DNA from: Terriglobia bacterium
GTDB taxonomy: Bacteria > Acidobacteriota > Terriglobia > Acidiferrales > UBA7541
Length of the DNA: 64,000 nucleotides
Reading direction: 5' to 3'
NCBI GenBank assembly: GCA_020073705.1
Contig: JAIQES010000014.1
Location: 1 to 64,000, forward strand
Both the position numbers and the translations under genes were made by a program. Position 1 is the first letter of the stretch; each line of letters begins with the position of its first letter. Below the pieces are notes generated by a model. The model had not been told where the DNA came from. It ran no database searches and saw only the letters and a program-made list of their open reading frames with translations. Below, piece by piece: positions 1 through 64,000 of this stretch.

Positions 1-63
1 ACGGTGCTCGAGTTTCGCGTTGAGTAGGCATTTTTCGTACAGGGTTCCGAACGTTAATCTAAA

Positions 64-203
64 CAGGCTGCGGAAAAACTCAAAACGTTGTCATTCCGAG
101 GCACGCTGCGTGCCGAGGAATATCTCTTTTCCTGAGTTTTGAACAAAGAGAGATTCCTCGCTTCGCTCGGAATGACACCCTAACTCACTTTCTCCGCAGC
201 CTG
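64..203. repeat. 140-bp inverted-repeat element, copy 1
   Basis: The element begins CAGGCTGCGGAAAAACTC and ends with the near-complement TTTCTCCGCAGCCTG. Inside, TCATTCCGAG and CTCGGAATGA, then GAGGAAT and ATTCCTC, form a second nested inverted repeat, so the whole unit can fold into one long hairpin. A second copy of exactly the same length lies at 61614-61753. It encodes no protein. It resembles non-autonomous dispersed repeats (MITE or REP-like); no target-site duplication is obvious. Confidence 0.85.
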
Positions 204-319
204 TGAAGTAAGAAATTCCGTTCATCGAGGGGGCGGGGCACGCTGAGTGCGGGAATTTGGAAGAAATCTCTTGCGTGCTTAGGCCCCGCTGCGTAAGATA
301 GCCCGCAGTTGTAGAAGCT

Positions 320-745
320 GTGGAGCCTGTGCCGAAAGAAAAGCCTAAAGTTAATATTGGTGAAGTGATCCGGAGTTACCGGGGCCAGCGAGGGCTTTCG
401 CAGGGCGATATCGAGCGGCGGACGGGTTTATTGCGCTGCTACCTCTCCCGTGTCGAGAACGGTCATACCGTGCCATCGCTCGAGACACTCGCGAAGATCG
501 CCGAGGCCATGGAGATCGCGCTCGCAGATTTCTTCCCCGGCGCCGAGACTCCACGCGACCGCGATACCCAGAAAATGCTCGGTGAACTTTCTGAAGACGA
601 AATTCGTTTCCTATCTGAAATCAAGAAATACAGCACCACGCTTTCCGACGGTGACAAACGCCTGGTGCTGGCCATGATTCGCAAGATGGCTACGATAATC
701 CCACCTCCCACGCGCAAGCCCGCAGTTCGGCGTGCCGCATACTAG
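320..745 (+). CDS. XRE-family HTH transcriptional regulator
   Basis: A small DNA-binding regulator of 141 residues. Residues about 12-72 form a Cro/C1-type helix-turn-helix: IGEVIRSYRGQRGLSQGDI, then RRTGLLRCYLSRVENGHTVP and SLETLAKIAEAMEI. The remaining 70 residues are helical and charged with a basic, proline-containing end (PPPTRKPAVRR), with no known ligand domain. The start is GTG; no better start keeps the HTH. It stands alone between a repeat element and a convergent gene, so its target is not indicated. It could regulate itself, as is common in the family, but no operator is evident. Confidence 0.85.
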   Translation: MEPVPKEKPKVNIGEVIRSYRGQRGLSQGDIERRTGLLRCYLSRVENGHTVPSLETLAKIAEAMEIALADFFPGAETPRDRDTQKMLGELSEDEIRFLSEIKKYSTTLSDGDKRLVLAMIRKMATIIPPPTRKPAVRRAAY

Positions 746-949
746 TTTTGGTTTCCGCGCGTCAAGACTCCGTTTCTAGTGTAGTTTCCCGGGAATTTCC
801 TAAAAAAGTACAATCATGCCGGTCATTGCGGGAGTGGGAAAAAAACGGCAGGGAGACTCGGATCGTAATACGCGACAATCCACTCTTGCGGCACAACTCG
901 TTCGTGGCGTGCCTAGGACCGGGCGCGAGCTTTGGCGCAGCCGCCTCAC

Positions 950-2143
950 TCAATGCAGATTCTCAGTACTGGCGGCTGGTGCGCTCTTCGCCAGTGCTGG
1001 GTGTCTTTTCATCAGGCTTCCAACCACTTCCGTGAGCGTTTTGCCGCACTGCGCCCACAGACGCCCCTTCAGGCTGCAATAATCCTGAGAGCCTCCGAAC
1101 AGGTCGGCCATCAACGCCCGGAAGGTGGGGCTCCACTCGATGAACTGAATCATGCGGGTTGCGACCGGCCCGCCCAGAAAGCGTCCGCGATAGAAGCGTC
1201 TTGCAATCCGCGTTGCAAATTCCAGATCGGAAGAAAAGGCTTTGCGGATTCGCGCGGGATACTCTAGGGTTTTGTCTGCGATCAAAGCCTCCGCCAGCAG
1301 GTCTCCCGAGCGCATTGCGTAGTAGATGCCTTCGCCGGTGATAGGGTCCACCCAAGCGGCTGCATCGCCTACCAGGGCCCAGTTGCGTCCGACGACACGC
1401 CGCGCGGAGAGCGTTTGCGGCTGCGGAGACGGGAGCACGTGACTGTAGAACTGCGCGCCTTCGCACGGAATATTTTCTTCGGCCATGAATGCGTGCAGGT
1501 GGCGCCGGAGCTCCTGGCTGGTGTGACGGGCCATACTGCCGCATATTCCCACCGAAAGATGATCGCAGCGGGGGAACGACCACAGATAACCCTCGAAGCG
1601 GCGCAGAAATTTCACGCGAATCGCCTCAGCGCGGGCTGGTACGAAGTAGCCGAGGGTCATTTCGAGGTCGTTGCGGGACAGTGGCCTCGTATTCGGCAGC
1701 AAGGCGTTGCGCGCGCCCGCCGCAATGACAATGAAGTCCGCTTCTTCGCGAGATTTACCGATCGCGAGCCTGGCGCGCTGGCCGGCGGTATCGATCTGAT
1801 TCACACGCGAACGTACGATGCGGCAACCCGCCGCCTCCGCGCGTTCGAGAAGAAGTCCGTTCAGCACCGTTCTCGAATAGATGACGATGGGTTGATCGAG
1901 CGCGAGGTGTGCTCGATGGCCCTTGCTGGAAATCAGCTCCACGTTGCGGATCAGTTTTTTCGGATAGGGACCGTCAAGAAGGAAGGGATATGCTTGGATG
2001 GCTTTGTGCGTCAGCCCGCCACCGCACGGCTTCTCCCAGGCCAGATGCTCATCATAAATCGTGACACTGTATCCCGCGCGCGCCAGATGCTCTCCGCATA
2101 TTGCACCGGCCGGGCCGCCGCCTACGATCGCAATTTCACGCAT
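950..2143 (-). CDS. Geranylgeranyl reductase-family FAD-dependent oxidoreductase
   Basis: 397-residue flavoprotein. The N-terminus carries the dinucleotide-binding fold GGGPAGAICGEHLARAG (about residues 8-24) followed by the acidic end of the second strand (YDEH) and the family signature KPCGGGLT near residue 38. The second FAD motif GDAAAWVDPITGEGIYYAM is near residue 265. This arrangement is that of the geranylgeranyl reductase / digeranylgeranylglycerophospholipid reductase group, which saturates isoprenoid chains; related flavin halogenases and hydroxylases share it. The true substrate, for example a quinone or lipid prenyl chain, is inference. It follows the membrane hydrolase gene on the same strand after about 60 bp. 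Confidence 0.8.
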   Translation of the reverse strand: MREIAIVGGGPAGAICGEHLARAGYSVTIYDEHLAWEKPCGGGLTHKAIQAYPFLLDGPYPKKLIRNVELISSKGHRAHLALDQPIVIYSRTVLNGLLLERAEAAGCRIVRSRVNQIDTAGQRARLAIGKSREEADFIVIAAGARNALLPNTRPLSRNDLEMTLGYFVPARAEAIRVKFLRRFEGYLWSFPRCDHLSVGICGSMARHTSQELRRHLHAFMAEENIPCEGAQFYSHVLPSPQPQTLSARRVVGRNWALVGDAAAWVDPITGEGIYYAMRSGDLLAEALIADKTLEYPARIRKAFSSDLEFATRIARRFYRGRFLGGPVATRMIQFIEWSPTFRALMADLFGGSQDYCSLKGRLWAQCGKTLTEVVGSLMKRHPALAKSAPAASTENLH

Positions 2144-2166
2144 CGAAAAGCCTCGACGAAAAGGGC

Positions 2167-2205
2167 AGAGCCTGGCATGCGACCCTGCGCGGGGAAACAG
2201 GCTCT
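2167..2205 (-). terminator. Candidate hairpin terminator after the membrane hydrolase
   Basis: AGAGCCTG (2167-2174) and CAGGCTCT (2198-2205) form an 8-bp stem with a 23-nt loop. Read on the minus strand the stem is followed by GCCC and then TTTT. It lies directly after the stop codon of the upstream gene and before the reductase start, so it may end or attenuate transcription between them. The large loop makes the call moderate. Confidence 0.4.
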
Positions 2206-2206
2206 A

Positions 2207-3703
2207 TCATGCCAGCGGAAACACTGCGGCCATGAACCATGCCGCGAGTATAGCAGAAAATATTGCAGCGGCTGCGGCCGACCCGGTGCGGCGCCTTAAC
2301 GAATCGGCGCCCAATCTTTGCCCCAGGGACACGGCCGCGAAATAGGGCGCCAGTAATACCAACAGGACTTGTCCGCTCAGCAAGACAACAATTCCGGCCA
2401 GCAGAGCGAGCCAGAGAGAGGCGCGCAGCGCGAAGAAAATTCCAAACCGGCACGTGCGCCGCGATGGCTCCGGCGGACCGAGCACCGCTTCTTCCACAAG
2501 CGTGTAGGGAAGATTCGCGAGCAGGAGCGGAGCGAAACGGAACCACCGCGCGCCATTCATCCACACGTCCGTGAGTTGCCAATTGAGCCATGCGCCGAGA
2601 CTGAGGATTACGAGGACGCCGAGAATGAATGCAGCAAGGGCCGCGCGATATCCGCCGCCGAACACGCCACGAAGATTTTGCCTGAAAAGCAACGCAAGCG
2701 CAGTTCCCGCCAACAGCAGGAATGAAGCGAGGTAGCCGCCTGCATAAAAAGGGAAAATGCGCTTGGGATACCAGAGATTGACGATGCCGAGTGCGAGCAG
2801 GGCTGCCACGCACCAGCGCGCGAGCAATGCAGCCGTCGGCAGCGGGACTGCGGCCCTTTCCGGTGAATAGTTGATGTGGAAGGTGCGGACAATCCATGTC
2901 GTCGTGAGTGGGAATACGAGACAAAGGCCTGCGATGCCCAGGAACTCGCCGGTCAATGGCGAACCGCTCGGATATTCAGAAGGCCGCGTCAGGCCGAGCG
3001 CTGCCCGGGCCCAACGCGCCATCGCCTTTGACGCACGCGGATCGAACAACACGGTCGTATGCGAGGCCCACGGCAAAATGATTCGATCGGCGGCACGCCT
3101 CTGACGAAAGTCCTCCGGAGATATTCGCTCGCCACCGGCAGAGCGCAGCAGTTTCTCGGCAGATGACTTCATCGGTGGGAGATCAAATTGCGCGCTGATG
3201 ATAAATAGGTTGGACGGCATCCGGCGGGGCAAGACCATCGGTGCGGGTGAAAGCGCAAGTGTCGCCGCGGATGGAAAATAATCGGCAAGACGAATGGCAA
3301 TTTCGCCGCCCATCGAGTGTCCAGCGAGAACCGTTGTCTGCGGGTCGATTTGGCCGCTTCGCACCAACTCGGATAGAACCCGGATGGACGAATCGAGAGT
3401 GTCTGCGTGTGAGAAGGGTCCCAATGTGTTGCCATGACCCGGTGCTTCTGCCAGATATACGCGGAGTCCCTGTGCCGCAAGCCACTGCCCCAGCCCCTGC
3501 ATCAGGATTCGGTTTGCGGAGAGGCCGTGGAAAACGATAGCTGCGCCGGTCTGCGGTGATCGCGTCGGTTCCAATATACGCACGGCGACGCCCGCAATTC
3601 GCGTGTCGCGCATGGGACCGTGAGAGCGAGCGATCAGAAAGGTTCCCGCAAGAAGCAACAGGACGCCCGCTCCGGCTGAAAGCGTTTCGCAGCGCGGCGT
3701 CAT
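2207..3703 (-). CDS. Alpha/beta hydrolase fused to a polytopic membrane domain
   Basis: 498 residues. An N-terminal hydrophobic segment (about 8-26) is followed by an alpha/beta-hydrolase domain: IVFHGLSANRILM (oxyanion region, near 57), then the nucleophile elbow GHSMGG near 129-134 and a likely histidine in WASHTTV near 215. From about residue 245 to the end there are six or seven hydrophobic helices. The hydrolase half would face the periplasm or cytoplasm depending on topology, which I cannot settle. The fusion is unusual: most hydrolases of this type are single-domain. Substrate unknown; an ester or lipid is plausible. It is divergent from rfaE2. Confidence 0.75.
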   Translation of the reverse strand: MTPRCETLSAGAGVLLLLAGTFLIARSHGPMRDTRIAGVAVRILEPTRSPQTGAAIVFHGLSANRILMQGLGQWLAAQGLRVYLAEAPGHGNTLGPFSHADTLDSSIRVLSELVRSGQIDPQTTVLAGHSMGGEIAIRLADYFPSAATLALSPAPMVLPRRMPSNLFIISAQFDLPPMKSSAEKLLRSAGGERISPEDFRQRRAADRIILPWASHTTVLFDPRASKAMARWARAALGLTRPSEYPSGSPLTGEFLGIAGLCLVFPLTTTWIVRTFHINYSPERAAVPLPTAALLARWCVAALLALGIVNLWYPKRIFPFYAGGYLASFLLLAGTALALLFRQNLRGVFGGGYRAALAAFILGVLVILSLGAWLNWQLTDVWMNGARWFRFAPLLLANLPYTLVEEAVLGPPEPSRRTCRFGIFFALRASLWLALLAGIVVLLSGQVLLVLLAPYFAAVSLGQRLGADSLRRRTGSAAAAAIFSAILAAWFMAAVFPLA

Positions 3704-3783
3704 CTGCGCTCCGCGGCGTGATAATATGAAGGTACGCTGCGAAGCAGGCCGTGGCGCGCAGGGTCTCCGTCATAACGCCATCG

Positions 3784-4293
3784 ATGGGAAAAATCGTTTC
3801 GCAAGACGAACTCATTCTGCTCACCGCGCGTGAAAAGCGCAATGGGCGTCAGGTAGTTTTCACCAATGGCTGCTTCGATTTGCTGCATCCGGGGCACGTG
3901 CGATGTCTGGCGGAAGCGCGCGCCCTGGGTGATCTGCTGGTTGTCGCGGTCAACAGCGATCGGAGCGTTCGCGGCAACAAGGGCCCCGAACGTCCTCTGG
4001 TGCCGCAGCAGGACCGTGCCGAAGTTCTGGCCGCCCTCGCGTCCGTTGATTACGTCACGATTTTCGATGAGCCGACACCTCGTGAATTGATCGCGCGCGT
4101 GCTCCCCAGCGTACTTGTCAAAGGTGCCGATTGGTTGCCCGATGAGGTGGTTGGACGCGAGCAGGTTGAAGGCGCAGGTGGGCGAGTCGTTTCGATTCCC
4201 CTCGCGCCGGGATATTCCACCACCAGTCTTCTGGAAAAGATCCACAAGACCGCCACAGCCCCATCGGGCGAGGCGGCTGACCGCCACACCTGA
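3784..4293 (+). CDS. rfaE2: D-glycero-beta-D-manno-heptose 1-phosphate adenylyltransferase
   Basis: Transfers AMP from ATP to heptose 1-phosphate in the ADP-heptose branch of LPS inner-core synthesis, in the cytoplasm. The nucleotidyltransferase motif [14 protein letters not shown] lies near residues 27-40, followed by [17 protein letters not shown] and the LVKGADW segment. There is no kinase domain, so it is the stand-alone RfaE2 form. I prefer ATG 3784 (GKIVSQDEL) over GTG 3751, because the family normally begins with this segment. It starts a same-strand run and is separated from mfd by 2 bp. Presence of this enzyme implies an LPS-bearing outer membrane. Confidence 0.9.
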
Positions 4294-4295
4294 TC

Positions 4296-7200
4296 ATGAT
4301 TCTGCCATCGGTCTCGGAAACTCTGGCGTCAGTGAGCCGCCATCCAGCCCTGGAATCTGCCATCTCTGCGCTGCGCCAAGGCGCTGCCCAGGAGCGGCTG
4401 GCGGGGCTGACCGAAACGGCCAAAGCGTTGGTCGCGGCTCAGGTTGCGGCCGAACTGCGACGTCCCACAGTAGTAGTCGTCGCATCAGGGGAGCGCGCGG
4501 AGGTGCTGGCGGCGTCCTTGCAATTCTTCTACACCGCACTTGCAGGTCAAGAAGCCACAGATGTGGCCATCCTTCCGGCACTTGACGTGCTGCCTTGGCA
4601 GGACGTCTCACCTCATGCGGAAATCCTCGAAAAACGCGCGGTAACCCTATGGCGATATGCAAGCGGGCTTGCGCGCGTGGTGGTGGCACCCATTGCCGCG
4701 GCGCGCATGCGGCTGGGCGACGCCGCATCCTATGCCGAGCAGGCGCGCACGCTTTCACGGGACCAGGACATCTCACTTGAAGAGTTCGTCACACATCTCC
4801 GGCGAGTCGGTTACGAATCTCACGACATGGTTGAAATGCCGGGCCAATTCACGGTTCGAGGAGGGATCGTCGATGTGTTTCCGGCCGAAGCGGAACGGCC
4901 GGTCCGTCTGGAACTGTTTGGAGACTCGGTCGAATCCTTGCGCGAGTTTGACCCGAACACGCAGCGCTCGGTGCGCCCGATCGAGCGCGTGACGCTTCCG
5001 CCGCTCCTGGAGCCGCCATCGAATGGCTTTCAGCCTGGCGGCGGGAATCCCGGTGGCGGCCCAGAGGGTGCGCCGCGGTTGCATTCCCTGTTCGACTTGC
5101 GCGAGGAGACCGTCATCATTCTGGATGAGCCGGAAGCCATTGAAGAGGCAGCGAGGGAATTTTTTGAGAACGCGGAACAAACATACCGAATCGCAGGCAA
5201 TCCTTCAGGGAACACGGGTCCATCCTATTTTTTCATCGAGGATTTGGACCAGGAACTCGCGCGTCACGCCCGCCTGGAACTCGAACATCTATCGGTAGCG
5301 CACGCGGGAATCGACACGCGCACGATTCAAACACAATCCACCACGCGCTACCACGGCAACGTGCCCGCATTCATGGCCGAAGCACGCGGACGCATCGCCT
5401 CGGGAGAGCGGGTCCTGCTCGCGGCGGGGAATCTTGGTGAGCTCGAACGGTACGTCGATCTTTGCCACGAATACGAGATGCCCTACCGGCTGGGTGAGAT
5501 TGAAGAGAATGCCACGAGCACGCGCCTGGCCGAAGAGTCCACGGCGGGCAGTATTCCCGCGGTTGTGCTGGTCCGCGCGCCGTTCACGGATGGCGTTGTT
5601 TTCCCCGACTCTCACCTGACGATCTACGGGACGGGTGATTTGTTTGAAACGCTCCCGGCAGGCGCGCCGTCGCGGCGGCGACCCAAGACGGGCAGCTTTT
5701 TCAGCGATTTTTCCGAGCTTAAGGCCGGAGATTACGTCGTGCACGTGGACCACGGCATCGGCCAGTTTGAAGGATTGCATCAGATCGAAAATGGCGGCGC
5801 CCGCGGCGAGTTCATGCGCCTGCGATACGCGGACGACGCGCGGCTCTATGTGCCGCTCGAACGCCTGGACCTGGTGCAAAGTTATCGTGCGGTCGAGGGT
5901 GCGAAGCCTGCTCTCGACAAACTCGGAGGCACAACCTGGACGGCGCGGAAGGCCCGCGTGCGCAAGTCGGTCGAGGACATGGCCGGCAAGTTGTTGAAGC
6001 TTTACGCCGAACGGAAGGCCGGGGAAGGCTTCGCATTTTCTCCGGACGGCGCGTTCCAGCGTGAATTTGAAGACGCCTTTGAGTTTGAAGAAACGCCGGA
6101 CCAGGCCATCGCCATCGCGGACGTGAAACGCGATATGGAGCGCTCACAGCCCATGGACCGCCTGCTTTGCGGCGACGTCGGCTACGGCAAGACGGAAGTG
6201 GCGATGCGCGCGGCGTTCAAAGCCGTCACCGATTCGAAGCAGGTCGCTGTTCTTGCGCCCACGACGGTGCTTGCATTCCAGCATTACGAGACATTTCGCC
6301 GGCGCTTTGCGGCGTTTCCTGTAAATATCGACATGCTCAGCCGGTTTCGCTCGGGGCGTGAGCAGAAAGATGTCTTGGCCGCCGTGGAGGCGGGCAAAGT
6401 GGACATTGTGATTGGTACGCACCGCCTGCTCTCGCCCGACGTCAAGTTTCACGACCTCGGCCTTCTGATCGTGGACGAGGAACAGCGCTTCGGTGTGGCA
6501 CACAAGGAACGCCTCAAAGAGTTGAAACACAACGTGGATGTACTGACGCTTTCGGCGACGCCCATCCCGCGCACACTCAACATGTCGCTGGTCGGCCTGC
6601 GGGACATGAGCGTGATCGAGACGCCGCCGAAAGACCGCCTCGCAATTCAAACCGTTGTAACTCCATTTTCCGAGGCGCTGATCCGTCGCGCGATTGAGGA
6701 GGAGCTGGCGCGCAAGGGGCAAGTATTCCTGGTGCATAACCGGGTCGAGGCCATCTACTCCCTCGCGGCCCTGGTCAATCAGCTCGTTCCGAAAGCTCGC
6801 GTCGTCGTGGGGCACGGTCAGATGAGTGAAAAAGAACTTGAATCCGTGATGCTGAGATTTGTCCGGGACGAGGCCGATGTGCTTGTCTCCACGACGATCA
6901 TCGAAAACGGCCTCGATATTCCGCGGGCCAACACGATGATCATCAATCGTGCCGACCGCTTCGGCCTCTCCGAGTTGTATCAACTTCGCGGGCGCGTGGG
7001 GCGTTCGAACCAACGCGCCTATGCGTACCTGCTTGTTCCGGAGGACGTGTCGCTTACGCCGTTAGCCAAACGCAGGCTCGCGGCGCTCAAAGAATTCAGC
7101 GCGCTGGGTGCAGGGTTCCGCGTGGCTGCGCTCGACCTGGAACTCCGTGGCGCCGGGAATTTGCTTGGAGGACAGCAGCACGGGCATATCAACGCGATTG

Positions 7201-7709
7201 GGTTTGATTTGTACTGTCAGATGATGGAGCGGGCGGTAGCGGCCTTGAAGGGCGAAGAGGCCAAGCCGGAGATGCGGGCCACGATTAACCTCGGGCTCGA
7301 TATTCGCATTCCACAGGAGTATATCCCAAACGAGAACTTGCGCTTGAGGACGTATAAGCGCATCGCGGGAATTGCAAATGAGACCGAAAGGGAAGAAGTG
7401 AGCCACGAACTGACCGACCGGTTTGGGCCGCCTCCCCCCGCCGTGGGCAACCTTCTCGATTACGCCTTGCTGAAGGGGCTGGCCGAAGGGCTTCTGGTTT
7501 CGTCAATTGAGCGGCGGGCCAACGAAGTGGCGATCAAATTTCATCCTGAGACGCCTCTGTCACCGGAGAAACTGGTCGGGCTGATCCGGGCAAAAGGGGA
7601 AGGGATGCGCCTGGACCCGAACGGCACGCTCTGGGTGCGCCTCGATCGGAGAGGCCGGATCGCCGAAAGTGTCAGAAACGTGTTGCTTCCTCTGGAAACG
7701 AAGCGATAA
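4296..7709 (+). CDS. mfd: Transcription-repair coupling factor Mfd
   Basis: 1137 residues, the usual length. Mfd removes RNA polymerase stalled at lesions and recruits UvrA. The UvrB-like N-terminal region contains GGIVDVFPAEAERPVRLE near 187; the CarD-like RNA-polymerase interaction domain starts near 477 (GDYVVHVDHGIGQFEG); the helicase core has Walker A GDVGYGKTE near 625 and the DEEQ box near 726; the second RecA-like domain has TTIIENGLDIPRANT; a TRCF C-terminal domain ends the protein. A glycine-rich insert (GGGNPGGGPEG, near 253) sits inside the N-terminal region. All key motifs are intact. It is tightly coupled to rfaE2 upstream. Confidence 0.97.
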   Translation: MILPSVSETLASVSRHPALESAISALRQGAAQERLAGLTETAKALVAAQVAAELRRPTVVVVASGERAEVLAASLQFFYTALAGQEATDVAILPALDVLPWQDVSPHAEILEKRAVTLWRYASGLARVVVAPIAAARMRLGDAASYAEQARTLSRDQDISLEEFVTHLRRVGYESHDMVEMPGQFTVRGGIVDVFPAEAERPVRLELFGDSVESLREFDPNTQRSVRPIERVTLPPLLEPPSNGFQPGGGNPGGGPEGAPRLHSLFDLREETVIILDEPEAIEEAAREFFENAEQTYRIAGNPSGNTGPSYFFIEDLDQELARHARLELEHLSVAHAGIDTRTIQTQSTTRYHGNVPAFMAEARGRIASGERVLLAAGNLGELERYVDLCHEYEMPYRLGEIEENATSTRLAEESTAGSIPAVVLVRAPFTDGVVFPDSHLTIYGTGDLFETLPAGAPSRRRPKTGSFFSDFSELKAGDYVVHVDHGIGQFEGLHQIENGGARGEFMRLRYADDARLYVPLERLDLVQSYRAVEGAKPALDKLGGTTWTARKARVRKSVEDMAGKLLKLYAERKAGEGFAFSPDGAFQREFEDAFEFEETPDQAIAIADVKRDMERSQPMDRLLCGDVGYGKTEVAMRAAFKAVTDSKQVAVLAPTTVLAFQHYETFRRRFAAFPVNIDMLSRFRSGREQKDVLAAVEAGKVDIVIGTHRLLSPDVKFHDLGLLIVDEEQRFGVAHKERLKELKHNVDVLTLSATPIPRTLNMSLVGLRDMSVIETPPKDRLAIQTVVTPFSEALIRRAIEEELARKGQVFLVHNRVEAIYSLAALVNQLVPKARVVVGHGQMSEKELESVMLRFVRDEADVLVSTTIIENGLDIPRANTMIINRADRFGLSELYQLRGRVGRSNQRAYAYLLVPEDVSLTPLAKRRLAALKEFSALGAGFRVAALDLELRGAGNLLGGQQHGHINAIGFDLYCQMMERAVAALKGEEAKPEMRATINLGLDIRIPQEYIPNENLRLRTYKRIAGIANETEREEVSHELTDRFGPPPPAVGNLLDYALLKGLAEGLLVSSIERRANEVAIKFHPETPLSPEKLVGLIRAKGEGMRLDPNGTLWVRLDRRGRIAESVRNVLLPLETKR

Positions 7710-7731
7710 ACTTCCGAGTAGAGTGATTCCT

Positions 7732-8841
7732 ATGAAACGAAGTAAGTGGTTGATTGTTCCGCTGTTTTTTGCTGCTGGAACTGTTGTCGCGCAAACGAAG
7801 AGTGTAATCGTCGAAGAAATCGTTGCGCGCGTGAACAACGAAATCGTCACGCGCGAAGACCTGGCGCGTGCCCGGGCAAGCGTCACGGGCGAGGCTCAAG
7901 AGGAATGCCGGAACTGCACTCCGGACCAAGTGCAGGCGCTGGTGGCCACGAAGGAAAAGAATCTTCTTCGGGACCTGATCGATCAATCTCTGCTCGTACA
8001 GCGCGCCAAAGATTCCGGCATTAAAGTCGACGCCGAAGTCATCAAGAGGCTGGATGCGATCCGCCAGCAATACAAGTTGCCCGATATGGACACCCTGGAA
8101 AGAGAGGTCAACAAGAGCGGGCAAGATTTTGAGGATTTTAAGAGCCAGATTCGGAACCAACTGCTGACACAGGAAGTGATCCGCAAGGAAGTCGGCTCCC
8201 GCATCATCATCAGCCATGAAGAGGTCACGAAATATTACGAGGACCACAAGAAGGATTTCGTGAGGCCAGAAACGGTGGTGCTCCGCGAAATCTTCGTCTC
8301 CACCGATGGCAAGCCCACTTCGGATATCCCCGCACTGCGGAAGAAGGCTGAGAATTTGCGCGACCGTGTCCTGAAGAACGGCGACGATTTTGGAGAGCTG
8401 GCCAAGCACTTTTCGGACAGTTCCACTGCGCAGCAATCGGGCGAACTGGGCGCCTTTGGACGGGACCAGCTTGACCCGAAAATTGCCGAGAAGGTGTTCT
8501 CGCTGAACCGCGGGCAGATGACCGACGTGATCGAGACAAAGACTGGTTTTGAGATCCTTCAGGTCCGGGAGCGTTATCAGGCCGGGGAGCAGCCGCTCGA
8601 AAAAGTCGAACCCGAAATCACCAACCGTCTCTACGAGCAACATATGGATCCGGCGTTGCGCGCCTATCTGGCGACTTTGCGGGCCGATAGTTATGTTCAG
8701 ATAAAGCCCGGTTATACGGATACCGCGGCGGTGAGTAGCGACCAGATCGAAGAAGTGGACGCGACACCCGATAAGGACGATTCCAAGAAGAAACCCGGCC
8801 GGAAATTTGGGATCTTTCCCAAAAAGAACTCCGGAACATGA
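7732..8841 (+). CDS. SurA/PpiC-type periplasmic peptidyl-prolyl isomerase
   Basis: 369 residues from ATG 7732; a longer frame would start inside mfd. A signal peptide (MKRSKWLIVPLFFAAGTVVA) precedes a SurA N-terminal-like helical region with ARVNNEIVTREDL and LIDQSLLVQRAKDSGI. A rotamase (PPIC) domain covers about residues 180-285: FVSTDGKPT, DFGELAKHFSDSSTAQQSGELGAFG and TKTGFEILQV. It has only one rotamase domain, unlike E. coli SurA with two. The C-terminus is Lys-rich. The likely role is chaperoning outer-membrane proteins in the periplasm. It overlaps the next gene by an ATGA junction. Confidence 0.88.
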   Translation: MKRSKWLIVPLFFAAGTVVAQTKSVIVEEIVARVNNEIVTREDLARARASVTGEAQEECRNCTPDQVQALVATKEKNLLRDLIDQSLLVQRAKDSGIKVDAEVIKRLDAIRQQYKLPDMDTLEREVNKSGQDFEDFKSQIRNQLLTQEVIRKEVGSRIIISHEEVTKYYEDHKKDFVRPETVVLREIFVSTDGKPTSDIPALRKKAENLRDRVLKNGDDFGELAKHFSDSSTAQQSGELGAFGRDQLDPKIAEKVFSLNRGQMTDVIETKTGFEILQVRERYQAGEQPLEKVEPEITNRLYEQHMDPALRAYLATLRADSYVQIKPGYTDTAAVSSDQIEEVDATPDKDDSKKKPGRKFGIFPKKNSGT

Positions 8842-9869
8842 AACAGGTCTTTATCTCCGGCCTGCAGGCCGACCAGAACATTACCTCTTATTTTCTCGTT
8901 TGTGAAAAAGAGATCCGCGCGACGCGCGAGGGCAAACCCTACTTGCGTCTGGAATTGGGCGACCGCACCGGCACGGTCGAAGCTCGCATGTGGGATGGCT
9001 TTGAGCGCGATGCGGCCACGTTCGAGCGCGACGATTTTGTGAAAGTCCAGGCGCGCGTCGAAAGTTATCGCAATAAACTTCAGATTTCGATCGAGAAAAT
9101 CCGGCGCGTGGAAGAACGCGAAGTGGATGCCGCGGATTTCTTCGCCCACACGCCTGAAGATGTGGAGCAGCTTTTTGCAAGGCTGCTCGAGGTCGTCGCT
9201 TCGATTGGGAATCCGTGGCTGAGGCGCCTCTTGGAAAGCGTTGTCCAGGACCCGGAAATTGTTCCGCGCCTGAAGCGTGCGCCCGCGGCCAAGGTGATGC
9301 ACCACGCCTATCTCGGCGGCCTGCTCGAGCATGTGGTGAGCCTGTGCGGTTTGTGCCGCGTGGTTCTCACGCATTATCCCGACGCCGATCCGGACCTGCT
9401 GCTGACCGGCGCCGTGCTTCACGACATCGGAAAATTGGAAGAATTGAGCTACGAGCGCTCTCTCGGCTACACCGACGAAGGCCAGTTGCTTGGGCATATT
9501 CTGATCGAATACGAAACGGTTGCGAAGAAAATCAGCGCCATCGAAGGGTTTCCGCCCGGCCTGAAGACGCTGGTGCAGCATATGATCATCAGCCATCACG
9601 GGCAATATGAGTTTGGTTCGCCTAAGCTTCCTATGTTTCGCGAAGCACTGATGCTGCATTATCTGGACGATTTGGATTCCAAGATGGCCGCGGTCCGTGC
9701 GTCGCTTGCTTCCGACAAGGGCGAGGGCAACTGGACGGCGTATAGCGGCGCTCTCGAACGCCGTCTCCTGCGCGTCGATCTCTTCCGCCGCGCAGAAGCA
9801 GCAGCAGCGAAAAATGCTGCGGTTCAACCACCCATGGATGCGCCAAAAAGTCCGGGTGCGAGGGAATAG
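8838..9869 (+). CDS. OB-fold plus HD-domain protein, YhaM-like 3'-5' exoribonuclease
   Basis: 343 residues. An N-terminal OB-fold nucleic-acid-binding domain (about 1-100: FLVCEKEIRATREGKPYLRLELGDRTG) is joined to an HD phosphohydrolase domain. Metal ligands are visible as HHAYLGGLLEHV near 153, LHDIGK near 193, and HMIISHHGQYEFGSP near 248. This is the architecture of YhaM/CBF1-type 3'-5' exoribonucleases. RNase activity is family knowledge and not directly shown here. The ATG overlaps the upstream isomerase stop (ATGA), indicating co-translation. Confidence 0.85.
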   Translation: MKQVFISGLQADQNITSYFLVCEKEIRATREGKPYLRLELGDRTGTVEARMWDGFERDAATFERDDFVKVQARVESYRNKLQISIEKIRRVEEREVDAADFFAHTPEDVEQLFARLLEVVASIGNPWLRRLLESVVQDPEIVPRLKRAPAAKVMHHAYLGGLLEHVVSLCGLCRVVLTHYPDADPDLLLTGAVLHDIGKLEELSYERSLGYTDEGQLLGHILIEYETVAKKISAIEGFPPGLKTLVQHMIISHHGQYEFGSPKLPMFREALMLHYLDDLDSKMAAVRASLASDKGEGNWTAYSGALERRLLRVDLFRRAEAAAAKNAAVQPPMDAPKSPGARE

Positions 9870-9873
9870 AATA

Positions 9874-10389
9874 ATGGAACAAAGCGCATCGCCCAATCGC
9901 GGCATCGGCCCTCGCCATTCCATTCTCGATCTCGCGCCGCTCGAGCTGGAGTGCATGAGCGTGCTCTGGCCGCTCGGCGAGGGCACGGTACGCGACATCC
10001 ATCGGCAACTGGCCGCCGCCCGGCCTCGCGCCTACACGACGATCATGACCATCATGGATCGGCTGGCGCGGAAGGGGATCGTGACACGGCACAAGGTGGG
10101 CCGTGCGTATCGGTATCAGGCGAATCTGAGCGTCGCTGAAGCGCGTACGAGCGCGGTCGAAAAGATCGTCACGGCATTTTTTGACGGGTCCGCCGAAGCG
10201 CTCGCCGCTCACCTGATCGCCCTGGGCGGGGCTGGTCGCTCATTTGATCCTTCTCCAGCGCGGCCCGGGCCACCCCGAAGTGAGACACGGCCTGAGGCCC
10301 CCGAGCTTTCCCGGCGCGCCGCCGTTGACGGAACGGGTACGGCCAGTGGAGAATCAGCAACTCGCCGGCTGGACGAGACTTTACTGTAG
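9874..10389 (+). CDS. BlaI/MecI/CopY-family repressor
   Basis: 171 residues from ATG 9874. Residues about 18-90 form a winged helix typical of BlaI/MecI: LAPLELECMSVLWPLGEGTVRDIH, then RAYTTIMTIMDRLARKGIV and the wing HKVGRAYRYQA. The segment after about 120 (PSPARPGPPRSETRPEAPEL onward) is Pro/Arg-rich and absent from classical repressors. No BlaR1-type sensor peptidase lies beside it; neighbours are an exoribonuclease and dusB. It therefore may control the surrounding run or an unlinked locus. The longer frame starting at 9697 lies within the upstream gene and is not used. Confidence 0.82.
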   Translation: MEQSASPNRGIGPRHSILDLAPLELECMSVLWPLGEGTVRDIHRQLAAARPRAYTTIMTIMDRLARKGIVTRHKVGRAYRYQANLSVAEARTSAVEKIVTAFFDGSAEALAAHLIALGGAGRSFDPSPARPGPPRSETRPEAPELSRRAAVDGTGTASGESATRRLDETLL

Positions 10390-10395
10390 ACGACG

Positions 10396-11388
10396 ATGTT
10401 ACCTCCGCAATTCATGATCCGCGACAAGCACATTGTTCCGGCAACGGTCCTCGCACCCATGGTTGGCGTGACCGATACGGTCTTTCGCCGGATGATCCGC
10501 GGCCTCGGCGGGTGTGGCCTGATCATGAGTGAATTCACCAGCGCCGAATGTATTACGCGGAATGCCGCGCGGACCTCGCGGTATCTTTTCTTTGAGCCGG
10601 ACGAGCATCCCATTACAGGACAGTTGTTCGGAGCCGATCCGAGCGCGATGGCGCGCGCGGCGGAGATGGTCGAGGAAATCGGTTTCGATATCGTGGACAT
10701 TAATCTAGGCTGCCCGGCGAGGAAAGTGATCAAGTGCGGCGGCTCGGGGCTACTGCGCGATCTGAAAGCTCTGGAGCAGGTGCTCCGCGCGGTGCGAACT
10801 GCGGTGCAAATCCCGCTGACCATCAAAATCCGCGCCGGATGGGATGAGAGCAATATTGTCGCAGTAGATGTGGCGCGCATGGCGGAACAGATCGGCATCG
10901 AAGCGATTGCCGTTCACCCGCGCACTCGCCTGCAGAGATACTCAGGACATGCCGATTGGAGTATCATCCGTGCGGTGAAGCAGGCGGTACGAATTCCGGT
11001 GATTGGGAACGGCGACGTCAAGACACCCGAAGACGCGACGAGAATGGTGCGTGAAACCGGGTGCGATGCCGTAATGATCGGACGGGCTGCCTCGACGAAT
11101 CCCTGGATTTTCCGGCAAATCATGCAATACATTGAGACGGGGTCGTGCGACCAGCCCAGTGACATGGACAGGTATCGCCTTCTATCTACTTATTTCCGCA
11201 ATCTGGTTGAGACCGAGTGGCCCGATGCGATTGGCAAGATGAAGCAGTTTGCGTGCTGGTTTACCCACGGAGTTCGCAACGGCAGCACGTTGCGCAGAAA
11301 CGTGCACACGGCCCGCACACCCGCTGAGATTCTGGATCGAGTGGATTCCTTTTTCGCCGATTCCGTCACTGCAGGAGGCGTTTCATGA
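10396..11388 (+). CDS. dusB: tRNA-dihydrouridine synthase, DusB type
   Basis: 330 residues. Reduces specific uridines in the D-loop of tRNA using FMN and NADPH. The TIM-barrel start APMVGVTDTVFRRM is near residue 20; the catalytic cysteine lies in DINLGCPARKV near 102; KIRAGWDE, HPRTRLQRYSG and GNGDVKTPEDA (FMN-phosphate site) follow, and the C-terminal helical domain completes it. It is 6 bp downstream of the BlaI-type gene and overlaps the PilZ gene (ATGA), so all three are probably cotranscribed. Assignment to DusB rather than DusA/C is from overall motif style. Confidence 0.9.
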   Translation: MLPPQFMIRDKHIVPATVLAPMVGVTDTVFRRMIRGLGGCGLIMSEFTSAECITRNAARTSRYLFFEPDEHPITGQLFGADPSAMARAAEMVEEIGFDIVDINLGCPARKVIKCGGSGLLRDLKALEQVLRAVRTAVQIPLTIKIRAGWDESNIVAVDVARMAEQIGIEAIAVHPRTRLQRYSGHADWSIIRAVKQAVRIPVIGNGDVKTPEDATRMVRETGCDAVMIGRAASTNPWIFRQIMQYIETGSCDQPSDMDRYRLLSTYFRNLVETEWPDAIGKMKQFACWFTHGVRNGSTLRRNVHTARTPAEILDRVDSFFADSVTAGGVS

Positions 11389-11750
11389 CCGCTGCTACCG
11401 CGACAACCCCTGCCCTCGAACGCCGCCGGGAACGCCGTGTTCCCGTCCACCTTCCGATGCTGATTCGCGGCACAGACCGCAGCGGCGCGTGGTTCGAGGA
11501 ACGGACCTCCAGCGAAAATCTATGCCGCGGCGGCGCGGCATTCGCGACGCGGTACGCTGTGAGCCTCGGCACCAGAATAGAGATTAGCATTCCATCGTCG
11601 CCGTCGATGGGTGAGCCCGATGCGGAGTTTTCCACACATGGCCGCATTGTCCACCTTGCGCCGGGGAAAAACGACACGAAGTTCATTGTTGGCGTTGAAT
11701 TCACGGGTCCGCGCTTTCACCGGATGTTTGTTTCGGAAGCGACTGTGTAG
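11385..11750 (+). CDS. PilZ-domain protein
   Basis: 121 residues forming a single PilZ-like domain. The c-di-GMP binding signature RxxxR is visible as RRRERRVPVHLP (residues about 10-21), followed by ENLCRGGAAFATRY in place of the usual D/NxSxxG motif, and VHLAPGKNDTKFIVGVEF. The second motif is somewhat degenerate (ENLCRGG), so ligand binding needs testing. It could be a cytoplasmic c-di-GMP effector for motility or pili, which fits a pilus-bearing cell but is inference. Translationally coupled to dusB. Confidence 0.82.
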   Translation: MTAATATTPALERRRERRVPVHLPMLIRGTDRSGAWFEERTSSENLCRGGAAFATRYAVSLGTRIEISIPSSPSMGEPDAEFSTHGRIVHLAPGKNDTKFIVGVEFTGPRFHRMFVSEATV

Positions 11751-11836
11751 CCGGCTTTGTGGATCGCTGCTCTATCTGCAAGGTCGAAGCGCGTATAAAT
11801 CTAGGCTTCAGCCACTGAAATCCTGCCACGCGCAAT

Positions 11837-12697
11837 CTAATGTTCCAGGAGTAGTTGTTTGTAGGCTTCGCGCTTGGCCAGGCCTCGTTCACGTGCGGCC
11901 TGTTTGAGCGCCGCTTTGCGGTCGATGCCGGCCTCGGTTTCGATTTGCTCGACGCGCTGCCTGAGCGAGATGGCCGGGGCCACATGCTGAGGTTCGGCCG
12001 CGCCAGGTCCGATCAGGAGAGTGATTTCGCCTCGTGGCGCCCGCTTGCGCGCGGATTTTAGCAGTTCGTTGAGATCGCCCCGTAAGAACTCTTCGTGAAT
12101 CTTGGTGACCTCCCGTGCAATGACAGCCGGACGCGCGCCAAGAATGTCCGCGGCATCGGCGAGAGTTTCCACAATCCGGTGCGGAGCCTCGTAGAGGACA
12201 AGGGTTCGCGATTCCGTCTTCAGGGCATCGAGAGCCTTCCGTCGCGCGCCAGTGCGTGGGGGCAAAAATCCTACAAACAGGAATTCTTCGGACGGCAGTC
12301 CGGAGGCCGCCAGCGCCGCGACGAACGCAGACGGGCCGGGAATTGGCACCACGGGAATGTGGTGCCGCAAGCAGAGCGTAACTAGGTGGTGCCCAGGATC
12401 GGATATCACGGGAGTGCCCGCGTCGCTAACCACCGCAGCCTTGGCACCCTGCTCTAGTTCGATTACCAACTCGGGGGCTCGTGTCAATTCATTGTGTGCG
12501 TGATAGCTGACCAATTCTTTCCGGATACCGTAGTGTTGCAGCAATTTCTGGGTTTGACGTGTGTCTTCGCATGCGATGAGGTCGACTTCCTTCAAGATGC
12601 GAATAGCACGCAGCGTTATATCTTCGAGGTTGCCGATCGGTGTGGCCACCAGATACAGGCAGCCGGTTCCTGCTTGGCGCTGGACTTTCGTCGTCAT
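11837..12697 (-). CDS. rsmI: 16S rRNA (cytidine(1402)-2'-O)-methyltransferase
   Basis: 286 residues. Methylates the ribose of C1402 in 16S rRNA using S-adenosylmethionine. The start motif LYLVATPIGNLEDITLRA (near 14-31), ACEDTRQTQKLLQHYGI, VSDAGTPVISDPG and PIPGPSAFVAALAASGLP match the tetrapyrrole-methylase fold of RsmI. The C-terminal part after about 240 is a basic helical tail (KAALKQAARERGLAKREAYK), typical for the family. Transcribed alone on the minus strand, convergent with the PilZ gene and divergent from the zinc-ribbon gene. Confidence 0.93.
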   Translation of the reverse strand: MTTKVQRQAGTGCLYLVATPIGNLEDITLRAIRILKEVDLIACEDTRQTQKLLQHYGIRKELVSYHAHNELTRAPELVIELEQGAKAAVVSDAGTPVISDPGHHLVTLCLRHHIPVVPIPGPSAFVAALAASGLPSEEFLFVGFLPPRTGARRKALDALKTESRTLVLYEAPHRIVETLADAADILGARPAVIAREVTKIHEEFLRGDLNELLKSARKRAPRGEITLLIGPGAAEPQHVAPAISLRQRVEQIETEAGIDRKAALKQAARERGLAKREAYKQLLLEH

Positions 12698-12839
12698 GAT
12701 GATTCCCGCGCTGTTAGTCTAGCATGTGGTGGCAGTAATCGGTGCCTTCAGTGCTGCCCGCATCGGCGTTGAATCGCACGGTGGGTTGCGCAGCGTGGTA
12801 AGATAAGCAGTTCTATCAACAAGCAGGAGGAGATTCGAA

Positions 12840-13157
12840 TTGCCGCTCTACGAATATCGCTGCCTGAAGTGCGAGCGCCACATCGAAAAGATCGAAAAAC
12901 TGGGTGGGCCGAACCTGAAAAAATGCCCGCATTGCGGCGGTAAAGTGGAATCGGTGATTACCGCTCCAGCGATCCAGTTCAAGGGCACGGGCTGGTACGT
13001 CACCGACTACGGCCGGAAGACCTCGGGCGGTGATGGTTCGAAATCCGAACCGAGCGAAAAATCAGAGAAAACCGAAAAGTCCTCGAAATCCGCCTCCAAG
13101 CCGGCGGCGCCAGCAAAGGAAGACAAGAAATCTGCAGCGGCGTCAAAGGAAAAGTAG
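12840..13157 (+). CDS. FmdB-family zinc-ribbon protein
   Basis: 105 residues. The first 65 residues form a single zinc ribbon with two CxxC knuckles: CLKC near residue 8 and CPHC near 31, followed by SVITAPAIQFKGTGWYVTDY, the FmdB signature. The rest is a low-complexity Lys/Ser/Ala/Glu tail. The start codon is TTG, supported by a strong AGGAGGAG ribosome site 6-8 bases upstream and by the family N-terminus PLYEYRC. Function is unknown for most members; it may bind nucleic acid or protein through the ribbon. It converges on galU. Confidence 0.85.
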   Translation: MPLYEYRCLKCERHIEKIEKLGGPNLKKCPHCGGKVESVITAPAIQFKGTGWYVTDYGRKTSGGDGSKSEPSEKSEKTEKSSKSASKPAAPAKEDKKSAAASKEK

Positions 13158-13188
13158 GTTGCGGTAAAATTGAATCGGAGAAAAGCGA

Positions 13189-14082
13189 CTACAGCTTGAG
13201 CGAACGCAAATAGTCGCGGAAATCCCCGCCAAATTCCGGGTTCTCAAGTGCGATCTCGACGGTAGCCTTCAGAAAACCTAGTTTATCTCCTGCGTCGTAG
13301 GACTTCCCTTCGTAGATATAGGCGAAGAGCCCGCGCTCCTTTGCCAGCAGGCGGAGGGCATCGGTCAGCTGAATTTCCCCGCCGCGACCAGGCTTGGTCC
13401 GTTCGAGGCAATCGAAAACTTCGGGAGGGAGAACGTACCGCCCGGTAACGCCAAGGTTGGAGGGCGCCTCGGACGGGCTTGGCTTTTCGACCAGGTCGCG
13501 AATCCGCAGAAGCCGTTCGCCCCAGCGTGAATCGTTTGCGGGTTCGACGTCCACGATGCCATACAGTCCGGTTTTTGCGTGCGGCACTTCTTCGACCGCG
13601 ATGGCGCCTTTGCCGGTGGCCTCGTACACCTCGACGAGTTGATGCGTCGCGGGCCGTGGACCCGGAATGATCACATCGCCGAGCAATACGGCGAACGGCT
13701 CGTTGCCCACCAGTTCTTTCGCGACAAGCACGGCGTGGCCGAGCCCCAATGCTTCCTTCTGCCGAGTGTAGCTGAAGTGCACCATGTTGCCGATGTTGTG
13801 CACTAGTTCGGCCAAGTCGGACTTTCCCTTGCTTTCGAGGAAACTTTCGAGTTCGGGCGAGGAGTCGAAATGGTCCTCGATGGCGTTCTTGCCTCGTCCG
13901 GTCACGATGATAATGTTTTCGATCCCGGAAGCGACGCACTCCTCGACGACGTATTGGATTAGCGGCTTATCGACCACAGGCAGCATTTCCTTGGGCTGTG
14001 CCTTGGTCGCGGGGAGAAAGCGCGTGCCCAGACCCGCGGCGGGCAGCACAGCTTTGCGGACGCGTTGTGGCTTCTCAATCAT
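13189..14082 (-). CDS. galU: UTP-glucose-1-phosphate uridylyltransferase
   Basis: 297 residues from ATG 14082, the usual GalU length; a longer start at 14127 exists with no better ribosome site. Makes UDP-glucose for LPS, capsule and glycan synthesis. The nucleotide-binding loop AAGLGTRFLPATKAQPKEML lies near residue 10, followed by KPLIQYVVEE, VLLGDVI and YGIVDVEP, and the sugar site near VEKPSPSEAPSNLG. All catalytic-region motifs are intact. Monocistronic and divergent from tsaD. Confidence 0.93.
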   Translation of the reverse strand: MIEKPQRVRKAVLPAAGLGTRFLPATKAQPKEMLPVVDKPLIQYVVEECVASGIENIIIVTGRGKNAIEDHFDSSPELESFLESKGKSDLAELVHNIGNMVHFSYTRQKEALGLGHAVLVAKELVGNEPFAVLLGDVIIPGPRPATHQLVEVYEATGKGAIAVEEVPHAKTGLYGIVDVEPANDSRWGERLLRIRDLVEKPSPSEAPSNLGVTGRYVLPPEVFDCLERTKPGRGGEIQLTDALRLLAKERGLFAYIYEGKSYDAGDKLGFLKATVEIALENPEFGGDFRDYLRSLKL

Positions 14083-14280
14083 GCGCTTAGCGATCTGCAG
14101 CCACCTTACGTGGCGGTTGAGCGCCATGTCAATCCATCTGTTGATCTGGAAGTGGCTAAAGTCTAATCATTTTCGGCAGGTCGAATGAAAATCGCCGCCA
14201 AAGGCGTCGAATCGTCCGCCAAGCAGGCGAATCCCACCGCTGTGTTAACATGGGGATTTCACAAGTCAGGGAAGCGGGCC

Positions 14281-15426
14281 ATGTCAACGCGCATCCTCGG
14301 AATCGAGTCTTCCTGTGACGAAACTGCCGCCGCAATTGTCGCGGATGGGCGCGACATTCTGTCGAGCGTGGTTGCCTCACAGTTGGACATTCATCGCAAA
14401 TACGGCGGCGTGGTGCCGGAACTAGCGTCGCGCGAGCACCTGCGGCAGATCGTGCCGGTCGTGCGTGAAGCTCTCGCGCAAGCCGGGCTTTCCTTTGCCG
14501 ATATCGATGCCATTGGCGTGACGCGCGGGCCGGGGCTGGTCGGAGCGCTGCTCGTCGGTGTGACGTACGGAAAGGTCCTCGCGATGGAACTTGGCAAGCC
14601 TTTGGTCCCGGTGAACCACCTTGAGGGGCATATTCATGCGGTGTTCCTCGAGGCTCACCTCGCGGGGCGCGCGCCGGAATTGCCGGCCGTCTGTCTGATT
14701 GTCTCCGGTGGACACACGTTGCTTTATCACGTGCGAGCAGGGAGCGGGAACGGTGACGTCTCCGCGCACGGATTCCTGTACCGGCGCCTCGGCGGCACAC
14801 GCGACGATGCGGCGGGGGAGGCGTACGACAAAGTAGCACGGCTGCTGGCGCTCGGGTATCCCGGGGGGCCTGTGATCGACCAGCTTGCCGCGCAGGCAGC
14901 TGCCGCAGGTTCGGGCGCCGGCGCGAAGGATGGATTGAATTTTGGGCCTGTGAAGATCAAAGGAAACACTTTCGATTTCAGCTTCAGCGGAATCAAGACT
15001 GCCGTGCTGTATTATGTCCGCGCGCATCCCGAGTTCGGTCCGGAAATGGAAGCTCGCCGCACGGCACTTCAGGAAGGGCGCCGGAGGGCTGCTGATTTGT
15101 TCCCTCTGTGCAGTCCGCAGACACTCTTGCTGGTTTCAAATTTCCAGACGGCCGTAGTTCACGATCTGGTGACGCGAACGTTCGCCGCAGCGACCGAAAC
15201 GGGAGCGCGCACGATCCTGGTTTCGGGCGGCGTGGCTGCTAACTCCGAATTGCGGGATAGGTTTATGACCAAGTCCGGCCCGATGGGTGTGAATGTCTTT
15301 TTTCCCAGCCGAGCGCTATCCACCGACAACGCGGCAATGATTGCTGCGGCCGCATATCCCCATTTGCTCGCCGGAGACCTCGCTTCTTCCGATTTGAACG
15401 CCGAACCCAATCTTCGCCTTGCCTAA
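14281..15426 (+). CDS. tsaD: tRNA N6-adenosine threonylcarbamoyltransferase TsaD
   Basis: 381 residues from ATG 14281; the longer frame adds an unsupported 32-residue leader. Transfers threonylcarbamoyl to A37 of ANN-decoding tRNAs together with TsaB and TsaE. The N-terminal GIESSCDET motif, metal ligands in NHLEGHIHAVFLE near 115, SGGHT near 140, and the ATPase-fold motif VSGGVAANSELR are present. It is longer than the usual 340 residues: an insertion around residues 255-280 (ARRTALQEGRRRAADLF) contributes. tsaB lies about 1 kb away with carD between them. Confidence 0.93.
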   Translation: MSTRILGIESSCDETAAAIVADGRDILSSVVASQLDIHRKYGGVVPELASREHLRQIVPVVREALAQAGLSFADIDAIGVTRGPGLVGALLVGVTYGKVLAMELGKPLVPVNHLEGHIHAVFLEAHLAGRAPELPAVCLIVSGGHTLLYHVRAGSGNGDVSAHGFLYRRLGGTRDDAAGEAYDKVARLLALGYPGGPVIDQLAAQAAAAGSGAGAKDGLNFGPVKIKGNTFDFSFSGIKTAVLYYVRAHPEFGPEMEARRTALQEGRRRAADLFPLCSPQTLLLVSNFQTAVVHDLVTRTFAAATETGARTILVSGGVAANSELRDRFMTKSGPMGVNVFFPSRALSTDNAAMIAAAAYPHLLAGDLASSDLNAEPNLRLA

Positions 15427-15485
15427 GCGCATCATTTTTGTGCCGGTTGGAAAAGATGCTTGCAGACAGCGGCGCAAGAAAGAAA

Positions 15486-15517
15486 AAAGCCTCAAGGCGG
15501 TCATGCCCCGAGGCTTT
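15486..15517. terminator. Bidirectional terminator between tsaD and carD
   Basis: AAAGCCTC (15486-15493) pairs with GAGGCTTT (15510-15517). Three further A residues precede the left arm, giving a T run for the minus strand after the stem; the plus strand has TTT. It sits between the convergent stop codons of tsaD and carD and can serve both. Confidence 0.65.
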
Positions 15518-15537
15518 CGAGGAACGGAACTGGTACC

Positions 15538-16071
15538 TTAGAACTCTGCCGTTTCGGGTTTTTCCATTGGCGCAGGCATCTGCAGCCGTGCTTTCGCGAG
15601 AGACTTGATCAGGGCGTCTTCGATTGTTTCCGCCGAAGTGTGTCGTGCGGTGGCGAGCTCAGTGACGAGGAGAAATTTGGCGCGTTCCAGCATTTTCTTC
15701 TCACGGAAAGAAAGTGGCTTTGTGCGGCTTAGTGAAACTAGACTCTTCAATACAGCGGCTACTTCGATCAGCGCGCCGGTCCGCATGCGTTCGGAATTCT
15801 CTTTGAATCGATGTTTCCAGTCGTGATGCGAATTTGGTTTGCTTTTTTCTATAAAATTCAGAACCTTAAGTGTTTCTCCATTGCGGATCACGGGCCTCAA
15901 GCCAACCGAGATCGCGTTGGTTGACGGGACCATGACCTTCAATCCACTCGAAAAAATCTTGAGCATGTAATACTTTTCTGTCCGTCCGTTCATAAGTCCG
16001 AAATTGATTTGCTCGATGATTCCAACGCCGTGGTTCGGATAAACGACTTTATCGCCTATCTTATAGTCCAT
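15538..16071 (-). CDS. CarD-family transcriptional regulator
   Basis: 177 residues from ATG 16071; the longer frame would start upstream of the mapped promoter region. The N-terminal Tudor-like RNA-polymerase interaction domain (about 1-65) has IGDKVVYPNHGVGIIEQI and the C-terminal helical domain binds DNA: KFLLVTELATARHTSAETIE. CarD proteins stabilise open complexes at housekeeping promoters and are typical of Acidobacteriota, Myxococcota and Actinomycetota. A minus-strand promoter with TTGACT and TAGACT lies about 30-60 bp upstream. Monocistronic. Confidence 0.92.
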   Translation of the reverse strand: MDYKIGDKVVYPNHGVGIIEQINFGLMNGRTEKYYMLKIFSSGLKVMVPSTNAISVGLRPVIRNGETLKVLNFIEKSKPNSHHDWKHRFKENSERMRTGALIEVAAVLKSLVSLSRTKPLSFREKKMLERAKFLLVTELATARHTSAETIEDALIKSLAKARLQMPAPMEKPETAEF

Positions 16072-16102
16072 GGTCAGAAGCCCCCTCGAGGTTACTAAAA
16101 TC

Positions 16103-16131
16103 AGTCTAGAATGTCGTCTAATTGAAGTCAA
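16103..16131 (-). promoter_or_regulatory. Predicted sigma-70-type promoter of carD
   Basis: On the minus strand TTGACT (16126-16131) and TAGACT (16103-16108) are separated by 17 bp. Transcription would begin near 16096, leaving a leader of about 25 nt with a GAGGGGG ribosome site before ATG 16071. Confidence 0.55.
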
Positions 16132-16285
16132 GATATTTCTTGTAGAATCAGCAAGTTAAGATTAATTCTACTTCGCGATTGGCATTACAATTGCATGATA
16201 CTTTTACCGGATTTTCAGATTTTCATTCATAAGATAAAATCCCATCCTGCCATGCCCGCATCAGTTTGCGTTAGAATAGTTGGCA

Positions 16286-17011
16286 ATGCTGATTCTAGCC
16301 CTAGACACGAGTACCCGCGTCGGAAGCATAGCGTTTCTGCGAGATAAGCAGGTCCTGGACGAGGTTTCGAGCCATGAGGAAACCCCGTACTCGATGCGAC
16401 TTTTTCGCGATTTAGCCCTGCTGCAGTCCAGGGCACAATTCCGCATGGACCAGATCGACGTTTTTGCGGTTGGGGCAGGCCCGGGGTCATTTACCGGGCT
16501 GCGGGTAGGGCTTACAGCTGTTAAGGCCTGGGCCGAAGTCCATGGGAAGCCCATCGCGGCGGTTAGCGGTCTGGAGGCAATTGCGGCCCAGGCAAAGGCA
16601 AATGGGGGCCAGCCGCACGCCGGTATGGAGATGTTAGCGCCATATCTTGACGCCCGGCGGGGGCAAGTTTTCGGATCGACCTACCGCCGTGTCGCAGGCA
16701 GTTCGACGGCCGTGGAGTTGGTCGGAGTGGAAGCCATCCTAACGGCGGAGGAATTTCTTTCCCTGGTGAAGGAGAATCTTGGCACGGCTCATGCAATTCT
16801 GATTTCACCGACACCGGATGTGCTTCCTCGGACGTTGGTGGATTCGATTCTTCCAGGCGCTCGGATTGAGGAGGTTTCAGCGATTCTGGCCCCTGTGATT
16901 GGGCGACTGGCGTTTGACCGCGCGAGTTGTGGCGAATTGGTTGATCCACTCGGTCTGGACGCAAACTACATTCGCCGCACAGACGCCGAAGTGTTCTGGA
17001 AGGGTGGGTAA
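16286..17011 (+). CDS. tsaB: tRNA threonylcarbamoyladenosine biosynthesis protein TsaB
   Basis: 241 residues from ATG 16286; TTG 16280 is an alternative two codons earlier. A non-catalytic ASKHA-fold partner that supports TsaD. LALDTSTRVGSIAF starts the fold and the family hallmark GAGPGSFTGLRVGLTAVKAW is near residue 70. A TAGAAT hexamer ends only 8 bp before the ATG, so the transcript could be leaderless; no matching -35 was seen. The stop overlaps the rimI start (TAATG), a usual tsaB-rimI arrangement. Confidence 0.9.
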   Translation: MLILALDTSTRVGSIAFLRDKQVLDEVSSHEETPYSMRLFRDLALLQSRAQFRMDQIDVFAVGAGPGSFTGLRVGLTAVKAWAEVHGKPIAAVSGLEAIAAQAKANGGQPHAGMEMLAPYLDARRGQVFGSTYRRVAGSSTAVELVGVEAILTAEEFLSLVKENLGTAHAILISPTPDVLPRTLVDSILPGARIEEVSAILAPVIGRLAFDRASCGELVDPLGLDANYIRRTDAEVFWKGG

Positions 17012-17496
17012 TGTCCGCCGAAGGTGAGATATCCCGGGGCGGCTCGGATGTGACCGTTCGACGGCTTACGACGTCGGACATTCCCGCTGTTTCCGCAATT
17101 CTCTCCGAGAGTCCGGACGCAGCAGCGTGGTCGCAGGACAGCCTTTGCCAATTAGCGCCCCAGGGGTTTCATGCGTGGGTTGCGGAGCAGGCCGCAGGCG
17201 TGGCCGGGTTCCTCATCGGCCGTATCGCAGGAGATGAATTTGAAATCCTGAACCTGGCGGTCGCGCGGACTTTTCGCCGGTGTGGAATTGCGTCCAAATT
17301 GCTGGAATCCGCGCTGGAATTCTCGCGTATAGCCGGCAGCCAGCGTGTCTACTTGGAGGTGCGTGCTTCGAATGAACCTGCCGTCGGTCTATATACGCGC
17401 CATGGCTTTACGAAATGTGGCATGCGGACCCGGTACTACCGGAACCCTGCAGAGGACGCTCTATTGTTCTCTCGGCACATCGGCGGAACGCCATAG
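17011..17496 (+). CDS. rimI: Ribosomal protein S18-alanine N-acetyltransferase
   Basis: 161 residues, one GNAT domain. Acetylates the N-terminal alanine of ribosomal protein S18. The acetyl-CoA loop is seen as RTFRRCGIASKLLESAL near 90, followed by VYLEVRASNEPAVGLYTRHGF, which carries the usual Asn and Tyr of RimI. The first 20 residues are an extra polar leader. The start codon overlaps the tsaB stop, so translation is coupled. General GNAT function is sure; the S18 substrate is inferred from the tsaB neighbourhood. Confidence 0.87.
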   Translation: MSAEGEISRGGSDVTVRRLTTSDIPAVSAILSESPDAAAWSQDSLCQLAPQGFHAWVAEQAAGVAGFLIGRIAGDEFEILNLAVARTFRRCGIASKLLESALEFSRIAGSQRVYLEVRASNEPAVGLYTRHGFTKCGMRTRYYRNPAEDALLFSRHIGGTP

Positions 17497-17595
17497 CAGA
17501 TGTTGCAATTGCACTTGGCGGCGATTTTACATTGTGCTAGATTGAAGTTGCTATGTAGTTCCCAACCACAAATCGTTTCCATCAGGAGGCGCGCG

Positions 17596-17832
17596 GTGCC
17601 CACTTTGACTCGAGAGATACGCGAGCAACTGTTGACATACGACGAAACTTTTCAGAAGCTCGCACAACAGCATTCGGAATACGAAGCCCAGTTAAAGCAG
17701 CTCTCGGAAGCGACCTACCTGAATCTGGAAGACCTTCAGCGGCAAGTCACACTCAAGAAATTAAAATTAAGCGTTAAAGACGCGATGGAGCGGTACATCG
17801 TCCGGCGTCTGCATCAGCCACCGGGGCGATAG
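17596..17832 (+). CDS. YdcH-like (DUF465) small helical protein
   Basis: 78 residues from GTG 17596, chosen because AGGAGG ends about 6 bases before it; the frame is open to 17500 but that extension has no ribosome site. The protein is a helical hairpin: LTYDETFQKLAQQHSEYEAQL, then LNLEDLQRQVTLKKLKLSVKD, ending in a basic MERYIVRRLH. The H-x-Y/L-E and LKKxKLxxKD features are those of the YdcH/DUF465 family, whose function is unknown. It follows rimI by about 100 bp and precedes psd. Confidence 0.8.
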   Translation: MPTLTREIREQLLTYDETFQKLAQQHSEYEAQLKQLSEATYLNLEDLQRQVTLKKLKLSVKDAMERYIVRRLHQPPGR

Positions 17833-17876
17833 ACCCGTCGGCGCGGCGGCAAATTGAGATAGAATGTCGGCGAACT

Positions 17877-17904
17877 CAGGAGAAGTGTAGCGTTTTCTCT
17901 CCTG
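17877..17904 (+). promoter_or_regulatory. Hairpin in the leader of psd
   Basis: CAGGAGA (17877-17883) pairs with TCTCCTG (17898-17904), a 7-bp stem with a 14-nt loop. It lies 12 bp before the psd ATG, and the left arm contains an SD-like AGGAG. It could affect translation of psd. A TAGAAT hexamer lies upstream at 17860-17865. No known riboswitch is recognised. Confidence 0.3.
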
Positions 17905-17916
17905 TCAGGAATCCCC

Positions 17917-18528
17917 ATGGTCAAGGACGGCTACAAATTTTCCGCTGCACCGCTGCTATTAGGAATCGTGGCGCTTGTATTTCATTGGTACTGGCCGGGC
18001 GCTGCGCTGCTCCTGATGGGGGCATTTGTATTGTTTTTTTTCAGGGATCCCGAGAGAACGCCTCCATCCGATCCTGATGCAATTGTCTCTGCGGCCGATG
18101 GGCGCGTCATGGAAGTTGTCGAAGAAATGCGCGGCCCAAATCCCGGCCGCAGGATCAGCGTCTTTCTCTCCATTTTCGACGTGCATGTGAACCGGGCGCC
18201 GGTGACTGGCCGCATTGCGGCTATGGAATATCGCAAGGGGCGTTTCTATGCGGCGATGCGCGGGCGCGCATCGGAGGAAAACGAGCAGAATGTGATTCAC
18301 CTTTCCACCGACCACGGGGAGGTTGTTTTTAAGCAAATCGCCGGCTGGGTTGCCCGGCGCATCGTGTGTTGGAAGGCCGTGGGGGATTTCGTGACTCGGG
18401 GCGAGAGAGTAGGTATGATACGGTTTGGTTCACGCGTGGACATTTGGCTTCCAGAGCGTGTGGACATTCTGGTTCGTCCTGGGCAGCATGTAGCAGCGGG
18501 TTCGAGCGTCCTGGCGCGGTGGCGATGA
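17917..18528 (+). CDS. psd: Phosphatidylserine decarboxylase
   Basis: 203 residues. Converts phosphatidylserine to phosphatidylethanolamine at the inner membrane. Hydrophobic residues about 10-45 anchor it (LLLGIVALVFHWYW, LLMGAFVLFFF), then RDPERTPP, FLSIFDVHVNRAPVTG and LSTDHG. The self-cleavage site is in GMIRFGSRVD near residue 168: cleavage before Ser makes the pyruvoyl group. This short form with RFGSR resembles the archaeal/Acidobacteria type rather than the 320-residue E. coli enzyme. It overlaps pssA (ATGA), which makes its substrate. Confidence 0.92.
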   Translation: MVKDGYKFSAAPLLLGIVALVFHWYWPGAALLLMGAFVLFFFRDPERTPPSDPDAIVSAADGRVMEVVEEMRGPNPGRRISVFLSIFDVHVNRAPVTGRIAAMEYRKGRFYAAMRGRASEENEQNVIHLSTDHGEVVFKQIAGWVARRIVCWKAVGDFVTRGERVGMIRFGSRVDIWLPERVDILVRPGQHVAAGSSVLARWR

Positions 18529-19349
18529 CCAACTTTGAACAGCGTGAACTCGGGTTCCCCGGCTCTCGTCCCGGCAATCACCGATTGCGCCGCGGCATCT
18601 ACCTTTTGCCCAGTTTCCTTACCGTCGCCAACATGCTTTGCGGCTTCTACGCAGTGATGTCCACGCTCAGGGGCGGGGTCTCAGATTTGGATAACGCGGC
18701 GAAAGCCATCGGCCTCGCTATCTTATTCGACTCCTTTGACGGATTCGTGGCCCGTGCGACTGGCACCAGCAGCGAATTCGGCAAACAATTGGATTCGCTC
18801 GCCGACATGGTTAGTTTCGGCATCGCGCCCCCGGTGCTGGCATTCACCTGGGGCGTCCGCGGGATCTCGGAGATCGAAATGTTTGATACCCGGCGTATTC
18901 ACGCGATCGGCTGGTGGGTTGGCCTTGCCTTCGTGATTTGTTGCGCTTGGCGCCTTGCGCGGTTCAACATTCAGGGAATGGCGCCAGGTGGCGGATCGCG
19001 CTACTTCGTCGGGTTGCCGTGTCCCGCCGCTGCAGGCTTGATTGCGGCGACCATACACGCCATCAAGTTGCCGATTGAAGATTGGCGCTGGTCGATCGTT
19101 TGGCTGGCGGTCCTCGCAAGTACGGCGGCACTAATGGCGAGCACGGTGAAGTACCGCAGTTTCAAAGACGTACCGTTAGCGCGGCGCCAGCCTTCGTTGA
19201 TGATCATTCTGATCGCCTTGCTGGTATGGCTTATCGTTTTTTATTCCGAAGTCGTGCTGATGTTGCTTGCGACAAGCTACGTTGCGGTTGGACTCACGTT
19301 GCACGTCGTGCACGTCGTGCGCCACCGCCTGGTATCGCACCCCGTCTGA
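18525..19349 (+). CDS. pssA: CDP-diacylglycerol-serine O-phosphatidyltransferase
   Basis: 274 residues from ATG 18525. Makes phosphatidylserine from CDP-diacylglycerol and serine in the inner membrane. The CDP-alcohol phosphotransferase motif is perfect: DGxxAR at DGFVAR, eight residues, then G, and the two Asp at LDSLAD (residues about 66-88). About seven membrane helices are evident. A tandem GCACGTCGT duplication near the end encodes HVVHVV. Translationally coupled to psd, forming the two-step phosphatidylethanolamine pathway. Confidence 0.94.
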   Translation: MTNFEQRELGFPGSRPGNHRLRRGIYLLPSFLTVANMLCGFYAVMSTLRGGVSDLDNAAKAIGLAILFDSFDGFVARATGTSSEFGKQLDSLADMVSFGIAPPVLAFTWGVRGISEIEMFDTRRIHAIGWWVGLAFVICCAWRLARFNIQGMAPGGGSRYFVGLPCPAAAGLIAATIHAIKLPIEDWRWSIVWLAVLASTAALMASTVKYRSFKDVPLARRQPSLMIILIALLVWLIVFYSEVVLMLLATSYVAVGLTLHVVHVVRHRLVSHPV

Positions 19350-19352
19350 GAC

Positions 19353-20378
19353 ATGTCTCCTTTCCCTGTAGCGGTTCGTGTAGCCATTGCAGGCGCGGCA
19401 TCCCTGCGTGGCAAGGATTTGAAGCAGTGGCTTGAGGAAGCCAATTTCCCGGCAGCGGAAATCCGTCTGCTCGACGAGGAAATTGTGGCCGGTACTCTGA
19501 CCGAGGCAGGCGGCGAACCGGCAGTTGTCGAGACGGTGGATGAAGACAGTTTCGAGCGCGTGCGGTTCGCTTTTTTTGCCGGGTCAGCGGCGTTTTCAGC
19601 TCGCCATGGTGCTGAGGCGCGCCGTGCGGGCGCGACTGTGATTGATCTGAGTGGAGGCCTTGCGGCCGAATCCGGCGCGCGGTCCTGGATCCCGGCACTG
19701 GACTCGATCCTGCCGCCACCGGTCGGAAAAGTTGCGCCAGGCGAATCACAGACCTTATTTCTGGCGCCGTCGGCGCCTGCAGACGTGGCGATTTCACTTT
19801 CTGCGGCGTTTGCGCCGATGGGACTCGATAGGCTTGTCCTGACGTTCTTCCAGCCTGTGTCGGAGCGCGGGCGGGAGGGTGTCGAGGAATTGGAAAGCCA
19901 GGTGGTCCAACTCCTTTCCTTCGAACCAATTTCGCAAAGCGTCTTTGACAGCCAGGTTGGGTTCAATATGCTTGCAAGCTATGGTGAGGGAAGCAGCGAA
20001 AAGCTGGCCGATGTTCGCTCAGGATATGTGGGCGAAGTTCGAAACTACCTGGCAGGCCGCGCGCCATTGCCGGCCATCGCTGTGGTGGCGGCTCCAGTGT
20101 TCTATTCCCACGCATTCACTGCATACGCCGAGTTTAAGGCGCCTCCTGCGCTGGAAGATCTCGTAGCCCGCATGCAAATTGCGGGCTTGAAGGTGGCCCC
20201 GGCGAATGATGGGGCGCCGACAAATGTCAGCGTTGCCGGGGAAGGGCGGCCCGTGCTCGGGCAACCGGAGCGTGATTCGAGCATCGAAAGCGGTGTCTGG
20301 CTTTGGGGCGCGGCGGACAATCTGCGGGTACCCACCGCGAACGCCGTGGCCATCGCGGAGAAGCTCCTTGCATCGTAA
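19353..20378 (+). CDS. Aspartate-semialdehyde dehydrogenase-like protein lacking the catalytic Cys
   Basis: 341 residues. The fold is that of aspartate-semialdehyde dehydrogenase / USG-1: AIAGAASLRGKDLKQWLEE at the N-terminus, FAFFAGSAAFSARHGAEARRAGATVIDLSGG near 75-105, and APVFYSHAFTAYAEF near 240 with the conserved His. The catalytic-cysteine segment, normally like NPNCST, is replaced by LFLAPSAPADVAISL near 133-147 with no Cys; only one-enzyme dead or altered chemistry is likely. It could be a USG-1-like paralogue with a binding role. It lies 3 bp after pssA and its end overlaps the likely lptE start. Confidence 0.8.
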   Translation: MSPFPVAVRVAIAGAASLRGKDLKQWLEEANFPAAEIRLLDEEIVAGTLTEAGGEPAVVETVDEDSFERVRFAFFAGSAAFSARHGAEARRAGATVIDLSGGLAAESGARSWIPALDSILPPPVGKVAPGESQTLFLAPSAPADVAISLSAAFAPMGLDRLVLTFFQPVSERGREGVEELESQVVQLLSFEPISQSVFDSQVGFNMLASYGEGSSEKLADVRSGYVGEVRNYLAGRAPLPAIAVVAAPVFYSHAFTAYAEFKAPPALEDLVARMQIAGLKVAPANDGAPTNVSVAGEGRPVLGQPERDSSIESGVWLWGAADNLRVPTANAVAIAEKLLAS

Positions 20379-21006
20379 CTCACAAGGCGAGACCAGCCAC
20401 AGAGACACCGAGTATCGGATTGCTGCTGCTATACGCGGCCGCTTTCCATTAGGATTCCCTGTTTCTTTTCTTGCTCTGTGCCTCTGTGTCTCTGTAGCCT
20501 TATTCCTGTCCGCTTGCGGCTATCATGTCGGCGGAACGGCTTCGCGCTTGCCTCCCGGACTCAAAGTTATCTCGGTGCCTGCGCTTGAAAACCGGACGAG
20601 TCGCTATCGCGTCGAACAACTCATGACCGAAGCCGTGATTCATGAATTTCTCGCGCGCACGAAGTACCGGATCGTCTCGACCGGAGATTCGGCTGATGCG
20701 GTACTGCACGGCGAAATTACGAGCCTCGAAACAACCCCCGTGGTATTCGACACCACGACGATTCCGAACACGAATGCCGCGGCGGCCCGAGTCACCGTGA
20801 TGCTTGTGTCCGTGCGGCTCAAAGTGTGGCTCGAGGAGCGTGAAACGAAAAAGGTTCTCTACCGGAACGATAACTTCCTCTTTCGCGAGCCTTACGAGGT
20901 TTCGACGAATACAGCAACTTTCTTTGACGAACAAGGGCCGGCGCTGGGCCGCATGGCGCGGGATTTCGCCTCACGGCTGGTCGCGGACGTGCTGGAGAAC
21001 TTTTGA
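20368..21006 (+). CDS. lptE: LPS-assembly lipoprotein LptE
   Basis: Lipoprotein with lipobox LSAC followed by GYHVGGTASRLPPGLK, the LptE/RlpB opening. LptE plugs LptD and helps place LPS in the outer membrane. Later motifs are VPALENRTSRYRVEQLMTEA and LREPYEVS-like FREPYEVSTN. No ATG, GTG or TTG lies in frame between the upstream stop and the lipobox; TTG 20368, with GGAGAAG about 6 bases before it, is the best start and gives 212 residues with a long polar leader. The hydrophobic part of the signal is encoded by an arm of an inverted repeat (20396-20498). Confidence 0.78.
   Translation: MHRNSQGETSHRDTEYRIAAAIRGRFPLGFPVSFLALCLCVSVALFLSACGYHVGGTASRLPPGLKVISVPALENRTSRYRVEQLMTEAVIHEFLARTKYRIVSTGDSADAVLHGEITSLETTPVVFDTTTIPNTNAAAARVTVMLVSVRLKVWLEERETKKVLYRNDNFLFREPYEVSTNTATFFDEQGPALGRMARDFASRLVADVLENF
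20395..20498. repeat. Inverted repeat at the 5' end of lptE
   Basis: AGCCACAGAGACACCGAG (20395-20412) is answered by CTCTGTGTCTCTGTAGC (20482-20498), the reverse complement with two mismatches; the right side also contains a tandem CTCTGTG unit. The style matches dispersed CTCTGTG-type intergenic repeats known from several phyla. The right arm lies inside the lptE signal-peptide coding sequence. Confidence 0.6.
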
Positions 21007-22049
21007 TGGCACCGCTCTCGCCTGAGCAGCTTCTCGGACGGCTGGTGAAGGGGAAGCCCGTCCCGGGGATTCTTCTGCTGGGCGGAGAAACGTACTTGCG
21101 TGAATTGTGCGCCCGGAAAATTTCGGATGCCTATGTGCCGGAAGGAGTCCGCGATTGGGGCGTCACGCGATTTTCCGCCGCCGCCGACTCGCTTTCTGCG
21201 ATTCTCGGCCAGGCACAGACACTGCCGATGCTTGCGCCGCGGCAGGTGATTTTCGTCAGTGACGTGGCAGCCTGGGAGCGCCTGGGCGACGATTCTCGCG
21301 ACGCGCTTGTGATTCAATTATCGGCATACCTGGATAATCCTGCGCCGTTTTCCGTGCTCGTGTTTGAAGCAAACGCTTTGGACAAGCGAATGCGTCTCGG
21401 GAAGATGTTTGCGGAGAAAACAGTGGTCGTCGCCGCCGAGCTTTCGAACGATCCCGCGGAGCGTGCCAAACTGGCCTGGGCGCTCGCTTTCGAAATGGCG
21501 CGTGAGTTGGGTGTGGAGCTGGAGCGCGACGCCGCAGAAGAACTCTCGGAGATTTTCAACGGGGACCTCGCGGCAATCCGCACGGAACTCGAAAAACTGG
21601 CGGCCTATGTGGGCGACCGCCGCCGCGTCACGCGCGCCGACGTCGAACTGCTGGCCGTATCGGCCCGGAAGTATTCGGTCTGGGAGCTGGCGGAAATGCT
21701 TGCTTCGCGCCAGCCCTCGCTTGCCCTGGAATTCCTGGATAGCTTGTTGCGGGAGGGCGAACAGCCGGCTCAGTTGCTCGGGGCCCTGGCATGGATGTAC
21801 CGCAAATTGCTCGAAGCGCAGGAACTGCCCGCAGGCGCCACGGGATGGCAGGCCGCCAGCCGTCTCGGCATGAGGCCGGCCACCGCCGAACTGGCGGTGC
21901 GGCAATCGCGAAAGTTTCCCAGGACGCAGCTCACCAGGGGACTGGCGGCTCTGTACGAGGCGGACAGCCGCCTGAAATCGGGCGGCACAAGCCAGCGCGC
22001 CGTGATGGAATTTCTGGTGGCACAGCTTGCCTCATCCACCCTGGCATAG
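21006..22049 (+). CDS. holA: DNA polymerase III delta subunit
   Basis: 347 residues from ATG 21006, overlapping the lptE stop as TGATG. The delta subunit opens the sliding clamp within the clamp loader. The N-terminal GILLLGGETYLRELCARKI, central VLVFEANALDKRMRLGKMF, DPAERAKLAW and the C-terminal collar AYVGDRRRVTRADVELLAVSARKYSVWELAEML match HolA. It lacks a functional Walker A, as expected. lptE-holA adjacency is common in bacteria, which supports both calls. Confidence 0.92.
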   Translation: MAPLSPEQLLGRLVKGKPVPGILLLGGETYLRELCARKISDAYVPEGVRDWGVTRFSAAADSLSAILGQAQTLPMLAPRQVIFVSDVAAWERLGDDSRDALVIQLSAYLDNPAPFSVLVFEANALDKRMRLGKMFAEKTVVVAAELSNDPAERAKLAWALAFEMARELGVELERDAAEELSEIFNGDLAAIRTELEKLAAYVGDRRRVTRADVELLAVSARKYSVWELAEMLASRQPSLALEFLDSLLREGEQPAQLLGALAWMYRKLLEAQELPAGATGWQAASRLGMRPATAELAVRQSRKFPRTQLTRGLAALYEADSRLKSGGTSQRAVMEFLVAQLASSTLA

Positions 22050-22071
22050 CTCCCTCGCCATAAAACAAAAA

Positions 22072-22096
22072 CGCCCGGGAAGTAACTCCCCGGGCG
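22072..22096 (-). terminator. Rho-independent terminator of rpsT
   Basis: CGCCCGGG (22072-22079) pairs with CCCGGGCG (22089-22096), loop 9 nt. On the minus strand the stem is followed by TTTTTGTTTT, a strong T tract. It lies just past the rpsT stop and before the holA stop, so it mainly serves rpsT. Confidence 0.85.
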
Positions 22097-22130
22097 CTCA
22101 TTTCAAAGCTCAGAACCGTTTTCGAGGCCG

Positions 22131-22436
22131 CTAGGCCTTGGCCGTGGCGCGCAAACCATTTGTTGCGAGGGTCAGCCGCGACTTGTAGCGGTTGCCCGTG
22201 TTTTCCTCGAGCACACCCTTGCTGATTGCGCGGTCGATGGCAGACAGCGTCGGCTGGAGCAAAGTCCCGGCGGAAGTTGCGTCCTTTGCATCAATCGCCG
22301 TGCGCAGACGCTTCATGATCGTTCGCACGCGGGTGCGGTTTGCGCGGTTGATTTCCGCGCGCACATGGGATTGCTTTGCCCGCTTCAGTACGGACTTCTT
22401 GCGTTTCTTTACCTTTGTAGGTGCTCCTTGCGCCAT
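22131..22436 (-). CDS. rpsT: 30S ribosomal protein S20
   Basis: 101 residues, basic and helical. KRKKSVLKRAKQSHVRAEINR and TRVRTIMKRLRTAIDAKDA near the N-terminus, followed by LLQPTLSAIDRAISKGVLEENTGNRYKSRL, are the S20 signature. It binds 16S rRNA early in 30S assembly. An AGGAGA ribosome site and a TTGACA promoter are upstream. Monocistronic, ending at a strong hairpin terminator. Confidence 0.95.
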   Translation of the reverse strand: MAQGAPTKVKKRKKSVLKRAKQSHVRAEINRANRTRVRTIMKRLRTAIDAKDATSAGTLLQPTLSAIDRAISKGVLEENTGNRYKSRLTLATNGLRATAKA

Positions 22437-22470
22437 TCAGATCTCCTCTTTTGGGTTAATCGAATCAACT

Positions 22471-22499
22471 ACACTATCGGAGGCGCATCTCTTTGTCAA
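22471..22499 (-). promoter_or_regulatory. Predicted promoter of rpsT
   Basis: On the minus strand TTGACA (22494-22499) and TAGTGT (22471-22476) are separated by exactly 17 bp. The AGGAGAT ribosome site and ATG 22436 follow about 30 bp downstream. Confidence 0.65.
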
Positions 22500-22652
22500 C
22501 GAACGCCCAAGGCTTGGGCTCGCATTCTAGGGTCGCGTTCTTGACCCATCTGTGTGCTTCGAGTACGCTGTGAATGAAAGCTCCTCTCGGAGTCTGGAGG
22601 TGTGGACCTCATCGGCTAGTAGCATTCTGAAGCGTAGTGGGCCGAATCTTCC

Positions 22653-23657
22653 ATGCGACGCACTGTACAAATTCCCGTCGGGATTCAATCCCTGTTTGGC
22701 ACCCTTGACGAGAACCTCAAGCTGCTGGAATCCGCCCTGCGCGTGACCACTCAATTGCACGATGACCACCTTTCCATCGAAGGCGAAACCGCCCAGGTCG
22801 ATCGGGCCGTCCGTATTCTCAATGAATATAACCAGCTCGTCCGCGAGGGCCGCCACATGAACCATAGCGACGTTAAAGCCATGATTCGCGTCGCGACGGA
22901 GGATCCGAAGACCACGCTGCGGCAGGTGCTTGAGCCGGGCGCACCAGCACGTGCACGCGTGTTCGGCAAGAAAACGGTTACCCCCAAGAGTTCGAACCAG
23001 CGGCAGTACATGGAATCCATCGAGAAAAACGACATGGTCTTCGCTGTCGGTCCTGGCGGCACCGGGAAGACCTATCTGGCCGTGGCCATGGCGGTCTCCG
23101 CGTTGCTTACCAAGCAAGTGTCCCGCATCATTCTGGTGCGTCCCGCGGTCGAAGCGGGCGAGCGACTTGGATTTCTCCCTGGGACGCTTCAGCAGAAAAT
23201 CGATCCCTATATGCGGCCGCTGTATGACGCGCTGTATGACATGCTCGACGCCGACAAGCTGGAGCGGTTTCTGGAAAAGGGCATTGTCGAAGTCGCGCCG
23301 CTCGCGTTCATGCGGGGCCGCACGCTCAACGATTCCTTTGTGATTCTGGACGAAGCACAAAACACGACCAGCGAACAGATGAAGATGTTTCTCACGCGCC
23401 TCGGGTTCAATTCCAAGGCCGTCATTACCGGAGATATTACACAAATTGATTTGCCCGCCGGGCGGCGTTCCGGTCTGGTCGAGGCGCTCGAAGTCGTCGG
23501 CGGGATCGAAGGGATCGCATTCGTCAATTTCAATGAACGCGACGTCGTGCGGCATAACCTCGTCCAACAGATCATCAAGGCCTATGAAGAGTTCGGCGGC
23601 GGCGAGGTTCGGCGCACGGCGCCGGCCGAAAACGGCAGGACTGAACCAGTGAAGTAA
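22653..23657 (+). CDS. PhoH-family ATPase
   Basis: 334 residues. A KH-like N-terminal region ([26 protein letters not shown]) precedes the PhoH RecA-like domain. Walker [17 protein letters not shown] is near residue 131, then [20 protein letters not shown], Walker [22 protein letters not shown] near 228, and the arginine-bearing [10 protein letters not shown]. PhoH partners YbeY in RNA metabolism in many bacteria; ybeY follows 14 bp downstream. A ribosome site is not obvious. Biochemical role, RNA helicase or nuclease partner, is not settled for the family. Confidence 0.92.
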
Positions 23658-23671
23658 CGCATCGCACTCCA

Positions 23672-24091
23672 ATGATCATCAACCGCCAGCGCCGTGTTCC
23701 TGTGGCCGTCAAGCCTCTGGAAGATTTCTATGAGCGCGTCCGGCGAGAATTGCGCTTCCCGGCGGAAGGCGTGACGGTCCGGCTGATCAGCGACACCGCT
23801 ATGGCTCGCCTCAACCGGACGTTCCGCAACAAACGCGGCTCCACCGATGTGCTTTCGTTTCCCTCGAATGGCGCAAGGCCGAGCCAAAACACGGAATACG
23901 CCGGGGACATCGCCATTTCTCCCGAAACGGCGCGCCGTAATGCGCGCCGGTTCTCGCGCTCGCTTCCAGTGGAAATGCGCATCCTGATCCTGCACGGCAT
24001 GCTTCACTTGGCAGGCTACGATCATGAAAGAGACCACGGGGAAATGGACCGCCTGGAGCGGCGTCTTCGCCGGCGATTGGGAATCGACTGA
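23672..24091 (+). CDS. ybeY: Endoribonuclease YbeY
   Basis: 139 residues. Single-strand-specific metallo-endoribonuclease for 16S rRNA maturation and ribosome quality control. The zinc motif HxxxHxxxxxH is seen as HGMLHLAGYDH near residue 110, preceded by the conserved GSTDVLSFPSN and GDIAISPETA segments. Lies between PhoH and a CorC-type gene, the classical phoH-ybeY-corC order, with 2-14 bp gaps. Confidence 0.95.
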   Translation: MIINRQRRVPVAVKPLEDFYERVRRELRFPAEGVTVRLISDTAMARLNRTFRNKRGSTDVLSFPSNGARPSQNTEYAGDIAISPETARRNARRFSRSLPVEMRILILHGMLHLAGYDHERDHGEMDRLERRLRRRLGID

Positions 24092-24093
24092 CG

Positions 24094-25371
24094 ATGATGA
24101 CGTTCCTCTATGCATTGGCCCTGTCGGCGCTCGGTGTGGGTCTGGTGGTGTTCTCCTACCTCGACCGGATTTACCGCGAACTGGGCCGCGTCACGACGGG
24201 CCACGTGCACGTGCATCTGGAAATCTTCGAAGCCGAGATCGAGCCTCACTTCGGTCTGGAACGCGCCCAGGCTGCTTCCGGATTCCGTCTGCTCGCGAAT
24301 TTGTGGCTGGTCATGGTCACGGCAGGAACCGCTCGCGGCGTCATCGTGTTTGTACCCGGGACATGGGACGCATTGGTGCAGGCCCTTGTCTACGTCCTGG
24401 TGGAAGTGCTGCTGCTCGCACAGTTCATTCCTGATTTTCTGCTTGTTCGGACGACCGGCCGGTGGCTTCTCCGCCTGGCTCTCGTGATCCGTGCGGTCCT
24501 CTGGATCGTTTGGCCGTTTCGCGTGGTATTGGAGATGGCTGTTTCGCTCGCGCACATATCCGACGACCATCCTTCTGATCGTTCGACCACGCCACAGGAG
24601 GGAATCGAAGCCCTCGTCGATGCCGCCGAGCAGGAGGGCATCCTCGAGCGTGACGAAGCGCAAATGATCGAGCAAGTCGTCGAGTTCAGCGATAAGCGTG
24701 TTCTGGAGTTTATGACGCCGCGGCCGGAGGTGGTCGCTATTCCAGCAAACTCTACGGTCGAGCAGCTCCGCAAACTCCTGATCGCGACCAAATTCTCGCG
24801 TGTCCCGGTCTATGAAGGATCCCTGGATGACGTGATTGGTGTTGTGTTCGCCCGGGACTTGCTGCAGATCCCCGAGGACGAAGCCCGGCGCCGGATCGTG
24901 CGTGAGTTGGTACGGCCCGTTTTTTTTGTTCCGGAGACCAAGCACGGCTCCGATTTGTTGAAGGAGATGCAACGGCGGAATCAGCAGATGGCCATCGTAG
25001 TCGATGAGCATGGTTCGGTTGCAGGTGTTGTGACGGTCGAAGATCTCGTGGAAGAAATTGTTGGTGAAATCGGGGAGGATGATCGTGTGCCCGCCCCGGA
25101 TGCTGTGCGTGAGCCCGATGGGAGCCTGGTCCTTCGCGGCAGCGTGTCACTCGAAAAGGTGCAGGAGCTTTTTGGTGTGGAATGGAATGTCACCGGAGAG
25201 GAATCCGCCACGACGATTGCCGGGCTGCTCAATCATATCGCCGGGCATGTTCCTTCACCGGGGGAACACATCGATTACGGCGGCCTGCGCTTCGAGATTC
25301 TGGAAGCCAATCAAAGGAAAGTTCTGCGTCTCCGTGCCCGCCGGCTTCCTGCCGCAGTTTCCGCCGGCTGA
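24094..25371 (+). CDS. CorC/HlyC-family CBS-domain membrane protein
   Basis: 425 residues. The first 165 residues hold about four hydrophobic segments, resembling a reduced DUF21 (CNNM) membrane domain. A CBS pair covers about 205-330 (VLEFMTPRPEVVAIPANSTV, FSRVPVYEGSLDDVIGVVFARDLL, MAIVVDEHGSVAGVVTVEDLVEEIVGEI), followed by a CorC_HlyC domain ending GLRFEILEANQRKVLRL. The family is linked to Mg/Co efflux or membrane stress. ATG at 24097 is an equally possible start. Third gene of the phoH-ybeY run. Confidence 0.85.
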   Translation: MMTFLYALALSALGVGLVVFSYLDRIYRELGRVTTGHVHVHLEIFEAEIEPHFGLERAQAASGFRLLANLWLVMVTAGTARGVIVFVPGTWDALVQALVYVLVEVLLLAQFIPDFLLVRTTGRWLLRLALVIRAVLWIVWPFRVVLEMAVSLAHISDDHPSDRSTTPQEGIEALVDAAEQEGILERDEAQMIEQVVEFSDKRVLEFMTPRPEVVAIPANSTVEQLRKLLIATKFSRVPVYEGSLDDVIGVVFARDLLQIPEDEARRRIVRELVRPVFFVPETKHGSDLLKEMQRRNQQMAIVVDEHGSVAGVVTVEDLVEEIVGEIGEDDRVPAPDAVREPDGSLVLRGSVSLEKVQELFGVEWNVTGEESATTIAGLLNHIAGHVPSPGEHIDYGGLRFEILEANQRKVLRLRARRLPAAVSAG

Positions 25372-25397
25372 TTCCTACAAAAGGTTCCCAGGGTGGC

Positions 25398-26105
25398 CTA
25401 GCTGATCAGTTTGGCAATCAGAAATGCCGCGCCGGCAGCGAGGCCCCCGGTTACGACCGTTTGCATACCACCCTTGAACGGGTTGATGCCGGTGAATCGC
25501 CCCTTCACCCATCCGAAGACGGCGAGGGCAAGCAATGTCACGCCGATAGACCACCACAATCCCGCCCGCACGTTGGATAACAGCATGTAGGGAGCAAGCG
25601 GGATCATCCCTCCGACGATATACGACATTGCGATAGTCAGCGCACTGCTCCGCGCTCTCTTGGGCTGCGGTTCCTCGAGCCCGAGTTCGAACCGCATCAT
25701 GAAATCGACCCAGCGGTTTTGATCGCCGGTGATCGCCTTTACCACGGGAGCCATTTCCGTCTCGCTCAGCCCATAATCGCGAAATACCTGGGCAACCTCT
25801 TCGATTTCCACGTCGCGCACTTCAACGGTTTCGCGGATCTCGCGTTCGCGCTCCGATACGTAATGCTCAAGATCAGTCTTGGCAGCGAGGTACCCGCCCA
25901 GGCCCATCGCGATCGACCCGGCAGCGATTTCCGCGAGGCCAGCGGTGACCACGAGTGCAGAAGCATGAGGATTCGAAGCGAGCGCGCCGGATATGCCGGC
26001 GGCGAGAGCGAACGGGACCGTCAAGCCGTCAGACATTCCGATGACGACATCGCGGACCGATGCAGTTGCTGTGAAGTGTTGCTCGATATGGGGTGTTGCA
26101 GGCAT
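25398..26105 (-). CDS. VIT1/CCC1-family transporter
   Basis: 235 residues from ATG 26105; the longer frame reads through the antisense of the promoter region and was rejected. The first helix carries RDVVIGMSDGLTVPFALAAGISG, the VIT/CCC1 signature, then IAAGSIAMGLGGYLAAKTDLEHY and a cytoplasmic charged helix (EREREIRETVEVRDVEIEEV). The last three membrane helices include MSYIVGGMIPLAPYML and TGINPFKGGMQTVVTGGLAAG. Members move Fe2+ or Mn2+. Convergent with the CorC-type gene. Confidence 0.88.
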   Translation of the reverse strand: MPATPHIEQHFTATASVRDVVIGMSDGLTVPFALAAGISGALASNPHASALVVTAGLAEIAAGSIAMGLGGYLAAKTDLEHYVSEREREIRETVEVRDVEIEEVAQVFRDYGLSETEMAPVVKAITGDQNRWVDFMMRFELGLEEPQPKRARSSALTIAMSYIVGGMIPLAPYMLLSNVRAGLWWSIGVTLLALAVFGWVKGRFTGINPFKGGMQTVVTGGLAAGAAFLIAKLIS

Positions 26106-26318
26106 CAGCGCGTCTCCGTCTCTGAAGGCTTCATGGGAACGGCGTCCAGGGAGGCCTCCGAGGTTTCGGAAGTGTAGCACGTCCCGGGATGGCCTCAGAG
26201 GGACTGTGCCGATTCGGCGATGCGTTTCTTTGCACCGCAGGTTATGATGCATAGTCAGCTTTCCCGCTGGACGGCCACTGCCGTAATGATCTCTTTGCAA
26301 CTTTCGGGAATTCATCAC

Positions 26319-27233
26319 ATGGCGCAAGAATTCAAATTCGGTTTTGTTGCCGTCGTCGGGCGGCCAAACGCCGGGAAATCCACGCTCGTGAACCGTCTGG
26401 TCGGGCAAAAGGTCGCCATCGTAACGTCGCGGCCCCAGACCACGCGCAACCGGATCCAAGGAATTGTGAACCGTCCGAATGCCCAGGTTGTCCTGATCGA
26501 TACGCCGGGCCTACACCGGCCCGATTCGGCCCTGGGCCGCCAAATGATGGCGGAAATCGATGCAGCGCTCGATGCCGTGGATGTGCTAGCCCTGATTCTC
26601 GATGCGAGTGAAGAGTTCGGCCAGGGGGATCGTAGGGTGATTGAACGCGCGTCTCGTTTTGAAGGGACGCGCATTCTGTTGCTGAACAAGATTGACCGTG
26701 TCCCGAAAAGCCGCTTGCTTCCCTTGATCGAAAGCGTTGGGAGAATGGGTGATTTCGCCGAGATCATCCCGATTTCCGCGTTGACCGGAGACGGCGTGGA
26801 TCTCGTTCTCGAAAAATTCATCGAATACCTGCCTGCCGGTGAGCCGCACTTTCCGGCGGACCAATATACCGACCAGCCCGAACGATTCCTTGCGGCCGAG
26901 CTGATCCGGGAAAAGGCTATGGCCGGGACGTTCCACGAAGTTCCCCATGCCGTCGCTGTCCTAGTGGATTCGTTTGAGGAAACGGACCGGCTGATCCACA
27001 TCCGCGCTACGATCTACGTCGAGCGGGAAGGGCAAAAGGGAATTCTCATCGGCCGATCGGGTGCCTCGCTGAAACAGATAGGAACAGCGGCTCGCAAGGA
27101 ACTCGAGGAGATTCTCGGAACGAAGGTTTTTCTGGAGCTGTTCGTGAAGGTACAGCGAAACTGGCGCGACAATCCGCAACTGGTACGCCAGCTCGACTGG
27201 CATTTGCAGCTCGAACGCCTTGCAGGAGAGTAG
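26319..27233 (+). CDS. era: GTPase Era
   Basis: 304 residues from ATG 26319. Era is a GTPase for 16S rRNA processing and 30S assembly. G1 GRPNAGKST near 14, G2 with TTRNRI, G3 DTPGLHRP, G4 NKID near 124 and G5 ISALTGDG are present. The C-terminal KH domain has RATIYVEREGQKGILIGRSGASLKQIG. The longer frame with 33 more residues is not supported. It converges on ntrX with 8 bp between the stops and has no operon partner. Confidence 0.95.
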   Translation: MAQEFKFGFVAVVGRPNAGKSTLVNRLVGQKVAIVTSRPQTTRNRIQGIVNRPNAQVVLIDTPGLHRPDSALGRQMMAEIDAALDAVDVLALILDASEEFGQGDRRVIERASRFEGTRILLLNKIDRVPKSRLLPLIESVGRMGDFAEIIPISALTGDGVDLVLEKFIEYLPAGEPHFPADQYTDQPERFLAAELIREKAMAGTFHEVPHAVAVLVDSFEETDRLIHIRATIYVEREGQKGILIGRSGASLKQIGTAARKELEEILGTKVFLELFVKVQRNWRDNPQLVRQLDWHLQLERLAGE

Positions 27234-27241
27234 TCCTTGGT

Positions 27242-28594
27242 TTATTCCTCAGTTGTAATCCCCAGGGTTCGCATCCGGCGGTACAAGTGGCTCCGTTCGA
27301 GTCCGAGTGTTTCGGCCGTGCGCGTCATGTGCCATTGATTTTCTTCCAACTTGCGCAGAATAAATTCCCTCTCGTACGCGTCCCGGGCTTCGTGAAGCGT
27401 CGCATTGGGCTGCTGCGGCATGCGTGAGCTGCCGCGAAACAGTTCTGCGGGCAGATGCAGCGGCTCGATCTTGTCTTGCGGCACTACAATCATCAGCCGC
27501 TCGATCAGGTTGCGCAACTCACGGACGTTGCCCGGCCAGTAATACCGCAGCATGACACCGAGTGCGGATTCGCCCAATTCCTTTGGCTTGCGGCCGTAGG
27601 CAGCCGCAAACTCCGCAAGAAAATACCGCGCAAGAATGGGGATATCCTCGGTGCGCTCCCGAAGCGGCGGCACATTGAACGGGATTACGTTGAGACGATA
27701 GAAGAGATCTTCTCGAAATCTTCCGCAGGCGATCTCATCTTCGAGTTTTTTGTTCGTCGCGGCGATTACACGCACGTCGACGTGCACGGTCTGGTTCGAG
27801 CCAACCGGCTCGAACCGTTGTTCCTCGAGGACGCGCAGCACCTTGGACTGTGTGCGCAGGCTCATGTCACCGATTTCGTCGAGGAACAAGGTGCCTCCAT
27901 CCGCTTTCTCGAACTTTCCGATCTTGTTCTCGCTTGCGCCGGTGAAGCTGCCTTTGGTGTGGCCGAACAACTCGGATTCGATCAACTCCTCCGGGATGGC
28001 AGCGCAATTCACCTCGACAAATGGTCGGTCGCTGCGCAGGCTTGCGGCGTGGAGCGCGCGGGCCACCAACTCCTTTCCCGTCCCGCTTTCCCCGTAAATC
28101 AAAACACGGCCGTTGGTGGGAGCCGTGAGTGTGATCTGCTGGCGCAGAGCGCGGATCGGCACGCTGTCTCCGAGCACCTGGGTGCGCCCGCTGAGTTCTT
28201 CACGGAGGCGGCGGTTCTCCATCCCGAGACGGTGGACTTCGAGGGCGTTCTTAATGACGAGGATGGCTTTCTCGAGAGAGAGCGGCTTCTCGATAAAATC
28301 AAATGCGCCGAGTTTCGTGGCCCGCACGGCCGTTTCGATGCTGGCGTGACCGGAAATCATCACAACCATCGGGTCCATGCCGTTCTGGCGCATGCGTTCC
28401 AATGTTTCGAGGCCGTCGATTCCTTCGAGCCACACGTCGAGCAGGACAAGATCGACAGGCCGTTGATCCAGCAGCGCGAGACATTCTTCACCGGAGGCGA
28501 CGCAGGCGGTTTCATATCCTTCATCGGCAAGAATCGAGGAAAGCGCCTCCCGAATACCTTGTTCGTCGTCCACAATGAGAATGGAATGCGGCAT
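27242..28594 (-). CDS. ntrX: Sigma-54-dependent response regulator, NtrX type
   Basis: 450 residues. Receiver domain (1-120) with phospho-acceptor Asp in DLVLLDVWLEGIDG near 52 and the conserved Lys in FIEKPLS. The AAA+ domain has Walker A GESGTGKE near 168, the sigma-54 contact loop as GSFTGA (Ser replacing the usual Ala), and DEIGDM. A Fis-type HTH (ENQWHMTRTAETLGLERSHLYRRM) ends it. It lies 12 bp downstream of its likely kinase ntrY. NtrY/NtrX govern nitrogen, redox or envelope responses in other bacteria; the target here is unknown. Confidence 0.9.
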   Translation of the reverse strand: MPHSILIVDDEQGIREALSSILADEGYETACVASGEECLALLDQRPVDLVLLDVWLEGIDGLETLERMRQNGMDPMVVMISGHASIETAVRATKLGAFDFIEKPLSLEKAILVIKNALEVHRLGMENRRLREELSGRTQVLGDSVPIRALRQQITLTAPTNGRVLIYGESGTGKELVARALHAASLRSDRPFVEVNCAAIPEELIESELFGHTKGSFTGASENKIGKFEKADGGTLFLDEIGDMSLRTQSKVLRVLEEQRFEPVGSNQTVHVDVRVIAATNKKLEDEIACGRFREDLFYRLNVIPFNVPPLRERTEDIPILARYFLAEFAAAYGRKPKELGESALGVMLRYYWPGNVRELRNLIERLMIVVPQDKIEPLHLPAELFRGSSRMPQQPNATLHEARDAYEREFILRKLEENQWHMTRTAETLGLERSHLYRRMRTLGITTEE

Positions 28595-28606
28595 AGATTT
28601 GCGCCT

Positions 28607-30835
28607 TTACCCGGCCCGCGGCGACATCGGCGCTGGCGCGCCCTCGGTCACGGGGAGTTGCAGGATGAATCTCGCGCCGATCGGCGAATTGTCCTCGACT
28701 CGAATCGACCCATGGTGTTCGGCCATGATGCGGCTCGCAATGGCAAGACCGAGCCCTGTCCCGCGATCCTTGGTCGAAAAGCGGGGAAGGAAAAGCCTGT
28801 CCTTGTCCTCTGGTGAAATTCCTTGGCCGCTGTCGGCGACTATGATTTCTACTGTCTCCCGGTCGGCATTGAAATGTGTGCGCAGGAGCAATTCTTTCAC
28901 CGACGAGCCCTCCATTGCCTCGGCTGCATTATCGATCAGATTAACGACCACACGCCGGAGGAGTTCTCCATCGGCGCGAATCGCGGGCAGACCCGGCGCC
29001 AGATCTTTTCGCACACAAATCCCCTCCAAGCGGCCCTCGAAAATTTCAAGGGATTCGGTGACGATCGCATTGGGGAATGCCAGAGAGAGCCTCGCCGTGG
29101 GAAATCGGGCGAACTGTGAGAATTCGCCGACCAGGGACTCGAGCGCGGCGACTTCCCGTTCGATCAGGCCGGAACACTCGCCCACCAGGCGCACCAACTC
29201 CGGCGGGTCTGGCGCGGCAGGCCGCTGAGTGCTCGTCCGGCTGCGCTCGAGGTAACGGGACAAGCGTTGCGCGGAGAGCAGAATCGGCGTGAGCGGGTTC
29301 TTGATCTCGTGAGCGATGCGTTGCGCGACTTCCTGCCACGCGGCAGCCTTCTGTGCCCCCAACAGGTCGGTCAGATCGTCCACGACGACGACATAACCCC
29401 GATTCGAGCGGCGCGGGCCTAGCGAGCTGACCGTCACGGCCGCGTGCAGGAGTCGTCCGGCTACCGTAAATTCGAGCTCCTGCGAGGCCGTGCCGAGGCG
29501 GAGCGAACGCCGCATGAGTGTATGGACAGCGCGCGCGGTCTGATCACCCAAAAGTTGAGCGAGGCTTACCGCCTGCTTCGAGTTCTCTCCAAACATCCTC
29601 ACCGCGGCGGGATTTACTCGGCTGATCGCTTCGTTCTCGTCGGCGGAAATCACTCCGGTTGGAATGTTCTCGAGAATCGTTTCCATCAGTGTGCGCCGGC
29701 GTTCCAACTCCTGCACGGCCTGCTGCAGATTATGAGTGAATACGTCGATTTGCCGGCGGCTGTCACTGAGTTGTTCGGTCATTCTATTGAACGACCGGAC
29801 CAAGGTTTCCAGCTCATCCTGTGCTTGAACCTTGACCCGTGTTTCGAAATTGCCTGCGGTGATTTCTTGTGTTGCTTCGGCCAGCGCCTGAATGGGGACC
29901 GTGACCTGCTTCGAAAGGAACAGGGCAAACCACGTGGCTGAAAACATGAGCAGAATCGTGAACAGCAGCAGCGTCAGCAGCATTTGCGTCTTGTAGGTGC
30001 GCAACTGCTGGCGCTGCAGCCCATACGCAAGCGTTTGCGTCTCGATTTCTTTGATGCGGTCCGGGAAGTCATCCGGAACATTGCGGCCAACCAGAAGATA
30101 ATTGCTTCCAGTTCTTACACGGCCTGCGAGAAAATACTTGCCGCGGTATTGCCACAATTCTGCACCGCTCGGCATCTCCCGGACAAGACTGGGCAGTTCA
30201 GGCGGCGAAACCGGCGCGTTGACGGACGGGCTCGTGTTGAACCTGAAATTTGAGTTGACGCCGACAGCGACAGGTTGCCCCTTCTCCGTAATTTCCCAGG
30301 CCAGGTCCGCGCCTTGTGCGAAGGACTGATTGAAAGAGTAGATCGTATCTCGAGCCGTCTCTCGCAGGGTTGCTCCCGCGACATCCTGGGCGATCTGGGT
30401 CATGCGGTCATGATCGGAGCGGCCGATTTCGTTGATGAGTTCCCGGCTTGATTGCGTTGCCATTTCGAGCGGACGAGGGAACCAAAGCACCAGCGTACGG
30501 TTCAGCAAGGCATAACTGACGAAGAACAGAAACACGACAGGCAAGAAAGAAACCGCGATCGCGCCCAACACCATTTTCGTTTTGAAGCGTGAACCGGGCT
30601 GATGCGCGCGGCGCTCCGCCCAGAGTCGCAGCAGGCTGCGCGTCAGGATCAGGCCGAAAACAAGAAGCGCCGCCACGATGAATGTGGAGAGCGCGTACAG
30701 GACCAGAACCTGGTTCCACTGGCGGGGCTCGAAGGGAAGTGTCAAGGAGCCGAGCGTGAACACGGCCGCAAGCAGCAGGACGATTGCCAGACCGCCAAGG
30801 CCGAGCAGCAGTCTCGATTTGCGCCCAGCGCTCAT
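28607..30835 (-). CDS. ntrY: Sensor histidine kinase, NtrY type
   Basis: 742 residues from ATG 30835, where it overlaps the upstream stop (ATGA). Three membrane helices at the N-terminus, a periplasmic sensor stretch of about 180 residues, a fourth helix, then HAMP, PAS (ETILENIPTGVISADENEAISR), HisKA with the phospho-accepting His in RIAHEIKNPLTPILL, and a HATPase with NLIDNAAEAM and GTGLGLAI. This is the NtrY architecture. It probably phosphorylates the NtrX encoded next. Ligand unknown. Confidence 0.9.
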   Translation of the reverse strand: MSAGRKSRLLLGLGGLAIVLLLAAVFTLGSLTLPFEPRQWNQVLVLYALSTFIVAALLVFGLILTRSLLRLWAERRAHQPGSRFKTKMVLGAIAVSFLPVVFLFFVSYALLNRTLVLWFPRPLEMATQSSRELINEIGRSDHDRMTQIAQDVAGATLRETARDTIYSFNQSFAQGADLAWEITEKGQPVAVGVNSNFRFNTSPSVNAPVSPPELPSLVREMPSGAELWQYRGKYFLAGRVRTGSNYLLVGRNVPDDFPDRIKEIETQTLAYGLQRQQLRTYKTQMLLTLLLFTILLMFSATWFALFLSKQVTVPIQALAEATQEITAGNFETRVKVQAQDELETLVRSFNRMTEQLSDSRRQIDVFTHNLQQAVQELERRRTLMETILENIPTGVISADENEAISRVNPAAVRMFGENSKQAVSLAQLLGDQTARAVHTLMRRSLRLGTASQELEFTVAGRLLHAAVTVSSLGPRRSNRGYVVVVDDLTDLLGAQKAAAWQEVAQRIAHEIKNPLTPILLSAQRLSRYLERSRTSTQRPAAPDPPELVRLVGECSGLIEREVAALESLVGEFSQFARFPTARLSLAFPNAIVTESLEIFEGRLEGICVRKDLAPGLPAIRADGELLRRVVVNLIDNAAEAMEGSSVKELLLRTHFNADRETVEIIVADSGQGISPEDKDRLFLPRFSTKDRGTGLGLAIASRIMAEHHGSIRVEDNSPIGARFILQLPVTEGAPAPMSPRAG

Positions 30836-31545
30836 AGGATTGCCTCCGCATCCGAACCGTCGCTTTGTGGCAGGACCAGGAATTGGGAAAGCGGCGAAGT
30901 TGCCGGCAGCAAGGAACCGAGCGGGCATCCCGCACAGCGCGGCTTGCTCTTGCGGCACCAGTTCTTCCCTGTATTCACGACCAGGGCGTGGAATTCATTG
31001 AGGAGTCGCGGATCGCGCGGAAGAGCTGCTTCGAACAGCGCGCGGACATGTTCATAATCCGGCTTGCCGCCGGTGATTCCGTGACGCGCGAATATCCTGT
31101 GTGTGTACGCATCCACGACAAATACGGGGTGATTTCCGGCATACAAGAGTATGGAGTCGGCAGTTTCTGGGCCGATTCCGTGCACAGACAGCAGCTTCTC
31201 GCGCAGTTCTCCGGTCGGTGTATTGAACATGCGTTTCAGGGAGCCACCGTATTCACGCTGCAGGAATCGAACGAAGGCTTTCAGCTTGACCGCCTTCTGA
31301 CGGAAATAACCCGATGGCCGCACCAGCGCAGCCAAGCGTGATGTTCGTGCTGCGGCGATTGATGAGGGGGTGAGCATCCGTGCGGAGCGCAGGTTGGCGA
31401 TCGCGCGCTCGACATTTCCCCACGAGGTGTTCTGGGTCAGAATGGCGCCGGCGATCACTTCGAAAGACGTCCTCGCAGGCCACCAATGCATTGGGCCAAG
31501 CGTAGCGGACATCGCTGCAAAGTAGCGCATCAGTTTGCGAGACAT
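30832..31545 (-). CDS. Endonuclease III-like DNA glycosylase, MagIII/COG2231 type
   Basis: 237 residues from ATG 31545 (ATG 31629 is an alternative; neither has a clear ribosome site). Helix-hairpin-helix LSVHGIGPETADSILLYA followed by VFVVDAYTHRIF, which carries the catalytic Asp. The Lys used by bifunctional Nth (GVGxKTA) is Glu here, so AP-lyase activity is unlikely; this fits mono-functional MagIII-like glycosylases that remove alkylated bases. Three cluster cysteines (WCRKSKPRCAGC) are visible but the fourth Cys of the usual C-x6-C-x2-C-x5-C is Leu. Translationally coupled to ntrY. Confidence 0.78.
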   Translation of the reverse strand: MSRKLMRYFAAMSATLGPMHWWPARTSFEVIAGAILTQNTSWGNVERAIANLRSARMLTPSSIAAARTSRLAALVRPSGYFRQKAVKLKAFVRFLQREYGGSLKRMFNTPTGELREKLLSVHGIGPETADSILLYAGNHPVFVVDAYTHRIFARHGITGGKPDYEHVRALFEAALPRDPRLLNEFHALVVNTGKNWCRKSKPRCAGCPLGSLLPATSPLSQFLVLPQSDGSDAEAIL

Positions 31546-31817
31546 GGACAAAGCTGCGCCGGTCTCCGTCAAGGCGCGTGAGTTGTGCCGCCGAGGTCCT
31601 TGGTGGCCATTGGAGATCAAAGGTTCCATTGCTTTGGAAGATAGCGGGCACGGTACGTCTAGTCAAGGCAAGGTGTTGCCCGTGCGCCGAAGCCTCCTGT
31701 ACGAAAGGACAGGTTGCCCCTTCAGTACGACTGACGAAAATGGAGGAATAGGGATCTCTTCCCATCTGTTACTTTAAAATGTGCGGGAGTGTGTATGCCC
31801 CGGGGAGTTCTCGTTCG

Positions 31818-33536
31818 ATGTCGTCCCGGCTAGGTGAAATACTGATAAAAGAGAGCCTGATCACGTCCGATCAGCTCCGGCAGGCCCTCGAACACCAGAA
31901 AACAAATGGTGGCCGTCTAGGGACATGCCTGATGAAGCTTGGCTTCGTTAGTGATGACGAAATTACAGGTGTTCTTTCCCGCCAGTACGGCGTTCCCTCC
32001 ATTAACTTGAAGTATTACGAAGTAGATTCTTCTGTAATCAAGCTCATACCGCAGGATACGGCTGTCCGGTACCAGATTGTTCCGCTTTCCCGCGTCGGCT
32101 CCACCCTGACCATCGCCATGACGGATCCCACGAACGTCTTCGCGATGGACGATATCAAGTTCATGACCGGCTTTAACGTGGAGCCGGTCGTAGCTTCCGA
32201 GACGGCCATCGCCGACGCCATTACGAAGTTCTATGGCCACGATGGGAGTGAGGAAGAACTCAGCAAGGTGATGAAGGACCTCACCGCCGAAGAGGCCGCA
32301 GACCTCGAAGTTGCCTCTGAGGAACAGGAGATGAACCTCGCCGAACTGGAACGAGCGGCCGAGGAAGCGCCCATCATCAAGCTGGTGAATCTGCTCCTAA
32401 CCGATGCGGTCAAGCGCGGCGCTAGCGACATTCACGTTGAACCCTATGAGAAGGAAGTGCGCGTGCGTTTTCGAATTGACGGCGTCCTGCAGCCGGTGAT
32501 GACTCCGCCGATGAAGCTCCGCGACGCGATTACGAGCCGTATCAAAATCATGTCCAAGCTCGATATCAGCGAAAAGCGGCTGCCGCAGGACGGCCGCATC
32601 ATGATCAAGTATCGGAAGGACGGGAAAATCAAAGACCTCGACTTCCGCGTCTCAACGATCCCCACGCTATTCGGCGAAAAGATCGTGATGCGGTTGCTCG
32701 ATAAAGAAAATCTGCGGCTGGACATGACAAAGCTCGGATTTGAACAGGAATCGCTGGCGAAGTTTGAGCGCGCGATTCTCCGCCCCTACGGGATGGTTCT
32801 GGTGACCGGACCAACTGGATCGGGCAAGACAAACACGCTGTATTCCTCGATTTCGCGGCTGAACACCGTCGAAACCAACATTATGACCGCCGAGGACCCG
32901 GTCGAATTTCAGCTTGCCGGAGTCAACCAGGTCCAGATGAAGGACCAGATTGGCTTGAACTTTGCCTCCGCGCTGCGCGCTTTCTTGCGGCAAGACCCCA
33001 ATATCATACTGGTCGGGGAAATTCGCGATTTCGAGACGGCGGAAATTGCCGTGAAAGCGGCGCTCACCGGCCACCTCGTTCTTTCCACGCTGCATACCAA
33101 TGACGCGCCATCGACCGTCAGCCGGTTGATGAATATGGGAATCGAGCCTTTCCTGGTCGCGACCTCGGTCAACTTGATTTGCGCGCAGAGGTTGGTCCGG
33201 AAAATTTGCCAGAAGTGCAAAGAGCCGCTCGATGTGCCCGAGCAGGCCATGCTCGATGCCGGCTTTACGCCGGAGGAAACCAAAACGACGAAAATCTTCG
33301 TAGGCAAGGGGTGCAGTACCTGCAATAAGACTGGATACAAGGGAAGAGTCGGTCTCTACGAGGTCATGGAAATCAATGACGAGTTGCGCGAATTGATTTT
33401 GGTGGGCGCGTCAGCGCTAGAACTGAAGAAAAAGGCGCTGGATCAGGGAATGATCATGCTCCGCAGAAGTGGGTTGACCAAAATCGCGGCGGGTCTTACG
33501 ACGCTCGAGGAAGTTCTTCGCGAGACTGTTTTGTAA
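31818..33536 (+). CDS. pilB: Type IV pilus assembly ATPase PilB
   Basis: 572 residues from ATG 31818. The cytoplasmic hexameric ATPase that drives pilus extension. An MshEN N-terminal domain (LGEILIKESLITSDQLRQAL) precedes the GspE core: ASDIHVEPYEKEVRVRFRIDG, Walker A GPTGSGKTNTLY near 333, Asp box, Walker B ILVGEIRD and a tetracysteine zinc motif CQKC...CSTCNKTGYKGR. The 13-residue longer frame lacks a ribosome site. It begins the pilB-T-C-S-R-A cluster; pilT follows after 13 bp. Confidence 0.95.
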   Translation: MSSRLGEILIKESLITSDQLRQALEHQKTNGGRLGTCLMKLGFVSDDEITGVLSRQYGVPSINLKYYEVDSSVIKLIPQDTAVRYQIVPLSRVGSTLTIAMTDPTNVFAMDDIKFMTGFNVEPVVASETAIADAITKFYGHDGSEEELSKVMKDLTAEEAADLEVASEEQEMNLAELERAAEEAPIIKLVNLLLTDAVKRGASDIHVEPYEKEVRVRFRIDGVLQPVMTPPMKLRDAITSRIKIMSKLDISEKRLPQDGRIMIKYRKDGKIKDLDFRVSTIPTLFGEKIVMRLLDKENLRLDMTKLGFEQESLAKFERAILRPYGMVLVTGPTGSGKTNTLYSSISRLNTVETNIMTAEDPVEFQLAGVNQVQMKDQIGLNFASALRAFLRQDPNIILVGEIRDFETAEIAVKAALTGHLVLSTLHTNDAPSTVSRLMNMGIEPFLVATSVNLICAQRLVRKICQKCKEPLDVPEQAMLDAGFTPEETKTTKIFVGKGCSTCNKTGYKGRVGLYEVMEINDELRELILVGASALELKKKALDQGMIMLRRSGLTKIAAGLTTLEEVLRETVL

Positions 33537-33549
33537 GAAAGGGAAAACG

Positions 33550-34665
33550 ATGTCTGGGATAACTCTAAGCGAATTGCTCAAGAAAATGATCGAGCTGGGT
33601 GGAAGCGATCTGCACATCACCACCAACAGCGCGCCACGCGTCCGCGTGCACGGGAAACTTCGCCCGATGGATATGGCGCCGCTGACGGCGGCTGATACGA
33701 AAGCGCTGGCCTATAGCGTGCTGACGGACGCGCAAAAGCACCGGTTCGAGGAGAATCTCGAACTTGATTTTTCATTTGGTCTCAAGAATCTTGCGCGGTT
33801 TCGCGGCAATCTGTTCCAGCAGCGCGGTGCGGTCGGGGCGGTCTTTCGGACGATTCCATGGGAGATCAAGGGGTTCGATGCGCTCGGCCTGCCGGGGGTG
33901 GTGAAATCGCTTTGCGAAAAGCCGCGCGGACTCGTGCTCGTTACCGGGCCGACCGGCTCGGGCAAATCGACGACGCTTGCTGCCATGCTTGACAAGATCA
34001 ACATCGAACGCGAAGAGCACATGATTACGATCGAGGACCCGATTGAGTTTCTGCACAACCACAAGAGATGCTTGGTAAATCAACGCGAAGTGAACTCGGA
34101 CACTCACTCGTTTGCGAATGCACTTCGCGCGGCGCTTCGTGAGGACCCCGATGTGGTTCTCATCGGAGAAATGCGCGATCTCGAGACCATCGAATCCGCG
34201 CTCCGCATCGCCGAGACGGGCCACCTCACCCTTGCCACCCTGCACACAAACTCCGCGATTTCGACGATCAACCGAATTGTGGACGTATTCCCCTCTTACC
34301 AGCAGCCTCAGATTCGCGCGCAACTCTCCATGGTGCTCGAAGGCGTTCTTTGTCAGGCGCTGCTGCCGCGGGTGGACGGCCGCGGCCGCATTATGGTAAT
34401 GGAAATCCTGGTTCCCAATCCCGCGATTCGCAACTTGATCCGCGAAGACAAAATTCACCAAATCTATTCGGCCATGCAGACCGGGACAGGCCAGAGCGGA
34501 ATGCAAACGTTTAATCAGAGTCTGGCGAACGCGTATTTCGCGAAGTTAATCACTTTGGAAATAGCATTGTCACGGTCATCGAATCCGGAAGAGTTGCAGG
34601 ATATGATCAACCGGGGAGTGGCATCGCCCGCTTCGCGCGGGCCGGCGGCTTCCGTTCGGCGCTGA
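33550..34665 (+). CDS. pilT: Pilus retraction ATPase PilT
   Basis: 371 residues. Hexameric ATPase that powers pilus retraction and twitching. Walker A GPTGSGKSTTLAAM near 135, the HMITIEDPIEFLHNH Asp box, Walker B DPDVVLIGEMRD, the His box TGHLTLATLHTNSAISTINR, and the PilT-specific AIRNLIRE motif near 295 are present. The C-terminus ends in a short basic tail. Lies 13 bp after pilB and 73 bp before pilC. Confidence 0.96.
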   Translation: MSGITLSELLKKMIELGGSDLHITTNSAPRVRVHGKLRPMDMAPLTAADTKALAYSVLTDAQKHRFEENLELDFSFGLKNLARFRGNLFQQRGAVGAVFRTIPWEIKGFDALGLPGVVKSLCEKPRGLVLVTGPTGSGKSTTLAAMLDKINIEREEHMITIEDPIEFLHNHKRCLVNQREVNSDTHSFANALRAALREDPDVVLIGEMRDLETIESALRIAETGHLTLATLHTNSAISTINRIVDVFPSYQQPQIRAQLSMVLEGVLCQALLPRVDGRGRIMVMEILVPNPAIRNLIREDKIHQIYSAMQTGTGQSGMQTFNQSLANAYFAKLITLEIALSRSSNPEELQDMINRGVASPASRGPAASVRR

Positions 34666-34738
34666 CACGTCATGACTGCCATTTGTTAGGCGTAACTCGG
34701 AAGAGTAGGGTAGGTCGAACCACGAGGAGGATAGAACA

Positions 34739-35953
34739 ATGCCGGTTTTCACATATCGCGGCACCAATCGCACCGGAGCGACAGTGACGGGCGAGCAGAT
34801 GGCGCAGAGCAAAGATGATCTGAAGAATATGCTCCGGCACCAGCAGATCAACGTCGTCAAGATGTCGGAGAAGGGCAAGGAATTCAATCTGCCTACCTTT
34901 GGGGGAGGCGTGGACGCCAAGGAACTGGCCGTCTTCACCCGCCAGTTCTCGGTGATGATCGATGCAGGACTGCCTCTGGTGCAGTGCTTGGAGATTCTGG
35001 CCGGGCAGCAGGAAAATAAGACGTTTCAAAAGGTGCTGATCGGTACCCGCGCCGCCGTGGAAGGTGGTTTGACTCTATCCGCCGCGATGCGCCAGTACGA
35101 CAAGGTGTTTGACGCGCTGTATGTCAACCTCGTCGAGGCGGGTGAAACGGGCGGTATTCTCGATACGATTCTCCAGCGCCTTTCCGCCTATATCGAGAAA
35201 AATGTCAAATTGAAGCGTGCGGTGAAGTCGGCCCTCGTGTACCCGGTTGCGGTGATTTTTGTCGCAGCGGGTGTCATCACCCTGCTGTTGTGGAAGGTCG
35301 TGCCGATTTTTGCCACTCTGTTCGCGGGTCTCGGCGTAACGCTGCCGTTGCCCACGCGAATTGTCATTGGGCTCAGTAACTTTATCGGCAGTATCTTCGG
35401 ATTATTGGTCCTCATACTGATAATCGGCGCCGGCATAGGATTAAAAGTGTGGTACGGCACATCCACGGGCCGAATGGCGATTGATCGCATCCTTCTCAGG
35501 TTGCCTCTGATCGGCCTATTGCTTAGGAAGATTGCCGTGGCGCGTTTCACGCGGACCCTGGGCACCTTGATCTCCAGCGGCGTCCCGATCCTGGAAGGCT
35601 TGGACATCACCGGGCGCACTGCCGGAAATGCTGTGATTGAGAAGGCGCTCATGAATGTGCGCAAAGCCCTCGAAGGAGGGCGAAACCTGGCTGATCCGCT
35701 GAAGGACTCCAATGTCTTTCCCGGCATGGTCACGCAGATGATCGGGGTCGGAGAGCAAACGGGCGCGATGGACGCTATGTTGCAGAAGATCGCCGATTTC
35801 TACGAGGATGAAGTGGATTCTGCAGTCAAGGATCTACTCGCGGCAATGGAGCCGGCGATGATCGTGTTCCTGGGTCTTGTCGTTGGCGGAATCGTAATTT
35901 CGATGTATTTGCCTTTGTTCTCGCTGATCGGCCAACTCAGCAGCACTCACTAG
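34739..35953 (+). CDS. pilC: Type IV pilus inner-membrane platform protein PilC
   Basis: 404 residues, two GspF/T2SSF domains (FTRQFSVMIDAGLPLVQCLEIL and ARFTRTLGTLISSGVPILEGL) and three membrane helices, one pair in the middle and one at the end (MYLPLFSLIGQL). PilC links PilB/PilT to the pilin. A GAGGAGG ribosome site lies 8 bases upstream. A hairpin after its stop suggests the transcript may end here before pilS. Confidence 0.95.
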   Translation: MPVFTYRGTNRTGATVTGEQMAQSKDDLKNMLRHQQINVVKMSEKGKEFNLPTFGGGVDAKELAVFTRQFSVMIDAGLPLVQCLEILAGQQENKTFQKVLIGTRAAVEGGLTLSAAMRQYDKVFDALYVNLVEAGETGGILDTILQRLSAYIEKNVKLKRAVKSALVYPVAVIFVAAGVITLLLWKVVPIFATLFAGLGVTLPLPTRIVIGLSNFIGSIFGLLVLILIIGAGIGLKVWYGTSTGRMAIDRILLRLPLIGLLLRKIAVARFTRTLGTLISSGVPILEGLDITGRTAGNAVIEKALMNVRKALEGGRNLADPLKDSNVFPGMVTQMIGVGEQTGAMDAMLQKIADFYEDEVDSAVKDLLAAMEPAMIVFLGLVVGGIVISMYLPLFSLIGQLSSTH

Positions 35954-35987
35954 AGGGAAACGCTCTGGTTGACACGCTGGGAGGGCG

Positions 35988-36007
35988 GCTCGGATCGCCA
36001 TCCGAGC
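35988..36007 (+). terminator. Candidate terminator after pilC
   Basis: GCTCGGAT (35988-35995) pairs perfectly with ATCCGAGC (36000-36007) around a CGCC tetraloop. Downstream is TTGCCCGTGTTTTCG, a weak T tract. A TTGACA hexamer at 36029 could begin the pilS promoter but lacks a good -10. Confidence 0.45.
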
Positions 36008-36078
36008 TTGCCCGTGTTTTCGTCCTGATTGACATTCTTACACTCTGAACGGCTGATGGGCCGACAAGTTCGTCTCGA

Positions 36079-37692
36079 ATGGAATTGACACAAAATGTCG
36101 CTGCGTGGCTCGGTTGGCTGTCGCGTGTCCGCTTTTTCCTCATCACCCTCTTGCTGGCCCTCGTGTTAGTCCTCGGGAAGACGAGCCAGCTCGAGGTTTC
36201 CACGCGGCTGTTCCTCCCTCTGATGATCCTGTGGTACACGCTGGCAATTATCTATACGATTTTGCTGCGATGGATGCCTGTGGCATCGTGGCACGGTCCA
36301 GTCCAGATGGTTTGTGACCTGCTATTGGTTACAGGTCTTATTTATTTGACCGGCACGCAGGACAGTTACTTCATATGGCTTTATCCGCTGGCCATCATCG
36401 TCGCGAGCATTCTATTTTCGCGCGAGGCCACGTTCATCGTCGCGGGACTGAGTTTCATTCTGGTCGGCGGGCTGGCGGAATTGATTTACTACAACGTGTT
36501 ACCGCGCATGCAGATTGTTGTCCCGAGCAGCCGCCAGCTCCAGACCTGGATTTTCAGCAACCTATTTTACTTCATGGCGGTGGCGTACCTTTCGAGCCTG
36601 CTGGCGCAGAGTTTGCGGCGGCAGGGGGCTGAACTCGAAGTCAAACGCGGGGAATTGCAGGATCTTCAGGCATTCAATGAAGACATTATCCACTCGATGA
36701 GGGGTGGGTTGCTCACCACCGATCTCGACGGCCGAATCGTATTGCTCAACCGGACCGGTGAAGAAATTACGGGGTATCGGTTTAGAGCGGTGCGCGGAAT
36801 GATGTTGCAAGATCTATGGCCGAACTTTTGGCTGCCGGGTGATGTGACAGAGGATGGCAAACTGCCACAGCGGCGTGAGGTAGATTTCCTCACACCCGAC
36901 GGACAACAACGCTTCATTGGGATATCAGTCTCTCCCTTGCGCACAGGGGAGCGGCGTACAACCGGCTACGTCTTCAACTTTCAGGATCTGACCGACCTAA
37001 AGCGGTTGGAGCGGGAAGTCGCCACCAAGGACCGCATGGCAGCTCTGGGCCGTCTGTCGGCGGCGATCGCGCACGAAATCCGCCAGCCCCTAACCGCGAT
37101 GGCGGGCGCAGTAAAGGAACTGGGCCAGCTGGTGCCTCTACAGGAGGACGAACAGCACCTGGTTGGCATCGTAAGCCGCGAATCCGAGCGGCTCAACAAG
37201 ATCATCACGGATTTTCTGAACTACTCGCGAGAGAGGACCTACGAATTTTCGGAAGAAGACGTCGCAAGTCTTCTCGATGAGACCCTGACTTTATTCGAGC
37301 GGAACCCGCAATTGGACGGAAAATATCGCATTGAGCGGACATTCGCCGCGCCGGCAGCCCGAATCAAGGTAGATCGCAACCGAATCAAACAAGTGTTTTG
37401 GAACTTGTCCGACAATGCGTTGCGCGCGATGCCCTCCGGCGGGGTCTTGAGCGTTTCCCTGGAGACGGCGCCCTTTTGGGTTCGCATCCGCTTTCGCGAT
37501 ACAGGTGTGGGGTTCGATCCGAAACAAAGCGCAAAAATATTCGAGCCCCTGCAGTCGACGTTTGTGGGTGGAACCGGTCTCGGCCTCGCCATCGTGTATC
37601 AAATTGTCCAAGCACACAGCGGGCGCATCAGCGTGGTCTCGGAGAAAGACCGCGGGGCCGAGTTCACTGTGGAGCTTCCCCGCGTCACTTGA
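36079..37692 (+). CDS. pilS: Sensor histidine kinase PilS
   Basis: 537 residues. Six N-terminal membrane helices (about 20-185) form the sensor, as in PilS of Pseudomonas, where the membrane part senses pilin level. A PAS domain ([21 protein letters not shown], about 212-300) and HisKA with the phospho-His in [15 protein letters not shown] near 330 follow, then HATPase motifs [14 protein letters not shown] and [14 protein letters not shown]. It ends with HEIRQPL rather than HEIRNPL, a minor variant. pilR follows 30 bp downstream. Confidence 0.93.
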
Positions 37693-37722
37693 GGCGCAGG
37701 CTTTGGAAAGAAGAGGTCTTAT

Positions 37723-39123
37723 ATGGCCCACATCCTGGTCGTGGATGACGAACGATCGATCTGTGAATTGCTGGAGATTACCTTTCGCAAGGAAGGGCAT
37801 CGCGTCGAGGTGGCCATGAATGGGGAATCCGCCCGGCGCCGCCTGGAATCGCAGATCTTTGACATTGTGATCTCGGACATTCGGATGCCGGACACCACCG
37901 GCGTGGAACTTCTGCGCTTCTGCAAGGAAATTTCACCGTCGAGTTATTTTTTGTTGATTACGGGCGTACCGACGGTCGAAACGGCGATTGCCGCAATTAA
38001 TGCCGGCGCGGACCGCTATGTGATCAAGGACCACGATCTGGTCGACCAACTGCGCCGGGCCGTGCGTCAGGTAGACGAAACGCTTCGTCTCAAGAGCGAG
38101 GCAGGTTATCTGCGCCGTGAGTTGCGGCGCCTCACCGGCCAGGACAACATCATCGGGCACAGCCCCAAGATGCGTGCCATCTTCGACATGATTTTGACCG
38201 TCGCGCCACAAGCCAGTCGCGTGTTGATCACCGGGGAAACCGGCACGGGGAAGGAACTCGTTGCGCGCGCGATCCACGAAAACAGTTCTCGCGCCCAGGA
38301 GGCGTTCATCACCGTCAACTGCGGCGCGTTTCCGGAAACCTTGCTCGAATCCGAGTTGTTCGGTTACATGAAAGGGGCTTTTACAGGCGCAAATGAGAAC
38401 CGGCAGGGGCTATTTAAGGCCGCAAATGGAGGAACGCTGTTCCTCGATGAGATAGGCAATATGAGTCTGCCGATGCAGGTAAAACTCTTTCGCGTCCTTC
38501 AGGAAGGCAAGGTCCGGCCTCTTGGTTCGAATGAGGAAACCGAAATTGATGTGCGCGTGATCGCAGCGACAAACAAGGATCTCGATAAAGCCATTGCGGC
38601 AGGAGAATTTCGCGAGGACCTGTACTATCGGCTGAGCGTGATCCCCATTCAATTGCCGCCTCTCAGGGAGCGTCGAGAGGATATTCCGCTGCTCGCGCGC
38701 TCCTTCTTGGAGCGCTTCCGCAAATCCATGGAGAAACCCATCGAAGGGATCTCGCCGGAAGCAATGCGTCTGCTGGAAACATATGACTGGCCCGGGAATG
38801 TCCGCGAGCTGGAGAATACGATGGAGCGGTCTGTGGCGCTGGAAACGGAAAACCTGATTTCAGTTGCGGTCCTGCCCGAGAAAGTCAGCCGCCAGGGATT
38901 GGAATCACACGGGCTGTCTTCTGTTTCCTCTATTCCGGGTAATGGCCGCCTGCAGATACCGGAGGGCGGGCTCGACCTGGAGAAGCACATGCAAGAGATG
39001 GAGAGGGCCTACATCGTGGCGGCAGTCGACGCCTGCCACGGTGTAGGGACACACGCGGCGGAGTTGCTCAAGATGAACTACCGCTCTTTCCGGCATTATT
39101 CCAAGAAATACAACATTACTTGA
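37723..39123 (+). CDS. pilR: Sigma-54-dependent response regulator PilR
   Basis: 466 residues. Receiver with Asp in DIVISDIRMPDTTG near 51, AAA+ domain with Walker A GETGTGKE near 172, a canonical GAFTGA loop near 222, Walker B LFLDEIGNM, and a Fis-type HTH at 430-466 (ACHGVGTHAAELLKMNYRSFRHYSKKY). In other bacteria PilR turns on pilA from a sigma-54 promoter. A matching promoter and an upstream palindrome are found directly downstream of this gene, before pilA. Confidence 0.94.
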   Translation: MAHILVVDDERSICELLEITFRKEGHRVEVAMNGESARRRLESQIFDIVISDIRMPDTTGVELLRFCKEISPSSYFLLITGVPTVETAIAAINAGADRYVIKDHDLVDQLRRAVRQVDETLRLKSEAGYLRRELRRLTGQDNIIGHSPKMRAIFDMILTVAPQASRVLITGETGTGKELVARAIHENSSRAQEAFITVNCGAFPETLLESELFGYMKGAFTGANENRQGLFKAANGGTLFLDEIGNMSLPMQVKLFRVLQEGKVRPLGSNEETEIDVRVIAATNKDLDKAIAAGEFREDLYYRLSVIPIQLPPLRERREDIPLLARSFLERFRKSMEKPIEGISPEAMRLLETYDWPGNVRELENTMERSVALETENLISVAVLPEKVSRQGLESHGLSSVSSIPGNGRLQIPEGGLDLEKHMQEMERAYIVAAVDACHGVGTHAAELLKMNYRSFRHYSKKYNIT

Positions 39124-39145
39124 TTCGTTCTTTAGCCGGTTCAAC

Positions 39146-39176
39146 CTATTGGAAGCGTCTCGACCCGAACCAATAG
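39146..39176 (+). terminator. Inverted repeat after pilR
   Basis: CTATTGG (39146-39152) pairs with CCAATAG (39170-39176), loop 17 nt, 22 bp past the pilR stop. No T tract follows, so it may be a weak terminator or mRNA-end stabiliser rather than a Rho-independent stop. Confidence 0.3.
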
Positions 39177-39242
39177 AGAATCACTCCCCATCTGGTCCAG
39201 TTTGAAGATCAATTTTGGTATGCCAATTTTTCGCTTAACAAA

Positions 39243-39259
39243 CTGACAGAAATTGTCAG
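39243..39259. promoter_or_regulatory. Candidate PilR binding site upstream of pilA
   Basis: CTGACAGAAATTGTCAG is a perfect palindrome with 6-bp arms and 5-bp spacer. Each arm contains TGTC, the core reported for PilR sites in Pseudomonas. It lies about 131 bp before the -24 element of the pilA promoter, a normal enhancer distance for a sigma-54 activator. pilR itself is the gene immediately upstream. Confidence 0.5.
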
Positions 39260-39389
39260 AATTGAAGCGATTGGTCCTCACTATTCACAGAAGTCCACAC
39301 CGAGAGGTTCACTCACATTCCCTTCAAGACATTGATCAGAAAGGCGTTATTACCTCCTGTGTCTAAACAGCAATCGTTCAGTCTGAAGT

Positions 39390-39405
39390 TGGCATGTGCA
39401 TTGCA
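39390..39405 (+). promoter_or_regulatory. Sigma-54 promoter of pilA
   Basis: TGGCATGTGCATTGCA matches the TGGCAC-N5-TTGCW consensus: GG of the -24 box and GC of the -12 box are 10 bp apart and only the sixth base differs. Start of transcription would be near 39417, giving a leader of about 70 nt to the pilA ATG at 39486. Confidence 0.8.
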
Positions 39406-39485
39406 CATTAAGACCGCGGTTGCCGGTATGGCACTAGATGAACAGCAAAAACAAATTCTCTATGATCCCAACAGGAGCAAATAGA

Positions 39486-39956
39486 ATGCGAAATAAACAA
39501 AAGGGTTTTTCATTGATTGAGTTGCTGATCGTGGTCGCGATCATTCTGATCATCGCGGCGATCGCGATTCCGAACTTGCTGCGTTCCAAGATGGCGGCCA
39601 ACGAAGCATCTGCCGTTGCTTCGCTGCGTACGTTTAACACAGCCATCGTGGCCTACCAGACCACTTACGGCACCGATCCCGACACGGGCTTTGCTCAACT
39701 CGGACCGTCGGCTACGCCAAGCCTCGCTGCGGCGGACTTGGTTGACAACTTGCTTGGCCTTGACCCTGCGGTAAAGAGCGGGTACACGATGACTTATACG
39801 CCAGGTGGAGGCACGCCCATCACAACGTACACAATCATCGCCACCCCCGTATCAGCCTCGACTGGTCAGCGGTACTTCTTCACGGACCAGAGTGGTGTGA
39901 TTCGCCAGACCACCGATGGTAACGCCCCAACCGCAACCAGCCCTCCGATCGGCTAG
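39486..39956 (+). CDS. pilA: Major type IV pilin PilA
   Basis: 156 residues from ATG 39486, chosen over an upstream ATG (39438) because AGGAG lies 8 bases before it and the leader MRNKQKG is short and basic. Prepilin peptidase site KG/FSLIELLIVVAIILII has Phe+1 and Glu+5. After the N-terminal helix comes MAANEASAVASLRTFNTA, then a small globular domain with a C-terminal TGQRYFFTDQSGVIRQT strand. No cysteines are present for a disulfide loop. Expressed from a sigma-54 promoter. Confidence 0.95.
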   Translation: MRNKQKGFSLIELLIVVAIILIIAAIAIPNLLRSKMAANEASAVASLRTFNTAIVAYQTTYGTDPDTGFAQLGPSATPSLAAADLVDNLLGLDPAVKSGYTMTYTPGGGTPITTYTIIATPVSASTGQRYFFTDQSGVIRQTTDGNAPTATSPPIG

Positions 39957-39979
39957 TGATTCTTGGGAAAAACCTACTT

Positions 39980-40009
39980 GGGGGAGAAGGGCGAAAGGCC
40001 TTCTCCCCC
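39980..40009 (+). terminator. Terminator of pilA
   Basis: GGGGGAGAAGG (39980-39990) pairs with CCTTCTCCCCC (39999-40009), an 11-bp stem around an 8-nt loop, 24 bp after the pilA stop. The following ATTGTTAT is only moderately T-rich. Strong stem suggests termination or 3'-end protection of an abundant mRNA. Confidence 0.7.
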
Positions 40010-40074
40010 ATTGTTATATGGCTCGTAAATTGCAATATCGGATTGTGATTGCTCACCAAGCGAGAGGTTAGGTC

Positions 40075-40584
40075 ATGAGGCGGCGAGAATCGACCAAAGA
40101 TCCCAGGGTATCCGGCTACTCCCGCAGGGGCTTCTCCCTCATCGAGCTTCTGGTCGTAGTCGCTGTGATTCTGATTATCGCCGCAATTGCCATCCCGAAT
40201 TACATCAAGTCAAAGATGCGAGCAAATGAGGCCTCGGCAGTCGAGAGCCTGCGCAACATTTCAACAGCCGAGGTTCTCTACTCCAGTTTATACGGCATTG
40301 GTTTCTCCGATAGTCTGGTAAAGCTCGGAGGCGGTGGCACAGTCGTTGATCAAGACCATGCTGGTTTGATTGACGAAGTTCTTGCAGCCGGACTCAAGAG
40401 CGGATATCTTTTCACATTTACGCCGCTTGCGACAGACTCGCAGGGACACGTCCTCACATACTCCGTGATAGCGGATCCCCAAGTCCCAGGGAATTCAGGT
40501 CAAAGACATTTCTATGCGGACCAGACAATGGTGATTCGGTCCAATGTGTCTGCAACTGCCGGACCCAGCGATCCCCCCGCTTAG
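40075..40584 (+). CDS. Second type IV pilin
   Basis: 169 residues. Prepilin site RRG/FSLIELLVVVAVILII with Glu+5 after an 18-residue basic leader, longer than in the first pilin. Then MRANEASAVESLRNISTAEV and a C-terminal GNSGQRHFYADQTMVIRS, clearly a paralogue of the neighbouring pilin. It could be an alternative major or a minor pilin. No sigma-54 site is seen directly upstream; transcription may come through or past the pilA hairpin. Its last codons belong to the 219-bp duplicated segment. Confidence 0.9.
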   Translation: MRRRESTKDPRVSGYSRRGFSLIELLVVVAVILIIAAIAIPNYIKSKMRANEASAVESLRNISTAEVLYSSLYGIGFSDSLVKLGGGGTVVDQDHAGLIDEVLAAGLKSGYLFTFTPLATDSQGHVLTYSVIADPQVPGNSGQRHFYADQTMVIRSNVSATAGPSDPPA

Positions 40585-40764
40585 CTGATGCTTGGGTTTT
40601 TCACTTCCGGGCATTCCGGGATATCGGTGCCGCCGCAACTTCCTGCTACACTCTTGTTGTGAATCAACGAAGACGATTGGAATTTGTTTACGTGTTTCTT
40701 TTCACCGCTGCATTTGCCCTGCGGTCGCGTCTGGGCCGCCTTCAAGAGTTCTGCCCGATTCTGC
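40546..40764 (+). repeat. 219-bp direct duplication, copy A
   Basis: This segment (end of the second pilin, intergenic DNA and the first 35 or so codons of a lolA-like gene) recurs at 42578-42796 with the same length and a small number of base differences. Shared landmarks include CTTAGCTGATGCTTGGGTTT, GGGATATCGGTGCCGCC and GTGAATCAACGAAGACGATT. Beyond 40764 the copies differ completely. Confidence 0.9.
40658..40764 (+). pseudogene. Broken 5' fragment of a lolA-like gene
   Basis: The copy of the lolA start here (GTG AAT CAA CGA AGA) reads NQRRRLEFVYVFLFTAAFAL like the intact gene and then loses a base relative to it (CTGCGGTCGCG against CTGCCGGTTGCG), shifting frame and reaching a stop shortly afterwards. 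The homology ends at TTCTGC, only about 35 codons in. The rest of the gene is absent. It should be inactive. Confidence 0.75.
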
Positions 40765-40869
40765 GATCAAAGTGTATCTGTGCACGGTGGCCTGCGACAT
40801 GACGCGCTCTTTTGACGGTCTGTCGATGAGGCGGAGCATGTGATTCGGTGCAATCCTTTCTCCGGGCAC

Positions 40870-42309
40870 CTAGGCAGGAGGGAGGGCGTCGGTGCGCACA
40901 TAGATGACGCCGAGGGCGTCCTGATAGAGCTTGCGCCAGCCGCGAGTGATGCTGAGGAGGCCGGCGATTGGAGCGCCGGGCTCGACCAGAACAGTACGGA
41001 TGTCGCGGCGGAGGAATTCGGGCTGGGGATCCACTTGCCCCTGGTACAACTCGTTGAAGTGCGCGAGAAAGGAATCGCCGTAAAGATCGGCGCGCCCGTC
41101 CACGTAGACGCGATACTTCGGATAGAGACGCCAGATAAGATAGCCACCGAAGGAGTAGGCGTTGAAGATCTGCCCGATGGGATGGCTTTGTTCGAGGAAG
41201 GTGACGGCGTCCGCGGGGAAGCGCGTGCGTTCGAAAGTGGCGGCGCCGGCAATGCTGGCGTGCCAGCGCCAGCCGCACAGGAGAATGAGCAGAACAAACG
41301 CAGCGCAGCGAAGCGGGCGTGGAATGCGCCAGGGGAGAGGCGCCGGGCGCCAGCCGGAAAGCAGGGGAATGCAGGCGACGGTGAACAACGCCATGTGGCG
41401 CATGGAATGTAGCGCGGCACCGGCGAAGAAAGTAACGAAGAGAATCTCGCCGGGACGCAGCGTCTTGCGACGCAGCGCCAACGTCAGAACGGTCAAGCCT
41501 ACCAGCAGGAAAAAGGGAAAGAAAAGGCGCTGCAGCGGATTGGGCGGCTGCCACTCAATTAGGAGGATCTGCATAACGGGAGAACGCAGGGTTTCGAAAG
41601 GATAGGTGTAGAGGCGCAAACCATTGGGATTCAGCGGTACCATAAGAAGACAAACAAGCGCCGCCGCCCCGAGATGGGTCGCGCGGGTGAGGAGCTTCTG
41701 CCGCGCGCTCGCGTCGGTTATAGCATCGAGCATATAACCCGCCAGGAACAGAAGAATCACTGTCGGCCCTATGATGTATCCGCCGTGAAGATTGACCCAC
41801 AGAATGGTCAGGAGCGGAAGGGCGAGCAGGGGCCGCCAGGCGCTGGTGCGGCGGTGAGCTTCCAGCACAAAACGAAACAGGGAGAACAAGCACAGCGTGA
41901 AAGCCTGCGGGCGCACGAGGAATGTAGGATGAGCAGCCCACACCGCCAGAGCCAGAACGGGAAGGCGGATATAGAGAGCCCCTTCGGTGCAGCGAAAGGC
42001 CAGCCAGTAGGCGGCCGCGGTAATCAGGCCAAAAAGCACCAGCACGGCGGCATAGCCGCCGAAACGGTACGTGGCATAAAGAAACAGTTCGGAAAGCCAT
42101 TCATGCGTAATCCAGCGTTGTCCCTCGACCGTAAAAGAAAAAGGATCGCTGCGCGGAATCGCATGGGTTGCATAAAGAAGCTGACCGGTGCGGAGGTGCC
42201 ACCAGAAATCCGCGGATGCCAGGGACGGCAGGCAAGCCGCGAAGAGGGCCAAAAAAACGGCGGCTTCAGCGCCATGCGCTTCAAGCCACTGACGAACGCG
42301 GAGATGCAT
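40870..42309 (-). CDS. Polytopic membrane protein, glycosyltransferase-39/GT-C-like
   Basis: 479 residues with about 10-11 hydrophobic helices over the first 370 and a soluble tail. After the first helix comes ASADFWWHLRTGQLL, an acidic-aromatic loop resembling the metal-binding loop of GT-C glycosyltransferases; WITHEWLSELF follows. The tail contains NAYSFGGYLIWRLYPKYRVYVDGRADLYG, typical of a family of uncharacterised bacterial membrane proteins. A role in glycosylation of pilin or envelope is only a guess. The gene is opposite in strand to every pilus gene around it and lies between the two copies of a duplication. Confidence 0.7.
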   Translation of the reverse strand: MHLRVRQWLEAHGAEAAVFLALFAACLPSLASADFWWHLRTGQLLYATHAIPRSDPFSFTVEGQRWITHEWLSELFLYATYRFGGYAAVLVLFGLITAAAYWLAFRCTEGALYIRLPVLALAVWAAHPTFLVRPQAFTLCLFSLFRFVLEAHRRTSAWRPLLALPLLTILWVNLHGGYIIGPTVILLFLAGYMLDAITDASARQKLLTRATHLGAAALVCLLMVPLNPNGLRLYTYPFETLRSPVMQILLIEWQPPNPLQRLFFPFFLLVGLTVLTLALRRKTLRPGEILFVTFFAGAALHSMRHMALFTVACIPLLSGWRPAPLPWRIPRPLRCAAFVLLILLCGWRWHASIAGAATFERTRFPADAVTFLEQSHPIGQIFNAYSFGGYLIWRLYPKYRVYVDGRADLYGDSFLAHFNELYQGQVDPQPEFLRRDIRTVLVEPGAPIAGLLSITRGWRKLYQDALGVIYVRTDALPPA

Positions 42310-42508
42310 GGTGAGGCGATTCTAACGTGGCCAGGTCAGTGAGTGGTGGTCAATGTGGGAAGGAGGTTCCCGGGAGTGTACGCCAGGTGCTGTTCTTCGG
42401 GTGTCATCGCAGTCTTCGCTCCGTTCCTATGAAGTGAAGGGGAATTCGGCTTAATACTTTGCATTCCGACCAGCTATCAAAGGCGCGCGACGAAATTGGC
42501 GACGCACG

Positions 42509-42619
42509 TGCTGTGTTCACCAGACGGATACACAAATCCGAAAGTCCTCAACATCTCGTCAAGTGGCTTTTCCCTCTGTGTCTGCGCCTGCTGGACCCGG
42601 AGATCCCCCGCTTAGCTGA
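42509..42619 (+). pseudogene. Decayed 3' end of a third pilin gene
   Basis: Read in the frame starting at 42509, the end spells VSAPAGPGDPPLS before a stop, against VSATAGPSDPPA-stop at the end of the intact second pilin; one C is missing from the C run, so the original TAG is out of frame. Upstream, weaker traces (HQT...IR) recall the ADQTMVIR strand. No pilin N-terminus lies before it. It is a remnant, part of the 219-bp duplicated segment and slightly beyond. Confidence 0.45.
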
Positions 42620-42796
42620 TGCTTGGGTTTTCGGCCTCTGGACGGTCCGGGATATCGGTGCCGCCCCAACTTCCTGCTACACTCTTGTTGTGAATCAACG
42701 AAGACGATTGGAATTTGTTTACGTAGTTCTTTTCATCGCTGCATTTGCTCTGCCGGTTGCGTCTGGATCGCCTTCAAGAGCTCTGCCCGATTCTGC
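42578..42796 (+). repeat. 219-bp direct duplication, copy B
   Basis: Second copy of the segment at 40546-40764, containing the decayed pilin end, the intergenic DNA and the start of the intact lolA-like gene. Copies are 1.8 kb apart and enclose the opposite-strand membrane-protein gene. Confidence 0.9.
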
Positions 42797-43457
42797 TAAA
42801 GCAATCGCGCGGCTTCTGGAAGAGCACTATCACCACGCACAGACGCTCCGCGCCGTATTTCTGGAACGCTACAGCGAGGGCCCTCGGGAAGCGCGCATTG
42901 AGTCCGGCACTGTCTATTTCCGCAGGCCGGGGCGCATGCGCTGGGAATACGAATCGCCGGAAAAGAAGCTCTTTGTCGCGGACGGAAAGACAGTCTGGTT
43001 TTATGTTCCGGCCGATCACACGGTCACACGAGCCCCGGTGAAAGAAAGCTCGGACTGGCGCACGCCGCTTGCCCTGCTGACGGGAAAAGCAGATCTCTCC
43101 CGGCTGTGCAGCCGCATCGATCTGGTTAGCCAGAGCGCTACTCCTGCAGGACACGCGATCCTGCGCTGCTTGCCCAGAGGAGAAAAAGACGGTGGATCTG
43201 CGGCTGGGCCCTCTTCATCAAAGGACTCCACGGAACTTCCTGGCACTGGAAACTTCACTGAAGTCCTGCTCGAAGTGGATTCATCGAGCGGGGAACTCGC
43301 CCGCGTGCAGATTCGACAGGCTGGCGGAATTGACCTGGAATATAGGTTTGGGGACTGGCAGCAAGACCTGCCGCTACCGGATGAAATGTTTCGTTTCCGC
43401 GCACCGGCAGGCGTAGCGATTGTTGACGGTTCCGCCCTCAACAATGCATCGCACTGA
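42690..43457 (+). CDS. Outer-membrane lipoprotein carrier protein LolA-like
   Basis: 255 residues from GTG 42690, giving a signal peptide (NQRRRLEFVYVVLFIAAFAL, cleavage after ASG). The mature part starts AKAIARLLEEHYHHAQTLRAVFLERYSEG and continues SGTVYFRRPGRMRWEYESPEKKLFVADGKTVWFYVP, the LolA core. LolA ferries lipoproteins across the periplasm to the outer membrane; LolB or RseB-like roles share the fold. A 20-residue Ser/Gly-rich insert lies near residue 180. The longer frame upstream runs through the pilin remnant and is not used. Confidence 0.85.
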   Translation: MNQRRRLEFVYVVLFIAAFALPVASGSPSRALPDSAKAIARLLEEHYHHAQTLRAVFLERYSEGPREARIESGTVYFRRPGRMRWEYESPEKKLFVADGKTVWFYVPADHTVTRAPVKESSDWRTPLALLTGKADLSRLCSRIDLVSQSATPAGHAILRCLPRGEKDGGSAAGPSSSKDSTELPGTGNFTEVLLEVDSSSGELARVQIRQAGGIDLEYRFGDWQQDLPLPDEMFRFRAPAGVAIVDGSALNNASH

Positions 43458-43871
43458 ATGTTCAGAGCCGCTCTCGCCCCCCGGTGATTTCCTCGTGCAA
43501 CGAGAACTATTCTGCTGCGGCACGGCCGCTGCTCCCGGGTCCACATCCGTAATCAAGGCCGCGCAATATTGATTTCCGCGAACGCCGCCCACAGGAATTG
43601 TCCTCAGATTCAGCCGGATCGGTTCATTCAAAAAGAAGCGGCGCCCCGGGAAGCTCATCCGGTGGAGGAGTAGCCTGGGACGCCGCGAAATCGAATCGGA
43701 GAGTTTCGTCTCCAGGTCGTGCGTGGGGGATCGATCTTAGAAAATCAAATTGGACGCAAACCGCCGGTGCGCGACGTTTGGGATGCGAATGGGCCGCTGG
43801 AGTTATTACCCTGCACACGCAGCCTTCGGCCTGCCTTTTGGCATCTAGGTTGTTGAGGTACACTGGTTAGC
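43458..43871. other. Non-coding gap before the second pilus gene set
   Basis: About 414 bp without a gene I can support. Two short minus-strand frames and one plus-strand frame are open, but none has a recognisable domain, a ribosome site or conserved-looking composition. A promoter for the downstream cluster should lie here; only weak candidates are visible (TACACT at 43859). Confidence 0.5.
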
Positions 43872-45089
43872 ATGGCTGAGTTTGTTTGCAAAGTCGCCGA
43901 CGCAAGCGGCAAGGTTTATTCGCAGGTTGAAGCCGCCCAGTCGGTTGCGGAAGCCCGTCAGAAGCTCTCTGACCGCGGCCTATTTGTTTATCAAGTCCGC
44001 TCTCGGGACAGGTTTCTTGGACAGGTTTTGGGCCGCCGCAGCCAAAAGACGGTCCGCGGAAATGATTTCCTGGTTTTCAATCAGCAGTTCAACACATTGA
44101 TCAAGGCAGGAATCCCCATTCTGAAGGCTCTGGATCTGTTGGCCGAGCGAGCTGCCGCTCCCCGGCTTCGGCCTGTCCTGGGCGAGGTTCGTCGCCTAGT
44201 TCGCGAAGGGACCACATTGTCCGCGGCGCTGGAACAACAGGGTGTATTCCCAAAGGTGTACACGACCTCGGTCCTGGCGGGAGAGAAGAGCGGCAATCTG
44301 TCTGGTGTGCTCGACTATTATATTGCCTATCAGCGTGTGAGCACCGGACTGAGAAAGAAGTTGATCGCCACGCTGATTTATCCGGTGATTCTCATCTGCG
44401 CCGCTACGGGAATCGTCACTTACCTGGTGGGCGCTGTCATTCCGAAATTCGCCCTACTTTATAACGACCTGAACGTGAACCTTCCAGAAGCCACTCGGAT
44501 ATTGCTGGCGGTAACAGTTACGTACCGCCCTTATTTGTTGGGTGCCGTCGGACTGCTCGTGCTGATTGCTTTGGGCGCGTTTGTCTGGTCCAGGTCGCAA
44601 AGGGGCGGCATGGCCATTGAGCGTTTGCGCATGCGGCTCCCACTGGTGGGTGAAACGCTCACCAAGTTTCAGATTGCCCAGTTTTGCCGGACGCTCTCGA
44701 CCCTGCTGGCGGGTGGTACTCCTCTTGTTCAGGCCATGGAAACGGCCGGGGGCGCCATACGCGGCCATCTCGTGTCGGGCGCTATCACGCGGGCGGCTCA
44801 ATCGGTCCGGGAAGGGCAGTCCCTGCACAACGGGCTTGCTGCCACGGGCCTGGTGCCAGAATTGGCGCTCGAAATGATTGAAGTGGGCGAAGCAAGCGGC
44901 GCCCTGAGCCCTATGCTCGGCAGTGTTTCCGAGTTTTATGAAGACGAAGTGAACACTCATCTGGCGAACCTGGTAGCATTGATTGAGCCGGCCATTTTGG
45001 TGTTCATGGCAATTCTGATTGCTTTCATCCTGGTCGCGCTGTACTTACCGATGTTCTCCTTGTCGGTGGGCGCCCAGGGGCAGGGATAG
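43872..45089 (+). CDS. Second PilC/GspF-type platform protein
   Basis: 405 residues with two T2SSF domains (FNQQFNTLIKAGIPILKALDLL and AQFCRTLSTLLAGGTPLVQAME), two central helices and a final helix (LYLPMFSLSVGAQ). It is a paralogue of the PilC at 34.7 kb but diverged in the first 60 residues (EFVCKVADASGKVYSQVEA). It heads a second assembly cluster, 6 bp before a GspE/PilB ATPase. Could serve a type II secretion-like pseudopilus or a second pilus. Confidence 0.92.
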   Translation: MAEFVCKVADASGKVYSQVEAAQSVAEARQKLSDRGLFVYQVRSRDRFLGQVLGRRSQKTVRGNDFLVFNQQFNTLIKAGIPILKALDLLAERAAAPRLRPVLGEVRRLVREGTTLSAALEQQGVFPKVYTTSVLAGEKSGNLSGVLDYYIAYQRVSTGLRKKLIATLIYPVILICAATGIVTYLVGAVIPKFALLYNDLNVNLPEATRILLAVTVTYRPYLLGAVGLLVLIALGAFVWSRSQRGGMAIERLRMRLPLVGETLTKFQIAQFCRTLSTLLAGGTPLVQAMETAGGAIRGHLVSGAITRAAQSVREGQSLHNGLAATGLVPELALEMIEVGEASGALSPMLGSVSEFYEDEVNTHLANLVALIEPAILVFMAILIAFILVALYLPMFSLSVGAQGQG

Positions 45090-45095
45090 TATCCG

Positions 45096-46724
45096 ATGAG
45101 CACAACCGATCAAACCTTGTCCGCCGAAGCATCCGACCCGCAGGGGGAACGCGAGCGCTCGCGCCGTCTGGCCGAACGGTATCGGTGTCCGTTCGTGGAT
45201 TTGGTCGAGCAGCGCATCGATCCGGAACTATTCCGCAGCATACCCGCGGAGTTGATGTTCCGATTCAATTTCGTGCCCATGGAGGCGCAGAACAGCGCTC
45301 TGGTTATCGCGGTTGCGGATCCCAGCCAGGTCTTGTTGAGCGATGAGCTCCCATTGCTGCTGGGCAAGAAGCTGGTCCTGAAGGTCGCTACGCCCACGCA
45401 GATCAGCGACATCCTGAAACGGACAGAACAATCCCAACGCGTCCTCGATCAGGCTACCGAGGCGTTCACATTGACTGTTGTCGAGGAGGACGAGGAAATA
45501 GACGCGACCATCTCCGCGGACACTCTGACGCGTGAGTCTGCGGTCAGCCCGGTTGTTCGCCTGGTGGACACTGTCATTTTCACCGCGCTCGAACGGCGGG
45601 CCTCCGACATTCACATCGAGGCCCGGGATATCGAGGTCGCGGTCAAGTATCGCATTGACGGAGTGCTGGTACACGCGATGGCGCCGATCTCCAAGGATTG
45701 GCTCTCCACCATCATTTCCCGCATAAAAGTCATGAGCGAATTGGATATTGCCGAACGGCGCGTCCCTCAGGACGGGCGTTTCCGTGTCCGGTACAAGGGC
45801 CGCTTCGTGGATTTCCGCGTCTCGATCATGCCTTCGATTCACGGAGAGGATGCGGTTCTTCGCGTTCTCGACAAGGAAACGCTCTCTGAAAAATTTCAAA
45901 ACCTCACCCTCGATGTCGTGGGTTTTTCGGAAGAGGACATGCAAAAGTTCCGCCGGTATATCCGCGAACCCTACGGGATGGTTCTTGTCACCGGTCCTAC
46001 CGGCTCGGGGAAAACGACAACGCTCTATGCCGCCATCAACGAGATCAAATCCGACGAGGACAAGATCATCACGATTGAAGACCCGGTTGAATACCAGGTT
46101 CGCGGCATCACGCAGATTCCGGTGAACGAGAAAAAGGGACTGACGTTCGCGCGCGGACTGCGCTCCATCCTGCGCCACGATCCCGATAAGATCATGGTTG
46201 GCGAAATTCGCGACAACGAGACCGCGCAGATCGCCATCCAGTCCGCGCTCACCGGGCACCTGGTATTCACGACGGTCCATGCCAATAACGTCACCGACGT
46301 CATCGGCCGGTTCATCAACATGGGCGTAGAGCCTTACAACTTCGTCTCCGCGTTAAACTGCATCCTGGCGCAGCGCCTGGTGCGAGTCGTCTGTGTCCAT
46401 TGCAAGAAGCTGGTACGCTATTCCCCGGACGTGTTGCGGGCCTCAGGCCTCGACCCGGATGTCTGGCGCCAGTGTGAATTTGTTGAAGGACCCGGTTGTC
46501 TGGAATGCTCCGGCACGGGCTTTCGGGGCCGCAGCGCCATTTCCGAATTGCTTGACCTGTCCGACCACATCCGCGAGATGATCATCAGCCGGCGGCCGAC
46601 GTCGGAGATCAAGCGGGTCGCGCGCGAGGAAGGCATGACGTTTCTGCGTGATTCGGCCCTTGCCAAAGTGCGCGAGGGCGTGACAACACTCAAAGAGATC
46701 AATAAGGTGACATTCATTGAGTGA
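45096..46724 (+). CDS. Second GspE/PilB-type assembly ATPase
   Basis: 542 residues. A short N-terminal MshEN-like domain, then ASDIHIEARDIEVAVKYRIDG, Walker A GPTGSGKTTTLYAAI near 300, Asp box TIEDPVEYQVRG, Walker B DKIMVGEIRD, His box and the zinc motif CVHCKK...CLECSGTGFRGR. All catalytic residues look intact, so it should be an active extension-type ATPase. No PilT-type retraction partner lies nearby. Overlaps the PilM-like gene by 8 bp. Confidence 0.94.
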   Translation: MSTTDQTLSAEASDPQGERERSRRLAERYRCPFVDLVEQRIDPELFRSIPAELMFRFNFVPMEAQNSALVIAVADPSQVLLSDELPLLLGKKLVLKVATPTQISDILKRTEQSQRVLDQATEAFTLTVVEEDEEIDATISADTLTRESAVSPVVRLVDTVIFTALERRASDIHIEARDIEVAVKYRIDGVLVHAMAPISKDWLSTIISRIKVMSELDIAERRVPQDGRFRVRYKGRFVDFRVSIMPSIHGEDAVLRVLDKETLSEKFQNLTLDVVGFSEEDMQKFRRYIREPYGMVLVTGPTGSGKTTTLYAAINEIKSDEDKIITIEDPVEYQVRGITQIPVNEKKGLTFARGLRSILRHDPDKIMVGEIRDNETAQIAIQSALTGHLVFTTVHANNVTDVIGRFINMGVEPYNFVSALNCILAQRLVRVVCVHCKKLVRYSPDVLRASGLDPDVWRQCEFVEGPGCLECSGTGFRGRSAISELLDLSDHIREMIISRRPTSEIKRVAREEGMTFLRDSALAKVREGVTTLKEINKVTFIE

Positions 46725-47700
46725 GGGCAACAGCGTCCGGGAGGGGATCTACCGAAGTCCTCTGGTGCGGCGCGTGGCGCGCTGGCTCGACGCCATCCCT
46801 CACCCGATGATTGCGTGCGAGATCGCGATCGACTATGTCGCCGCTGCGCGCTGGACGCGTACAGGAATGAGCTTAGACGGCTTCGCCATCGAACCGCTTC
46901 CGCCCGGAGTCATTTTGCCCACGGCGGTCGAGTCCAATTTGATCAATGCGGGCGAGGTGCGCGCGGCGGTCGGCCGGGTGTTCTCTCGTCTTCGAGCCAA
47001 GAACGAGGAGATCGCCCTGCTCGTTCCCGATGCGGTCATTCGCGTGTTTGTGGTTCATTTTGACGTGTTTCCTCGGAAGCAGGAGGAAGCAATTCCGATG
47101 CTCCGCTGGCGGCTCAAGAAGAGCGTGCCTTTTGAAGCAGAGGAAACACTCATTTCTTATATGCGCCAGCCTCCGCGTGAGGAGGGGGTGGATATCGTCA
47201 CCGGGTTGGCGCGGCTGCGAATTGTCCGCGAATACGAATCGCTTGTGGAATCCGCTGGAATGTCGCCCGGCGTCGTCATGAGCTCGACTCTGGCTGCATT
47301 GCCGTTACTCTCCGATGGGCGGCCGGCGCTGCTTATACGTGTGGCAGGTTCGACCTTGACGACGGCTATTGTCCGCGAGGGTGTCCTGTGCGGATACCGC
47401 TGTATCACGCTACCTGCCGATGTATTGCACTTGACGCCACAGGCGTTGCTCGATGAAGTCTATCCTCTTGCGGCTTATTATCAGGACTCCTGGAGCGAGG
47501 GAGTTGCGCAGGTCCGGCTGGCTGGACTTGCCGAACGAACCGAGGAGTTCCGCGAGCCGCTCGAACGCGAGTTGGGTTGTCCGGTCAGCCCGTTGCTCAC
47601 CGCAGCATCGGTCGAGGGACGAATTCGTGCCGGGGAACAACCGCTTGCCGATCGCGGACTGGATGCTTTGATCGGATGGACCCTAAATCGCGGGGCGTAA
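46717..47700 (+). CDS. PilM-like actin-fold assembly protein
   Basis: 327 residues from TTG 46717, overlapping the ATPase stop. The overall shape follows PilM: ACEIAIDYVAAARW near 33, AVGRVFSRLRAKNEEIALLVPDAVIRVF, the PilM-like MLRWRLKKSVPFEAEE near 130, and VVMSSTLAALPLL. The first phosphate loop, normally GIDIGSxxxK, is not conserved, so nucleotide binding may be lost. PilM anchors PilN/PilO at the cytoplasmic membrane face; GspL cytoplasmic domains share the fold. PilN-, PilO- and PilP-like genes follow, supporting the call. Confidence 0.8.
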   Translation: MSEGNSVREGIYRSPLVRRVARWLDAIPHPMIACEIAIDYVAAARWTRTGMSLDGFAIEPLPPGVILPTAVESNLINAGEVRAAVGRVFSRLRAKNEEIALLVPDAVIRVFVVHFDVFPRKQEEAIPMLRWRLKKSVPFEAEETLISYMRQPPREEGVDIVTGLARLRIVREYESLVESAGMSPGVVMSSTLAALPLLSDGRPALLIRVAGSTLTTAIVREGVLCGYRCITLPADVLHLTPQALLDEVYPLAAYYQDSWSEGVAQVRLAGLAERTEEFREPLERELGCPVSPLLTAASVEGRIRAGEQPLADRGLDALIGWTLNRGA

Positions 47701-47734
47701 CCCGCGCTAGAGAAGGGAAGGGAATCAAGTCCCG

Positions 47735-48301
47735 ATGAAGGTTCGCCTCAATCTCGCAACATCGCCGCTCGAAAGTAACCGCCGGTTCACGATGGGTGCG
47801 TCGGCGATTGGCTTTCTGGCCTTGCTCGGACTGTTGCTGCTTTCCCGGCAGGCCTACAGCGCATGGAGCAGCGATAACGAGTTTCGCATCCGACAGGCCG
47901 CGCTCGAGGGGCAAATCGAGTCTCTGCAACGACAGCGTCAGACGCTGTCCTCATTTTTCGACCAGCCCGAAACCGTCAAGCGCCGCCAGCGGGCCGCCTA
48001 TCTGAATGCGCTCATCCAGCAAAGGGCTTTTCCCTGGATCAAGATCTTTATGGACCTGGAACGCATTCTTCCGGAAGGCGTCCGCGTGGTGAGCATCGAA
48101 CCGAAGCTGGCGGGCGATTCTGTGCAGCTTAAGTTGGTCGTGGGCGCCGCCACGGATGAAGGCAAGTTGAAATTTCTGAAAACCCTCGAGACATCGCCCG
48201 AGTTTTCACGTATTCAACTGCTGAACGAATCGCGCCCGAACCGGGCGGATCAAACTGACCGCGTGATGCTGGAGTTACAGGCTCAGTATTCCGTCATTTG
48301 A
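47735..48301 (+). CDS. PilN-like protein
   Basis: 188 residues. VRLNLATSPLESNRRF at the N-terminus is the PilN tail that docks PilM; one membrane helix follows (about 20-38), then a coiled-coil with Gln/Arg repeats (LEGQIESLQRQRQTL) and a ferredoxin-like domain (FMDLERILPEGVRVVSIEP). GspL periplasmic parts look alike. Only 1 bp separates it from the PilO-like gene. Confidence 0.85.
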   Translation: MKVRLNLATSPLESNRRFTMGASAIGFLALLGLLLLSRQAYSAWSSDNEFRIRQAALEGQIESLQRQRQTLSSFFDQPETVKRRQRAAYLNALIQQRAFPWIKIFMDLERILPEGVRVVSIEPKLAGDSVQLKLVVGAATDEGKLKFLKTLETSPEFSRIQLLNESRPNRADQTDRVMLELQAQYSVI

Positions 48302-48302
48302 T

Positions 48303-48845
48303 ATGAAACAGATTATCCAACGCCGCAAAGCCATTATCCGATGGGGTCTCATCGTCATTCTGGGGATGGATGTGCTTCTTGCCGTTGTCAATTGGAGGCT
48401 CAACCAGTCTCCGCGCGTTCCGGCCGGAGAGTTGAGGAGGCTCGAACTGCTGGAGAAATCCTACCGGGCGGATAATGCGCGACTGGGGAAATTTTGGACG
48501 GAATTGCCCGTGGACGAAAAACAATGGGATGCATTCTTTACGACGCATTTTCGTCCCGCGGGGGCAGGGTATTCCGCGGTCAGCGCGGACCTTGGAGAAT
48601 TGTCTGGTTCGGCCGGCCTGCGAACGGATGCGATCACGTTCCACGAGCATAATCCTGATGCGCGCGGCTTGATTGAGGTCGAGATTTCCACGGCAATCGA
48701 GGGAGACTACGAGAGCCTGATAAGTTTCTTGAACAAGCTCGAGCATTCGGACAACTTTTATGTGCTGGATAGCCTCGCATTGGCTTCGAGCAGCGCGGGC
48801 AAACTGCGCCTGAATCTACAATTGAGAACGTATTTCCGGACCTGA
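48303..48845 (+). CDS. PilO-like protein
   Basis: 180 residues: short cytoplasmic basic start (KQIIQRRKAIIRWG), one membrane helix (about 16-30), a coiled-coil segment (LRRLELLEKSYRADNARLG) and a C-terminal ferredoxin-like fold (ISTAIEGDYESLISFLNKLEHSDNFYVLDSLALAS) as in PilO/GspM. It should pair with the PilN-like protein in the inner-membrane alignment complex. One base before the next gene. Confidence 0.85.
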   Translation: MKQIIQRRKAIIRWGLIVILGMDVLLAVVNWRLNQSPRVPAGELRRLELLEKSYRADNARLGKFWTELPVDEKQWDAFFTTHFRPAGAGYSAVSADLGELSGSAGLRTDAITFHEHNPDARGLIEVEISTAIEGDYESLISFLNKLEHSDNFYVLDSLALASSSAGKLRLNLQLRTYFRT

Positions 48846-48846
48846 C

Positions 48847-49380
48847 ATGTCGCGCCGAAATCAGATCATCGTGCTCGGACTGCTATTCGTTGTGCTGGGC
48901 TACCGGCTATATGTAGCGTATCGGCCGCCGGAGAATTCCGGGACAGTTTCTAACCCCAGCGGGCAATTTACCCCTGTTGACGTGGACAACCCCGCATTGC
49001 GTATGGACATCCTCCAACGTTTTCTAAACCTCGAATACAAGGGCGTTCACCGGAACATTTTTAGCGCCACGTTGCCCCCGCCTCCGCAGCCGCTAAGACC
49101 GCCGCCGGTGAACGCCGCCCATGCGGCGGTTCCCACGGGCCCGCCGCCTTTGACCGTGGACGCCAAGTATTTCGGATATGTCAGCGATGACCGTGGGAAT
49201 CATCGGCGAGCATTTTTCGCGACGAGCAATAATGAGGATGTATTCATTGCAGGTGAGGGCGATACACTCATGGGGCGCTTCCGCGTGGTGAAGCTCACGA
49301 ATACGACAGCCGATGTCGAGGAGGTCTCTTCCGGACGCCGTGCTACGCTGATTCTGGAAGAGCCGGTACCGAACGGTTGA
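48847..49380 (+). CDS. PilP/GspC-like periplasmic linker protein
   Basis: 177 residues. One N-terminal membrane helix (QIIVLGLLFVVLGYRLYVAY), a proline-rich linker (PPPPQPLRPPP) and a small beta domain: VDAKYFGYVSDDRGNHRRAFFATS, VFIAGEGDTLMGRFRVVKL. The domain matches the PilP / GspC homology region that contacts the secretin. PilP is usually a lipoprotein, whereas this has a plain membrane anchor like GspC, so the gene set leans toward a type II secretion-like layout. Confidence 0.78.
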   Translation: MSRRNQIIVLGLLFVVLGYRLYVAYRPPENSGTVSNPSGQFTPVDVDNPALRMDILQRFLNLEYKGVHRNIFSATLPPPPQPLRPPPVNAAHAAVPTGPPPLTVDAKYFGYVSDDRGNHRRAFFATSNNEDVFIAGEGDTLMGRFRVVKLTNTTADVEEVSSGRRATLILEEPVPNG

Positions 49381-49385
49381 TCGCC

Positions 49386-50201
49386 ATGCCGATTTCCAGA
49401 AACAATGCGCGCCGCCGGAAACAAGCCGGCTACTCCCTTCTGATGGTTGTATTTCTGGTTGCTACCATGCTGATTTTGGCGGCCGCTGCTGTGCCGAATA
49501 TCCTCGTGCAGGGCCGCCGCGAACGCGAGGAGGAAATGGTCTGGCGCGGGGAGCAGTACCGACGAGCCATCGGGATGTATTTCCAAAAATTCGGGAAGTA
49601 TCCGACAAAGGTAGATGATCTGGTCAAGCAGACCAACGGAATACGCTTCCTCCGCAAGGCCTACACCGACCCCATGAACAAGGAGGACGGGAGCTGGCGG
49701 TTCATTTACGTTGGTCCAAACGGACAATTGATCGGAAGCCTGCGCCGCGTAAGTTTGCTGCAGAGTGTGCTATCGACACCGGCACTTTCCGGCGCAGGAG
49801 CGCAATCGGGTTCTTTCTCAGGACTGCAATCGGCTTCTCCCTCGGGAGCTAACCTGGGAGGCGCTCCTGGTGCACCGGGGCGGACTGGACTGCAAGGAAG
49901 TGGTGGCTTGGCGCCCAATCCCTTGGCGTCCCAACCTCAGCCATTCCAGGGCAGCGTCATCGGTGGAAACATCATTGGCGTTGGAAGCAAGGTAAAGAAA
50001 TCATCGCTGCGCATCTACCAAGGCGGCGACACGTACCAGCAGTGGGAATTCATCTGGAATCCCATGCAGCAGGTTGCGATTCCCGGACAACAAGCCCCCG
50101 TGAATCCGAATGCGCCCGCCGCGCCAACCGGGCCACAACTTCCCGGGCAACCCGCTTCAGGAACGCCGCCGTCGCCGAATACTCCTTCACCTATGCCCTA
50201 G
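49386..50201 (+). CDS. Atypical pseudopilin with Gly/Pro-rich tail
   Basis: 271 residues from ATG 49386. The basic leader RRRKQAG is followed by YSLLMVVFLVATMLILAAAA, a prepilin helix with Tyr+1 but Met in place of Glu+5. Residues about 40-115 resemble pseudopilins (RREREEEMVWRGEQYRRAIGMYFQKFGKYP, LRKAYTDPMNKED). The rest, from about 130, is Ser/Gly/Ala/Pro-rich with no cysteines. Missing Glu+5 is typical of tip-type minor pseudopilins such as GspK. It is the last gene of the second cluster; no other prepilin accompanies it. Confidence 0.82.
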   Translation: MPISRNNARRRKQAGYSLLMVVFLVATMLILAAAAVPNILVQGRREREEEMVWRGEQYRRAIGMYFQKFGKYPTKVDDLVKQTNGIRFLRKAYTDPMNKEDGSWRFIYVGPNGQLIGSLRRVSLLQSVLSTPALSGAGAQSGSFSGLQSASPSGANLGGAPGAPGRTGLQGSGGLAPNPLASQPQPFQGSVIGGNIIGVGSKVKKSSLRIYQGGDTYQQWEFIWNPMQQVAIPGQQAPVNPNAPAAPTGPQLPGQPASGTPPSPNTPSPMP

Positions 50202-50317
50202 TAACAGCAGAATCCGGTTAATCAGTAATCTGCTCAAACTCCGTCGCGGGAATTGCAACAACCTTCACAGACGCAGCAAATCTTCGTCAGAGTGTTGTCA
50301 GGCTGGATTTCCGCTTT

Positions 50318-50992
50318 TTATTGTTGGAGGATTTGGCCGGGGGCCTTATAGGTCTGCCGAAATCTCTGTGTCACGCGGCGAACATAGTCACGCGTCTCGC
50401 GGTAGGGCGGGACGGCATGAAATTGCTCGACCCGATCCGGCCCGGCGTTGTAGGCCGCCAGCGTCAGCGTGAGGTCGCCGTTGTATCGTTGCAGCAGTTC
50501 CTTCAAGTAGCGGGTACCCGCGTCGATATTCTGTCGCGGATCAAATACGTCCGTGACACCAAGACGCGCCGCCGTTTCAGGCATCAATTGCATGAGCCCC
50601 CGCGCGGATTTCAACGATATTGCGTTTGGAGTGAAGTTGGACTCCACGGCAATTACGCTGGCCACAAGCTCCGGCGCGACGCCATATGCTTGCGCGGAAA
50701 CCGCTATGAAATCGGCAAAGGGAACATCCAGTAATTTCAATTTGACCGGCAGGAACGTGTCTTCGGGATCGATTCTGAGCAGAGTGTCCGCGGGAATCTC
50801 AAGCGTTCCGCCCGTCATGGTCAGGCGAATCGTTTCTCCCAGGCGTTCATAGCCGGTGATGTGAACGCGCTGGCCCGATTGCAGGACGGCGTAATCCGCG
50901 CGGGCGACAGGCGCCAGGGCGGCCAGCAACGCAATCGCGGCGCTTGCGGCCAGCCATCGGAATCGAATCAAGTCACGCCTCTGCACGCGCAT
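50318..50992 (-). CDS. Lytic transglycosylase (SLT domain)
   Basis: 224 residues from ATG 50992, overlapping the upstream phosphatase stop. A signal peptide (FRWLAASAAIALLAALAPVARA) precedes a small beta segment and a C-terminal SLT domain: VIAVESNFTPNAISLKSARGLMQLMPETA near 112-140 holds the catalytic Glu, and LTLAAYNAGPDRVE the second motif. Cleaves peptidoglycan glycan strands to 1,6-anhydro products in the periplasm. Close to pilus genes but on the other strand; a role in making room for an envelope machine is possible. Confidence 0.9.
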   Translation of the reverse strand: MRVQRRDLIRFRWLAASAAIALLAALAPVARADYAVLQSGQRVHITGYERLGETIRLTMTGGTLEIPADTLLRIDPEDTFLPVKLKLLDVPFADFIAVSAQAYGVAPELVASVIAVESNFTPNAISLKSARGLMQLMPETAARLGVTDVFDPRQNIDAGTRYLKELLQRYNGDLTLTLAAYNAGPDRVEQFHAVPPYRETRDYVRRVTQRFRQTYKAPGQILQQ

Positions 50993-51812
50993 AGGTCTCG
51001 ATTGCTGCCGCAACGCCACCCTCATCGTTGGTAAGCGTCTCACGCCAGCCAAGCGATTTCAACTCCGGCACGCTGTTGCCCATCACAATCGGAAGCCCTG
51101 CATATTCGAGCATCTCGCGATCGTTCAAGTTGTCTCCGATGGCCATCACATCCTGCCGCGACCACCCGCGACCCCGGACCCACTCCGCCAGCGTAGCGCC
51201 TTTCGAGCACCCCGGAGGAATCACATCCACCATGCCGAAGTCACGGCTGGCGTACACCGTCGTCGCCAGCGAGTACTCGGAGGCAAAATGCAGCTGCACC
51301 AAGACGGCTTCCAGGTCGCGACTCCGGCTGACCGAACCAGTGAACATCACCTGGATCGGGTCCTCCGTGAGACAGTCCAGGATGGGGGATATCTCGGCGA
51401 TGAACTCCTTGTTCCGTTCGAAGTACCCACGCCGCAGAGGGTCGTCCCAGTCAATCCGTTCGAAAATAAGCTGATTGTCGCGCGGGCGGTCAAAGCAAAC
51501 TGCGGCCATGTCTCGGAATTGCGGCGTTGCTTCGAGAACACGGCTCGCCACGCCGACTGGCAACTGGCGGACCATGCGTGTCACCCCGTCGCTTGTTTTG
51601 ACCATAGCGCCATTGTTCACAATCATCGTCAGCGGACAGGGAATCTGCCGCGCAACTGGCATCGCGAAGTCGTAGCGGCGGCCGGTGACCAGAACAATTT
51701 CGATTCCCCGCGCCGCAGCATCCACCACGGCTTGCCGGTTGACGTCCGGAAGCCGCGACCGGCCGTCAAGAAGCGTGCCGTCAATGTCGAGGGCAATAAG
51801 GCGTATTCCCAT
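50973..51812 (-). CDS. Cof-type HAD hydrolase
   Basis: 279 residues from ATG 51812; a TTG one codon earlier is possible. HAD phosphatase motifs: DIDGTLL near 9, VTGRR in motif II near 42, the Lys in CSKGATL near 205 and GDNLNDREML near 228. The cap is of the Cof (C2B) type, LALDIDGTLLDGR style. Members dephosphorylate sugar phosphates or flavin-related compounds; substrate is not predictable here. Heads a two-gene minus-strand operon with the lytic transglycosylase. Confidence 0.88.
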   Translation of the reverse strand: MGIRLIALDIDGTLLDGRSRLPDVNRQAVVDAAARGIEIVLVTGRRYDFAMPVARQIPCPLTMIVNNGAMVKTSDGVTRMVRQLPVGVASRVLEATPQFRDMAAVCFDRPRDNQLIFERIDWDDPLRRGYFERNKEFIAEISPILDCLTEDPIQVMFTGSVSRSRDLEAVLVQLHFASEYSLATTVYASRDFGMVDVIPPGCSKGATLAEWVRGRGWSRQDVMAIGDNLNDREMLEYAGLPIVMGNSVPELKSLGWRETLTNDEGGVAAAIETYARAEA

Positions 51813-52227
51813 CAAGCCATTCTATCGTGGCGCCGCGTCGAGGGCCACATCGGGGTAGTGGGGTAGTACCCTAATCTGGATGGTGCATGGTTACTTGGGA
51901 GGGAGCTCTTACGTTAGAACAAAACCCGTATTATCAACTCGCTTCCGCAAGGACGCTCTGTCTGCAGTAGTGCTCTGGATCACACCAGGACGTGACCCGG
52001 GTCACTGCCGTGAGCATCGGGCTACTGTATAAGAATAGCTGTAAATGGGCGCCATGAGTTTGAAAAGGAAACAGGGTGGGCCGACTATCCGGAGCACGCA
52101 AACGAAAGTGTTCTCAGCTAAATCACCGCGCGCTATTTGGCTACTTCTCGGAACGTGGCAGCTGGTTTTTAGACAACCGCGCTCATAGGACCAAGACACT
52201 GTCGATCGTGAGGGGGGACCGCTGCTT
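51813..52227. other. Intergenic region with a 14-bp palindrome
   Basis: About 415 bp between the phosphatase start and a small gene. It contains the perfect palindrome GTGACCCGGGTCAC (51992-52005) and a short GGGGTAGT tandem (51853-51868). A 44-codon frame from 52054 is open but unsupported. The palindrome may be an operator for the small gene at 52228 or for the divergent phosphatase operon. Confidence 0.4.
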
Positions 52228-52473
52228 ATGTTATCCGTTCCAGATTCTCCAAGGATGAGACTGCAAGAATTGAGAGACAAAAGGAAACCTTTGTGGAAAC
52301 GATTTGAGGACAACCCGGGCGAGACTTATCTGGCTCTCGAACTCAAGATCATTGACGATCAGATCGCGGAATATAATCAGAAAATTCGCCACGAGGGCAA
52401 CAAGATTTTGGTGGACGGCAGGGGATTTGAACCCCCGACCTCATCGTTGCGAACGATGCGCTCTCCCAGCTGA
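52228..52473 (+). CDS. Small hypothetical protein running into antisense tRNA
   Basis: 81 residues. A GAGGGGGG ribosome site lies about 10 bases before ATG. The first 60 residues are helical and highly charged (RLQELRDKRKPLWKRFEDNP, LELKIIDDQIAEYNQKIRHE) and look like a real protein. The last 20 residues (VDGRGFEPPTSSLRTMRSPS) are simply the antisense of tRNA-Ala. The original 3' end seems replaced by the tRNA region. Function unknown. Confidence 0.55.
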   Translation: MLSVPDSPRMRLQELRDKRKPLWKRFEDNPGETYLALELKIIDDQIAEYNQKIRHEGNKILVDGRGFEPPTSSLRTMRSPS

Positions 52474-52484
52474 GCTAGCCGCCC
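52409..52484 (-). tRNA. tRNA-Ala(CGC)
   Basis: On the minus strand the acceptor GGGCGGC pairs with GCCGTCC, with the G3-U70 pair that marks alanine tRNAs. D arm GCTC-AGCTGGGA-GAGC, anticodon stem CATCG-TTCGCAA-CGATG with anticodon CGC (codon GCG), variable AGGTC, T arm GGGGG-TTCGAAT-CCCCT, discriminator A and an encoded CCA. 76 nt in all. Confidence 0.97.
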
Positions 52485-52490
52485 ATTGAA
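52475..52490. repeat. Candidate attachment-type repeat, tRNA side
   Basis: CTAGCCGCCCATTGAA, the 5' end of the tRNA gene plus flank, recurs as CTAGCCGCCCACCGAA at 55614-55629 in the same orientation, 14 of 16 bases equal. The two bracket the unusual small-gene island. May be a relic of site-specific insertion or coincidence. Confidence 0.35.
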
Positions 52491-52520
52491 AATTCACTTC
52501 TTGCTGACCGCAACTACTCT

Positions 52521-52549
52521 ATCTTACAGAGACTTCCTTACCGCTGCAA
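52521..52549 (-). promoter_or_regulatory. Predicted promoter of tRNA-Ala
   Basis: On the minus strand TTGCAG (52544-52549) and TAAGAT (52521-52526) are 17 bp apart, about 35-40 bp before the tRNA 5' end. The possible island boundary repeat begins right at its -35 box. Confidence 0.5.
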
Positions 52550-52561
52550 CTGAGTCCAAAC
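52549..52561. repeat. Direct repeat ACTGAGTCCAAAC, left copy
   Basis: 13-bp exact repeat, same orientation as the copy at 55526-55538. The pair encloses 2.96 kb that holds all the small unknown genes of the island. Confidence 0.5.
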
Positions 52562-52919
52562 CGCTAGAGTGAGTCCAAGATGGACCGAGACGCTCGGGTG
52601 TTTCCCGTTTGAAGCTATCGCAAGCCATGCAAAACAAAGTCATAACTAACAATGAAGTGTTAGACTTAGTAACAACAGGCGAAAGCAGGCCATGCTTTTT
52701 GTGCGTGATTCAAACGTGGTCGAGTAGAACCTACGTGATAAGTAGTGTGTAATCTATGTCATGGCATGGTGGGAACGGCGTTGGGACCGAGGCGTCACTG
52801 TCACAAAAGTTTTTGGACGTTTTCAAAGTCGAGGCTAGATTAAATTTCAAGCCATGTTCAAATGTGATCCTGATTTTATTTTTGGGCATGTAGAACCTCG
52901 CGGTAACAGTGTGTAGCCT

Positions 52920-53381
52920 TCACTTTAACAGTGCGTGCGGAGTCCGAAGCCACATTTCCCAGACGTGCCAGCCTATGTAAAATATCGCCCCTGAAATTAG
53001 AAACTCGAATTGCATTTTGCCGAAGCGCTCTGTCCGAGAAGAGTTGGCGTTGATCCCATTCTGGATAGCGGCAGCGAGAATAGCGATAATTTCAGGATTC
53101 TTACCCGCAACGGGGTTCTCGCCCGCGTACACGTTTAGGAGTTCAAAATTTGAGTACAGGGACGACGCCATAAGTGTCAAGTGTCGGCATCCGCAGTAGA
53201 AACTTAGACCCCAAGACAAGACAGCAGCAGCGAGGGGAACTTGGGACCATGTGAGCGCCGCAGTAGCCGTTTCCCTTACTACCAGAGCGACGGCTGCACC
53301 CGCCGCAGCCAAGAGGAAGTACGTGTACTTGTCCTGAGCGTTGCGGAATTGGTTATAGACTGCGATTTGTCGTTCGGACAT
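52920..53381 (-). CDS. Hypothetical membrane protein
   Basis: 153 residues with three likely membrane helices: TYFLLAAAGAAVALVV (about 19-35), VPLAAAVLSWGLSFYCGC (about 48-65) and FLISGAIFYIGWHVWEMW (about 127-145). The soluble middle has NPVAGKNPEIIAILAAAIQNG. I do not recognise the family. An SD-like TGAGG lies close before the ATG. It belongs to the composition-shifted island. Confidence 0.6.
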   Translation of the reverse strand: MSERQIAVYNQFRNAQDKYTYFLLAAAGAAVALVVRETATAALTWSQVPLAAAVLSWGLSFYCGCRHLTLMASSLYSNFELLNVYAGENPVAGKNPEIIAILAAAIQNGINANSSRTERFGKMQFEFLISGAIFYIGWHVWEMWLRTPHALLK

Positions 53382-53450
53382 GATTGCCTCAGAGCAAGAT
53401 CAGAATGTCCTTTGCTGACAAAGAAGCGACCCCGGCCAGCGATTAGTGTT

Positions 53451-53780
53451 CTAGGGAAGTTTCCAGCATTCGCCCTTTATAAACTCTTCACTAGCCGCTT
53501 TCAAAATCGCAGCAGCTTGGGCTTCAGGCATGAAAGTGTCAGCGTCAAATTCCTCTTCGTTGACGCGAAGCTGGAAGTCGAACTGGGTTATGTCATCGGC
53601 AACATCGACTCTTCTACCTCGACAGATACCTGCGTAGCGTTTCTCTCCATCAATTTCAAAAGCAGCAACCCAATAGTCATCTGATGGAATAAATTCTGAG
53701 TTTGCCCACGCCTTTTTTGCCAAGTCTAATTCGCCACGAGTGTTGTCCAGCTTTCTGACCACGAAGTTCGTAATCACCAT
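53451..53780 (-). CDS. Hypothetical protein
   Basis: 109 residues from ATG 53780, chosen because GGAG lies about 9 bases upstream. Soluble and acidic: ITNFVVRKLDNTRGELDLAKK, then a beta-rich part DDYWVAAFEIDGEKRYAGIC and FDFQLRVNEEEFD, ending helical (EAQAAAILKAASEEFIKG). No known domain recognised. Same strand as its neighbours but 70 bp apart. Confidence 0.55.
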   Translation of the reverse strand: MVITNFVVRKLDNTRGELDLAKKAWANSEFIPSDDYWVAAFEIDGEKRYAGICRGRRVDVADDITQFDFQLRVNEEEFDADTFMPEAQAAAILKAASEEFIKGECWKLP

Positions 53781-53889
53781 GCTATTTGCTCCGCGTGCCA
53801 CAGTCTGTGGACACTGTAAGAGTTGGTTACCCCTGTCCTATTTCTAGCGGTGTTTCTAATGATCTAATTTTCATTTTTTGCTTCCCAGA

Positions 53890-54198
53890 TTATTCTTCTC
53901 TGTCCCTGATGCCAATGAGGATGCTTCGCTCCCGATCAATACCCCATTGTTGTAGGGCACCGTTGACGATCTCCCATGCACTCGCGTAAGTGGTGACTCC
54001 GGGTGAATCATTGGCAGGCGGAATATCTTCGAGTGTAGGCCATTTCACGCGGCACACTTGAATGGTAGCCCCTGCCGTTCCCTCGGGGTTTCCCAACCCC
54101 GTTACTCCGGTCACGCGGAAATACTTCCAAGTATCGGGCAAGTGGTCCCCTGTGTCTTGACCCTTGTCCACGTAGATTAGGTCGCTCACTATCTCCAT
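53890..54198 (-). CDS. Hypothetical protein
   Basis: 102 residues from ATG 54198, which has GGAGGG six bases upstream; an ATG two codons earlier would leave no spacing. Sequence EIVSDLIYVDKGQDTGDHLP, then WKYFRVTGVTGLGNPEGTAG and a helical end (SAWEIVNGALQQWGIDRERS). No family recognised and no membrane helix. Part of the small-gene island. Confidence 0.5.
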   Translation of the reverse strand: MEIVSDLIYVDKGQDTGDHLPDTWKYFRVTGVTGLGNPEGTAGATIQVCRVKWPTLEDIPPANDSPGVTTYASAWEIVNGALQQWGIDRERSILIGIRDREE

Positions 54199-54303
54199 TG
54201 GCATCCCTCCACGCCAGCGAATTCTAACATGCAAAGTCGTGCTACTGCCGCGTTAGTGCGATGAGCTTGACACAGGTAGGAGAAGCTAATACAAACAATC
54301 TCC

Positions 54304-54621
54304 ATGAACAAAGCGGGACTCAAAGCCATTGTGCGTGATGGGTTGGATGATCCTAATGTGCTCGGACGGATCGCATGTAAGCTACGAGATGATGATTCAC
54401 TCGTTCAGGCACATAATGATGGCCGCGATTTTCGCGTTGGTTGGGGTCAGCACCTAGGTTACTTACGCTGTACGATTTTCGTGGGCGCTACCGATGATGC
54501 TCTAGCCCAGATTGACATTCACGATGATGGTGACGTGCGCGTAGAAGCATGGGAACCACTGAGCGTGACAATTAGCCCAAGTGAAGACCTGATCTGCCTG
54601 ACTCGATTCCGTCTGGGATAG
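54304..54621 (+). CDS. Hypothetical protein
   Basis: 105 residues, acidic. NKAGLKAIVRDGLDDPNVLG is helical; then GRDFRVGWGQHLGYLRCTIF and ALAQIDIHDDGDVRVEAWEP suggest a beta domain. I do not recognise the family. A GGAGAAG lies about 20 bases before the ATG, too far to be convincing. It precedes the 59-residue gene by 53 bp on the same strand. Confidence 0.5.
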   Translation: MNKAGLKAIVRDGLDDPNVLGRIACKLRDDDSLVQAHNDGRDFRVGWGQHLGYLRCTIFVGATDDALAQIDIHDDGDVRVEAWEPLSVTISPSEDLICLTRFRLG

Positions 54622-54674
54622 TGTCTTGACAATTTTCCAGCATAGGTGCAAGTAGGTATGGAGGAGCTATCTAT

Positions 54675-54854
54675 ATGGAACGAAAGTTTGCTATTGGGAC
54701 ACGTGTTAAGGGCAAAGAAGGGGACGATGGAAAAGCTAGTTTCCGTGGTCGCACCGGGACAGTTATCAGTTACCTCAGCGGTTCAGGCTATTTCGTCAAG
54801 TTCGATGATGGACGGGAAGAGTACGCCTATGCTCATTGGCTTGAAGCTATCTGA
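54675..54854 (+). CDS. 59-residue KOW/SH3-like protein
   Basis: 59 residues, shorter than usual gene-finding limits. GGAGGAG lies 8-9 bases before ATG. Sequence features: ERKFAIGTRVKGKEGDDGKA, then GRTGTVISYLSGSGYFVKFDDGREEYAYAHWLE, the pattern of a small SH3-like beta barrel (V-x-x-G-T-V...V-x-F-D-D-G). Such barrels bind nucleic acid or protein. An overlapping longer frame on the same strand (54646-55122) runs antisense to the next gene and is less credible. Confidence 0.6.
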   Translation: MERKFAIGTRVKGKEGDDGKASFRGRTGTVISYLSGSGYFVKFDDGREEYAYAHWLEAI

Positions 54855-54896
54855 GTTGGACGACCATAGGTGGTTTGTTGAACGGGAAAGAATCAT

Positions 54897-55472
54897 TCAG
54901 GGTTTCGCAGTCGAATGCTTATGCTGTGCTTTGGGAGTGCCTTTGACTATCATGGATTCATATCGCCAAAAATCTTTGAGGTCTTCTTTAGACGGTCTTG
55001 ACTCCGTTCCATGCGATTCGGTTTCCATTGATTCAAGCCGTTTGACAAGTGATACAAGATTCGCGTACTCAGATGGATCATCCTTCTGGTCTTGCTCAAT
55101 CATTTCCCTGGCGGCAGCATAAGTGCAGAAGATTTGATAGCTCCAAGTTTCCCAAACGTCTTTGTCAGTGAGATAGCCACGGTTTGTTAGAAGAGCTACA
55201 GTTTCAAGAAAATCTAAAACCTTCTCTTCTTCTGGGGAATCGTCAACACCTTTGAGCCTTTTCTCCGCATAGATTTTTCTATAAGCGACCATCGGTTCAT
55301 CTTCAAATTCTTTATTGAGTGTGAGCAAGTGTTGTACTTGGGCTTCTTTGTGCGCGGCGCTGATTTGCCAGTGAGCATAGCCTAGGGCCGCGATGCCGCT
55401 ACAAGCGATCATGCCTGTGAAGATAGCCGTCAACCACTCCGGCCTGAGTTTGGTCGCCATTGGCGGAATCAT
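54897..55472 (-). CDS. Hypothetical single-pass membrane protein
   Basis: 191 residues (ATG 55460 is an alternative start). One helix near the N-terminus (WLTAIFTGMIACSGIAALGYAHW), then a cytoplasmic helical region with HLLTLNKEFEDEPMVAYRKIYAEKRLKG and FLETVALLTNRGYLTDKDVWETWSY. The layout resembles DUF4760-type proteins, whose function is unknown; that link is tentative. Last gene of the small-gene island. Confidence 0.58.
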   Translation of the reverse strand: MIPPMATKLRPEWLTAIFTGMIACSGIAALGYAHWQISAAHKEAQVQHLLTLNKEFEDEPMVAYRKIYAEKRLKGVDDSPEEEKVLDFLETVALLTNRGYLTDKDVWETWSYQIFCTYAAAREMIEQDQKDDPSEYANLVSLVKRLESMETESHGTESRPSKEDLKDFWRYESMIVKGTPKAQHKHSTAKP

Positions 55473-55525
55473 ACTCCGCGTCTAGTGGCGCGGCAAGCTC
55501 TGCCAGCACGGGTATATCATCAAAA

Positions 55526-55538
55526 ACTGAGTCCAAAC
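55526..55538. repeat. Direct repeat ACTGAGTCCAAAC, right copy
   Basis: Exact second copy of the 13-bp repeat at 52549-52561; it is followed by a further partial unit CTGAGTC. Confidence 0.5.
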
Positions 55539-55569
55539 TGAGTCAGGGAAGTGAGTCTTTTCTGAGGGC

Positions 55570-55596
55570 GAAACGGGGCGTAAGCGACGCCGTTTC
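55570..55596 (-). terminator. Hairpin after the CtpA-type gene
   Basis: GAAACGG(GG)CGT (55570-55581) pairs with ACGCCGTTTC (55587-55596) with a two-base bulge and 5-nt loop, about 120 bp past the protease stop. No T tract; possible weak terminator. Confidence 0.3.
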
Positions 55597-55613
55597 AACT
55601 TGGAATAGTGTTT

Positions 55614-55629
55614 CTAGCCGCCCACCGAA
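55614..55629. repeat. Candidate attachment-type repeat, distal side
   Basis: CTAGCCGCCCACCGAA, 14 of 16 bases equal to the tRNA-Ala 5'-end segment at 52475-52490, same orientation. Confidence 0.35.
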
Positions 55630-55713
55630 CCTCAGCTATGTTAGCAGGGGTCGGCGCCGTTTCCAATCGCACCAATCCATGAATACATGTGAAGAATTAA
55701 TGTAGTGGTGGCA

Positions 55714-57330
55714 TTACCGCTGTTGTTGCGTTCCCGCTCCCGCGGTGCGCTGCGCGATGATCTTGCGCGCGTTTTGATAAAGCGCCCTTGCTTGCGGCAG
55801 GGACTCGATGGCTTTCTGAAGTTGTGCGTCGTCTTCGAGATCGACTTTGTATCCCTCAGTCAGGCCGAAAACGGAAATAAAGGCCTCTTTCCTGATTTCG
55901 TGCTTAATCCAGGTGAGGTTCTGAGCGATCTCGGTTTCGGTGTGCTTGATCTTCTCTTTGTCGAGGTATTGGAAGAAGATTTTCATCACGTCGTCATCCG
56001 CAACGAAGTCCTTTGTGATTTCGGGCTTCGTCCCCAGGAAGTAGGTCGTGAATCCTCCGACGCCGCCCTGATACTCGAAGAACACGTTGCGACGGAGCAG
56101 CATTTCCTGAAACGGATCGAGCTTCGGCTGCGGAGCGGGAACATCCGGAGTGATGCCGCCACCGCCGGTCACCTGCCGGCCGCTGTCGGTCAGTTTGACT
56201 TCGGTCGGACGCGGGTTCTTGTGGTTATAGAGGTAGTCGTAGAGCGAAGTGTCTTTGTAGTCGCGCTGAATCAGCCGCCCGCTGGGGGTGTAATAGCGCG
56301 CTGTAGTCAATGCCAGGCCGGTATTCTCGCTGAGCCCGGACACCGTTTGCACGAGGCCTTTTCCAAAGCTCTGGTCGCCGACAATCAATCCGCGGTCGTG
56401 GTCCTGGATTGCGCCGCTGACGATTTCAGAGGCCGATGCTGATCCGCCGTTGACAAGCACGACCAAGGGCACGGTGATTCCGCGATTCCCGCGCACCGCG
56501 TAGTAGCGCCGCTCCTGCGACGTGCGCCCGTGATGCGACACAATCAACTGGTTCTTATCCAGGAACATGTCGGAAACAGCGACGGCTTCGTTCAGGAGTC
56601 CGCCTGGATTTCCGCGTAGGTCGAGCACCAGTCCGTCGAGCGATGCCGCATCAACTTGCTTGAGCGCCGCAGAAAGTTCGGTATCGGTGGTCTCATTGAA
56701 ACCGGAAAGTTTGATGTACCCAATGTCCGGCTTGATCCGGAACGCGATATCCACGGAATGCTTCGGGATCTCATCCCGCGTGACAGTGAAATTGAGCAGT
56801 TGGTCGTACCCCACGCGCCTCATCGTGATGTGAACGACGGTACCCTTCGGCCCTTTCAGCATGTCCGCCACTTCGGAACTGCTGAGTCCTTCGGCCGATT
56901 TGCCATCCACGGCCATAATCACGTCACCTGGGCGGATACCGGCGCGAGAAGCCGGTGCGCCGGGCATGGGCGCCAGCACATAAGTAAAGTTCTCGCGCGG
57001 AACGATGGTCATCCCAACGCCGTAGTACCGTCCACGTTGGTCTTCGCGCAGATTGGCGTATGCGCGAGGGTCAAAAAAGCTGGAATGCGGGTCGAGCACA
57101 CGTAACATTCCGGGAATGGCGCCGGAATAGAGCGCGTGATCGGTATCAACCGGAGTGGCGTAATTCTTTTCGACGACGGACAGTACCCGAGTGAAGGACT
57201 TCACCGAGTCCTGCAAGCTATTCACATCGGAGGAGGTCGCACGGACGGGAGGCCCGTAAATTCCCCCCAAAACCGCAGATATGACCAAAACGCCTACAAC
57301 GAGCAGCGCTCCGCGTCTTTCACCGTGCAT
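55714..57330 (-). CDS. S41-family C-terminal processing protease (CtpA type)
   Basis: 538 residues from ATG 57330; a GTG at 57354 would sit almost on the predicted transcription start. One membrane/signal helix (ALLVVGVLVISAVLGGIYG), a PDZ domain near 105-185 (APASRAGIRPGDVIMAVDG), then the S41 core: LDGLVLDLRGNPGGLL, nucleophile Ser in NGGSASASEIVSGA and Lys in GDQSFGKGLVQ. Cuts C-terminal tails of periplasmic proteins. The last 140 residues are an extra helical domain. Divergent from the tat operon with close promoters. Confidence 0.92.
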   Translation of the reverse strand: MHGERRGALLVVGVLVISAVLGGIYGPPVRATSSDVNSLQDSVKSFTRVLSVVEKNYATPVDTDHALYSGAIPGMLRVLDPHSSFFDPRAYANLREDQRGRYYGVGMTIVPRENFTYVLAPMPGAPASRAGIRPGDVIMAVDGKSAEGLSSSEVADMLKGPKGTVVHITMRRVGYDQLLNFTVTRDEIPKHSVDIAFRIKPDIGYIKLSGFNETTDTELSAALKQVDAASLDGLVLDLRGNPGGLLNEAVAVSDMFLDKNQLIVSHHGRTSQERRYYAVRGNRGITVPLVVLVNGGSASASEIVSGAIQDHDRGLIVGDQSFGKGLVQTVSGLSENTGLALTTARYYTPSGRLIQRDYKDTSLYDYLYNHKNPRPTEVKLTDSGRQVTGGGGITPDVPAPQPKLDPFQEMLLRRNVFFEYQGGVGGFTTYFLGTKPEITKDFVADDDVMKIFFQYLDKEKIKHTETEIAQNLTWIKHEIRKEAFISVFGLTEGYKVDLEDDAQLQKAIESLPQARALYQNARKIIAQRTAGAGTQQQR

Positions 57331-57363
57331 TTCGCCCTCGCTTTCTTGCTTCACAATGCATTA

Positions 57364-57372
57364 AGTATAGCA
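57364..57372 (-). promoter_or_regulatory. Predicted extended -10 promoter of the CtpA-type gene
   Basis: On the minus strand TGC followed by TATACT (57364-57369) forms an extended -10 element; no good -35 is needed or seen. The transcript would start near 57357, 27 nt before ATG 57330. It lies about 17 bp from the opposing tatB -35 box. Confidence 0.5.
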
Positions 57373-57388
57373 TAACGTGGCCCCTGAA

Positions 57389-57417
57389 TTGACACCCCTT
57401 GGACTGTCCACTATGAT
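57389..57417 (+). promoter_or_regulatory. Predicted promoter of the tatB operon
   Basis: TTGACA (57389-57394) and TATGAT (57412-57417) with a 17-bp spacer. Transcription would begin near 57424, which excludes the ATG at 57423 and supports the tatB start at 57507. Confidence 0.7.
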
Positions 57418-57506
57418 TCTATATGTGCAGGGGAGCAGGCCCGGACATTGACTCTCGGCCGCCTGAAATTTCCCCAGTCGGCACAAAAAGGCATCCACCA
57501 CTGGCA

Positions 57507-57902
57507 ATGCTGAGTCTGCCTCATCTGGTTGTCATCTTCATCGTGGCCTTGGTTATTTTCGGGCCGCAGAAGCTGCCGGAGCTCGCCCGTATGCTGGGCA
57601 AAGCTACGGCGGAATTCCGCAAAATGACGGGCGATTTTCGATACGCATTGGAAGAAGAGGTGCGTGAGCTTGATCGCCAAGCCCGGCTTCGTGAGTTGGA
57701 TGCCGCCCAAGCTTCATCGCAAGCCCAACCGGCCCAGAATCAGCCGGAAGGCACCATGCCGCGCGCCCTGCCGGAGGCGGACGCCGCCGCTCCAGCGGTG
57801 GTTGAACCGCCACCCCATGCGGACCCCGACTCGGCTCCGGCAGAGCCGGAAGCTGTAGTCACGCCTCAAGAGAAGCCTCCTGATGACAACGCCGCAGTCT
57901 GA
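57507..57902 (+). CDS. tatB: Twin-arginine translocase subunit TatB/TatA
   Basis: 131 residues from ATG 57507. A short N-terminal helix (LPHLVVIFIVALVIFGPQKLPELARMLGKA) with the FGP hinge, then an amphipathic helix (TAEFRKMTGDFRYALEEEVREL) and an Ala/Pro/Glu-rich tail. The longer helix favours TatB over TatA. It is 20 bp overlapped with tatC and should make the Tat receptor for folded, cofactor-bearing exports. The frame upstream to 57423 lies before the transcript start. Confidence 0.88.
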   Translation: MLSLPHLVVIFIVALVIFGPQKLPELARMLGKATAEFRKMTGDFRYALEEEVRELDRQARLRELDAAQASSQAQPAQNQPEGTMPRALPEADAAAPAVVEPPPHADPDSAPAEPEAVVTPQEKPPDDNAAV

Positions 57903-58692
57903 CTCGTCCACGCCTCCGCCCGAGCAGGAAGCCGGCGGAAAGATGTCCTTTTTCGACCACCTGACGGACCTGAGGAAACGAATCATCAACTCGGCGATCG
58001 CCATTGCCTTAGGCGCGGGTATTGGTGTCAGCATCGCTGACAAAGTCTTTGGTCTCATCGCCCGTCCGATGCAGGCCGCTCTGCGCAAGCAACATCTGGA
58101 TGACAGGCTGGTTTACACAAGCCCGGCTGGCGCGATCAACCTCATCATCTCATTGGGGATTTATATCGGCGTCGTTCTCGCCGCCCCGGTTGTCCTCTAT
58201 CAAGTGTGGCTTTTTATCGCGCCGGGCCTTTACAAGAACGAGCGCCGCGCCGTGACGGGGTTCATTTTCTCTTCTTTGTTTCTGTTTCTTGCGGGAATCT
58301 CCTTCGGCTACTTCGTGATGCTGCCGTACATGTTGGCTTTCCTCACTGGATTTCAAGGTCCGTTCAGGCCGCTGATCAGCATCAACGAATACTTCGACTT
58401 CATTCTGATCGTCCTGCTTGGCCTCGGGATCATTTTCGAGCTCCCCGTGCTGATTTTCTTTCTTGCGCTATTCAATATTGTGACGCCGAAATTTCTCTGG
58501 AAGAACCTCCGGTACGCCATTCTGATCATCGCCGTGGTTGCTGCTATCGTGACGCCTACACCGGACGCTACGACAATGCTGGTGTTCATGGCGCCGATGG
58601 TGTTGCTCTACTTCATCGGTATCGGGGTCGCGGCGCTCGTCGTCCGCCGAAAGGCGAAGGCGGCTGTGATAACGGGTGAAGGGACGCGATAA
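57883..58692 (+). CDS. tatC: Twin-arginine translocase subunit TatC
   Basis: 269 residues with six membrane helices. FFDHLTDLRKRIINS near 22 is the signal-recognition start, and the loop KNERRAVTGFIFSSLFLFLAGISFGYFVMLP with the helix-membrane Glu/Arg pattern follows; VTPTPDATTMLVFMAPMVLLYFIG is the last pair. TatC binds the twin-arginine signal. Overlaps tatB by 20 bp and abuts the M28 gene. Confidence 0.95.
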   Translation: MTTPQSDSSTPPPEQEAGGKMSFFDHLTDLRKRIINSAIAIALGAGIGVSIADKVFGLIARPMQAALRKQHLDDRLVYTSPAGAINLIISLGIYIGVVLAAPVVLYQVWLFIAPGLYKNERRAVTGFIFSSLFLFLAGISFGYFVMLPYMLAFLTGFQGPFRPLISINEYFDFILIVLLGLGIIFELPVLIFFLALFNIVTPKFLWKNLRYAILIIAVVAAIVTPTPDATTMLVFMAPMVLLYFIGIGVAALVVRRKAKAAVITGEGTR

Positions 58693-59664
58693 ATGAGCGC
58701 ACAGTTCCGGACCATTGCTTTCGGAATGGTTGTGGCCGCGCTTCTGTGTATGGCGGCCTGTAGCCGTCAGCCTTCGTCGGCAAACGATGGCGCAAATACA
58801 GCTGCGTCACCTCAGGCAGCCAGTATTCCTGCCGCCCCAGCCGCAGAGACCACGGGAGGTTTTGACGGCGCGCGCTCTTACAAGCACGTCGCGCAACTCG
58901 TGGCCATTGGTCCGCACCCGGCGGGTTCCGACGGAATTCACCGCGCGCAGACCTACATCCTCGAACAGCTCAAAAGTTATGGTTGTCCGGTGGAAGAGCA
59001 GGACTTCCACGCTTCCACGCCGGCCGGCAACGTCGCGATGAAAAACATTATTGTCAAGATCCCGTCCGCGAACCCGAATATGATTCTGTACGCGACGCAC
59101 TATGACACCAAACGGATCGATAATTTTGTCGGTGCGGACGACGGGGGATCGAGTACAGGAGTTTTGCTGGAGCTGGCGCGCCTTCTCTGCGCGCGCAAGA
59201 ACGCGGAGACAATCTGGCTGGCGTTTTTCGACGGCGAGGAAGCTTTCGAGCTGCAATGGGCCGATCCCGACAATACCTATGGGAGCCGCGAACTGGCCGC
59301 AAGCCTCGCGCTATCCGGCAATCTTCGGCACGTGAAAGCCATGATTTTGACCGACATGGTTGGCCCGTACAATCCCGTATTCAGGCGCGAATCGAATTCC
59401 ACTCCATGGCTCACCGATATGATTTGGTCCACTGCGGCGCGTCTGGGGTACGGGAAAGTATTTGTAAATGATAGCGCCCCCGTTGAAGACGATCACATTC
59501 CGTTTCTAAACCGCGACGTCCCGGCAACCGATCTGATCGATTTGGATGTCCCCTACTGGCACACAACCCGCGACACGCTCGACAAGATTGACCCGCGCAG
59601 TCTTGCGATTACCGGACACGTCTTGATCGCATCGCTCCCCGAAATTGAGAAGAAAATCCGGTAG
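58693..59664 (+). CDS. M28-family metallopeptidase lipoprotein (glutaminyl-cyclase-like)
   Basis: 323 residues starting directly after the tatC stop. Lipobox CMAAC near residue 22, an Ala/Ser-rich spacer, then the M28 domain: LYATHYDTK (His, Asp), GADDGGSSTGVLLELAR (Asp), AFFDGEEAFELQW (Glu pair), LTDMVGP (Asp) and PYWHTTRDTLDKID (His). The DGEEAFxxW and WHTxxDTLDKI pattern is that of glutaminyl-peptide cyclotransferase-like members, so it may cyclise N-terminal Gln rather than cleave peptides. Attached to the membrane facing the periplasm. Confidence 0.85.
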   Translation: MSAQFRTIAFGMVVAALLCMAACSRQPSSANDGANTAASPQAASIPAAPAAETTGGFDGARSYKHVAQLVAIGPHPAGSDGIHRAQTYILEQLKSYGCPVEEQDFHASTPAGNVAMKNIIVKIPSANPNMILYATHYDTKRIDNFVGADDGGSSTGVLLELARLLCARKNAETIWLAFFDGEEAFELQWADPDNTYGSRELAASLALSGNLRHVKAMILTDMVGPYNPVFRRESNSTPWLTDMIWSTAARLGYGKVFVNDSAPVEDDHIPFLNRDVPATDLIDLDVPYWHTTRDTLDKIDPRSLAITGHVLIASLPEIEKKIR

Positions 59665-59742
59665 CACGTCGTGGGATTGTCGTTTCGAACTTAGAACTCC
59701 GCCAAATGTGTTACATTTTTCAAGCGCGTAAGTGCGGCACAG

Positions 59743-60837
59743 ATGAAGAAAATCAAGGTGCAGGCTGCGAATGGGTCCTACGAAATCCTCTGCGGGCGTG
59801 GTGTGCTTGCGCGGGCGGCGCACGCCGTGGCAGGTCTCGGGCACAAAGATGCTGTGTTTCTGGTTTCCTCCCCTCGGGTATGGGGGCATTGGGGCGCGCG
59901 AGTAGAGAAGATCTTCAAGGGAAGCCGTCGCGCAACGATTCTGTTCGACGACCGCGAGGCTGCTAAGAATCTTGTCACGGTGGAGCGAACTTGCCGGAAA
60001 CTGGTGCGCTCCGGGGCCGATCGCCGTGCGTTGCTGGTCGCTGTCGGAGGGGGAGTCGTCGGGGACGTGGCAGGTTTTGTAGCGGCCAGCTATGCCCGGG
60101 GAATCGGGCTCGTGCATGTCCCTACAACGTTGGTCGCCCAGGTGGATAGCGCGATTGGCGGAAAGACCGGAGTCAACCTGCCGGAAGGGAAGAATCTGGT
60201 CGGGGCTTTCTACCCGCCGAAGCTTGTGCTTGCCGACCCGGAGCTCCTTAGGACACTCCCGCTGCGCGAATTCCGCTCGGGCATTTACGAAATCATCAAG
60301 TACGGCGTCATTGGTGACGCAAGTCTGTTCCGGTTTCTGGAGCGCGGAATGGAAAAACTCCTTCGCCGCGATGTAGCTGCGCTCGATTTCGTCATTGAGC
60401 GGGCGGCTGCGCAAAAGGCGTGGGTGGTTTCCCGCGATGAGCGCGAATCCGGATTGCGCGAAATCCTGAACTTCGGCCATACGTTCGCGCACGCGCTCGA
60501 AAGCGTGACGCGCTACCGCAAGTACCTCCACGGCGAAGCGGTCGGCTGGGGGATGATTGCGGCCGCTAAGCTTGCCGTCGCAAACGGATTGTTTTCGTCT
60601 CGGGATGCCGGGCGCCTTACTGGTCTGATCGCGCGCGTCGGCCCGCTGCCCTCGTGGCCGGACGTTTCCGCCGCCCGGCTGATTACGGCCATGCAAGCGG
60701 ATAAGAAAACGCGGGCGGGCCGTCTCCGTTTTGTTCTCCCGCAGCGGATCGGAAAAGTTCGCTGTGGCGTCCAAGCCGATCCAAAGATACTGTTCCAGAT
60801 CCTGCGCGAGTGCGCTTCCGCGGGCTCCCGGAAATGA
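59743..60837 (+). CDS. aroB: 3-dehydroquinate synthase
   Basis: 364 residues. Second step of the shikimate pathway, NAD and zinc dependent. The NAD-binding GGGVVGDVAGFVAASYARG near 103, PTTLVAQVDSAIGGKTGVNLPEGKN, the zinc ligands in the Glu/His segments (IYEIIKYGVI, LNFGHTFAHALE, YLHGEAVGWGM) are all intact. It overlaps the methyltransferase start (ATGA), an unusual partner for aroB; both contribute to quinone synthesis in menaquinone makers by way of chorismate. Confidence 0.95.
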   Translation: MKKIKVQAANGSYEILCGRGVLARAAHAVAGLGHKDAVFLVSSPRVWGHWGARVEKIFKGSRRATILFDDREAAKNLVTVERTCRKLVRSGADRRALLVAVGGGVVGDVAGFVAASYARGIGLVHVPTTLVAQVDSAIGGKTGVNLPEGKNLVGAFYPPKLVLADPELLRTLPLREFRSGIYEIIKYGVIGDASLFRFLERGMEKLLRRDVAALDFVIERAAAQKAWVVSRDERESGLREILNFGHTFAHALESVTRYRKYLHGEAVGWGMIAAAKLAVANGLFSSRDAGRLTGLIARVGPLPSWPDVSAARLITAMQADKKTRAGRLRFVLPQRIGKVRCGVQADPKILFQILRECASAGSRK

Positions 60838-61613
60838 CGCCTGTTTCGCAGCGTGGCCTTCCCGGCACGCGGCCCGAAGGGACACGCGATGAAGCCGAGG
60901 CCGCCGCGCACGTCCGGGAAATGTTCGGGCGAATCGCCCCGCGATACGACCTGCTGAATCATCTTCTTTCGCTGGATATCGATAAGGTCTGGCGGCGGCG
61001 CGTGGCGCGGGCCTTTCGCGCGGTCCTCAGCGATGCGAACGCGCGCGTCCTTGACCTGTGCTGTGGCACGGGAGACCTTGCGTTTGCCTTTCGAAGGGAA
61101 GCGCCAAATGGCGCGCAAATCATCGGGTCGGATTTTGTCCCGGAGATGCTCGTTCGAGCGCGCGCCAAGGCTGTTGCATTGGGGGTTGCCGTCGAATTCA
61201 TCGAGGCGGATGCGCTGCAACTCCCCTTCGCCGATGCCAGCTTCGACCTGGTTGCATCAGCGTTCGGATTCCGCAACCTCGCCAACTACGAGCGCGGCTT
61301 AAGCGAAATCCTTCGAGTGCTGAAGCCGGGCGGCGCCGCCGCGATTCTGGAATTTGCGGAACCGCCGGGAATAGTCTTCAGCGCTCTCTACCGATTCTAT
61401 TTCCGGAATATTCTTCCGCGTCTTGGTGGCATGATTTCGGGCAACGCATCGGCGTATTCTTATCTCCCCAGCTCGGTGAGCAAGTTCCCGCCTCCTCAAG
61501 AACTGAAATCCGATCTTGAACGAGCAGGATTCGTTGAAGTCCGATTCGAACGGTGGACAGGCGGCATCGTGACCCTCCATACAGCACATAAAGCCCGGTC
61601 CGCTGGGTTCTAA
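60834..61613 (+). CDS. ubiE: Demethylmenaquinone/ubiquinone methyltransferase (UbiE/MenG type)
   Basis: 259 residues from ATG 60834. SAM-dependent C-methyltransferase: ARYDLLN-type start IAPRYDLLNHLLSLDIDKVWRR, motif I VLDLCCGTGDLAFAF near 64, SDFVPEML, EADALQLPFADASFDLVASAFGFRNL, and LKPGGAAAILEF. The C-terminal AYSYLPSSVSKFPPP is the UbiE signature. Which quinone is methylated cannot be seen; menaquinone is likely for this phylum. Its stop codon abuts the second 140-bp repeat. Confidence 0.93.
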   Translation: MTPVSQRGLPGTRPEGTRDEAEAAAHVREMFGRIAPRYDLLNHLLSLDIDKVWRRRVARAFRAVLSDANARVLDLCCGTGDLAFAFRREAPNGAQIIGSDFVPEMLVRARAKAVALGVAVEFIEADALQLPFADASFDLVASAFGFRNLANYERGLSEILRVLKPGGAAAILEFAEPPGIVFSALYRFYFRNILPRLGGMISGNASAYSYLPSSVSKFPPPQELKSDLERAGFVEVRFERWTGGIVTLHTAHKARSAGF

Positions 61614-61753
61614 CAGGCTGCGGGAAAAAGCTCCCGGCTCTGTCATTCCGAGCGGAGCGAGGAATCTCTCCTTGAAAAAGGCCAACATAAAGAGAGATTC
61701 CTCGTCGCTTCGCTCCTCGGAATGACACGCATAGTGAGTTTTTCCGCAGCCTG
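61614..61753. repeat. 140-bp inverted-repeat element, copy 2
   Basis: Starts CAGGCTGCGGGAAAAAGCTC immediately after the ubiE stop codon and ends GAGTTTTTCCGCAGCCTG. Internal TCATTCCGAG...CTCGGAATGA and GAGGAATCTCTC...GAGAGATTCCTC arms are shared with copy 1 at 64-203. It could fold into a long hairpin and end the ubiE transcript. Confidence 0.85.
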
Positions 61754-61832
61754 CTGAGTGCAAATGACCGGCGCCGATAGGATTGTCGCTGGCATCGTCC
61801 TGTTCGTTCAATCGGAGAGGTGAAGGTTCCGT

Positions 61833-63239
61833 TTAGTTCTCAAGGCCGAGCAAGCGGATCTTGTTCAGCAGAGTTTTGTAGGACACGCCGAGCTGTTCGG
61901 CGGCGCGCGTCTTGTTCCATTTCGCCGATTTTAGCGCGGCTTCGATCTTGAATCGCTCGACATGCTCGAGTGCGCGCGCGCCAACCTCCTGCAGTGTGCC
62001 GCCCCAATCGAAATTCTCATCCACCATCCCCTCGGGGATTTGCCCCTGCGGGGGACGTGGAGCGGGAAGCTGGAGTTCCGCGGCATCGATTGTTTCGGTG
62101 TCGGAAAGAATGGCGGCGCGCTCGATCGTATTCTGTAATTCCCGGACATTCCCCGGCCAGGAGTAACCCCGCAACGCTGCGCAGGCGCTGCTGGAAAGCT
62201 TCAGATTCGGCTTGCGGAACTCCTGGCGAAAACGTTCCAGGAAATGTTCGGCAAGCATGAGCACATCCTCGCCTCGTTCGCTCAAGGGAGGAATCGTGAT
62301 CGGGACGGCCGCGATGCGGAAGTAGAGATCCTCGCGAAACGTCTTCGCTGCCACGGCGACACGCAGATCCTTGTTTGTGGCCGCCAGGATGCGCACGTCA
62401 ATATCGATCATTTGCGTTCCGCCGACCCGTTCGAAGCATCGCTCTTCGAGCACGCGCAATAGCTTTGCCTGGGTGGCCAGAGGGAGTTCGGCGATTTCAT
62501 CCAGAAAAATCGTGCCGCGGTTCGCCAGCTCCATCTTCCCGACTTTGCGGGAGCCAGCGCCCGTGTAGGCGCCGCGTTCATGTCCGAATAGCTCGTTCTC
62601 TACAAGGCCCTCGGGGATCGCGGCGCAGTTCAGCGCGACGAAAGGGTGCTGGCGGCGGGGAGAGAGATGGTGAATGGCGCGAGCGAACAGCTCCTTGCCT
62701 GTTCCGCTTTGTCCGAGAAGCAGAACAGTCGAATCGGTTGCCGCCACGCGTTGCACCTGATGAGTCGCCTCCTGCATGGACTTGTGCTCGCCAACGATCC
62801 GCGGGAACCCGTATCTCTGTGTGTATTCCTCGCGGAGAAGGAGATTTTCCCGCAGAAGCTCTTGTTGTTGCGCGGCACGCTCCACCAGGAGATTCAAATG
62901 CTCCAGGTCCACGGGCTTCTGGATGAAGTCATAGGCGCCTTCCTTCATTGCCGTCACGGCCTCTTCCACCGAGCCGTACGCCGTGATGAGAATGACAGGG
63001 ATGGTGGGGTCGGCCTGCTTGGTTTCGCGTAACACATCGAGGCCCGAGCAACCGGGCAATTTCAGGTCCGTCAAAACGAGCAGGTAACGCCGCGCGCGCA
63101 CCTTGGCAACCGCTGCCGAGCCGTCCGGCGCCTCGTCCACTTTGTGTCCGGCGCGTTCGAGCGCTTTCCGCAGCATGGCGCGCAGCTCGGGTTTGTCCTC
63201 GACCAGGAGAAGGGATTCCATCGAAAGTTGTTCTACCAT
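61833..63239 (-). CDS. Orphan sigma-54-dependent response regulator
   Basis: 468 residues from ATG 63239; a longer frame adds an Arg-rich leader unlike any receiver. Receiver with Asp in LLVLTDLKLPGCSG near 56 and Lys in FIQKPVD; AAA+ domain with Walker A GQSGTGKE near 173, contact loop GAYTGA, FLDEIAELP, then a Fis-type HTH (SAKWNKTRAAEQLGVSYKTLLNKI). No histidine kinase is adjacent. The Tyr in GAYTGA is a common functional variant. Confidence 0.9.
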   Translation of the reverse strand: MVEQLSMESLLLVEDKPELRAMLRKALERAGHKVDEAPDGSAAVAKVRARRYLLVLTDLKLPGCSGLDVLRETKQADPTIPVILITAYGSVEEAVTAMKEGAYDFIQKPVDLEHLNLLVERAAQQQELLRENLLLREEYTQRYGFPRIVGEHKSMQEATHQVQRVAATDSTVLLLGQSGTGKELFARAIHHLSPRRQHPFVALNCAAIPEGLVENELFGHERGAYTGAGSRKVGKMELANRGTIFLDEIAELPLATQAKLLRVLEERCFERVGGTQMIDIDVRILAATNKDLRVAVAAKTFREDLYFRIAAVPITIPPLSERGEDVLMLAEHFLERFRQEFRKPNLKLSSSACAALRGYSWPGNVRELQNTIERAAILSDTETIDAAELQLPAPRPPQGQIPEGMVDENFDWGGTLQEVGARALEHVERFKIEAALKSAKWNKTRAAEQLGVSYKTLLNKIRLLGLEN

Positions 63240-63345
63240 GATTTCACGGCGCATTGGGGGATGGCCGCGCAGCCTTGTGCGGTGTCCGCTATCTGGCGCC
63301 GGCGAGGAGCAGGCTGGACGAATCGCCCGGAAAAAGAGTCCAAAT

Positions 63346-63927
63346 CTACTGCGCTGCGGACCAGGCCGGGTCGCCGCCCGCTTGGCGCAGTGCGTCCTCG
63401 AGGTCTGAGATCGCCTGCTTGTCCTGTGCGACAGCCGCAGTCTTGTCGTCAATTTTCGTCTTCGTGTCGGTCAGGTCCTGGCGGTCATACTGCTCGCGCA
63501 TCGCCGTATTGGGATCGCTGTAATATTGCTGTTGTTTCAAACTGTATTCGCGCTGCAAAATGTCAAGTTCGTGCGCGTCGTCCGCGAGTTTCTTCCGGGC
63601 GTCGGCAAACGTCTTCCGCCAATACGCTTCGTCCTTGACCGGAGCCTTCTTTTCACCGGCGGGAGCCACATTGCTCTTGTCCTCGGGTGCTGCGGCCTGA
63701 GCCTCGGGTGGAGCCTGCTCGGCGCCCACAACGGAGACCGTTCCCGTGATGGTATCGAGGTTATCATTGGTAATGACCATCGCGGGCTTGGCGGGCGGTT
63801 TCTTTTGTGCCTGCGCCTTGCGTGCCGCGTCAGCGACACTTTCCTGTTCCTGGCGTGCCGTGAGCAACGCTGGAGAAAACAGCAGCACGCTCCCAAGGAT
63901 TGCGAATAGGACTCGTTTCGTTCTCAT
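63346..63927 (-). CDS. Secreted coiled-coil protein of unknown function
   Basis: 193 residues from ATG 63927 (ATG 63954 is possible). A signal peptide (RTKRVLFAILGSVLLFSPALLTA) is followed by a Lys/Ala/Pro-rich part with VITNDNLDTITGTVSVVG and then a heptad-like helical region (WRKTFADARKKLADDAHELDIL, DLTDTKTKIDDKTAAVAQDK, ISDLEDALRQAGGDPAW). Probably periplasmic. I do not know the family. It precedes the orphan regulator by about 105 bp on the same strand, so cotranscription is possible. Confidence 0.75.
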   Translation of the reverse strand: MRTKRVLFAILGSVLLFSPALLTARQEQESVADAARKAQAQKKPPAKPAMVITNDNLDTITGTVSVVGAEQAPPEAQAAAPEDKSNVAPAGEKKAPVKDEAYWRKTFADARKKLADDAHELDILQREYSLKQQQYYSDPNTAMREQYDRQDLTDTKTKIDDKTAAVAQDKQAISDLEDALRQAGGDPAWSAAQ

Positions 63928-64000
63928 GGTTTTGGCCGCCTTTCTGAGGGCCATCGGCGGGATGATCTCACCCCTATTTTAGATGCGCGCGGCGACCGAA

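Follow-up and report, generated by a model that had tools for sequence, protein, structure and literature searches.

The signal peptide of the LptE lipoprotein encoded in the window (the whole stretch of 64,000 nucleotides analysed here, contig C38 of a 3.79 Mb, Terriglobia-like Acidobacteriota metagenome-assembled genome in 78 contigs) is encoded in part by a real, dispersed inverted repeat, the right arm of which codes for the core of the signal. The repeat, called here the CTCTGTG repeat, occurs elsewhere in the same genome, is open in the lptE reading frame and is shared, in more or less worn form, across the genus, which belongs to the soil bacteria. We consider it very probable that a short dispersed repeat was inserted between the coupled start of lptE and its lipobox, and that its right arm became the core of the signal.

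All features of the locus lie on the forward strand. The lptE coding sequence, including its stop codon, most likely spans positions 20368–21006, and its product, scanned from the ATG at 20206, matches the Pfam LptE profile (PF04390, E = 1.4e-11; 45.5 bits against a curated cut-off of 23). We take this product to be an outer-membrane assembly lipoprotein. The gene is preceded by an asd-like gene for a semialdehyde dehydrogenase (19353–20378; PF02774, 8.3e-14, and PF01118, 2.2e-11) and followed by holA, encoding the DNA polymerase III delta subunit (21006–22049; PF21694, 1e-17, and PF06144, 8.3e-11), which overlaps the lptE stop codon by one base. The nearest named relatives of this LptE come from Acidobacteriota metagenome-assembled genomes, including 'Candidatus Acidiferrum typicum' RYN_24 and several Terriglobia bins, and names of other phyla stand on two of 49 records of LptE relatives. 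The lipobox LSAC is encoded at 20506–20517, with its cysteine codon, recognised by sequence, at 20515–20517; this cysteine is invariant in the 12 LptE proteins aligned, as in a lipoprotein-type lipobox.

The left arm of the repeat (20395–20412) lies in the leader and encodes the hydrophilic SHRDTE of the n-region; it is followed by a spacer (20413–20473) that is open in the lptE frame and by the right arm (20474–20498). The two arms are complementary at 88% over 17 nt (20396–20412 with 20482–20498) or at 83% over 18 nt (20395–20412 with 20474–20491). In the lptE frame the right arm reads CTG TGC CTC TGT GTC TCT GTA GCC, that is LCLCVSVA, the core of the h-region (20476–20499), which is continued by LFLSAC, with 15 nt between the end of LCLCVSVA and the cysteine codon. 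The preliminary description of this DNA had placed most of the hydrophobic core, just before LSAC, in the right arm and the left arm in the preceding leader, and both placements are confirmed.

The arms are composed of tandem 8-nt units, CACNGAGN, and of their reverse complement. Within the window, CTCTGTGTCTCTGT with at most two mismatches occurs three times (0.27 expected), all three in the lptE leader. The exact motif CACNGAGNCACNGAG has eight matches in the window genome, distributed over five elements, lptE among them, and is present in 56 of the 89 genomes of the family, with a maximum of 41 matches (G006), where we calculate a chance expectation of roughly 0.5 per genome. A reversed pattern cannot serve as null for this motif, since the arms have a period of 8 and the reverse matches the same tandem (its unused counts in the window genome were 7, 17 and 3). 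Similar two-armed elements with variable spacers are found at C13:92435–92544, between pyrC-like and thiD-like ORFs (by eye), and at C7:106130–106176, so that the layout at lptE is that of a repeat family. Further elements are located at C35:25415–25442 and at C51:27945–27973, the latter perhaps paired with C51:28096–28110. The earlier proposal of an LptE signal built from a dispersed inverted repeat was examined with a sequence-only model, R1, built from 12 arms that exclude those of lptE and include two from elsewhere in the window genome (C35 and C51). R1 retrieved eight matches in the window genome, including both lptE arms (E = 2.8e-4 and 0.052 per genome): the right one at 20474–20497, on the reverse strand, with 23 bits and the left one with 15.9 bits. 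The proposal is thus borne out, as is the expectation that a genome-wide count would reveal other copies. Across the eight genomes of the window genus (g1) and a second genus (g13), R1 gave 53 matches at E ≤ 1 in seven genomes and none in G002. One copy of the window genome (C51:27945–27973) and one of G005 (C45:306815–306843) adjoin the same acyl-CoA-synthetase-like gene and are apparently orthologous (by eye), so that inheritance seems to extend to copies at other places than lptE.

Translation most likely enters lptE upstream of the repeat, by coupling to asd, and would then read through both arms. In-frame starts cluster at the asd end, as an ATG, GTG or TTG is found within 20 nt before it in 47 of 53 usable lptE loci, which are related and hence not 53 independent trials (of the 62 loci, five had no asd in reach and four no cysteine motif). 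The commonest offsets from the asd end are –4 (20 loci) and –11 (11 loci), and the distances from asd to the cysteine codon fall 0, 26 and 27 times into the three phases. The best start candidate in the window, the TTG at 20368–20370, stands at –11, counted back from the last base of asd with its stop codon, a placement that is also dictated by the codons of asd itself. It is preceded at 7 nt by GGAG (20357–20360), a predicted Shine-Dalgarno-like site, so that the likely ribosome site and start of lptE sit within the last codons of the asd-like gene. From this TTG the predicted signal is long, with 49 residues ahead of the cysteine, and contains no further in-frame ATG, GTG or TTG up to the lipobox; in G002, the open frame has none of these codons 5' of the h-region. 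The preliminary description had stated that no start codon lies between the upstream stop and the lipobox, which holds if the stop of asd is meant; the lptE frame itself is open from about 20191 and contains the ATG at 20206 and other starts inside asd. It had also favoured TTG 20368, as we do, with entry through the repeat, instead of the upstream entry suggested here. Annotators should be aware that the lptE start in this genus is probably a TTG within asd and that gene callers could misplace it.

A search of 61 genomes, the window genome included, recovered LptE in 58. The right arm, or a worn version of it, is present in the lptE signals of all six genomes of g1 and of two of g13. Over 62 lptE loci, R1 gave nine matches at E ≤ 10, seven of them in lptE leaders: both arms in the window genome (G000), the right arm in G003, G004, G005 and G027, and the left arm in G017. 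The two others, both in L117 and 3' of lptE, are weak (E = 1.2 and 3.7). R1 does not recognise the worn arms of G001 and G002 or the worn right arm of G017, and these were assigned by position and resemblance. In the comparison of N-termini proposed earlier, R1 matched nothing at E ≤ 10 in the leaders of the 54 lptE loci from other genera, and those whose sequences were inspected show unrelated signals; this outcome, too, favours the earlier proposal. In g1, the residues before the cysteine are LCLCVSVA (G000, G004 and G005), LRLCVTVA (G003), QCLCVVVA (G002) and LVFCVSAA (G001), and the LCVSVA-like residues end 15 nt from the cysteine codon in all six genomes and 30 nt from it in the two of g13 (by eye), where G027 retains both arms and G017 worn ones. 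g1 forms one clade with full bootstrap support. The capture is common to the whole genus and is therefore not recent in the window genome.

Relative to the G005 form, differences in the arm fall 5, 4 and 13 times on the first, second and third codon positions (binomial P = 0.012, uncorrected for relatedness), as expected if the peptide is the thing kept. A neutral simulation of arm decay gave P = 0.49 for G003, 0.14 for G002 and 0.03 for G001; this is weak when taken alone, being compatible with unconstrained decay in G003 and G002 and speaking only weakly against it in G001. In the mature part of lptE, third positions of codons for identical residues differ by 48–55% between the window genome and its relatives. 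The two arms (20395–20412 and 20474–20498) look less worn than third positions in the neighbouring lptE codons; homogenisation among copies or a later insertion might explain this low wear.

A second repeat has been laid over the first in sister species. In G001, G002, G004 and G005 (L015, L016, L017 and L018), the left arm was not found, and a repeat of 7-nt period, AAATCTC/AAATTTG, is seen instead between asd and the h-region (by eye). Its motif AAATYTSAAATYTSAAAT is abundant in five of the six g1 genomes (26 matches in G001, 68 in G002, 16 in G003, 43 in G004 and 50 in G005), occurs once in G027 and is absent from G000 and G017, with no control match in the 12 genomes searched. This heptamer repeat offers in-frame starts followed by lysine, such as TTG AAA TCT CAA ATT in G004. 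The window genome keeps the two-armed CTCTGTG form without it.

Other readings of the locus must be weighed against capture. In the cores of signal peptides the second codon position is rich in pyrimidines, and G028, which lacks the repeat, has a TTTTCTCTTTTCTC-like core, so that the h-region could be merely rich in CTCTGTG-like codons and unrelated to the repeat. Such a coincidence is very improbable: left arms are present in G000 and G027, and R1 scores the right arms of G000, G004, G005 and G027 at 20.9–29.1 bits, against no match at E ≤ 10 in the 54 leaders outside the two genera. The repeat could alternatively serve as a regulatory or mRNA-structure element, with the coding of the core as a tolerated by-product, and its arms do pair in the predicted RNA fold of 20340–20530 (z = –2.07; 7 of 200 shuffles were as good). 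However, the right-arm residues persist in the four sister genomes in which no left arm was found, and no Rfam match at E ≤ 1 was obtained in 19900–20900; we thus regard this explanation as unlikely, although less so than coincidence.

A more serious question concerns the number of insertions. The same repeat may have entered lptE several times at a hot spot, instead of once in an ancestor, a possibility to which we give appreciable weight while holding it to be the less probable one. The different cysteine spacings of g1 and g13, the arms that look less worn than neighbouring third positions and the presence of unrelated repeats at lptE elsewhere are in its favour, as is the fact that the trees do not resolve a g1+g13 clade. 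Nevertheless, that clade is not rejected either (p-AU = 0.32), and the identical 15-nt spacing in six genomes indicates one event within g1. Across the two genera there may therefore have been two insertions instead of one.

The CTCTGTG family was also searched for at other genes. A pattern of right arm plus lipobox, applied to 399 genomes of the class, returned 11 rows in 10 genomes (the reversed control gave one match, in G264), four of which are lptE (one in G000, two in G004 and one in G005). Six of the non-lptE rows were discarded, as they have the arm and the lipobox in different frames or a frame that stops 3–12 residues past the cysteine. The seventh, L070, was discarded for its position antisense to an ORF of 354 residues that resembles a metallo-beta-lactamase-fold hydrolase (by eye); its own frame has no Pfam match. 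Of the 53 R1 matches in g1 and g13, 41 were checked by their longest open frame, six of these being at lptE; the 12 left out are the weakest (E of 0.238 and above), one of them the G017 lptE arm. Sixteen places inspected in detail, by eye and without Pfam, showed nothing signal-like for an exported protein, and several precede cytoplasmic-looking genes, such as lpxD (by eye); the remaining matches were judged from the longest frame alone. Likewise, 78 distinct arms in the CTCTGTG sense, from 70 loci in six further genomes, yielded 44 open-frame candidates and no real signal (by eye). These mostly by-eye negatives leave lptE as the only apparent export signal of this family, and since the checked non-lptE copies gave no real signal, capture appears to be rare per copy.

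Unrelated repeats are found at the same gene in other Acidobacteriota. A search of the phylum recovered LptE in 126 of 169 genomes, and 80 leaders, one per genus, were taken. Inverted repeats of at least 13 nt are present in nine of these and in 10 of 160 control windows, rates that are not clearly different, but the three best leader repeats score 25, 24 and 20 against 11 for the best control. (A previous scan of these leaders, which recognised the lipobox in just 60 of the 80, with six inverted repeats against 8 in 120 controls, was replaced; in the first set of loci, inverted repeats occur in 5 of 62 leaders and 5 of 244 control windows, two of the five being the heptamer repeat.) Two of the three best-scoring leaders, those of G472 (L277) and G495 (L244), are captures, both by a TGTCCTTGG repeat. 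In G472, the left arm follows immediately on an in-frame stop and contains an ATG, the sole other in-frame start candidate being a TTG just 5' of the right arm. The right arm in turn encodes FLCVLGVLGV, within GLFLCVLGVLGVSSAAFSTVGC; the repeat thus provides start codon, n-region and core together. In G495 it provides the core, with a right arm reading VLCVLGGGS before TAGC. When one mismatch is allowed, the motif TGTCCTTGGTGTCCTTNG is matched 26 times in G472 (twice at lptE) and five times in G495 (once at lptE), and never in the control; these genomes are of the same family and may represent one event. In G399 (L126), a GGACACGG repeat with 50-nt arms, paired at 46 of 50 positions, covers the lptE start region and the n-region; with lptE counted, 18 exact matches to the core motif of this repeat were found in that genome, and none in the control. 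The third of the best leaders, L251 (G111), has the highest-scoring inverted repeat of all, yet the likely GTG start comes just after the right arm (by eye), and this leader was rejected, as were L226, L234, L248, L262, L268 and L274, whose scores are not above the best control. In L299 (G537), the LptE signal holds FFLCALCVISVSSV, from a CTCTGTG-like stretch without inverted partner. Long asd–lptE gaps in L032, L095, L096 and L119 contain AACTTAAAACTTA-like stretches, perhaps another repeat.

The TGTCCTTGG repeat apparently also supplies the signals of two VWA proteins of G472. Of the 24 other TGTCCTTGGTGTCCTTNG matches of that genome, which fall into 18 stretches, two coincide by eye with the signals of proteins of exported type, whose N-terminal hydrophobic stretches are encoded by the repeat. 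Both genes are on the forward strand of contig C58 (L322:1367–2410 and L323:1443–2999) and both products match TIGR03436, acidobact_VWFA (3.5e-53 and 8.6e-68, respectively); the L322 protein also matches Pfam VWA (4.9e-12), and that of L323 has no Pfam match. In L323 the right arm is present and the left arm is not visible.

As to how capture could proceed, an inverted repeat would have landed between the lptE start at the asd end and the lipobox, and, the insert being open in the lptE frame, translation from TTG 20368 would run through it. Of its two arms, the first to be translated, CACAGAG, would be read as hydrophilic, and the second, CTCTGTG, on average as hydrophobic in all three frames. 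In 12 arms from other loci, the mean Kyte-Doolittle hydropathies of the three frames are 1.16, 1.17 and 1.24 for the CTCTGTG strand and –2.02, –1.84 and –2.24 for the CACAGAG strand, although single arms vary (the lowest right-arm value is –0.67, and one to four of the 12 arms contain a stop in each frame). Since the frames of the two strands differ in this way, and the arm order of a palindromic element is the same in both orientations, such an element tends to read hydrophilic and then hydrophobic either way, and could arrive as a nearly ready-made n-region and h-region. The right arm would then have become the hydrophobic core, and its amino acids would since have been conserved more than its bases. 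Signal hydropathy in the eight captured cases (2.72–3.36) compares with a median of 2.75 (1.79–3.89) in the 54 others. Export and lipidation of the product, the replacement of an older core and this order of events are read from the sequences and are probable to that extent. The preliminary proposal that a repeat was captured as export signal is supported, with the corrections that the capture is genus-wide and that unrelated repeats were captured at lptE elsewhere.

Repeat-derived signal peptides are already known from the enterobacterial RU-2 element in YPO1552, a putative exported protein of 144 residues in Yersinia, as reported by Delihas (2007; PMC2759123); what is new here is thus a variant and not the phenomenon. 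Compared with RU-2 as presented there, the gene is lptE, the repeat persists throughout a genus with wear visible at the level of codons, and other, unrelated repeats are found repeatedly at this gene. The palindromic elements of Rickettsia (Ogata 2000, 2002) are similar in that they, too, are palindromes placed in frame within coding genes; as described in a review (PMC10969869), the genes concerned are metabolic, numerous and unrelated to one another. In contrast, apart from the lptE copy, which encodes the signal peptide, the CTCTGTG copies inspected in detail are not in genes, a separation based on the description of these elements. REP elements, tagged with GTAG or CGTC (PMC3733652), are likewise short, palindromic and dispersed, but the CTCTGTG arm consensus, TAGCCACAGAGnCACGGAGnCACAGAGAAA, carries neither tag (by eye, on the consensus only), and its arms are tandem 8-nt units. 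The repeat has terminal inverted repeats, as do MITEs. In open-licence PubMed Central papers we found no account of the CTCTGTG repeat or of repeat-made LptE signals; the recurrence of repeat capture at lptE and the further repeat overlaid in sister species are new here.

Together, the three families found at LptE, namely the CTCTGTG octamer (g1 and g13), TGTCCTTGG (G472 and G495) and GGACACGG (G399), are unrelated, and we lean slightly towards the view that inverted repeats with a pyrimidine-rich second arm constitute a standing, orientation-independent source of export signals in Acidobacteriota. The reading-frame property of the CTCTGTG arms would offer a simple explanation, open to testing, of how export signals can arise from such repeats, and these loci provide comparative cases of scattered repeat DNA turning into a working part of a protein while the parent repeat is still recognisable.
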